A DNA stretch of 64,000 nucleotides from Pagrus major (lineage: Eukaryota > Chordata > Actinopteri > Spariformes > Sparidae). Position 1 is the stretch's first letter. Each line of letters begins with the position of its first letter. The DNA lies in NCBI RefSeq assembly GCF_040436345.1, contig NC_133221.1, positions 22,764,665 through 22,828,664 on the forward strand, written 5' to 3'. This document shows, piece after piece, positions 1 through 64,000 of the stretch. Under the pieces are notes generated by a model. It searched no databases. It worked only from the letters and a program-made list of their open reading frames with translations, and had not been told where the DNA came from. The position numbers were made by a program, and so were the translations under genes.

Positions 1-793
1 GGATTCTTTTCAAACCTTGACTGCATGCCACTGAAAGCTGAAGTACCACTCGATGTCTACTGCTTACTGTGACTTAAACACAGTGTTGCAAAGTCCTTTC
101 AAAGTGCTACTTAGGAAATTATGTTGCTGTGATTGCCCACACCCACAGTAATCATTCATTTGCTTGAGGGTATGTTTCTCTAACTTAACTGAGTGCCTCG
201 GTCAGCCGCGCAAGTATTAAGGCATTACCACCCTTCTCGGTTTCCTAGCAAATAAACATTTGGCTGCCACTCCAGCTGACGAGGCTTCCATGTTTGTGTT
301 GGCATAGAAGGAAAGAATCTGAGGAGTGGCAAGGTAGAGAAGATAGATTGAGAAAAATGAGGTATGAATGAATAGAGGAGAGACCACAATTGGCGGTAAG
401 TAAGGAAAGAAAAAGAGAATGAGAGGAAATAAAAAGCTAGAGAAAGGGTTAAAAATAACAGTGACTGGATTTCATGGTACATTCTTGCTGTTGCAATTCA
501 AGCTGAGAAAACAGTACGAAGAGCCACGTTCAGCCTCTTTCTTTCCTCATGCTATGAGGGGATTACATTATTTTTTATAGTTTGTTCACATCAGCCAGAT
601 GAATGGCCTGAAAGCAACACAATGAAGGTGCAATTTTCACAGGGATTTTTCCACAAAGAAATTTGAAAGATAATCAAAAAATAATCCTTTTTTTCAAAGC
701 TTTCTTATTTATTCAGAAAAAAAAACATGCAGCCATTTGCTACATACACAAAGTGTAAGCAAAAGCATCAATTTCAATTCATTTTGTTTTAAT
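1..793. other. Non-coding, intronic side of the sema3g-like gene
   Basis: No exon could be supported here on either strand. Because the exon at 1490 needs an upstream partner, this stretch is probably the last intron of the sema3g-like gene. The short open frames are AT-rich and have no recognisable domain. Confidence 0.6.
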
Positions 794-1313
794 TTAAGGG
801 TCCCATATTATGCTCATTTTAGGTTCCTACTTTTATTTTGGGTGTCTACTAGAAAATGTTTACATGCTTCAGCGCTCAAAAAACACCTAATTTTTCTCAT
901 ACTGTCCACTGCTGCAGCACCGCTATTCACCCTCTGTCTGAACGCTCCGTTTTATTGCCCGTCTCCTTAAACAGGCAATAAAACAGATATATTCTTCCCC
1001 TGCTCTGATTGGTCAGCTCTTACAGGCCAGAGCAGGCACAGCCCACCTTGTTTCTTCATCAGCTCTGCTTGGGTTTTTTAAGCACGGCTGTGCTGAGCAT
1101 ATTCTTGAGATTAGTTTTAAATTAGTTGTGATATCACAACTATGCAGAAGTTCTGACAGCTTGTTTAAAGAGGCACAGTTTCTAAATTCCAGCGTTGTGC
1201 ATTTCTATGTGGGTTAGCATTTTGATACTTTCACAGTATTTGTTTAGCACCTAGAACTGCTCTATAATCAAAATGACATGGAGATTTCACTTTCATCATT
1301 ATTGGACATTTAA
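794..1313 (+). mobile_element. TTAA-flanked non-autonomous DNA element, copy 1
   Basis: The element starts at TTAA (794-797) followed by GGGTCCCATATTATGCTCAT. It ends at a degenerate inverted copy closing on TTAA at 1310-1313. Its interior, including the stretch around GCTCTGATTGGTCAGCTC near 1003, matches the reverse complement of 45231-45731, so the two are copies of one family in opposite orientation. TTAA target duplications are typical of the piggyBac and Kolobok superfamilies. No transposase is present. This copy is older and more eroded than the one at 45 kb. Confidence 0.7.
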
Positions 1314-1489
1314 AAAAAAATTAACTTGCAACAAAGCTAACAACTATGCTGCAATGTTTGACTGATTTAAGCAGCTTGAACATATAAAATAAAAATGTGA
1401 AGTGACTACATAATCACTTTAAAAGTACAGTTCAAGTGAATGTCAGTATATGAAAGTTAAGTGACATGTACTCCCTCTGCCTTACTCAG

Positions 1490-2002
1490 GTGAAGCTGGA
1501 CGATCGCGTGATGTCCACAGAGCAGGGTCTGCTGTTTCGTCGTCTCTTCCGCCAGGATGAAGGCGTGTACATCTGTCGCTCCCGAGAGCACGGCTTCACA
1601 CAGACCCTGGCCCGCCTCACCCTCGAAGTCCTCCAGGGGGAGACTGTGGACGAGCTCATGGCACGCGACAACGCCGGTCTCTCTGACTCCTTCAAAGACC
1701 GGTCCTCAGGAGGCTACAGGGCCTGGATGCCTTGCAGCGCTTACAGCAGGAGCGGCTCATCAAGCCAAATCGGCCAGTCACGCACATGGTTCAAGGATAT
1801 CATGCAGTTGATTGGGCCGTCGAACCTGCCACATGTGGAGGAGTACTGCGAGAGGATGTGGTGCAACGACAAGCTGAGGAGGAAACACAAGAGCATGGTG
1901 GAGAAATACCGCCAGGCGCAGGATAGTGCCAGGAAGGCTCGCAGCAAGAGCTCCGGCGAACGGAACCGGACGCCAAGGGATCTCAGCGCATGGGAAGAGT
2001 AA
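1490..2002 (+). CDS. sema3g: Class 3 semaphorin, last coding exon (SEMA3G-like)
   Basis: This is the terminal exon of a secreted class 3 semaphorin, a guidance ligand that signals through neuropilin/plexin receptors. A pyrimidine-rich acceptor ending CTTACTCAG precedes GTG at 1490, and the exon runs 170 codons to TAA. It begins in the second half of the Ig-like domain (VKLDD, then a GLLFRR strand and the disulphide cysteine in VYICRS, EHGFTQ). It then has the conserved TWFKDIMQLIGPSNLP block, the EEYCERMW motif carrying the cysteine used for dimerisation in this family, and a long basic tail ending ERNRTPRDL. The tail and the DIMQLIG..NLP..EYCERVWC-type block fit SEMA3G better than SEMA3A-F. 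All upstream exons are outside the window. The reading frame is intact. The paralogue assignment is inference from remembered family sequences; the class 3 semaphorin assignment is secure. Confidence 0.85.
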   Translation: MKLDDRVMSTEQGLLFRRLFRQDEGVYICRSREHGFTQTLARLTLEVLQGETVDELMARDNAGLSDSFKDRSSGGYRAWMPCSAYSRSGSSSQIGQSRTWFKDIMQLIGPSNLPHVEEYCERMWCNDKLRRKHKSMVEKYRQAQDSARKARSKSSGERNRTPRDLSAWEE

Positions 2003-2318
2003 TGAGGGAGAAAATAAAAGAAAGAAAGGGACAAAGATTCCACTACAGGACAAGATTGATTTAGCAGCAAAAAGGGTCAAAACCAGCATCAACTCCTGAT
2101 GGTTGAAACTTTGGCACTTGGCTTTGTAAGAATGAGGTAGCTCACAGCTGATCGTAACAGAGTGGATTTTTGTAAAATCAGTGTATCTTTAGGTCTGGTG
2201 TTAGGGGTTGGTTCTGGGTACGACCCAGAAAATACAGAAGTGTTGGGTTGTCTGGAAAGACGGCGCCAAAAGAGACTGCTACTGAACTGTACAGGCTGTT
2301 CCTGATGTAACGATGTTG

Positions 2319-2324
2319 AATAAA
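2319..2324 (+). terminator. Candidate poly(A) signal for sema3g
   Basis: An AATAAA hexamer lies about 320 bp after the sema3g stop codon. A second AATAAA occurs closer to the stop, near 2014. Either could end the transcript; RNA data would decide. Confidence 0.35.
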
Positions 2325-5300
2325 GAGGAGACCAGAGACAATCTTTCAGATACAATCACAGGATGCTATCCAAGAACTCATCCCTCTCTCACATTTAAGC
2401 TCTTGTATACTTTTACTGATACTGAAATGACAGACATCGCTTTCATTTCATCAAGTCATAAAATCTTCAAAACTTCACAACCTCAGATTTATGAAACATA
2501 TGCATGCTTTTGGACTGATTTTACAGACAGCCTCATGTACTCTTTGAACTGTTCATGCTGGCTTTCTTAGACTGGGGCTTCAAAAGAGAGGACCATCACT
2601 TCTACATACTCTATATCTTTGGACTACAAAATTAAAAAGTGCCACCCTGACACACAAAGACACATACACTTCCTTTCCTTTAGTTCTCACTACCCTTTCT
2701 ATCCAAGTCTGACACAGTCACATTTCACACAATGCAATCACTGGATTTATAACTTGGTATTTAATGGGCCATGTTTCTTGCCTTGCTCTGCATGTTTGTT
2801 TTTTTAATGAAATATTCATGTGTGACTTCTGCTCAAGACATAACTGACTTTGCAGTGTATTTATAAGAGTCACATATGGCTAATACACACAAGCTTAGAC
2901 ACTCACTGTATCTGATCAGTGTACATGCACACACACCACCATAAACTGAAATCCCACTCACCCATCACACTGAAAGCATAAGCTCAACTAGCTCAAACTG
3001 GAAGCTACCATGAGACGACTGTTGATGGTTCAACAGATTAAAGGCACATTGCTTTGTTTTTACTGCTGTGGGTTAAACGTTCCATTAAACACCAGCTCCA
3101 GATCAAAATTCCCCCCTCAGCGACCCTTAAAGGGATATTTCACAGAGGCTTATTTTCATGCTGTTGGGTACATACCGCAACACCTCTGGGAATGTACCTA
3201 ATGACTGAAGTCAAGCTCTGATATTTGCATCCTTGGGGATCGTTATGCATGTCAACCCAATGAAAACTAAGTCTGTGACATTAAAATGAATCCAGCATGT
3301 AGACCCACAAATGGGAATTATTTTCCAATTTTTTGGTTATTCATTTTTATTACATGAGTAATTGTTTCGTCTAAAACAAGTGTAAACCCACCGTGACATC
3401 ACCTATTGGTTTTTTTGGACCACCATTATGGAGCCTCAAGTTTGACATTATGGCCACTGCCATCTTGTTTCTTTTGGAGCCAGAAGTTCCCTAAAGCATA
3501 CTCTGCTTTATCGTTTATATTTAACTCTAAATGGGACCATCATTTACAAAATGAACATCATGCTGTATTGACGAAGACTTGAAACAAGCGATTGAGACCA
3601 TAAACTAAGTTGTACTAAATGTTTACTGCAGTAAGTGAGAAATAGGACCATTTTCTCATAGGCTCAGATACAATAAAACTTATTTTTGCAACCACTGAAG
3701 TTGGCACTAATAATTTTCAGATCCAGAAGCTCTGGCCATATTTAAAATCCTTGATGGTCCAAAAAATGTGAAACATCAGATTTTAACGCAGCCCAAGTTG
3801 AAACGTGCTTTCTTCTTTCTAAGCAACAGTTAAAAACAGCCAAAATGTAGAAATTACATAACCTGACCTCTCTGCAGTAACCTCACCTCACATTTTAATC
3901 ATCCACTAAACTCATGTTCCCACAGTTTCTCTGTCCCAAGTGATAATAGAGGGAACAATAGAAGGGGTCAGCTTCAATGGCCGAGTCCTCCTGTGCTTTC
4001 TGCTTTGTAAACACTGGTTTTAAGACGGTTCATGGTTTGAACACATTATTATTGTCTTCAGTTTTATTGTTAAAATATAACTTTTATGGTGAACAAAACC
4101 AAAAAAGGTTTTCCTTCAACAGGTAGCAGTTAGTGACCCAAATATGGGTTCGGACGTAATAACAAAGAGTGGAGGACAGGAGAGACAGAAGGCGGGCGAG
4201 GATTATGAGCTTCAGTTTCAGTGAGGGGCTGTTTGAGGAAGGGAATGAGATCTAAAAATAATCATTTATGAGAAAGGAAGATAATGTGAATATTGTAAAC
4301 TAACTTGTGTTTTGAAATGAATTTGAAGAGTTGCTTTCATCTGTATCACCTATGTAACAATTATATTACATTAATGGATGCCTTGGAGTTCTCTAGTAAC
4401 CTCCTCCAGCCCCATTCATGCAAATGATGGCTACATAGACCATATGCCGACGTAGACCTAATAAACATTGCAAAAAATGTGCCTAGAATGTGTCTGTAGT
4501 TACAAATTGTCAGATTAAATATTAGATTTTTATTGATTCTTGCTTCTTTGATCTCTAGTGTCCGTGTAAAAAGTCTTTGTGTGTAAGAAATCCAAGCTGA
4601 TAATATATATATGTTGGCAGTGAAGTGGTGAAATAATCAGTTTTGAATCATAAACCGTACAAAAGTTAACCATGCTTATTGGATTAATTTGATGACAACT
4701 ACACACATTTAGAAACACAATCTGTTGCTACCAAAGAATTAAGGACCACCAATATGGCTGCAAGAGTGTGAAATCCTTGCCATGTGTGTACATATGGACG
4801 GTGGTATATCAATTATGGGAGTCGTCTCATTGTTTAAAATTAGCCAGGAAGCACCAGTGAACTTGGTGACCTTTTTCTAACCTTTATGGCGTGTGAATGG
4901 CTTCTAACAGCAAAATTATCAAGCTGGAGGATGAATTAAGAAGAAGGCCAAGAGAGATTTTTAAAAAAAAACAAAGAAAAAAAACAAAGAAAAAGGTACT
5001 ATAAGCATCTTGTGGAGGCTGTATTTGAAATTCATAAAAATCCATATCATTAATAAAACTCATTTCACCACAGTAAATGAGTATGAAGTGAGTATTTCAA
5101 ATAAGGCACATTATACTTTGTACAGCACACTCTAGCTAAGTTTATTTTCTTAGTTTGAGGACTGTGAGACCAGCTATTAGACTCTACTTATGGTGTTTTG
5201 TCTAATAATATTGTTTCTGATGTGTATCTAAACTGACAGAAAATGAGAATGAAACTTGATTTATCTTGAACAAAAAAGTTCCTTGTTTGTAACCATTTTT

Positions 5301-8300
5301 GATTTCGGTCTTGTAATATTTTTTCGTGGACAGCTACACATGTACTTGGTCTGGTCTTTGGTTTATGAAGATGATAAAAAAAAAAAAATATTGTTAACAG
5401 AAAATTAGAAATGTGTTTAAGGTATAACGTTTGTGATTGATTGTAAAGTCTCAGTTTGTAAAATCGTGTAAAAAAAGAAAAGAAAAAAGAAAAAGCAATG
5501 TAAAAGTTTCATTTTTACAACAATGCCATAAGATAGAACCGCCAAAATAAATGCTGACACTTATTTTGCTGGACAGTGTTTTGAGACTTAAATGGAAACA
5601 AAAGTTATACTTTAGGATATTAGTCATTTTTTGCATATATGAATTTTTTTAGTCACTTACAAAATGTTTAAATGTGAGATATTGGTGCATGATCAGAAAA
5701 CACATCGGAAGCCTTCAAATGCATTTCAGTTGTTGTATAATGTGTTTGTGGCACAGCATCTTAAATTTATATTTTTTAACTTACTCTTAAGCCGTCCACT
5801 CTCTATAGCTAGTTTAATGCAGTTTGTCAATACTTTTTAAATTTCATCTAAAACATGTTGAATTTACAGCCTTATTGTTTAACTTCTGTATTTTAGAATA
5901 TTTATATAAGGACAAGGACTCAAACATTCATCAACATGATGATCAATGTATTGTGACAACTTTTGTAAAACTAATTTCACTACAGCCAAAATACACCAGG
6001 TGATTTGACTGATGAGTGGCTACTGCTGATTGGAGGCAAACTAATTGATAAATGCCTGTGCATGCTCTGATCACCACAGCTAACTCACTTTCAGCAAATC
6101 ACGGGATCAGTCAGTGAAGGATGACATGACATTAATGAAAAGCCAGCAGTCCAACAAGTATACAAGTATACAACAGCCATTCAACACCATCGAAGGCAAC
6201 AGACAACAAAACTCTTGTTGTAGAATTAAGGTTGAAAAGTGTATGGGTCCTTGGATTAAAAATGAACATTATCTGAACTATCCCTTTTTATTGTCCTGTA
6301 AAATTGTGCTGAAGTGAGGTCTCTGATGGACCTAAGTTAAATGCATATTTATGTTTTATTTAAATGTCTTTTTACCATGCATGCTATGTACTTGTGTGCT
6401 ATTTACCAACATTAAAAGTTGATTTTCTAACATAAAAGAAGGTGACCCCTGACTGGCTGTTTTAAAGAATTTAAAATGGCGCCACTGACATAAACAAAGA
6501 GTGTAGTTCCCTGAAATGAACTGCTTTTATAAACCATAGCTTTTACTGCACTGAAACCAAGACATGCTCTATTTAATACTAAATCAACAACATGCAGACT
6601 GAACACCTGCAACAAGGCTGTTTAGCATTGAATGTCAGGGTCAAATTAAGTGGCTCTACCTCCTATGTCTGCTTTCTTTCCTTCCATGTGTGAGGACCAA
6701 AATATGGTGCGCTACATGTCTAAAAAATGAAAGCACATTCCTTGGCTTTTAAGGGCTATTTTAATGTTAAAACTGGGTTAGGGTTTGAAAATGAGGGTCC
6801 CCATACTGTAGGTTAGAATATAAAGGTCCCCATACTGTATGTAAAATAACAAATATGTATCAGAGCAAAACTTCTGGTATTTGCACTGTCTTTATGTAAG
6901 CACTGAGGTGTCATTATAAGCAGGAGCACTTGTGGGTGCATGATTGCAGATTTACAGACCCAGTGTTGGCCCATTACCTTACCCTGGGTTACTGGGTCTG
7001 GCCATGCGTGTGATTGGAGGGTAATTGGGCTGTAACATCTGTGGAAAAGTGCACTAACAATGGCTGCTTGTAGCTTCAGCAAACAGACCAGCTCATAAAA
7101 CCCAACCTGCAACTAAAGCCACTAAACGACTTCGCACCCGGACAATTATTGCAACCACACAAACTCACACAAATGCAGGATGAATGTGTGCGCATTCTTT
7201 GCACACACAGATGTGAAGATGTGGATGCACAAAGACCCGCAAGCACACACATGTTTACACACACTGCCCTGTATAAAACTCCGAAATGCAAATTATGTCT
7301 CCACTGTATAAAAGGGAGTAAAGTGTCCCCAGTATTTATGTTGTCAGCAATTTGGTGGGTCAAACCTCAAAAAACAAATTTTAAGTCAAATGCTTATGTA
7401 CAGAAATTAGCCAGGTATACACAGAGGAACACACACTGAAAGCCATGGGAACAACTTATTGTAACTCATTCTAAAATGAGTATTTATGGATCATACTTTT
7501 TGAACTACTATCACCTTTCCCACTGCATTTTCACTTGTTAAAACAAAGTTCAGTTGAGAAGAGAAACATCTTCACTTTTAAATAAAGAAGATTAATGGAA
7601 GGTGCTGGTACACAGAAAACAAAAGCACATAAGTAAACTAGACAAATCACAGGGATCTAAACATGCTCCATGAGGCCAATAAAGCCATTGGCCTTTTCCC
7701 AAATTGAACAATTACGGGTATATTTAATGTTTATATGTTTAACATGAACTGCAAATCATAAAGCCAAGTGATACCAAGTATTTTAAAAGGACTGTTTCTC
7801 CTGATTGTGTAGCTTACAGCCAGTGGGGACAGATAGGTGTTTGGCTGATTAGACCTCTCCACTCACTTTTACTTACTTACTTTACTTTTCCCATTTGTAA
7901 AACTTTTTGGTTCTGCTTTAATTTAAAGCATTGTGTGCACATGTCAGTATTTTCAGCTATTACTGCTACTACAGTGTAAAAATCTGAGAGCTGCAAGTTA
8001 CATTTTTTTTTGGCAATCGTCCGAATAATGCAGTCTATCATGCATCATGTTTCGCTCACGTCAGACTATCCAGCTCAAACAGGTGCATCACACAGCAAAG
8101 AGTAACCCTGTTGCTGCAAATAAGGCAAGAAAACTATACTTGCAGAAAATTACTGATTGTGTAAATATGTGTCAGTGTCATCTGTTTATTTCTAACATGA
8201 CAACTGCACATTGTAGAGCTCTTAAATTTTTAAATGTTATACGAAGACTGGAGGAGGGCCCGCTCCACGAGACTGGATTTTCTATGCCCCTAAAGTGAAG

Positions 8301-9048
8301 TGAACTTGACTACACAAAGTAGCCTCCTGGATCTGCCACCTGCATCTATTCATTCACCTCAGCCACCTCAGTGAAGTGCACAGCAACCTGGCTTTAATGT
8401 TTGTCACACTTCATCAGGCAGCGCCAGGCCTCATTTAAAACAGGTGTCTGGGGACAGGCTGCACATATTTTCTCTTTGTCTTTCTCAGAATAGTTTGCAA
8501 TGTTGACATTTTTATGCATTCACCATTTTTTGGAATATTCCCAAATTATGAAAATTTTGGTTGAATAATTGATCCAGCTTTGATGTTCAAAAGGTTGATG
8601 TTCATGATTCAATCTCAGACTGTGTGTAATGCCCACATTACATAACATTCTCTCAAACTAATTTACAAAATATCTTCATTTCTATACATATTTATGGTTA
8701 CCACTGAATGAATCCTTCTATTTTTGGTGACCACAGCACCTATCAGCTATTTTAAGTGCAGATAATGCATCGAAAACTACTACACCTCATCAGAACATTT
8801 TAAATGCTGTGTCAAGACTCTTTTGATCAGTGAGGAGTAAAATGCACCTTAACAAGCGGTCTCCAGGTTGCAGGCACAAACTACACAGCTACCCCATAAT
8901 CCTCAACTCTGTAAAATGGTTTATATACATTCTCAAATGCATGTGTACAACCACAGACACAATTAAAAACCCACAAGCACACAAATACTTCTGACCAAGT
9001 TACACACTATCCAAGGAGAACACACCCTATGGTTCAGTTACTCCTGTT
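2325..9048. other. Long non-coding stretch downstream of sema3g
   Basis: AT-rich sequence, probably partly 3' untranslated region and otherwise intergenic. No exon with splice sites and a recognisable protein was found on either strand. TTAAAGGGATATTTCAC at 3127 resembles the start of a TTAA-type element, but no matching right end was found. The stretch at 6740-6830 has GGTCCCCATACTGTA-type short repeats common in fish DNA. Confidence 0.55.
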
Positions 9049-9242
9049 CCCTTACGAAAAAGAAGTTTATTCAAGTGTGCAATTAGTATACTTCTTTTAA
9101 ACTTAAAAATTAGAAAGTATGCTTTCAGTATACTTTTTATGTACTAATCAGAGATATACTTAACAAAATTATACTTAAGTATACTTGACTTATCTTATAT
9201 AAGTATACAGAAAAGTCTAAGTATATTTGGCCTATACTTACT

Positions 9243-9563
9243 TCCTCGGATATGCCTCTTTGTTCAGGTTGTCTCTGTGCAAAACATACCCGATCCGTGG
9301 TTGGGCTCCTGTTTGAGTAAATGTGCTTAACCCTCAGTCGCTGTATCAATGTTGCTGGTTGTTACGGAAGACGTTGTAAACAGGAAAAGGGTCTTCCTGC
9401 TTTTCCTGTGAATGTTAATCTCTAATAAACCTTTTTTAAATACACTTACTCGTCTTCGCTTCCTATTTGAGTAAACATGCATCACATAGAAGAACTATGG
9501 AACCCTTTTAAACGAAAAATGAAAAATGAAAAAATATGGGACTCAAACTCATATTCATTGAGG
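9243..9563 (+). repeat. Inverted repeat A, left arm
   Basis: This ~320-bp segment matches the reverse complement of 11790-12112 with scattered mismatches, for example TCCTCGGATATGCCTCTTTG at one end. It also contains the start of the tandem unit at 9428. Confidence 0.85.
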
Positions 9564-9759
9564 GAAAAGAAAGAACCATACCGTGGCAATTAGCCCACCA
9601 CACCAATGACGCCACACAGGTGTATGGCGGTACAGCCTATTTCACTCCTCACAGCATACACACAGCCACCTTTTGGACACAGAGGTGGCCAGATCAACTT
9701 GTGAATGCAGTGTCTATGCACCATGTCGGTACTGTGATGGTTTAATAACACAAATACAC
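9428..9759 (+). repeat. Tandem unit 1 (~330 bp)
   Basis: This unit is repeated directly at about 9760-10090. Shared landmarks include ACTCGTCTTCGCTTCC, CATGCATCACAT, CCTCACAGCATACACACAGC and CACCATGTCGGTACTGTGAT. The units differ by substitutions and small indels, so the duplication is not very recent. Confidence 0.85.
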
Positions 9760-10090
9760 ATAACCTTTATTAAATACACTCACTCGTCTTCGCTTCCCAT
9801 TTGAATAAACATGCATCACATGGAAGAACTATGGAACCCTTTTAAATGAAAAAAGAAGAAAAGATATTACAGGACTTAAACTCACACTAATTGAGGGGGG
9901 AAAAAATCTTTAGCGTGATATCCAATTCACTACGCCAAACAGATCATGCAGGTTATTAGCGGTATAGCCTATTTCACTCCTCACAGCATACACACAGCCA
10001 CCTCTTGGCTGCAGAAGTGGCCAGATCAACTTGTGACCGCAATGTCTATGCACCATGTCGGTACTGTGATGGTCTAATAACACAAATAAG
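9760..10090 (+). repeat. Tandem unit 2 (~330 bp)
   Basis: Second copy of the preceding unit, with the same order of landmarks. Together the two units separate inverted-repeat segments A and B on the left side of the integrase gene. Confidence 0.85.
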
Positions 10091-10210
10091 CAGCCGGTTG
10101 AAACATTTTCCCAAAAAATATAATCAATTTATGTTAGTGTCTGTAAGATCATGTTATAGGCCACTTTAAATCTGTAGGAATGACAACAGTAAAAACCAAA
10201 AAAATTAATG

Positions 10211-10408
10211 AAAGTCATAAACTAAGCAGCTAACCTTTCCTGTTCGGCTACCAGACCGTAGTTGGAGAGTGCAGGGGAGTATGTTTTCCTCCTGGGCTGA
10301 AGCCGGTGTTTCGGATTAACACGGGGCTATGTTAACTGGCGACCATGAGCCGAATGCGTCAGTGGTTGCCGTAGCCACAGCAGACGTTGAAAACAGGAAG
10401 AGAAGATG
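10211..10408 (+). repeat. Inverted repeat B, left arm
   Basis: About 200 bp matching the reverse complement of 12119-12316, for example CTACCAGACCGTAGTTGGAG. It ends at the proposed start codon of the integrase gene, so it probably holds the 5' untranslated or promoter region of that gene. Confidence 0.85.
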
Positions 10409-11742
10409 AGCCTCAACTTATGTGCTCAAGGGTAAGTATTGAATTGATCTACCATCATTTACAATAAGTACATTTGTTCTGTTGTATAAAGACTAAAATG
10501 TTGTAATGTTGGTCTTGTCCAGAGGATGCCTTTACTACATATGTAGGCGAAGACAGGACAAGACGGAGCACCTGGCCAAAGTGGTCACCTCAGCCACAGA
10601 GGCAGACCTGGTGTTTCAGGAGATGCACTGCAGTCCACTGGGCTCCCACTGTGGTGTCGAAAAAACACACCATGCCATTATCAGCCGTTATTACTGGCCT
10701 GGAATGGAGGCTGACATCCGTAAGTGGGTAAGTAAGTCGGCTCACCCAAATTTGCCTCGAGTTTTTGACATTAAGGCCTACTTAACAAAACAATCTTTCA
10801 AATTGAAGCAATAATACATTGGATTGAATTAAACAGTCAGTATCTTTTTGAAACCAAAGGCCTATGAGCCACATTTATTTGAATATTTTTTGGCTTCAGG
10901 TTGCCCAGTGTCCAGACTGCCAGGCCAAGCGGGCCAGTCTGAAGGAAAATATTCAGTACAAGCCAATAGAAGTGAGGTCACTTATGCAACTGCCTCTCAC
11001 ATGCAGCAAAATGTGCTTACCTACCAACTACTTCTTGTACAGATGTCTAATTATCCTATGCTGTTTTCAGGTTTCAGAGCCATTTGAACTTGTGTGGATG
11101 GATCTGATGAGGCTGACTGTCACAGAGGATGGTAATCAATACATTTGTGTAATGGTTGATTATTTCACAACCCTCTGAAGAGTAAGTCTGCAGTGGAGGC
11201 GACCAAGTGTATTCTTGATTTTGTATACAAATTTGGTGCACCTCAGACCAGGGCACAGAGTTCAAAACACAGGTAAAAATATGAGAAACATTTATATCTC
11301 ACTCAGGTATACAGCAAATGCTGAATTATTTACAAAATTGCATTTAAGGTGAATCTCAGACTGTGTGAATCCCTGGGGATTCAGCAGAGCTTCTGTGCCC
11401 CTTATCACCCGCAAACAAATGGATTGGTGGAGAAACTCAGTGGCACCATCCAGAGGTAGGATGCATATTGTGATACTGGCAGGTAATCATACACCCATGA
11501 CATGAATGGTATAGACTGAATTGGTGACATAAAATGGCTGCTGTTTTGTTGACTAATATGCACAATTGTCAGGTCCCTCAACAAGCTGGCCCATAAGCGG
11601 CCGAAAACATGGGACCGTTACCTACAGGCCACAATGTTTGGCCTGCGCTTGAAGAAACACCTGACGACCATGTACAGCCCGTACTTTTTAATGTTTGGCA
11701 GGGAGGCCAGGTATCCATCAGAGGTACCACAGGAGTATGGAG
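10406..11742 (+). pseudogene. Gypsy-type integrase of GIN/KRBA2-like family, six exons, disrupted
   Basis: The enzyme family performs DNA strand transfer during transposition. Exons inferred from GT-AG sites and phase are 10406-10431 (start MSLNLCAQ), 10523-10727, 10900-10971, 11071-11272, 11349-11455 and 11573-11742. In order they carry an HHCC zinc-binding module (HCSPLGSHCG... RYYWPGM... CPDCQ), then the DDE core. The first aspartate is in LVWMDLMR, the second in DQGTEFKTQ and the glutamate in PQTNGLVEK, and the final exon has the SPYFLMFGREARYP block. Phases agree between exons 1-4. Exon 4 is broken: a small deletion with frameshift follows the VDYFT block near 11165, and a second lies before DQGTEF near 11245. 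The copy is therefore inactive as written. Introns within an integrase argue for a DNA transposon or domesticated gene rather than an LTR retrotransposon. Confidence 0.8.
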
Positions 11743-11789
11743 GTAAGTGTGTAATAGTTTTATATATTTTTTTTATATTCCTTCTTTTC

Positions 11790-12112
11790 CCGCAATGAAT
11801 GTGAGTTCGAGTCCCGTATTATTTTTTCTTTTTTCATTTTTCGTTTAAAAGGGTTCCATAGTTCTTCTATGTGATGCATGTTTACTCAAATAGGAAGCGA
11901 AGACGAGTAAGTGTATTCAATAAAGGTTTATTAGAAATTAACATTCACAGGAAGAGCAACTCTCCCTTTTCCTGTTTACAACGTCTTCCGTAACAACCAG
12001 CAACGTTGATACAGCGACTGAGGGTTAGTCACGTTTACTCAAACAGGAGCCCAACCACGGATCGGGTATGTTTTGCACAGAGACAACCTGAACAAAGAGG
12101 CATATCCGAGGA
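11790..12112 (-). repeat. Inverted repeat A, right arm
   Basis: Reverse-complement partner of 9243-9563. Here it is directly followed by segment B, whereas on the left side A and B are separated by the tandem units and occur in the order that a simple inversion would not give. Confidence 0.85.
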
Positions 12113-12118
12113 CAGCTA

Positions 12119-12316
12119 CATCTTCTCTTCCCGTTTTCAACATCTGCTGTGGCTATGGCAACCACTGACGCATTCGGCTCATGGTCGCCAATTAACATAG
12201 CCCCGTGTTAATCCGAAACACCGGCTTCAGCCCAGGAGGAAAACGTACTCCCCTGCGCTCTCCAACTACGGTCTGGTAGCCGAACAGGAAAGGTTAGCTG
12301 CTTAGTTTATGACTTT
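12119..12316 (-). repeat. Inverted repeat B, right arm
   Basis: Reverse-complement partner of 10211-10408, ending in GGTTAGCTGCTTAGTTTATG. It adjoins segment A with only a few bases between. Confidence 0.85.
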
Positions 12317-13688
12317 AATTTAAACTACTTCCAAGAAATAATGGACCTTATCAGCCAACCCGAAGCTTACGTATGAAAGCCGCTTATGTCTGCAGATACA
12401 GTATAGTCATGTCATTACAGTATCTGGATGCAAAACCGACAAGATAACATGACCTCTATTAATCCTAGACCAGTAACTTGTAATAGCAGCTCAAAAGTCA
12501 AAAGAAGAGGAAAAGATTGATTGATTAATTGATAAATAAAATCTAAATAAATAAATGTATACATGATATACACCTCTCACTGATAGATATGACCATGGTT
12601 GGATAATTGCAAAGGACAAGTAAGCACATATTTGTAATATAAAGATAAGATGCTGTGTAGCATTAATCAAAAAATATAGCCTGTAAATATGGTAATTGCA
12701 CAGAGATTGGAATTCCACAGGACTTGCGCACCTGTTCAACACACTATGTTTATGCTGCGATTCTTAGTTGTAACTACTGTTATTATTTCCATGTTGTCTT
12801 CAGATGAGCACTAAACCAAAATGGGAGAGGGGGAGTGGACGGTGAGACTGAGAACATTCACCAGCTCTGGTAGAGGGTTCATGGCCTCTAGTTGTGGATT
12901 TCACACTGTTAAGGTGAGCTTTAGAAAAAATACATCTTAGATGTCTGTTTACATTGCTGTTATGCTGTTGCTGTTACAGCACATGTCATAATGCTGTTGT
13001 TTTAGCAGCCTGCCACTCAGTCTCCTGCTGATGTCCAGCCTGTGGTCTCAGTCTCAGCCCTTGATGCGACTGATAATGCAGCCAGCAGTCTTGCCTGCGC
13101 CCCCTCCAAGTTTAGCTATGGTGAATATTGTCGCAGTAATTAATGTCTTGTATGAACTGTTTGTATGCGTTGCATCATAAAATTAAGTCATCGTTATTGT
13201 CTCTCCTTCCAGTTCACTAAATCACGATTTGGTGGAGCACAGTCGGCCTCAGTAAATCTGAATTTAGTGGCTAGAAGGACTCCCAGCCCTTCTCCTTCTC
13301 CTCCATTCCCTGTGAAGACCCCAAGCCCAACTTCATCCTCTGTGAGGACCTCCTCTATGGCCTCCGTGAGGACCCCCAGCCCCGCTCCATCCTTTGTGAT
13401 TGTGACTTGAGTTGTCATTGTTATGTTATATTTTGGCATCCAGTACAATATTAGTTTGAAAATTTGGATTTATAAAGAAAACAAATGTTCTTAATCCTGA
13501 GTATGTCTTGTGAATTTTTATATGTTTAGTCCACTGGTAGTGTACATATGAGTTCAAGTCCACTTAAAGTACAATTAAAAAAGGTATATTTCAATCAAAC
13601 ACTAGTAGTTTACTGACAGTATATTTAAGTGTACTTTCATAAACTAAATAGTGGACTAGTATTATATGACTAGTAAACTAACAGTATA

Positions 13689-13691
<3 letters not shown>

Positions 13692-13748
<57 letters not shown>
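13692..13748. repeat. (TA)n microsatellite
   Basis: About 57 bp of uninterrupted TA dinucleotides inside the right subterminal region of the 9049-14028 element, next to TATACTT-like motifs. Confidence 0.98.
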
Positions 13749-13751
<3 letters not shown>

Positions 13752-14028
13752 CACTTATAGTATAGTTGCAGCACAAAATAATACTTAAATGTAAACTAGT
13801 TGTTTACTCAAAGTTTACTGCTCTTACACTTAAAGTATACTTGAAAGTAGACTTTTATAAACTAAAAAGTGGGCCAATTTAGTCCTAAGAAGTATTGAAA
13901 TAGTACACTTATAAATAAACTATTAGTACATTGATATTGGTATACTTACTAGATAAAGTATACTTGGGAAATATACTTGAACTTTACTTAATAAAATAAA
14001 CTTGAAGTATACTTCTTTTTTGTAAGGG

Positions 14029-16294
14029 TTATGTTGTGTCTCCTTCTGTTATGTGCACTCGGTACAAACTTTAAACTGGATGTGGATGATAAAACACTTA
14101 TACACAAACCCAAGACCACAGGGCAGTGTAAATCCACTAAAGGCTTCAGAGGCTGATTAGAGACAGATTTCAGTTAAGAGGAGGATTTCCTGTCCTCAAT
14201 CCTCAGATTCCTATCAGGATATTTTTAGTTTCCCTCTTGGTTTTTACGGTTATTAGTCATCACCACTTCAATTGTCTGAAAAGCAAAAAACAAAAACAAA
14301 AAAAACACAATCCCTGATGTTTAGGGGAATATGTTAGGTATTGGGAGTCGAGGATTTGTGCAAAGTAAAAAGCTATGGTTGATTTGATGATGGATAATAA
14401 ATGGGTGCATTTTTCCCCCCATTATTGAATTTTGATAAATTCAAACAAGACACCTTTTTAAAATCTGAATAAACATGGCAATAGCAAACACACAGCTGAA
14501 TTACTCAGTGGGTATCAGAGATATTCCGTTTTCAGAGTCGTTCTTGACGTATCACAGCTGGACAGCAAACCCATTATTTCTGCATACTATAAGAATGTGT
14601 CATTATGTGTAACAAGCCATATCTTTGTTATGGTTAAAAGTATTTTCTGTGTTTTAAGATTTTGGTATGAGACTGAAAACATTAAATTCTTGGCTTCTGT
14701 CAAATTTTAGTCTTTTACATAATGTATCATGACACCATGATGGATCAGCCAAATGACTTATTGCTGCTGTACTTTCTTTGGGATTTGATGTAGTGGGGAG
14801 CATTTAGAGTTCATGAGGTTAAAGAGGTTCATGACATTGAGTACAAGAATGATTCACAGCTCCTTTGATTTTTATTATTAATGCTTTTAACCAGGTCTTC
14901 CTCAGCCTACTACTACTAAAACTACTATTTGCCTAAGAAAGACCTGTGGTTGGTCAAAACATCAATTATAAAATCAAGGGTGGCTTGGTGTATAGGGATG
15001 GGAAGAGGTACGTTTTAACACAGATCACAATTAAAAACAATCAGGATACATTGATCTTGGTAAATTTCCATATTTGGGATGACCATAAACTTGAATCGGA
15101 AATGTGGAAATGACACAAAGAACTTTCCTTTATTTATGCAGGGGGACCTGATTATGACCACCTTATTTAAGATTGTTTCTTAGATGTGTCAAAGATGTGT
15201 GTCCTCAGTGATGCAATAAATACTTAACAAAATGTATTGTCAAGTGATACATAAAGCATATGATGATAATCAGGATTAAAATGGTAAATCACATTTATTT
15301 TGGCTAGGATAACTGTGACATTTAGTTTTCATATCATCCTGTGTGTGTGTACGTGCACGCATACATGTTGTTCTTACCTTTTGGGGACCATTTCTGGTAT
15401 AAACACTGATCATGTCAGCACTAATGGTCCTTATGGGGACCAAAGACCAGTTCTAATGCAGCAAAACATGATTTCTGATGTCATGGTTAAGTTTAGGGGT
15501 AAGGTACGAATTAATGTTAAGGTTAGGGTTAGGCCTTACAAATTAATGGAAGTCAATGTAAAGTCTGAACAAAGACAGCAGTTTAAGCACTAATCCCATA
15601 GACTGTGTGCACAGCCACAAAACCTACATATGTTAATATGATGAATAACAGCATCCAGCTTGTGTTCGTCTCTAGACTAAAGATTACTAACACACTTTGA
15701 TTACTTCATATACTTACTTTGAGGTATTTATTGCTTGTATGGAAGGAAGCCAAATTATTGTTTGTGCTATTACATTAAGTCGTGGAGTTTGTTTGTAATT
15801 GCATATATACATTACAGACTTGTTTGGACTTTAAAGATCAGGGTCGGGGCTATACATCCAGGTTAAGGATTATAGTGTGTCATTTAAAACTTTCCGTGGT
15901 AATGCACATTCCTCTTGTGGCTGTCTAAACCATAAGAAGCCATAAGGGAAACACACTTGAACTGTTTACAGTGCAGTCACATGTAAACACAGCCAAAGAT
16001 CTATCAGGATAATTCTGATTTGTGGATTTAATGTTATTACTGTAAATGAGTCTATTTGGATACATTTAACAGACATAATGGCCCAAACTGAATGTTTTTA
16101 AATTACTTTAATGATGCCGTATCCATTGGTTAGCAGTTCGCAGGACTTTTGCCAACAAAAAGCCTGATAAGAGGTGATGAATTATTTATAGAAAAATAGT
16201 TGACAGCAACACACAACACATTAAATACAGTGTATATATTATGATGCATAATATCCAATGAAAAAGACTGTTGCTGAAAGCTGGATGTTTGCAA

Positions 16295-16371
<77 letters not shown>

Positions 16372-19300
16372 TTCAGCAGTGGTTCACCTTTCTCCATACG
16401 CCTCCACTGTTTCCTTTGCTGAGACAAAAAATATGTTGCGTTCCTGTCTCTGGTGCGAGTTGGAGTTTAACACTCATGCAGTCGTTGTCCTGTGTCCCAG
16501 TGTCAGTTTAAATGTATTCAGATACGTTTTACATTCAAAGCTGTGGGACAAAGCAGCTTTATAACCTCTTATTTAGTTTTATTACAGCACCTCACAGCAG
16601 CGTTATTGCCTCAGAGGCAGTTTTCCCAGTTGGTCTGTTGGCCTCTGTTGGTCTCCTTCTATTTCTGGTTGACTACAAAGCTTCCTCTTGTCCTGCTTTT
16701 CTTGTTCTGGTTGTGATTGTACCCATTGGAGCAGTCTGTTGAACTCATTGATCCTGATTAGAGGCATGAGGTTTTCTTTTTATGTCCATGTGCTGGAAAG
16801 GATCACTCACACTGAATAACTGCAGATCCTGCCCTGCTCGATAGTATTGTAACCTACTGAATGACATGCTGATGTTTATTATGCCATAGTTTCACTGCGC
16901 CAAGAGTTTTATGTTCAGTTAAAGAAAATGAACGTTTAATGCAGTGACCGAGTTTCCTGAATGTCAGTGAACATGTTTGATGGTAGCCAGTGTTATGTGA
17001 GACTTTAGAGGCTGTGAAGCCTGAAAGTCTCCTCTGGTTCCTATGACAGTGACTAAGATAACATGCCTGTGGTTGGAGGAGAGTTAGAGAAGTTGGTTGT
17101 TCCTGTAGGAGACAAGCATGTGTCAGCCAACGAGTGAGGGAGCCCACGCCAACAGCTCGTACAGAAGTGATACTGTAATGATATCCAGGCAGGTTTGTTG
17201 TTTGGGCTACATCACACAGTAGCCTGTGTTTGGTTGAAGTAATACAGAGCAGCAAAACTGGCTAACATGTAGTAGCTTCATTATTGAGGGATGCTACAGT
17301 ATTATAACTTCTGCAACATGTGCTTAATTATTTCTTGTACTCTTTCAACTCACCTGCTTGCGAGATGGCAGTTATGGTTTTGTTTCACCTATTATCTTTG
17401 TCTCTCTCATCTGGTCTCTTTTTATAGACCGTTACAAGAAGAGGCTAAAACACAAAATGCCTTTTTTTCCCCATTTGAATGCATGGTGACGCATGATGAA
17501 AAAAAAAGGTTCTTGTAAGTTATGTTTGTCTCGTTAACCCATGACTGGGAAACCGACTCGTAATTTATTTATTTATTTAGTTCTTTTTTTTTTTTACCCC
17601 CAACCTTTCTTGTGGTCACAATCTGTGACCAAGCATGACAGTAACTGCTCACTGCTGTGGTTGTGTGCTTTGAGCTAGGGTACTTAGGTGCTGAATGAGA
17701 GTTTATCATGCATGCCATCTCAGCAGTTAACTCGCTCTTTGGCTGAGATCAAAACGCCCCCCACCCAAGAGTGAAACAAATTTTGTCACTTTACACACAA
17801 AAAGAATAAATGCAGTGAATAATAAAAAAAAAGGTGCAGCATTTATTTTATCATTTGATCTTTTTTACTGTAAATATCTGGACAAGAATATGTTCCTCTT
17901 TCAGTTGCAAAGACAACTAAAAGTAAAAGAAATAGAAGTAGTGAATGCTGTATGGAAAAATGACCACAAAGTTGTTTACCAGCAGGATTTTACCAAAGAC
18001 AAAATCTTTGTCTGAACCTCAAATCGTTTTCATCACGGTTGGTAGACAATGTGCTCCAAATCTTCTAAAAACTAGCACTACAAATACCACTATGAGAGTG
18101 CAATGGGTAAGATGACTAATAGCACAATGTGATGATGATTTAATTTAATCTCCAGTGTGAGAAAGGAGCAGCATAGAGAAAACTGAACTGGTGGATGATG
18201 GAAAAGTGAGAGGGGGGCATTGGTTCAGGAGATATACTGAGACCTGAGAATTATTCTCTTTGCCACTAACATCCCAAACATAAGAGTCTGCTGTACAGCA
18301 TGTGGCAGTGTAAGAGAGGCTTCGGAACAACCAAACAAGGCAATCAAATGCATCAGGCTCACAAATCATACATCCCCTGCCTCCACAGCACCTCAGGGAA
18401 CTCCACACCAAGATCTGCCTCCCCGGCGGATTTGATAAGTACTCAGATGAAACAAGAGTCGTGTATGAAAAGAATAAAACTCATTTTGAGACAAGGTGTT
18501 TTGAATCTGGTTGTTGCCTCATTAAAAGCATAATAAGAGTGTTCCTTGGGTAAACTTTCAAAAAAAAATTCAATTATTCTTTACAAAATATCTGACTTGT
18601 AAATAAGGGAGTAGGTTTCTTTCAGCTGCATAAAAGATGAAAAAGTGATCACTTATGTTCAAGTCTGCAAATGCTTTCAAACCTTTATCAGCATCATTCG
18701 AGCTGTCATTCAGAAAATAGCTAAATTAGTAGCCTAATTGCTGGATGTACTTATACTTGAGTTTGAGCGTATCTGAAGGACAGTGGATGATGCTTTCACC
18801 ATGTCAGACAGAATTCATGACGGCATAGCTAAACAAACATTCAGCTGATTAATGGTTACTAACAACTATTAACCCATGTTTGTATGATTTAATTAATTAA
18901 CTGTGTGGGCTCCTGCTAGCATAACATACCTGAGGTAGATGTGGAAACGGGAAAGGAACTACAAGCTATGCTGTCAAACCATGCATTTCTGTCATGTCTG
19001 TATATGATGTACTTTCACTAGATGTTTTGAAAGATTGCTTGTAAAACGCCCTCATATGCAAAAGACTTGTTGCACTTTTGGCAATGAGTATTGTCTACAT
19101 GGATTCTTGTGAAGTATAACCACAGTTTTGAACGTTTGGCTCTCTCCGTCATTGCCACTAGGAGCAGGTGTCTGTGTCTCTGTGTGTGCGGGCGTGTGTG
19201 AGGTGACGGACAGGCAGTGAGAGCCCGCCACAGTACATACAGAATCAGAAGCTGTCAGTGTGCCAGTGTGAGGTGTTAATTCATCACCTGTGCAAACCAG

Positions 19301-20948
19301 GATGGTTATTACATTCTCATTTATTCAACGAACATATTTTCATTTACTATTTGGCAGGGGACACAGGTGGATTCACTCACTGTTCATCTTAATCTTCCAT
19401 CTAATATCTAATAGAACATTATTATTTGTTAAACAAGCAGTGATATCTTCAGTGATGATACTTGATCTCAAGATTCAGAGGTTTTGGCTCAGGAGAAGGA
19501 TTGTGGCTGGATCACAGTTCCAAGAATCACAAGTTTTGCGAATACTGTAAAAACATGAGAATTTTCTTATCTATACTGCTGCGGGCTCTTGACATTAGTG
19601 TGCCTTTTCTAAAAATAAATAGAGAATTGATAAATACCTAAGCCCTGTTCCACTGAAGTTCATTACAGTAGGACAAAAGGGAAATTTACACTTAATATTG
19701 AAATGCTGGGAAAGTGTATAATCATGTTGAAGTTTAATTTCTCCATCATTAACACAGGAGCTGGAGGTCTTCTTCATCCAAGAAAAAAGGCGTCAAAAGC
19801 AATTCTTCTTCTTCCGCCTCTTCTTTTTTGCCCCAGTGTCTTCTGAAAATCAAAGAACATTAAATACCCCAGCTGTACTCCACAATGTATAACAATTCAG
19901 ACACAAGTGAAGGTGATGTTCCTTACTACATGAGGCCTCAGATATCGAATACTTCGGGTTACTTTGAGTGCTGCTCACTGAGGACTGTGACCTCTTGCTC
20001 AGCCCAGACTAAAAACTAAACACACACACAAAAAAGTTATTCCTGTTATTGTAATTCTTTGCACTGGGAGACCATGTACCACGTCTGGTTGACAAAATAA
20101 TCTGGCAGCATGAGTAGAGGAGGCCAGGGCTTTTAACCTGGCGCTGATTACCTCAATCTGCCGCAGGTGTGTGTGATCAGCCATAGCTCAGGCCACCAGA
20201 AAGCCACGCCCACCAACCCCACAGCACGTCTGAAACACATCAGCACAGAACAACCACCCCAAAAAACACAGAAATAGTCCAAATGTAACACCGAAAACCA
20301 ATAAATATAAACAGGCAAAATCACAGAAAAAGAAAGAGAAATAAAAGTAATGCAAAAATAGAAATGAATAATAATAAATAAAGAATAAAAAATCAATAAA
20401 GTACGCTAAGAACGATAAGGAGACAACATCAGACTTTAGGGTGTTTGAATGCTATCATTAGCTCAATATTACAGCTGAGGCTGATGGGAATGCCTTTACC
20501 TTTGATATAATGTATTTACAGCGTTCGATTAGTATTTTGTCCAGACACACAGAGCAGTATGACATCACCTATATGCAACAAACAAAGTCATTTCAAGCTG
20601 TAACTTGGAAATGAAAACATTTTGCCAAGTTTCCTTAGTGTCTCTTTGGTGTTCAGGACAAATTTCAACCCAAACCAGTGAAAAATGAGCGATTGGTGAT
20701 GTTTTGAATACACAAACAAAGAATCACAAAAATGCTGAAATTCAGCTCAGAGGGCCAAACTCCAAAAATTCATAACAGATGTTTGTTTTCAAAAAGTATT
20801 TGAAAACAAATGTTTTGTGTGTGTGTGTGTGTGTGAAAAGAATCAAAGATTTATTTTTTTTTGGCCAATAGAATCAAAGCCAAAAGAATCAAAGACAAAT
20901 AGAACCTATAGAAGTCTGTATCAGGTCTTCAACATTTCTTCAGTCCAA
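14029..20948. other. Non-coding intergenic stretch
   Basis: No gene could be supported. Contents include a dispersed repeat around 15370-15540 (GGGGACCA motifs and AGGGTTAGG), a long (AT)n tract at 16296-16369, and a likely mobile-element fragment around 20100-20240. Short open frames lack domain matches and credible splice context. Confidence 0.5.
16296..16369. repeat. (AT)n microsatellite
   Basis: About 74 bp of uninterrupted AT dinucleotides. Such tracts are highly polymorphic and prone to cruciform formation. Confidence 0.98.
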
Positions 20949-20993
20949 CTCTTCTTCAACCACTGACCCAGCCGTGAAAACAAGGGAAAGAAA
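20949..20993 (+). pseudogene. 5' fragment of coiled-coil gene copy 1, cut off by AHI1 retrocopy
   Basis: This stretch reads TDPAVKTRERKA in one frame and is nearly identical to 25846-25890, one mismatch in about 45 bp. It is followed at once by the AHI1-derived 5' leader instead of the basic segment KKSFKRKTSL found in the downstream copy. The continuation of this gene reappears at 24471 after the AHI1 sequence, so the fragment is best read as the amino-terminal part of an interrupted copy. Confidence 0.65.
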
Positions 20994-21039
20994 AGCACTA
21001 AAAGCACTTTTGCACTAAAAGACATTACGGTGCCTGACA

Positions 21040-23835
21040 ATGCAGGCAGGTGAGAGTGATGACCGGGCAAAGAACCGGGAAAGATTCAATGAACTGTTCA
21101 AGAAATACACTGAGCCAGAGAAGAAAAAGAAGAAGAAAAAGGCTGAAACACAGGAGACGATTATACTTCAGGATCTAAAGAAAAATCTTGAGAAGGACAC
21201 GGAAGATGACGAGACCATCCTCCAGAACACATATAACCCCGAAGAGGGCAGCCCTCGCTACACCAAAAATAAACGAAGAGAGAGGGAAACAGTGGAAAAG
21301 GTTAATGCCAACGACAGTAAAAATCAAGAGGAGATTCAGACTCCAAAAGGCAAGAAGAAGAGTAAGAGGGAGCTTCCTTCTCCCTCTCCACCTAAGGACA
21401 TCTCGAGTAACATCCAGGGGGATGTGGATACTTCCAAGTCTGAGATCGCTTTGCAGCCAGATAATGTAGGTGGTGGAAAGGAACCAAAGCAAAAAAGCAA
21501 AGGAGCTACAGAGGCCAAGGCAGAGAGTCAAGTGGAGGACGCAGAGGACAAGCTGCTGCATGATTACCAGCAGCAGATTGCACAGGAGGAGAAGAGGACC
21601 TTAAAGAAGACAAAGGCGAAGACCGAGGAAGAGTCTGTTGTCTCCCAAAAAATGACACTAAATAATAAAGGTGGGAAGAAGAAAAAGAAAAAGCTGAAAT
21701 CTGTAAACACAGAGTCAGAAATAGGGGATCATGATGAAGATGCTGACCAGGATGCTGATGTGGAAAACGAAACAGAATCCAAGGGAAAGAAGAAAAAGAT
21801 GAAGAAAAAACATGTTGTCGAAGAAAAGAGTGAAACTGATGTAGAAGCTCCACAGAAGCCAACATTTGATGACAGCCTTGTGCTGGGAGTGTACGTCCAC
21901 GGAACAGATCCCCTCAAGAACAACCTCATCTCACACCCCATGGTGAAGATCCATGTTGTGGATGAAATTACTGGACAGTATGTAAAGAAAGAAGACTGCC
22001 ATCGGCCTGTCTCCTCGTTTTATGAGAACGAGAACGTGGACCACATTCTTCCCATCATGACTCAACCTTTTGACTTCAAGAAGAACAAATCGATCATTCC
22101 CGAGTGGCAGGAACAGATCATCTTCAATGAACGCTTTGGTTATTTTGTTGAACAAAATGATGAAAGCCCCAGAGTTCTGCTCTTCTTTGAAATCCTGGAC
22201 TTCATGACCATGGAAGAAGCAAAAGTTGATGTTGACAAGCATGAGCGAGGATTCAGGAAGATTGCATGGGCATTCCTCAAGGTTGTTGGCGCCAATAGTG
22301 TGCTGAATATCGACAAGAAAGTTCGCCTCCAGCTCTTCTGCCCTCCACCTTGGACAAAAAGACAACCTAAAACAATTGAGGTGGTCGAGTGGTGGAGGAA
22401 GTTCCCCCGAAACAAATACGCATCCACCCTTGATGTCACGGTGAAAGGAATTAAACTCCCTGAGCACGTGGACCCCAGTATTCGGTCCATGATGGCTTTA
22501 CAGGAGGAGAGGGGGAGCATCTCCTACAGTGAACTGCAGAACGAAGTCACCAAGAGAAGCCTGACACAGCCGCTAGACAGCAAGCCGCCAGTCTTGAGAT
22601 GGAGCAGGCTGCCTGGACAGGCCTGTCAGATTCCAAACAAGCTCATGCTGTCACTCCGCGGTGGACAGATGGGCTGCTTCACAGTGCTCTTCTCTCATGC
22701 TGGGACATTACTGGCTGCTGCTTGTGCTGACAGAGACACTTTCCCTGTTGTAGTGTATGAGATTCCCTCTGGCAAAGCTCTGGCTGCCTTTCGTGGCCAT
22801 CTGAAAATAGTCTACAATCTCTGCTGGTCCAGAGATGATCGGAGCCTTTTGTCTGCCTCTTCTGATGGAACTGTCAGAGAGTGGAATGTGGAGGGGCTTC
22901 TCACAACAGCCCAGAAGGTGCTTCCTCATCCGTCCTTTGTGTACTGTGCTCAGTACCACCCCACAGCCCAGAACCTGGTGGTGAGTGGGGGCTATGATTC
23001 AGTGATACGAGTGTGGAGGCTTGATGTCGATGATGTGAATGGCCAGCTGCTGCAGGAGTTCGAGGGTCACAACAGTTTCATCAACACAATTTGTTTTGAC
23101 TCTGAAGGTGGAAGAATGTTCTCCGCAGACGACACAGGCCTCATCATCGTGTGGAAAACTAAAACTAATGACAGCAGGCAGCGTCAGCCCTGGTGCATAG
23201 AGAAGAAAATCGAGGAGAGTGACCTCAGAGGTATCTCCATCAACATGCTGCAACTCCATCCGAATGGGCGGTGCCTGCTCATCCATCCCAAGGGCAGCGT
23301 CCTGAGGATGATGGACTTGAGGCTGATGGTTGTGAAGAAGTACAATGGAGCCATAAACTACAGAGAGTGCATTTACAGCACTTTTACACCATGTGGGAAC
23401 TTCCTCTTCTCTGGCAGCGAGGACGGGATGGCATATGTCTGGAACACATACACAGGTGACCAAGTTGCAGTCTACTCGGAGCTCTGTCATCGCACCGCTC
23501 TCCACAGCGTGGCATTCCACCCCCACGAAAACATGGTAGCTTTCTGCGCCTATGGTCAGAGCCAGCCCGTCCACGTGTACCTGTACGACCGCAAAGTCTC
23601 CCAGCTGGAGGTACACAATGTAAAAGCAGTGTCGACTGTCAGCAGAGCAGCTTCTGTGGACATCAAAACCATCAGACACACACCTGACCCCCCCGCGTTA
23701 CAGGACACATCTGGTGCTTCAGCCCTGGATCAGTTCGCCCAAGCAACAAGACTTTCACTGAAAATGCAGTATGTGAAGGAGCAGCTGGACTCCGCACTTG
23801 AACCACATCCAAGGTTTCAACGTCTGGATACATGA
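21040..23835 (+). CDS. AHI1 (jouberin) retrocopy, intact 931-codon frame
   Basis: The frame encodes a jouberin-like protein. The parent protein works at the ciliary transition zone and its human gene is mutated in Joubert syndrome. Residues 1-270 are charged and lysine-rich. Residues 276-500 hold the conserved AHI1 central domain (SLVLGVYVHGTDPLKNN, IIPEWQEQIIFNERFGYF, KWA-like FRKIAWAFLK, WWRKFPRNKY). About 545-855 form a WD40 propeller with GH/W(D/N) repeats, for example GHLKIVYNLCW at 586, DGTVREWNV, DSVIRVWRL, DGMAYVWNT and HRTALHSVAFHP at about 817. The vertebrate AHI1 gene is split into more than 20 coding exons; here the whole stretch is uninterrupted, so this is a retrocopy. It stops after FQRLDT, before the family SH3 domain, because of a frameshift just upstream of the TGA. 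Whether it is transcribed or translated cannot be seen; the start is the first in-frame ATG after a likely leader. Confidence 0.9.
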   Translation: MQAGESDDRAKNRERFNELFKKYTEPEKKKKKKKAETQETIILQDLKKNLEKDTEDDETILQNTYNPEEGSPRYTKNKRRERETVEKVNANDSKNQEEIQTPKGKKKSKRELPSPSPPKDISSNIQGDVDTSKSEIALQPDNVGGGKEPKQKSKGATEAKAESQVEDAEDKLLHDYQQQIAQEEKRTLKKTKAKTEEESVVSQKMTLNNKGGKKKKKKLKSVNTESEIGDHDEDADQDADVENETESKGKKKKMKKKHVVEEKSETDVEAPQKPTFDDSLVLGVYVHGTDPLKNNLISHPMVKIHVVDEITGQYVKKEDCHRPVSSFYENENVDHILPIMTQPFDFKKNKSIIPEWQEQIIFNERFGYFVEQNDESPRVLLFFEILDFMTMEEAKVDVDKHERGFRKIAWAFLKVVGANSVLNIDKKVRLQLFCPPPWTKRQPKTIEVVEWWRKFPRNKYASTLDVTVKGIKLPEHVDPSIRSMMALQEERGSISYSELQNEVTKRSLTQPLDSKPPVLRWSRLPGQACQIPNKLMLSLRGGQMGCFTVLFSHAGTLLAAACADRDTFPVVVYEIPSGKALAAFRGHLKIVYNLCWSRDDRSLLSASSDGTVREWNVEGLLTTAQKVLPHPSFVYCAQYHPTAQNLVVSGGYDSVIRVWRLDVDDVNGQLLQEFEGHNSFINTICFDSEGGRMFSADDTGLIIVWKTKTNDSRQRQPWCIEKKIEESDLRGISINMLQLHPNGRCLLIHPKGSVLRMMDLRLMVVKKYNGAINYRECIYSTFTPCGNFLFSGSEDGMAYVWNTYTGDQVAVYSELCHRTALHSVAFHPHENMVAFCAYGQSQPVHVYLYDRKVSQLEVHNVKAVSTVSRAASVDIKTIRHTPDPPALQDTSGASALDQFAQATRLSLKMQYVKEQLDSALEPHPRFQRLDT

Positions 23836-24470
23836 ATGAGCAGGACAAAATGGGGATTACTCACACAGGGATGAGTCTGACATTAGATTCTGGCACAACG
23901 GGATTTAACACTGTTATCTCCTCCGACTCTCCTGTTGCCGCACTCCAAGCTGCAGCTGTCTGGTTCTCTGGTGGAGCAGCTTATCCCCCAGGCGGCTCTT
24001 AGCACCCAAAACCACGGGTTCAGTCCAGTCGGTCAACGTCTGAGAGGAGCTTCATCTTACAAGCAGTTGACTCTTCCTGACTCCCTTCCCTTAGGCCTCC
24101 GCGTGGAAACAGACTCTCCTCCTGTTCAACAAGTCGTTGTCTTGCTCTTTAACTACAAAAGCTAATCGAGCGGATGAACTGACCGTACGCCGCGGTGATG
24201 TCATCCAAGTGCTGTACAAAGACAATGAGTCGTGGTGGTTCGGGCGTCTGGCCAATGGGCAGCAGGGATATTTTCTGGCTTCTCATGTCGCAGATCAGAT
24301 AGATTTCAATGAAGAGGCGAGTCAGTCTAACACAGCCTTGTCTGAGGGGACTGTGGAGAGGTCACACCAACCAGGAGCGAGAAGGAAAAAGAAAGTGAAA
24401 AAGTCGGGAGGGGCTTCATTTTCAGATGACTCAGAGTCGGCCGGGAGAAATGTACAACAGGGGAAAGAAA
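23836..24470 (+). pseudogene. AHI1 retrocopy, frameshifted C-terminal part with SH3 domain
   Basis: AHI1 homology continues past the stop in three successive frames. About 23829-23930 reads NEQDKMGITHTGMSL in frame 3. About 23930-24155 reads PHSKLQLSGSLVEQLIPQ and FSPVGQRL in frame 1. From about 24157 frame 2 carries the SH3 domain (NRADELTVRRGDVIQVLYKD, NESWWFGRL, GQQGYFLASHV) followed by a basic tail (RRKKKVKKSGG). The last shift is one extra A in an AAAA run near 24155. The parent protein would read straight through all three segments. As written, the SH3 domain is detached from the WD40 part. Retrocopy sequence ends at or near GGGAAAGAAA (24461-24470). Confidence 0.88.
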
Positions 24471-25637
24471 CAACCAGACAGCTCGAGCGGCTGAGAAAGT
24501 ACAGCGATGATGTTACTCTCAGCAACGCAAAGATAGCTACTCAGGTGAGAGATAACACCAGGCAGAAAAAGAAAAAGATTATGAAGAGCTCCAAGTTGCC
24601 CATTTAATCAATGAGGAGAAGTTTCAAAGTGACCTCCAGGTGGAGAAGGACAAGAACAAGCTTCTTCAAAAAGATCTGGATCAGATCAGTGTCTCCCACA
24701 ATGAGCTCAGACTCAGGTATGAAACTGATGCCATTAAAGTCAGACAGCAGGTTGACACCCTTCAGGATGATCTTGTGAAGGAAATGCAGCAGAAGACAAC
24801 TGTTGAAAAACAGTATGCAGAGCTGCAAATGGCACATAAACTCAGCCAGGACAAGTTTACAGCTGAGCTCCAGGTGGAGGAGCAGAAGAACAAGCTTCTC
24901 CATGAAGAACTGGACAAGATCAGTGCTTCACAACAAGAGATCAGCCAAAGGTATAGAGCTGATGTCAACACTGTCAGACAGCAGGCTGAGACCCTTCAAC
25001 ATGAGCTTCAGAAGGAAGTCCAGCAAAGAAAACTCCTTCAACAAGAACATGAGGAGCTGAAAAAGGCACAAACATCCAGCCATGAGAAGTTCACTGCTGA
25101 GCTCCAGGTGGAGAAGCAGAAGAACAACCTAGTCCAAGACAAACTGGACAGGATCAGTGATATCAGCCAAAGGTATGAAACTGAAGTCATAACTCTGAGA
25201 CAGCAGGCTGATACTCTGCAGTGGGAGCTTGAGAAGGAAGTCAAGTCTCACGTAGACACAGTGTCGAAAGGCTTGCATATGATTACCAACTTGAGGGCTG
25301 AGCAGGATGACCAAGGAAATCAATAATCGCCAGCAAAACACATTGGAGAAGGAGGGACGTTATGAGAGACATCTGGAGGAGCTGAAAACTCAGCTTAATG
25401 TTCAGATCTCTCTCAACCTTGAGCTCTCCACAAAACTTAAGGCCTTGAAAGAAGCTGAAGTCCCTGAGGGGAGGCCTTGTGAGCAGCAGGAATCCATCCC
25501 TACTGCACCGGCCCCTTAACTTCTTGACATGACTCAAGTCTCTGAGGAGAATCTCCCAGGCAAACCAAAAAAGACTGTCAGTAAAAAGAGCCCGTCACTT
25601 TCTGGGATTGAGGAAACCAAAGAAGTGGAAGAAATAA
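24471..25637 (+). pseudogene. Coiled-coil gene copy 1 (teleost family), frameshifted
   Basis: I do not know a standard name for this gene. From TTRQLERLRKYSDDVTL it continues through SNAKIATQVRDNTRQ into a long coiled coil rich in E, K, Q and L with three 78-residue repeats. It ends in KPKKTV followed, in a shifted frame, by RHFLGLRKPKKWKK and TAA at 25637. That basic ending is, from memory, shared by many uncharacterised intronless-looking coiled-coil proteins of teleosts. Single-base frameshifts are visible near 24565 (A-rich run), 25300 and 25598, and an extra stop lies at 25517-25519. The longest open segment is 24640-25326. It starts directly after the AHI1 retrocopy, and its amino-terminal part lies before that retrocopy at 20949. 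Confidence 0.7.
24619..25320 (+). repeat. Three 234-bp tandem repeats encoding 78-residue coiled-coil units
   Basis: The AAG TTY codons that begin each unit are at 24619, 24853 and 25087, exactly 234 bp apart. Each unit reads roughly KF.(S/A)(D/E)LQVE..KN, then a stretch on the pattern RY.(T/A)(D/E)...VRQQ..TLQ..L.KE. The third unit is slightly shorter and then diverges. Exact spacing in multiples of three shows expansion within a coding frame. Confidence 0.92.
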
Positions 25638-25685
25638 GATGGCTTCAACAACTCAAGCTGTCACATTCACCATCATACATCACAA

Positions 25686-25718
25686 CATACATACATACAT
25701 ACATACATACGTACATAC
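25686..25718. repeat. (CATA)n microsatellite
   Basis: About eight CATA units with one G substitution, between the two coiled-coil gene copies. Confidence 0.95.
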
Positions 25719-25845
25719 AAGGACCTCTCTACTGCGGACAGCCAGTAGATACCATATGTCATCTGTGGTCGGGCATGGGGGGGCAGTGTATCACGGTTAC
25801 CTCCCACAGCAGCACACATATATCTTGCAGACATAGTACGGGGAG

Positions 25846-26029
25846 CTCTTCTTCGACCACTGACCCAGCCGTGAAAACAAGGGAAAGAAAAGCAAAGAAA
25901 AGCTTCAAGAGGAAGACGTCTCTTTAAGAGCTGGACAACCAGAGAGCTAGAGCGGCTGAGAAAGTTATTAGCAACGCAAAGATAGCTACTCAGGTGAGAG
26001 ATAACACCAGGCAGAAGAAGAAAAAGGAC
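25846..26029 (+). pseudogene. Partial second copy of the coiled-coil gene (5' end only)
   Basis: This copy retains the amino-terminal segment TDPAVKTRERKAKKSFKRKT, then a stop in frame (TAA near 25926), and then in another frame a shortened match to SNAKIATQVRDNTRQ seen in copy 1. It lacks the YSDDVTL block and diverges after an A-rich run near 26029. It shows what the uninterrupted gene looks like around the site where AHI1 sequence lies in copy 1. Confidence 0.7.
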
Positions 26030-26139
26030 CTTCATAAAGATGTCAACCAAAAAGCTGACATCTCGCCAATCCGAAATGCTCCCCATACTGTGTCTTTCCA
26101 AAGTAACTTCAAACTATGTGTGCGCTATCTGTGTGGAGT

Positions 26140-26215
26140 TAACATGTCCTCCCCATGCCCCTGTGGGTTTTCCCTGGGTGCTCCGGTTTCTCCCACAATT
26201 TTCAAAACAATTGTT
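26140..26215 (+). repeat. Fragment of a dispersed fish repeat
   Basis: The stretch CTGTGGGTTTTCCCTGGGTG followed by CTCCGGTTTCTCCCAC is a familiar dispersed motif in fish genomes, usually attributed to the 3' part of a non-LTR retrotransposon. It is followed by an A-rich tract at 26232-26243. Family assignment is from memory only. Confidence 0.45.
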
Positions 26216-26567
26216 TAAATTTGGATTTGAATAAAAAAAAAAAATTAAAATTAAAAATTGTAAAATGTAAAATGTAGGACATTGTCTTTCTTGAGGTGGG
26301 AACACATTTTGCCCCTCAAGTGGTATTTCATTTTTTGCACACTGTCAACATGGATTGTCAAATGTCCTGATCAAGAGGGACATAACATTCATTCAGTAAT
26401 GAAAACTAATTGACAAAAAACCTCTTAGAGCTATGCTTGCTCTTTGAAGCTGTACTTAGGCAGCGCTGTATATTAAACACACTTATCAATATCAACATGC
26501 TAACACGCTCAGAAGAGGAAGGCTAATATGTCAATGCAAAGTTAAGTTTATCATGTTCAATGGCGTA

Positions 26568-26720
26568 CTTTAATAATAATAATAATGATGATGATAATAA
26601 TAAACTTTATTTATATAGCACCTTTTTAAAAAGAGAGTTTTCAAAGTGCTTTGACAGTTAAGCTAAAGCAGGAAACTCAGGAGGACAATATTACAGAATA
26701 AACACTCAACAGTCGAGCCA
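26568..26720. repeat. Dispersed repeat with AATAATAAT and ACTTTATTTATATAGCACC
   Basis: The combination of ATAATAATAA, CTTTATTTATATAGCACCTT and AAAGTGCTTTGACAG is a very common dispersed repeat motif in fish DNA. It has no coding content. Confidence 0.5.
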
Positions 26721-26799
26721 AACACAAGGAAGCTGAGTGTAAAGCGTGTTCAAGCTATGGTCTACGATCTGAGAAAGATTTGAAAAAAGCATCCCCCCC

Positions 26800-27080
26800 C
26801 ACACACACACCCCTCCCCTCTGTGCTCCTTAATCCCTCCCCTCCGAGCTCGTATCGCTCTCCCCTCGGAGCCTCCCGCAACAAGAGCAACAAGCCGGCCA
26901 GCAGGAAACCGAATATAGTGCCAGCTTTGAATGCGGAGTAACGATGTCGGATTCACAGGTAAAGTTATTACAATGCCAGTGAAACTAACGTAAATCTGGT
27001 AAGTCATTACAATGTCCACAGCTAAGCTCCACAGCCAAGCTAGCGTAACGTCATTAGCATGTTACAGCTACGTTACGTTA
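26800..27080 (+). promoter_or_regulatory. GC-rich, CpG-containing patch, possible promoter
   Basis: Against an AT-rich background, 26800-26945 is GC-rich with several CpGs (CTCCCCTCGGAGCCTCCCGC, AGCCGGCC). It is followed by ACGTTACGTTACAGCTACGT-type repeats around 27069. It precedes a short ATG exon with a consensus donor. No TATA box was identified. I infer a CpG-type promoter; no transcript evidence is available. Confidence 0.4.
26944..26958 (+). CDS. Candidate first coding exon (MSDSQ) of an unknown gene
   Basis: ATG at 26944 opens five codons (MSDSQ), ending in CAG directly followed by a GTAAAG donor. The exon sits at the 3' edge of the GC-rich patch, where a first exon would be expected. 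No downstream exon of such a gene was recognised before the sema3b gene, so this could be a non-coding RNA start, a decayed gene or chance. Confidence 0.3.
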
Positions 27081-29700
27081 CAGCTACGTAATAAGTTACT
27101 ATTTATCAGCAGCTAAGTTAGCCACTTCTAAAAGTTATTGAGGGCCAAGAGACTAACAGATGCTGCCGTCAGCTTTAATCATAACGATTGCTTCCACATT
27201 GTGGCTGAAAACTAAACCGGCATGAGCCTCGGGCCCAGTTGTGTCCCAGTTGTTGTCTGAGTAGCACCACGACCGCGACACAAACGTGCCCCGTAAACCT
27301 TAATCTCTTGTTTATGACAGATAAAACACACAAATACACACATCGTAACGCGTATATGATAATCCATCATATTGATTTAGCAAAAGCTTCGTTGAAAACA
27401 AATGGACAAGTGCAGGAGGAGGGTTAGCAAAACAGTTGAGTAGTGATCGGGCAAGAGGTTGTTATGGAGAAATTAAATCCGTACAGTATGAATGAAACGG
27501 ACCGCATGGCTGCTATTGGTCAATTTCTTTGCAGTTTTGCAGGCACTAGAGAGAATGGTTTTATTTGGTTCCTTTTGCTCTTCACATTGTGTAGGTCGTA
27601 CTATTGGGCCATAACCACCATCTAAATAATGTTAATAATAATGATCAATCTTTCAAATCGTAGACCATAGCTTTAAAACAAGAAGGTAGAACAGAGAATG
27701 TAAAAACACAAAAAGACAATATGATATAGTCCAAGTAAAAGAAATAATAGCATCCTGTTCTGTCATGCCAAGCTTACCATTGCACTTGTATTTGTATTCA
27801 GCAGATCGTAAACACCTAAGCAAAAACCTTATCGTATCAATTATGATTAACCTTTGGTTTGACACTTTTAAATATATATTTGAATATCGGTCCTTCCTGG
27901 TTACATGTATAATTTCTCAAGAGAAATATTGATGGGCCAGGAATTGGACAACATGCTTTTGATAATACCTGGAGGAGCAGGAACAAGCCCTGAGGGAGTA
28001 GAATAGCCTTATAATGTGGTACATTGTTCTGAGAAACACCCTTTAAGTTAATGTTAGCGAACACGTTGTATTTTGAGACTGCCATTGATTAAAATAGGCT
28101 GAGTAAAGGATGATTATTTGAAAAAAAACTAGCGAAATGGCTGATTTAATGCATGGGACAAAGCTATGACATTTTAACTTCAACTGTGCAGGTTACTCGA
28201 TCTTTACTTAATGTTATGTCTGAAGTGAACATTAGGTAAACACAGAGTTAACGTGACAGAGCCCGAACATTAACATTCACTCTAACAATAAGCAGTCTCT
28301 CAAGGAAAGTTGAAGGGAAATTAAAGATCTGTAGATGTAGAGAAATCTCACAGGGAGAGAAAGCAAGTTTGGTCATTAATCTCTCTGTTCAGTCCCACTC
28401 GTCCTCTGGGAGAAAGAAATGAACAGTTTCTCAGTGTGCCACAACCTGTTAGGACTGTGAGACGGGGCTGTTAAGGCATGTGTTCCCGTCTCAATAATAC
28501 AACTCATTTGTCATTAGATAGATAATGTCATTACACCACAGTCTCAGAGGACACAGTCCATGTGCAAGCTCAAACATATATGACCCACTTTCAGTAGGAC
28601 TGTATATTATTTATCATTCAGTATTCAGACCAGCGTCATTCCTCACTCTTTGACCCCTTCCACTAAACCACAAAAAAAAAAACACTGTTCTTCACGGGTT
28701 GAATGTGTTTGCACTTTCAGAGTTGTTTCACAAAAACCACAGAAGAATTCCTCGGTGCAGCTAGAAACGAGGCTTAATTAAAATGGTGTGGACGTTTTGA
28801 ATCCGCCATGAAGACTTGACTTTTCTTTGGAACGAGCAGTGATTTGAAAGGGATTTATCAAAATTTATTGATCGATATTCATACCCTTGAGAGGAGACAG
28901 TTTCTCTGTTTTGTGTACATGCAAGTCTCATAAAAAGTTTCCAAGATTTTTTATAGATCTAAAGTTCATAACAAATAAATAATTTTGACATTTAAACACC
29001 AAGGTCAAAAGAAATACTTGGTTCCCCTTTACATCACAATGTTGAATGATTTTCTACTTAACAAGTCGATTGAAGTACACCAATAATTAATCCCAAGTGA
29101 TAGTGGGGAAAACATTCTCTAACTCGAGACTTTATCTATGAAAAACATATATTGATATCAACTTCCTTCATCTACTGTAATAGGATTTCTGTCAACAGTT
29201 AACAAGTATGTGTTGGCTCTAACTCCACTCACAGCAACAGAACATCCAACAAATGCCTCCCTGCAATATGGAAAATTATCCATTAATGGAAATAGACTGA
29301 TTACTGTACTGTTCGCCATTAAAAACACACGAATTGCCAAAATGTTTCCTGTTTGACAGGGTTTTGTATCCCTAAAGTAAAACCATATTCAGACACGACA
29401 ACAAAATATTAAAATATGATTCATGTTTTGTGCATTTATCCATACACAGAGCCAAGCGCTCAACTGATCTTGTTTTGTTAAGCGCTCTTGAGGATTCTCA
29501 TTCACATGGAAGTACGAATGGCTACATATGAAAAGAAATATCACTGGAGTATTCATTTTCATTAGCCATGTAAACAGCTTTGCATTGTTGCAATGAAATG
29601 TCATTTGAACCAGTGTGCAGTATAACAAATGATGATATCTTGCACAAAGGAGAGCAGAAAGTTTGAGCAGCTGGCAGTGAGACATGTTGAACCATAAAGG
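27080..29700. other. Non-coding stretch
   Basis: AT-rich sequence without a supported exon or a recognisable repeat. If the exon at 26944 is real this would be intron. Confidence 0.45.
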
Positions 29701-29830
29701 AGTTGTGTTGGGATGAGGAAGCTGCTTGGCTGTGCTTGGGTTGTAGCAGCATCCTGGGGCCTGTACCAGAAAGCAGGATGTGTGGTTAGCGAGGTAATTT
29801 CAGGGTTGACACTGGGTGATCAGGAATTAC

Positions 29831-29972
29831 CTTCTTTTTGTACTCTAATTTCTCCCACTCAAGCTTCAATTTCTCCACCTCCAGTTTTACTTTTTTCAAC
29901 AACTCTTTCTTGTAGAGTATGTCAAGCTTGCGGGTCCTCTTGTAGAGGGAACGAGCATTGTCTGCTCCAGCC
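29831..29972 (-). pseudogene. Exon of a Myb/SANT-like (Harbinger-type) protein
   Basis: On the minus strand a TTTGTGACAG acceptor opens a 142-bp frame (AGADNARSLYKRTRKLDILY, then lysine- and glutamate-rich heptads ending LEYKKK) followed by a GTAATT donor. This helical ending resembles the C-terminal part of Myb/SANT-like DNA-binding proteins encoded by PIF/Harbinger transposons or derived host genes. At 29756-29803 the + strand shows GGGGCCTGTACCAGAAAGCA, similar to fish Harbinger termini. Upstream on the minus strand, 30210-30151 may be another exon, but it ends in a stop (STSRARQ then TAG). I therefore call this a transposon remnant. Confidence 0.45.
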
Positions 29973-30024
29973 TGTCACAAATCAAAAACATAAAGTTCTT
30001 TTAACATTTAAGCATTGTGCCTCA

Positions 30025-30102
30025 GCAAGGCTCACTCAAAAGGTGCAAATTTCACATTGGGGGTAATCAATGTGAAATTTGCACCTTTTGAGTGAGCCTT
30101 GC
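30025..30102. repeat. Perfect 35-bp palindrome with 8-nt loop
   Basis: The left arm (30025-30059) begins GCAAGGCTCACTCAAAAGG and the right arm (30068-30102) is its exact reverse complement, ending CCTTTTGAGTGAGCCTTGC. The loop is GGGGTAAT. There are no mismatches in the arms. It lies between the two putative exons of the Harbinger-like remnant. Confidence 0.97.
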
Positions 30103-30249
30103 AAAGTCAAAGTCTAATTCATTACCCCTTGTCTCCTATCTCCTTGTCTCCTATTGCCTGGCCCTTGAGGTGGAGGCCACAGGCTCGGTAGGGAGAAGGT
30201 TATCATCTTCCTGCAAAATTTCCATCATAGCAATGGAAGCAATGAAAAC

Positions 30250-33200
30250 ATTTTAGCACAGCGTGTACTTGAAGCAGTTATTTTCATTATTTGTCCCGCA
30301 CGCAGACCAACACCATTAGCAAATCATTAAAGCTAATTCAATTACAGCCAAATTTCCACACTCTCACCATCTGTCTCCCAAGTCTGTTTGACACAGCCAG
30401 GGTTGCAGCTGAAATAATAAGACTGAAGCTCTCATACACACACCATAAATATATATATATATAAGCAACATATTAATTTAATGGAATACATAAAGCACAT
30501 GCACACTATAGTCAAATCTACTCATGCTTAATTGATATTATAAGCTATTATAAGCTTATAGCTTTTCCCAGCAGTCCTTCCTGCATTTGGCAGCTGCAAC
30601 TGTTGTTTTTAGCCTGGATTATGTGTTTAAATTCTTTATATTTCTCTAATATTATAGTTTGCTCTTGGTTTGTGAAGTATGCCACTCTGCTGCCAGAAGA
30701 CTTGTCCATGTTTGCGATTGGTCCATTGCTGCAAACACCTCCCCCTTTATGTGAACACACTCATGACTAGATTGGGATATCCTGGGTTGACTAACCGAGT
30801 TGATAACCAGCTTAGGGTGTCCACTTAGTGCAGTACAGGCCCCTGGTATGTGCCTGCCCCCAGGCATTGTTGCTGTTCTTGTATGTACCTACATTTAACT
30901 GGTTTCTTATTATGGAGAACATAAGAAAACTAACTTTAGGAGTTTTGTTCTCAATCCACAGGATTTCGGAGGATTGAGGTTCAAATGTATGAAGATTCAA
31001 ATGGTTAGCGACCTTTAACTTGATATTAACTTTCTCTCAGGTTTCTTTTTCTTGTAAAGCCACATACATTAGAGGACAAATTGAGGCTTGGAGGTTGACG
31101 GTTACAGGTTAGCCTGTGCTATACAACCAAACCAAAAGTGTTTCATAATAACTTGCCATTATTTTGTGCTATAGTTTAGCAGGATTGTGTGGACATACAA
31201 TGGGATACCACAAGGCCCTAGTCATAACCTCTAGTTAGTATTTCCCATTCATTTGTTGTGACTTTACAATGTTAGTCGCTAGCTATGCTTAGCTATTTGT
31301 CCTATGCCCTATTCAGCTGTACATTTTCGAAATTATTCATCAATACTGACCCGATTGCATATACCCTAGTCACAGCATTTGCACATAATTATAACAGAAT
31401 ACAAAACTGACAATGGCAGCTCATCACTTCCTGTGTCTATTTTTAAATGGGGCAGTTCAACGCTTCAGAAAAGGAGGGGTCTCACATTCACTAACGTGCA
31501 CTCATGGCTAGACCGGATATCCAAAACAAGAACAGAGAAGCTCTATAACAGCACACTCTGCACAGAGCTCAGGACGTCTTTAATCCACTATATCTTACAT
31601 AGCAAAAAGCTGTTTCCTGATGTATAGTGACATCTTAGTGGCTTAATGTTGTATATTGGACCTTTAAAGCAATACAGATGCTTGTTGTTAGTCCAGGACC
31701 TAGACTCTGTGTATTTGCCCTCCCCCTGTGTATCGCATCAGGACTATCATTCATACAGCGATGATTCACCACCGGCGTCAGCTCATTTGCGCTTGTGTCT
31801 ACAATGCAGCTGATCCACTTGCTGTTGCATTGTCGTCATCATATTCAGGACACAGCCTGTCATCAGGAACTGCAGCTGATGATGTTTGGACCCGTCATTT
31901 CCTGGCATTAAGTGAGATACTTTTAAACAAATACAAGAACATTATTTGAGCCTCAAGCAGATGTTTGTTGAGGCACAGAGGAGGACATGTGTTTTCATGT
32001 GGTGCTGATGAAGCAGTCATTTTTTAGGTATTAGGAAATGATGGAGAGAACACACAGCGAATAAACAACTGAGAATAGGACGAACACCGGATTCTTTCAC
32101 ACGGAAGTAAACCATACTCATATGCACAATACATGCCAAATGTTAAATTAATGTTGCTGAGAAGTTTGGTCAATAACTTGCATACCAGTGGTTGTTTACC
32201 ATCACACACACTTATGGCTCACTTCCTGTTCTTTTCCTGTTTAGGAACAGTGCTAAAGCTGGATTCGTTCCTTTGCCAGATCGTGTCGATTATGTCAGAG
32301 GTAATGACCTGCCTAAGACTGGCCATGTGTGTGTGTGTGTGTGTGTGATAGGTCCAACAGCTGTGCTGGGTAACAGAGCAGGCACTTCTGGGACTGCCCA
32401 CCTGAGACCGAATCTTTCATACACATTTGCCAATGTAGCTCATGTTGTAAAAAAGGCGATTTAACTCATACACTTCAATAAAGCTTTATTGGCATGATGT
32501 TCTGATCTAAAACATACATGACATAAATGAAAACATACAATGAGTACAAAGAAAAAGACCCCCTCATATACAAATTTGAAAAATGATTAAAATAAGAAAA
32601 TACAAATAAATAAATAAAAGCAGGTTCATAAGTTCATCGGTCATCAGTCTTCCAGACTGTTTATTTGCCAAACTTCTCCCTCTTTCCTTCCATTTTATCC
32701 CACTGCATCTGGAATTTGTATCATACACATATTGATTCAATCAGCCACCCGCCTGCAGCCACACACACACACACGCAGTATACACGCAGCTCCAATGTTG
32801 AGAAGTTGGTGACGTAAATGATTAGTCCTGCTGTGTGTTTATTAAAGATTAATCTTCACTTACTTTGTGTAAACTGGGTATTGATTTTCCAGGTAAGAGG
32901 GGAGAAGTGTGTACATGTGTCACAGGAAGTGTCCTGTTCTGTGTGAAACACAGTGGTCACTCAGCTACTTCCTTCCTAAAGGTGTGGTCACACCTTGACC
33001 AGCAGGAAGTTTTCCCCCTACGGCCACACAAACAGTTTGTCTGAGGCATTGTCAACTGCCCAGCTTCCTAGCGCGTGTGTGTGCATGTGTGTGTGTGCTA
33101 TTATTTGTTGACTTGCAGTGCTCATTGTTTCTTGCTTTTTTATTCAGAACAAGAGCTGCATTTTAAAACATCTCCACTATTTTGATTGTGTACGTATGGG

Positions 33201-33568
33201 CATCTGCTTTATTATCCTAATAAAGAAAACTAACTGTAAAAACAGCTGGAGTTGGAGTACTGATACAGATGACTGCTGGTTTCATACCTGTACTTCATAC
33301 TGAGCAATTTATGTATACATCATGCATATGTATTGTGTACAGATAAAGTTGTGTACAGACCTTCATGGTATCTGTAGAAGGTATCCGTATCCGTAGAAGG
33401 AATACGGATACCTTCATGACTTTTCCTGTAACGCCACCAGAAGGTCAAAGTTTTACTTACCCTGTGAAATATTTCAACATCTACCCACTGGACTGGAACA
33501 AAATTGTATTGAGACATTTGAAATCTACTGATGTTATTTTAGCACCTAGCTCAAAACACTGCTGTGCC
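30250..33568. other. Non-coding stretch with dispersed repeats
   Basis: No exon was supported. GTTGTATATTGGACCTTTAA around 31646 looks like the right end of another TTAA-type element whose left end was not found. Short GT tracts occur at 32327 and 33079. Confidence 0.45.
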
Positions 33569-33897
33569 TAAAGCTTGATTTATGCTTCTTTGTTCAATCT
33601 ATGCCGCAGCCTACGCTGTAGCGTAACTATAAGTTGTAGTGACGCGGACTGCAACGAGTATGTGTATGGGGAGGCAGCCCTTCCTGCAGTCACTCTGTCT
33701 GTCCACTCTCCCTTACCCAGAGACTCAGCTGTGAATGGGTTGGTGTGTTTAAAGGGGAAAGTACTGCTGGCAATCCGCTCACCACAGCCAGCAACGCAGA
33801 TGCGTACATATGTATCAATGGTCACTACGGCGTAGGCCACATGGATTACTGCGTCGGCTTCTGCTTAGAGTCTACATGCAACCATAAATCAGCTTTA
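33569..33897. mobile_element. Non-autonomous TIR element (~330 bp)
   Basis: The left end TAAAGCTTGATTTATG (33569-33584) matches the reverse complement of CATAAATCAGCTTTA (33883-33897) with one indel. Subterminal CCTACGCTGTAGCGTAAC and its near-inverse CACTACGGCGTAGGCC extend the symmetry. There is no coding content. The superfamily is not certain. Confidence 0.7.
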
Positions 33898-34927
33898 ACT
33901 ATAGTTTTACAGCACCTGCACCATCTAACTAGACCTTCAGTCTCGTTAGCTTTTGTAGTTTGTTGGAAAGAAACTCCTCAAAACTGTCCTCACCAGAAAA
34001 ACGACAGCTGTTAGTTCAAATGCTTAAAAAGGATTTAAATTGACATTATTCTGACAAATCACATCACATTTTGTATCCTACCAACGATCAGCGTTGGTCT
34101 CCTTCAACCACAATCTTTTCCCTAACCTTAACCAGGTAGTTTTAGTTGCCAACTCAATTTTGGAACAACCATTTGGACCTATTCTGGAGGCCCTGATGAA
34201 CAACCCTCAGTCTATGAGGTATGAACTCCTCACTTGACTCCAGCTTTTCTGTGTAAAGAGGTGATTAAATGAGGTGTGATTCGGGGACACAGCAGCGCCT
34301 TCGCTTACACAGATGATTGAAAAACCCGATTTTGCTCAGGGGCATTTCCCTTTGGCAGAGCATGTACATTATTAGTCCATATACCTTTAAACAGAGCTCA
34401 ATAACAATCGGATATTCAAACTGCCTGCTCTCTTTTCACACACGTTATGAGCCGACACCTGACATAACAGAGACAGGGAGGCGCTGGTATAAGACGAGGC
34501 GATCCATTACACTGTCTGTGTCTTTGTAGTACAACGCTTTCAAAGCTCTAAATGACTTGGCCGGTGGTAGGTAGTAATTGGAGATGAATTGAGGTATGTT
34601 TATGTCTGAGCAGGATAAACTGTCCCATACTGTCAACTAACTGTCTCAGCGCTTTGGTTCAAACAAGCCTTTGAAACCCATTTTCTATAAATGTTTAGTC
34701 ATCTTTTATCTGTCAGTTTGTTTTTTGAATTTTGTCTGTCTTCTTTCTTTCTCTCTTTTGTTTGTTTCTTTGCTCTCTTTCTTTACTGTGGCTTTTGTTT
34801 TTTCTTCCCATACTTGTGTCTGAGCTATTTCTGCTCTATAGAAACAATTTGCCAGTGGGTGTGTTTGGGTTGTCAAGGTGGTAGACCTCCATCACTGCAA
34901 ATCAAGCAATGGTCCAAAGTCTCTGTG

Positions 34928-34929
<2 letters not shown>

Positions 34930-34978
<49 letters not shown>
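34930..34978. repeat. (TG)n microsatellite
   Basis: About 49 bp of uninterrupted TG dinucleotides. Confidence 0.98.
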
Positions 34979-34980
<2 letters not shown>

Positions 34981-35122
34981 AGACTATGGTTAGTTAGTGG
35001 GAGCCCTGTCTCCTTTGTGTCAACAGGCTCTCTAACTTGCTATGGCTAATCACCGAGGTAATTACTGTTAATTAGGTTCATTAATCATTAGACCTGTCAG
35101 TCTGTTTCACTGCCTGGTAGCT

Positions 35123-35123
<1 letters not shown>

Positions 35124-35180
<57 letters not shown>
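35124..35180. repeat. Compound (GT)n(GA)n microsatellite
   Basis: About 33 bp of GT immediately followed by about 25 bp of GA, giving a purine-rich compound tract. Confidence 0.98.
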
Positions 35181-35181
<1 letters not shown>

Positions 35182-35899
35182 TTGTTTGCACATTGTATAG
35201 GTAGGTAAAGGAGAGGCGAGATGGGGCTGATCTTGATTCAAAATTGTACATTTTGTTAAAAGACCATGTTTTCCATGACTGAGCTTTATATAATGTTCCA
35301 CCATCTCACTGATACCAAATCAGAAAATAGACACAACCCCACCGAGCAACTAAAATAAACTTTTCATATGATTCCAGGCTGTCCTGACCAGAAAAACATT
35401 TTGGTTATCTGTGCAAGCAGCTTATCATGACCCATTTTTATGTTTATTGTTCGGCAGCAACCTCCAGAGGTTGTAATAATTATGACAGGAGCAAGGGAGG
35501 AAGTCAGGTGACATAAAAAAAAAAGAGACTAAGACCGAGGTGAAGTTGAATGACAGTTCAAGCATGACTTTCGGTTGAATAGAGCTGAAATATTTTCTTA
35601 CATTCTGAATGTAGACTTTATAGTGACCAACCAAGAGTTTATTAGAAAGACAAACCAAATCTGTTTTGGTAAGTTTTATTTTGTTGAAATCCTGTTTTAA
35701 TTCAGTGTGTTTGCGAGAAGTTAACAAATTAATTAAGCTCATCTTAGTTCGTTGAAAGAGAGAAACTTGAATTCAGAAGGTGGATGATTGTATTTTTCTG
35801 TCTATAAAGGAAAATAGAAGTAAAAGTATTACATTTTTAATGATTTTTTTTTTTATGTTTTAAACCCAAATTCTGGCCATATCATCCAAATTGCTCCTT

Positions 35900-36730
35900 T
35901 TAAAGGAACTTGGGGCAGGATTTGTGAAAAAATAAACATGCATTTTAAGTTTATAATGCTAATGGGTGATGAAGTGTTCAAAACCAAAAAGAATGAGCCC
36001 ACCCACGTATCTCTCCATTGCCTCGAACAGGCTGTGTGCTGCATAATGTACTGCAATTCGTGGTCCGAATTTCCCGTGCCGTCCTGCGGACGTGACGTCA
36101 GATGACGCTGAATGCGCGTCCTCGACGACTTTTGACTTGGATACGTGAAGAAGCCGTTTTGTCAGCGGCATGTCGTGAGTCGAAACGAAATTATGACCAA
36201 AGCCGGGCTGGCACCCGAATAAACATCGGATACGAGTTCGACTCATGGAGGCAGCTTCAGCTTGAATTGGGACTCATTTCCAAGTAACCAGGTAAGAAAA
36301 CATTACAGGTCATGTTTAGAGCTTGATTTGAAAATCATATGAGATCACCGAGGACTCGCAGTGACCTAACGTGCAAAGTAGCGTTAGCTGCAAACATGTA
36401 ACTTAGTCCACCGCTGTGTAACACTGAATAGTTACAGACTGCGCATTTTCAACGGTCCTTTAGTCTGAAACCGAATAGTTAGTAATATGTCCCTTTATAT
36501 ATGGGACCAAAAGTCCAACCTGTTATCCGGGAGGTGTAGTTAGCAGCTGGCTGTATCCACAGGCTAACGGTTTGTTTGTGTCTGTGTAGTAACATTAGCT
36601 GCACTGCTGTGAAGAGTTCATGCACGGTCCCGCGCCGGCTTGGCTGATGGCTGCAGTTACCCTAACGGCCGCAACAGCCGTCGTGTCACTATTGAGTCTT
36701 ATTTCTTGATCCTGCCCCAAGTTCCTTTAA
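35900..36730 (+). mobile_element. TTAA-flanked DNA element with a coding remnant
   Basis: TTAA at 35900-35903 is followed by AGGAACTTGGGGCAGGAT. The exact inverse ATCCTGCCCCAAGTTCCT precedes TTAA at 36727-36730. Inside lies a short frame (36102-36287) with WIREEAVLSAACRESKRNYD and TRINIGYEF.SWRQLQ.ELGL. This resembles a domain found at the amino end of many transposon-related teleost proteins. The perfect termini and TTAA duplication fit the piggyBac or Kolobok superfamilies. Confidence 0.8.
36102..36287 (+). pseudogene. Fragment of transposon-associated protein (TRINIG..F..WRQL motif)
   Basis: A 61-codon frame within the TTAA element reads ESKRNYDQSRAGTRINIGYE, then FDSWRQLQLELGL. I know this pattern as a recurring module in teleost proteins linked to DNA transposons, but cannot name the domain with certainty. 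The frame ends two codons after GLIS, next to a GTAAGA that could be a splice donor if one reads AACCAG|GTAAGA at 36292. Confidence 0.5.
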
Positions 36731-39700
36731 GATAGCTAACTTATTTTGAATCAAACCATGAGTTACCCTAGTTTTAGGGCCTAAACCTCACCGAACTACA
36801 TTTCACAACATATCGGTGATGACATAGGTCCAGTATGCCTGTCATTGGTCATACCATTTTGGAAACAGTTGTATATGTTGTTTTTGGGATTCACTGGCAA
36901 TCAACCTGTTCAGTAATTTAGGTTTGAGGATGTGTTGAACATTCAGCTGTTTAATTGGTTAATGCAGATACACCTTTACATGGAGCACATATCAGATTTT
37001 TGTGTCTCCATTCCTAAAGAAGTGGGGTGAATGTTTGAACAATAACTGCATGTTTTGCAGTTATTGATCTGAGAATTAAAGAAAGTTTTCCCCTTTTTTT
37101 ATCGTACAACAAATCAGGGTTTGTGTCCAGTATGTTTGCATAAAACGGGCATGACCAATAGAAAAACTCAACAACAAATAAGAATGTGATTATGTATTTT
37201 TCAAAACAACAAGTAATATCAAATTTGAGGTGGTTTATTTAATCTGTATCCTGCATGTTTATTCATATATTTGTGTATTCTTTGGGTTCAGGTTCCATCT
37301 GTACACATAAAATGCCCAAGGAGTTACAGAAAGAGGTGTGTCTGGTTGTGTAGCTGTTTGATGGCAGCTTTAATGTGACTTTATTTCTCTGACATGTAAC
37401 TCAAGGAGTAGACTGGAAGAATATAATCCCTCTGTTTATTCTGAATGATCTACATACACTACAGCTCAGTGAGTTAAATATCTTAGTAATAGCGTCAGTG
37501 TCATGGTAGCCATTTGGTATTCTAACGGTTCATTAAACTGCTTTACGTTTACCATACAATGTGTTTATTTTACAAGGCATTGAGGTAATCACCGGAGTAC
37601 ACATTCCCCTGTTCCTCATTAAAACCCCCACATAAACAGTCCTGCATGTCATGAAAGAATAGTGTTTATTCATTCAGCAGATGCAGTTGAAGCCTCCCTG
37701 CAGCTTAGGCTCTAAACATGCTCTCATATGATTCAATCAGTGGGTGATGTATGGTCAGGATGTTTGAGAGATTGAAAACAAAATCAGAATCTCTGCTGGA
37801 TATTATCCCTTCATTTGGCTTCTGTCTCTTTGCACATCATCTGTCATGCCACAATAATCTGATTTGGAAATAAACCTTTATTGGAGAGGGTTTTTTTTGT
37901 TTTAAAAGGCTTTCAAGCTTTTTACCACGTACTCTTCATATTGAGGGATGTTGGCATTAGTATGAAAAGTTACGTAAATATCATGATGTAATATCTTAAA
38001 CTTTTTGGGGGTTGAAGTTATTTTCAATAGTTTTGGTGTAGAGATATAAGATTTTATACCTTGTTAGTTGACATGATGACAAATTGTACAAACTGTGGCC
38101 AATTCAGTGCTCTCCAAAAATGATTTTTCCTAAAATTAAATTACATTTATTCAGCAATAAGTGCACTCAACATGTGGAGACAACCCAAGAATTACAAGGA
38201 TCATACAAGTACATCAACTTTATCAAATTTGCTGGACTGCCTCAAGTGCTACATTTAGAAACAATAAAAGAAATAATTTCTTTTTTTTATAATGGGTCAT
38301 GGTACAGTTTGAACAGATGAGTTTTCGGTCTGTGACAGATGATGTGCAGAGTTTCTGCTGTCCAGATGTAAATGGAGAGGTCGTTTTACCATCGTGCAGC
38401 CAGAACAGCAAACAGTCATGATATTGTTTGGTGGTAGCTTGGCCCCCCGCATAGTGAGGAGCTGGAAGCAAGCCAGTAGTAGTAGTAGATGGGCTGTGAT
38501 GTAGGGTGTCCTGGATATAGGATTGACCTGAGCCTTTCACAGCATGCTAGGCAAGTACCAGTGTCTTGAATCAGATTCGAGTAGCCACCGTAACACGTTC
38601 CCATCCCAGGTCACCAAATACTGACGCTGCTTTGACACACCCCTTGGTGTCTCATACAGATGCACAATGTACCTTTTAGCATCTGTGCGCGGTGCTTAAA
38701 TCCTTCCTGCCAGAAAGCCTTTCCAACACAACAGTTTGGATAGGTTCACGCAAAAAACTACTTGGTTAGGCTTAGAAAAGGATCAGGTTTCACACAGGAC
38801 ACAAACCCCAGTTTCCTGGATGAGGTTACTGTGTGTGTGACCCACCACTTAACCTCAACCTCTGTCCCTCTTGGGACTTTCTGTGTACTACACCGGCTGA
38901 AGCAATTTCTCTGATCGTCTCATATTGCCACAAATGGGTCTACATTAGAATTGAAAGTCAGGTGCATTTCATTACCAATGCAGACGGTACCCTTTAGTGT
39001 CTGGGATGTGACAAAACATTGCTTTGTGATGCTCCATGAACAAGATGGGCTGGACCAAGGTAGCCGGTGTGTGTGGAGGAGCAGTGCAGTGTGGGAGAAC
39101 TGGGGTAAGTTGAAGACCAGCTGGGCTTCTGCATCCTGGATGATGCAGAAGTCAAATGATGCATTCAAGAAGACACAGGATGACAACAGCCTGGACCAGA
39201 ACCTGTTCAAACAGCCTAATTTGTAAAGATTTTTTTTTCTATTCAAAGCAGCTGCTAAAAGGACATGAAAATTGACTTACATACATTTCTATGAATGGAT
39301 TCATGTTCTGTTTGTGTCATACACATCCACAAGGACGAGCACACACACTGCTGTAAAGGCAGTAAAGAAGTTAGCATGAATATAAACAATGTGTTTCAAA
39401 ATAATGGCACTACAAATTTGTTATGAGGAAGAAAACGCATTTAACTCATTTGACCCCAATGCAACCTCTTGGTGAGTATAATGAATGTAAACAGAAACAT
39501 TGTTTACAAGAAAACTCCACAGGGCCACTTTAGTTACACATTTCTGTGAACACATCTGAAACCGTTTGATCAAAAATCACATCTTTTCCATCTTTATTTT
39601 CATCAAACCGCTGTAGGTGTTCACTGCATTAAACAGTAAATAGAGTCAACTTTATATAAAACAGAACATAACAAACTCACAAGAATGCATATTTCAAAAC

Positions 39701-40587
39701 ACACAAAAATGTAATCCCATCCAGTTAGCCACTCTTGACTATTCCTTTTTAATTTAGTTAGGTTTTAGTTTTCATTAGAGTTGTTTTGGACTTCTTCCAG
39801 AAAAGTAATAAAAGGGAGCATACATTTCCTGTATTCTTTAAATGTACTGCTCAAGGCAAACCTAATTCTTTCAAGGTGGAGGGTACCTGAAATTTAGACA
39901 ATGCTGAATACTGAGGGTTTACCACTGCTGGTGTAAAATATTTTTTTATTGCATGAGGTTATATAAAGTGTACGATATGCCAAACCTGATCCAGGGCTAC
40001 TTTAAGGTCAGAATGGCATCTGTGTATTATGAGCTCACTGAAAGTATTACATTAGATTTTGCCATATATGTCCATGTTTCACGTTGTATTGAATGGCATG
40101 GGAATGACTTTTAAAAGCCTTCTCTTTATCCATTTCTACTGCGATAAATTGAATGTAAACATACTGGTGTATATAGATTGCATTTACTGTGTGTGTGTGT
40201 CTGTGTGTGTGTGTTTGAGGGTCTCAGTGATATCATGTTTCATATAGAGGCCACTGTGTGCCAAGGTCCCATTCACCCTGTTATGATACACTCAACTATA
40301 TATGGAGATATGTTCACTTTACTCACAGAGAGAGAGAGAGGCACCTGCATCACAGACATACTCACACAAATAAGTACTTGTGAGGACGCATAAGGAGGAA
40401 AATACAGTACCTATATATAAGTGTGTACTTCTATACATATAACAACCCTCACTGATGTAACGACCTGAATAGCTAATGCAGAGTACTATATTTTTTATTA
40501 TGTCAGTCAGAACTGCTTCACTGTTCACATGATGTGGTGTTGCAAAGACTGCACATCTGATCTGGGACAAAACAAAAACTTGCAAAA

Positions 40588-40642
<55 letters not shown>

Positions 40643-40888
40643 GTCCACTACCTCCATTCTTCCCTGTCTCTGGTGTACGGGTGTGTTAAAGATGATCATC
40701 TCCCCTCTTAAAGGTTCTCCAACTACATATATCATCTTTGACTATAATAAAATATGTCCCATTTGAAAACAGAATTGACCAGTGCAAGATGAGGCCAAGA
40801 TGCATTTTGTAAGTGTTCCCAGTAGATGACAGGACTCCTCACATCTCTCGTATAACAAAACACAGTCCTCACAAAGATAGAAGAACAG

Positions 40889-40919
<31 letters not shown>

Positions 40920-41003
40920 AAGAATGGCAAGTGTTACCCAGTAAAATCAGCATACGGAAATGAGTCCTCAATTTGGACCCCACGGACCATTGCAGACCCA
41001 TTT

Positions 41004-41041
<38 letters not shown>

Positions 41042-42639
41042 AAATTTAGGTATTGAGAAAACTGAGGGCCATTGAAAACACCGGGGAACAAATGGGTTGC
41101 CAGTTTGAGAAATATGTGCCCAATTTCATTTCGTGTTTATGACTGGTGACCACATGCTTCAGTGTTGCGTGTGTGTGTGAGCCTCACTGACTACTTAAAC
41201 ATATGTGAATGTTTTTCGTGTACAAAGGAATGCAAGTGGCCTCACTTATTTTGTGAGTGTGTGTGTTTGGCGTTGTATGTTCCTGTGTGGATGTGTGTTC
41301 CCAGCGCTGACAGGCAGGTCATGATGATATGAGTATGAAGAATGTGGGTCCTAATGTCAAAGATGGAGACACTGATATACAGACAGAGGGGGTTGGGTGA
41401 GAGAGAGACAGAAAAAGGGGCGGATGTATAGCTAGACTGTATGGCATTTTGTTTCATTGAGGTTTTTGCATTTCTTTTTCTGTTTTCTTTCTTTTTTGTT
41501 TTGTGCATTATATTAATGCTGCAGTGTTTTCACTCTTACAACCCAACTCAGTAAGACTTTGAGCGCTTAAGGTGAGAAAGACCGGAAGGGACAAGAGAGA
41601 AAAGAAGTTTAATTTACCTTTGTGTTGTGCAGGTTAACATTGTCTGTCAAATAATCCAGTGGAAAATGTTGGTCAAACCAAACATAGGGTTAATTACATT
41701 TACATTTGTTATGATTGTGTGATTTTCATCACATTACATGGAAACACAGCTGTGGGTATCAGTGAAAAGTCTCCCTCCTTCCCTTTTGGGCCCTATTTGC
41801 CAACAATAGCAGTTTTTCGTATTAAATCATCATTGATTTGATTGTGTCATAAACAGCACAGAACAGACTTGTTAAATGTCCAAAAAACGAAGAAAACAGA
41901 GACAAAAGACAGATTAAACAAAAATGAGACCAAAACACCCTTCATCATAACACTGTAGCAAGGTGTTATACTTTAAATTGAAGTACAGGACAAGATTAAA
42001 AACAAATCTCACATGTGCTCAAAGTATGAAATGATTTTGCTTTGGTTGTTTTTGTGTTTTGAACCTGTCTACCTCTCACCTTTACTTACCTGAGGACATG
42101 TTTGTCTCCAGTGATGGTAAAAGATGAATCTTTGCCCTCTGTGGTAGCAGGAGAAGGATCAGCAGCTTGCTGTGGGTGTGTTTGTAGAGCTTTCTTGCTC
42201 TGCTTTAAGTAGCTGGGCTTCCTGGGGTGTGGTTTTTGCTTAATTAAGATTGAATAAACTCCATCTTCTTTAAAGTTTCCACATCTAGAAGCCTTTATAT
42301 GGACTGTCAGCGTTGCAGTAATAACATTGAGGAATGAGCAAAAGTTCATCAAAATAAGTGCTTCATTGGGATTTCTCATGTATTTCTTGACCTGACAAAA
42401 GAGCATGACTGCCACCACGTGGTTAAAATACAGATTACATCATTTAGAATCCAGATCTGGGTTAAAGTAAAAGTTTAAATCAACTAAACTAAATTAAAAG
42501 AATCAATCCCTGTCACACTCTTGTGGTTACTGCTCTGGTTCCCTGTCATTTATTAATTCATGTAACCTTACAGTGACAGATATTAAAATTTTTAAAACTG
42601 AAATTTAGCACATCCTCACATTGTCATGACATTCATGAT
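36731..42639. other. Non-coding stretch with microsatellites and old repeats
   Basis: No host exon was supported. GT/CA tracts occur at 40189-40214, 40595-40638, 40892-40919 and 41006-41035. The region 38400-39220 has the look of an old dispersed repeat (GGTTTCCTGGATGAGGTTAC-like and CCTAACC-like motifs). Confidence 0.45.
40595..40638. repeat. (GT)n microsatellite
   Basis: About 44 bp of GT dinucleotides. Confidence 0.97.
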
Positions 42640-42644
42640 TTAAC

Positions 42645-42674
<30 letters not shown>
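42640..42674. repeat. (AAT)n microsatellite
   Basis: About eleven AAT units just upstream of the hairpin element at 42714. Confidence 0.95.
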
Positions 42675-42675
<1 letters not shown>

Positions 42676-42713
42676 TACTACTACTTATAATATTAATAAT
42701 AAATGTTGCTATT

Positions 42714-42855
42714 TGTAAGAAAATTTGATTTTTGAGTCTCATTCTTAACTCGTCACATTATGACGCTTTGGGATGGCGGCCGACCAGTCCTACAATCCCA
42801 GACCATCATTCTTTGACGAGTTAGGAATGAGACTAAAAAATCAACTTTTCTTACA
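42714..42855. mobile_element. Hairpin MITE with 42-bp inverted arms
   Basis: The arms 42714-42755 and 42814-42855 are reverse complements with about three mismatches (TGTAAGAAAATTTGATTTTT on the left, closing TGACGAGTTAGGAATGAGAC inward on the right). The 58-bp centre contains GACGCTTTGGGATGGCGGCC. The size and symmetry are those of a short foldback or MITE. Confidence 0.85.
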
Positions 42856-42865
42856 CATAACAACT

Positions 42866-43060
42866 TTAAAGGTGCACTATGCAACAACTCCAAGTTGTTG
42901 AGCTAACATTTTAGATGTGTTTTGTAGCCATGTGTTTACATTTGCATTTGTAAACATTAGAGCAGGCTTGTATTTATGAGCTATGAGAACAAGAGAAGTA
43001 CGACAGTTCAAGAATATAAGGCTATATAACCAAAATTGTGTTGCATATTGCACCTTTTAA
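42866..43060. mobile_element. TTAA-flanked MITE (~195 bp)
   Basis: TTAA at 42866-42869 is followed by AGGTGCACTATGCAAC. The inverse GTTGCATATTGCACCTT precedes TTAA at 43057-43060. The termini resemble those of the larger element at 52623-53242. No coding content. Confidence 0.82.
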
Positions 43061-43512
43061 TATGTTGATTTTCATCATAATTCCCCTTTCATCCCACTTT
43101 TGTCAATTTTTAGTTGTATTTTTATTGTATATTTCATACTTTATATTGCCTATATTTTTTACTTATTATTTCTTTTTCAATCTTTCTTTTCACTCTTGTA
43201 TTTATTCTTCACAAATATGGAAGTCTTAAAAACAAATGCATCATTTGAGGGTTAATGCAATTGCAATTCCGTTGTGTGTGCACATTGACAATAAAGTTTT
43301 TGAATCTTTCATATTACAGAAGAGGACATGTTTAAGTAACTGCATATTTTTATTGTGTTAATCAAAAACAATCTGACATGACATTTCACAAAGACCTCTG
43401 GGAGTATTACAGTGCACCATGTTAACTTTGGCCTTCCACCTTTGAACTTTCACCTACAGACCGACACACCACTGTTTCTTTGCCATTATATACAGAGCTC
43501 TGCTTTCCCCCA

Positions 43513-43524
<12 letters not shown>

Positions 43525-43599
<75 letters not shown>
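43525..43599. repeat. (CA)n microsatellite, long
   Basis: About 75 bp of uninterrupted CA, with a second CA tract at 43630-43651. Confidence 0.98.
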
Positions 43600-43601
<2 letters not shown>

Positions 43602-43618
43602 AACCACAAGCACACGTT

Positions 43619-43651
<33 letters not shown>

Positions 43652-43659
43652 TACACAAG

Positions 43660-45230
43660 CCTCTCCTTGTGAGCTATCGTACATGGGGTGCGTCACATGG
43701 CATGGGATACAACAGGGGTGTTGATTGGAGGGCTGTGTGAACAACAAAGACTCTAATTGGACATTGTGTTCAGAAGGAGCTTTCCCATTGGCTGTAATGT
43801 CCAAAAGAAAATGTTGAGGATGAGTCCTTTTTCAGCAGAACATGAACAATACAGATGTCAATCTACATTTATAAGAAAAATAAAAATCCACCACAACATA
43901 TCAGCTTATCTTTGCACATAAATACATAGGAATAATAATAATATTCAACATTGTGCTTTCTTTCTCTCGCTCTTTCTCGCCACCGCACCATTGTCAAACG
44001 CGTTAGCCACGAACATTGGTCATGCATTTTCAAAAGAGCACAAAACAACTGCTGGCTTAAAAGGGAGACTCGAGCAAGTTTGACATCACTACCAATGTAA
44101 ATATTGAAGAAAAAGAAGTACAAGACGAACACGTTAAATCTCCATTTAGTGAGTGAACTCCGTTGGTTCCGTGGTTGAAATGCATCTTTAAAATCATCGG
44201 TTTCGCTTTAAATCCTGGATGTGGTGTCAAAATGCAGCGTGTCCCTTTTTCTTAGGAGTCAGTCAGTTCGGTTCAGTTCGGTTTAAAGAGTTAATTACAT
44301 CTCTAGAAAGAAGGTATATAAATAACAACGACAATGATTCCATACATCTAAAATCCACTCAGATCTAATTTGTGCTGCCTCCTGTTATCAGGCTTCGGTT
44401 GAATTACTGAACACTCCAAAGCCTATTTAGCCAATTTCAGTATATTGATCTTTAAAACCATGATACTTGTGAGATATGTGTGGCAGCAACACAAATTAGA
44501 CCATATATTCATCATAAAAATCATACTGAGTTTCCATGACTGCAAAACATAACTGCATGTTTTATCTTACAAGGCCTGTTGCTTTCTTTCATGTGGATAG
44601 ACTATGATATAATGAAGCATCGTACGACAGGTAGGCTCTGTACACACAATAGACACTAGGGGGCAGGCTACACACACCATGTTAGCACAGACAACAAACA
44701 AGGTTTCTTTACAGATAATACACAGAGAGAGATCAGACTAAAGACAGAGAGAAGGAAGACCTTATCGTACTAATCGTCCGTTAGGAAGAGATGACATCGT
44801 TAAGCAGCAAAAGTCAATGATATCAATGACTGTAACACTATGTGGAGAAGTGGTTCCAACAGTGTGTGAAGTCAGATGGAAGTTTTTTGTTTGTTTTTTG
44901 CAGACAGTGAAATGCATCGTGGGTAGCACAGAATAGCAGCTTTCTGTGCATTTTACCATGCTGAACGAGGCGACTCGCTCATCTCATATTATTTGCATAT
45001 ATCTATTTATCGCAAACAACATACGCAAGAACAGTGTGAAAGAGCAAGGAGTAGAAGTACCGCTTAGAATATAAAAAAATCATAAAACTCATAAATATCA
45101 TGCTAATATATAGATATATATGTATACTGTACTGTCACCCAGAAACATGGGTTGTCATTCTAGAGTCTTTCCTCTACCTCCTCATCGTGTTAATGCTTCT
45201 CACCCAAACCACCATGTCTGTAACTTCTCT
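43660..45230. other. Non-coding stretch
   Basis: AT-rich, with no supported exon or clear repeat boundaries. Confidence 0.45.
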
Positions 45231-45731
45231 TTAAAGGAGACATATCATGCTTTTTGTTTTTTTTACTTTTCTTTGTTTTATATTGGTTCATGTAAAAGTT
45301 CATGAAAGCTCATCTCTCGCACAGAAAACACTGCTCCTGAAGTGCCTGAAATGCCTCATCAGTAGTCCCGCCTTTAATTCCATGATTTTGTGAAATCACT
45401 ACGTCAACACGTGACACATTGGCATAATGTATGCCTTTATTCACGGTAGAAGTGAAGCCAACTGGAAGTGGAAAACATGGTGAGTGGTGCTGGCCCAGGT
45501 GTGTGTGAGCTGACCAATCAGAGCAGACTGGGTGTTCAGGAGAAGTGCCTTAAAGAGACAGGAGCTAAAACAGAGTGTTTCAGACAGAGGGGGGATACAG
45601 TGCAGCAGCACAGTATGAGAAAACTGATGTATTTTTTGAGCATTAAAGCGTGTATAAAGCATGCATCTATTCTAGTAGTAACCCAAAATAAAATGATGAA
45701 CCTGAAAATGAGCATAATATGTCTCCTTTAA
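45231..45731 (-). mobile_element. TTAA-flanked non-autonomous DNA element, copy 2
   Basis: TTAA at 45231-45234 is followed by AGGAGACATATCATGCT. The inverse AGCATAATATGTCTCCT precedes TTAA at 45728-45731. Its reverse complement aligns through its length with 794-1313, including GCTCTGATTGGTCAGCTC and ATTTTATTTTGGGT. The ends are better preserved than in copy 1. No transposase gene. Confidence 0.85.
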
Positions 45732-46674
45732 TGTTAGCGCACAAAACATTGAACATAGCCAAAACTAAAACCAATAAATAGCTAATTTTAGAGTGAGATT
45801 TTGGATTGTGTCAAAACTCTGTTATCTTACACACTTCCAATTCTTATTATAATATTTCTGAGCCACATAAAACCTAAAACGTGTTTCTACCCAGGTCTTT
45901 TCTGCTTTTAGAGATTGACGTCTTCGTGCTCCAGCTTTGCCTGTGTACTGTAAACAACTCATCTTTCTCTCACATCATGGAATGCCAGTAGTTTTTCCAC
46001 CCCTCGTTCTCTAGTGGTTTTGGACCAGTAACGCAACATAATCACATCTGGCCAGATACGACTGCTCTCTAACCACGGCTGCATTTGTGTTGTGTGATTT
46101 ATTTTGCTGCAACATGCCTCAATGTGCCTAAGGAAAACCGCTAAGAAACCTACTATATAATATAACCAGTTCTGCAACATGCTGATCTGTTCCACAGGCT
46201 GCCCCACGCACCTCTACCTCTTCTGTGACTGCGTTATGTAAGATGCACACAAAACCGTGTGAGAAGTGAGGTTACTGGAAATATATGCAACAAGAGCACC
46301 ACAGGAAGTTGATCAATTCATCGGTTTATGAATGAATGTCTAAAAAAAGTGTTTGTCTGCATGCCTGTGCAAATGCACATAAATAGTTCCAGTTGGAGAC
46401 CATTACTTTCCAGTTTATTCCAGTTGTCACGTTTCTCCATTCCTTCCCATTATGGTACGAAATCTTCAGGTAAGACAAGTTGTGGGGAGAGTTCATCCAA
46501 AACTCGGGGCTGTTTTTGTTCTGAGTGGTGTAGTCCAGAGAGTGGGTGTTCATAATGTGAGCAACTATCCACAGGTAAGCTGGCATGTCGTAGGCAAACT
46601 TTAATACCCAACAGAAGATATGGTAATGCTTCCATATACAGTCAGTGGCAAAGAGGACAACGGGTGAGTGGAAG

Positions 46675-46680
46675 TTTATT
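46675..46680 (-). terminator. Candidate poly(A) signal for sema3b
   Basis: TTTATT on the + strand gives AATAAA on the minus strand, about 345 bp beyond the sema3b stop codon. Confidence 0.4.
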
Positions 46681-47024
46681 GTTGCGCACAGATAAAAGTG
46701 GATTCATCCCCACGTACCTGCTTGTACACTCGACTACGCTAGTGGAACAGTGTAAAGGGATCGTGCAGAATCAATTTGGGCAGTAAGGCAGCACATGCAG
46801 GGGCTGGCCAGTGGGACAAGGACTCGAGGATCAGGGGTACCTTATAGTGGGGGCATCCATAGATAAATATACACAATAGAGGAGGTGCCGTGTGTGTGTC
46901 TGCATGTGTGTATCTGTATGTGTGAACACCTCCAGGAGTTCATGGTCTCTCAGTCTCTTTCCACCAATCTCCTCCTTTCTCGTTGTATCAGTTCTTTTCT
47001 CCTTCCATCTCGTTCTCCAGGCTG

Positions 47025-64000
<16,976 letters not shown>

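Follow-up and report, generated by a model that had tools for sequence, protein, structure and literature searches.

The window analysed here, a 64-kb stretch of the Pagrus major genome (C7:22764665-22828664), contains on its forward strand an ATG-started open frame of 931 codons (21040-23835), far longer than the ATG frames expected by chance, which reached at most 201 codons across 20 simulated 64-kb sequences with the nearest-neighbour composition of the window. The top protein match of this frame was the jouberin (AHI1) of Pagrus major, with 94% over 99% of the query, and the remaining 119 matches reached at most 84% among the matches listed. Codons 1-924 are jouberin, and the final 7 codons, which come after the first frameshift, are not. 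Both the N-terminal and the WD40 regions of jouberin are present in the frame, the WD40 beta-propeller region being placed at 22651-23565 (+) by a Pfam match to residues 538-842, and the C-terminal SH3 domain lies beyond the stop in a different reading frame. Judging from its sequence, the frame may yield a putative shortened, SH3-less jouberin protein. AHI1 homology was measured from ~21007 to ~24446, somewhat inside the limits of 20994-24470 assigned by the first-pass annotation, which were near the mark, and is out of frame with the ATG past the first frameshift. The AHI1 tail (23812-24446, +), including the SH3 domain, carries four frameshifting indels, at 23815, 23913, 24157 and 24364, where only three had been counted before alignment with the parent.

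The parent gene, ahi1 with 27 coding exons, was found on C16 of the same genome, so that the refuting case foreseen earlier, in which C7 would hold the only ahi1 locus, fails; the earlier reading of an intronless AHI1 retrocopy with 931 intact codons is borne out by the frame, the protein match and this intron-bearing parent. A search of the whole genome (786 Mb) with the copy gave 27 matches, namely the window and 26 exon pieces at C16:5339044-5348586, and no third ahi1 copy was seen among them. Twenty-five parental coding exons were rebuilt, with a translation exactly equal to the start of the parent protein (P0001, the Pagrus major jouberin), and exons 26 and 27 follow. Exon-by-exon blastn against C16 resolved the sequence at 21006-24446 (+) as ahi1 cDNA comprising exons 1-25 and 27, from ~30 nt 5′ of the ATG into exon 27, with 96.5% identity over the aligned AHI1 part. 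Because the copy crosses, uninterrupted, 25 junctions (26 exons joined) that carry introns in the C16 parent, intron loss is directly evident, and the C7 ahi1 sequence is certainly a retrocopy; its location on C7, apart from the parent on C16, is that of a processed retrocopy. Exon 25 is joined directly to exon 27, like a splice form without exon 26, an apparent 90-nt loss in the tail corresponding to this skipped exon, and the last ~26 codons of jouberin, beyond the break of the copy inside exon 27, are absent. Parental exon 26 (region C16:5347030-5348515; L009 and L010) appears to have been skipped in the copied mRNA, and in the parent such skipping shifts the frame of exon 27.

Two marks of LINE-type insertion were sought. 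No poly(A) tail is present at the 3′ end, where the AHI1 part breaks off inside exon 27 and coiled-coil sequence continues, and no target-site duplication was found at the AHI1 insert, where the host copy has instead lost ~190-200 bp at the joint. A 49-bp direct repeat on either side of the insert (20949-20997 and 25846-25894) was rejected as a target-site duplication, since L045, a locus without AHI1, has the same internal duplication. At 3.5% divergence from its parent the copy is not very young, and an age of at most roughly 10 million years could be estimated with a rate from another fish, using the silent rate of zebrafish, 4.13e-9 per year, given in the available part of PMC3091775 and a Ks of 0.079, which is an upward-biased figure.

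Both flanks of the AHI1 cDNA belong to one dispersed unit that carries a single-exon coiled-coil gene, and 20054-20997 and the sequence from 24446 onward lie ~200 bp apart in other copies of this unit, e.g. L045. The stretch between the joints in L045, ~197 bp, comprises what remains of the 5′ UTR together with the start codon and ~34 codons; it is absent from the window, and the AHI1 cDNA occupies the place of these ~190-200 bp, with only 2-3 bases of overlap at the joints as judged by eye. The position of the copy inside the coiled-coil unit is certain, and that it sits within the locus of another gene family is a new finding beyond the earlier reading of the letters alone. The segment now 5′ of the AHI1 frame (20054-21005, +) was recognised by matches elsewhere in the genome and by alignment as the 5′ flank and 5′ UTR start of the coiled-coil copy, and over nearly its whole length it has 85-87% identity to three other places (C7, and C21 twice) and 81-82% identity to C8 and C23, its second half having 79% identity to C12. 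On the other side lies the decayed remainder of the coiled-coil gene (24446-25640, +; ~1.19 kb), with five lesions, namely frameshifts at 24460, 24574, 25313 and 25582 and a stop in the C-terminal part, plus two in-frame insertions; its sequence at 24446-25551 is 93% identical to the intact copy in L045. It is followed by a second partial copy of the family 5′ UTR and N-terminal region (25846-26041, +), present too in the AHI1-less L045, and by the 3′ part of the unit (26042-27906, +), split by an insert at 26751-27673.

The final ATG before 21040 is at 20810, with none between the two, and therefore a transcript starting after 20810 would meet the jouberin ATG first. The region just 5′ of the insert is conserved among family copies, and it includes a motif that we take to be TATA-like, which reads TATAAGG in three of five aligned relatives, TATCAGG in the window and in L045, and TAGCAGG in L049; its alteration in the window counts against the explanation favoured below. 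The likely event is that a cDNA piece was captured at a broken coiled-coil gene copy, or joined there by template switching, and retention of the 5′ flank of the host copy would favour capture into DNA.

Compared with the parent, the front of the copy (21040-23811, 2772 nt) shows four deletions of 6, 3, 6 and 9 nt, none of which shifts the frame, and no disabling lesion, whereas all four indels (1, 2, 1 and 1 nt) in the 635-nt tail are frame-shifting (Fisher p=0.029). The chance of all four frameshifts falling in the last 635 of 3407 nt is 0.0012. Counted together with those of the remnant, disabling lesions number nine in the adjoining 1.83 kb and zero in the front, with a chance of 0.00024 if evenly spread (0.0016 with seven lesions counted), in a test that takes exposure time as equal for front and remnant, which for the remnant is an assumption; the 4-nt loss at 24460, near the joint, may be part of the insertion event. 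By both values (0.0012 and 0.00024) the frame is open beyond chance, as in a functional retrogene, with the SH3 part lost, in tests that are post hoc, the open frame having been the reason the site was noticed. In the element sequence at the C7 locus, seven of nine window-only indels are out of frame. Three of the four front deletions are clearly losses in the copy line, 108, 107 and 108 of 108 other jouberin rows being longer there. At the first deletion, in a lysine run, 99 of 108 rows are longer than the copy, but species differ in the length of this run, with the parent above most of them, and part of the difference could be a gain in the parent. Exon-boundary slippage was rejected as a cause of the four in-frame deletions, none being at an exon junction.

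Substitutions give a mixed picture. The copy and the parent have 97 differences across 923 codons, and the dN/dS comparison with the parent, proposed in the first-pass annotation as a check on selection, gave under a codon model (kappa 3.8) an omega of 0.44, which is above 0.2 and 0.3 and not significantly below 0.5 (p=0.28), 0.55 (p=0.16) or 0.6 (p=0.08). Since the omega expected for a neutral copy whose parent is under constraint is ~0.55-0.6, this test does not reject neutrality. Omega is 0.49 in codons away from CpG, 0.33 in residues 271-924 and 0.77 in the frameshifted tail (17 changes), and the replacement:silent ratio does not differ between the front and the broken tail (p=0.44). A Ka/Ks of 0.31 by simple counting (bootstrap 0.205-0.464) was rejected as proof of selection, this count being biased by transitions; simulations of neutral copies counted in the same way gave mean Ka/Ks values of 0.36-0.53, with P(≤0.31) of 0.00-0.25 over 18 settings.

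The sites at which replacements fell were examined with a jouberin alignment of 109 rows of more than 1080 residues, among P0001-P0115 (120 listed of 737 matches), rows that include isoforms and close relatives and are non-independent; P0001 being the parent, changes found only in Pagrus are those of the parent's own line. Of the copy-only replacements, 9 of 30 (30%) fell in columns conserved at ≥95%, a larger share than the 11.5% in functional jouberins (597/5205; p=0.005) and than the 0 of 13 in the parent's own line (p=0.039), and not different from the 43.6% expected with no constraint (p=0.14). Eight more replacement sites, one of them in a conserved column, are unassignable to the copy or parent line. 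For the 401 conserved columns, a neutral copy of silent-difference age predicts 22-24 replacements and 9-10 were seen (P 0.004-0.012), with time set by synonymous differences and silent changes assumed to be split equally between copy and parent, and the total of copy-line replacements (30-38) falls only marginally short of what neutrality would give (P of ≤38: 0.05-0.10). The copy is thus in between, freer than a working jouberin and less free than neutral sequence, as expected of weak or ended constraint.

That the copy is an ordinary piece of processed pseudogene, never selected, with a front left open by luck, is a serious alternative that we nevertheless consider rather less probable than an even chance. 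In simulations of neutral decay, the 2.77-kb front stays open with a probability of only 0.0007-0.015 at 2-3% divergence, rising to 0.015-0.040 at 1.5% and 0.03-0.10 at 1%; a lucky open frame is likelier at the divergence of 0.9-1.1% that the conserved columns suggest when taken alone, and the synonymous differences imply more time than that estimate. The same alternative accommodates the omega of 0.44, which is compatible with neutrality of the copy and constraint on its parent, the share of conserved-column replacements, the broken tail and the similar replacement:silent ratios of front and tail, yet it sits poorly with front indels that are all in frame, with nine lesions next door against none in the front, and with conserved-site replacements below the neutral-copy prediction. 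Assembly or base-calling errors, which could cause the tail frameshifts or conceal breaks in the front, are very improbable; at least two of the four tail indels lie within short A or T runs, but the 2-nt tail change and the deletions of 4, 13 and 17 nt next door are not run errors. A functional fusion of AHI1 and coiled-coil protein, suggested by the head-to-tail arrangement of the two parts on one strand, can practically be dismissed: in this assembly the frameshifts between the ATG and the SH3 region, and four more plus a stop in the coiled-coil part, refute it, save for the case that the damaged region is spliced out. Furthermore, a 156-residue query spanning the joint found 25 proteins, none of which covers both parts, the best coverage being 60%.

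The explanation that we regard as best, and as moderately probable, combines cDNA insertion, promoter capture and weak or past purifying selection on the SH3-less frame. A spliced ahi1 mRNA without exon 26 would have been reverse-transcribed, and a piece of the cDNA, cut at both ends, would have been built into a member of the dispersed coiled-coil family on C7, replacing ~190-200 bp from the end of the 5′ UTR through the start codon and the first ~34 codons. The coiled-coil frame would have been beheaded by this event and the jouberin ATG would have become the first after 20810 behind the family 5′ flank, which could have given the copy transcription. Weak purifying selection could have kept the SH3-less frame during at least some of its existence, while decay would have affected the tail and the coiled-coil remnant, neither of which is in frame with the jouberin ATG. 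The arrangement itself is read from the sequence, and we infer the order of events. Selection on the SH3-less frame during at least part of its history, either weak or past, is by itself somewhat probable: the contrast in lesions among front, tail and remnant and the shortfall of changes at conserved sites relative to a neutral copy argue for it, and an omega that does not fall significantly under the value expected of a neutral copy, together with more changes at conserved sites than functional jouberins show, argues against it. Where the first-pass annotation had described the open part as young, lucky, or kept by selection, its contrast between front and tail holds and gains five remnant lesions, youth is weakened by the 3.5% divergence, and the substitutions do not point one way.

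Chimeric retrogenes are known from zebrafish, in which Fu et al. (2010, PMC3091775) counted, in the part of the paper available, 652 retrocopies and 95 chimerical retrogenes. As in those cases, a spliced cDNA copy is combined here with sequence of a new site; unlike them, as far as that part describes the recruitment of neighbouring sequence via new splice sites, the Pagrus cDNA piece replaces a gene start inside a single exon. Retrocopies formed by LTR-mediated template switching, according to the accessible sections of PMC5408686, likewise consist of partial mRNA with short matching stretches at the joints. The window differs from them in keeping the host 5′ flank, and comparing six copies of the unit each with itself brought no long terminal repeat to light; because this flank is kept, capture into existing DNA is as likely as template switching. 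A literature search found no paper on AHI1 retrogenes in fish, AHI1 retrocopies, Sparidae retrocopies or Pagrus major retrogenes.

The Pagrus frame also resembles AHI1 isoform II, described in the available text of PMC3282096 as lacking SH3, in the absence of that domain; isoform II is a splice form of the parent gene, whereas the Pagrus copy is a separate locus. Whether jouberin needs its SH3 domain is debatable, since PMC5270624 cites four people who have homozygous truncations removing SH3 and yet show no signs of Joubert syndrome, and the C7 locus could provide a natural trial of an SH3-less jouberin in which the tail and the beheaded coiled-coil gene, showing the local decay, serve as internal control. 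If expressed, the copy would also exemplify promoter acquisition by a cDNA fragment that took over the start of a different gene. We raise only tentatively the possibility of a new gene made in one step, in which a cDNA piece of ahi1, a cilia gene, would have taken the 5′ flank and start position of one member of this dispersed, lineage-expanded family and would putatively be expressed where the family is, its SH3-less jouberin competing with or supplementing the parent.

The coiled-coil family itself (24446-26750 in the window; L043-L053) could be either a gene family in rapid expansion or a mobile unit. With 24440-26250 as query, 139 matches were obtained (40 of 72 candidates scored), and the single-exon frame is open in all 11 copies fetched at length, which were picked from the best matches (within L043-L053), with 320-668 codons and similar start and end. 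Pairwise omega ranges from 0.38 to 0.85 in eight pairs, at most one being clearly below 1. The copies have a common 5′ edge and several contain a ~75-bp tandem repeat, and no terminal repeats were recognised in the unit. Relatives in other sparids are annotated under chance names, e.g. 'paramyosin-like' and 'keratin, type I cytoskeletal 9-like'. In the 5′ flank of the unit, 20609-20776 is common to many places in the genome and is the only part covered by many matches to 20000-21005 (893 first-look candidates, 40 scored); it is probably a common repeat. The insert at 26751-27673, ~0.92 kb long with 17-bp inverted repeats at its flanks and a CpG-rich stretch within, splits the 3′ part of the unit and looks like a DNA transposon; the five copies compared (L045, L046, L049, L050 and L051) lack it and run on uninterrupted. 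Further out in the window, the frames at 1466-2002 (+) and 47025-47597 (-) resemble what we take to be the last exons of two class 3 semaphorin genes facing each other, and the retrocopy would sit between them.
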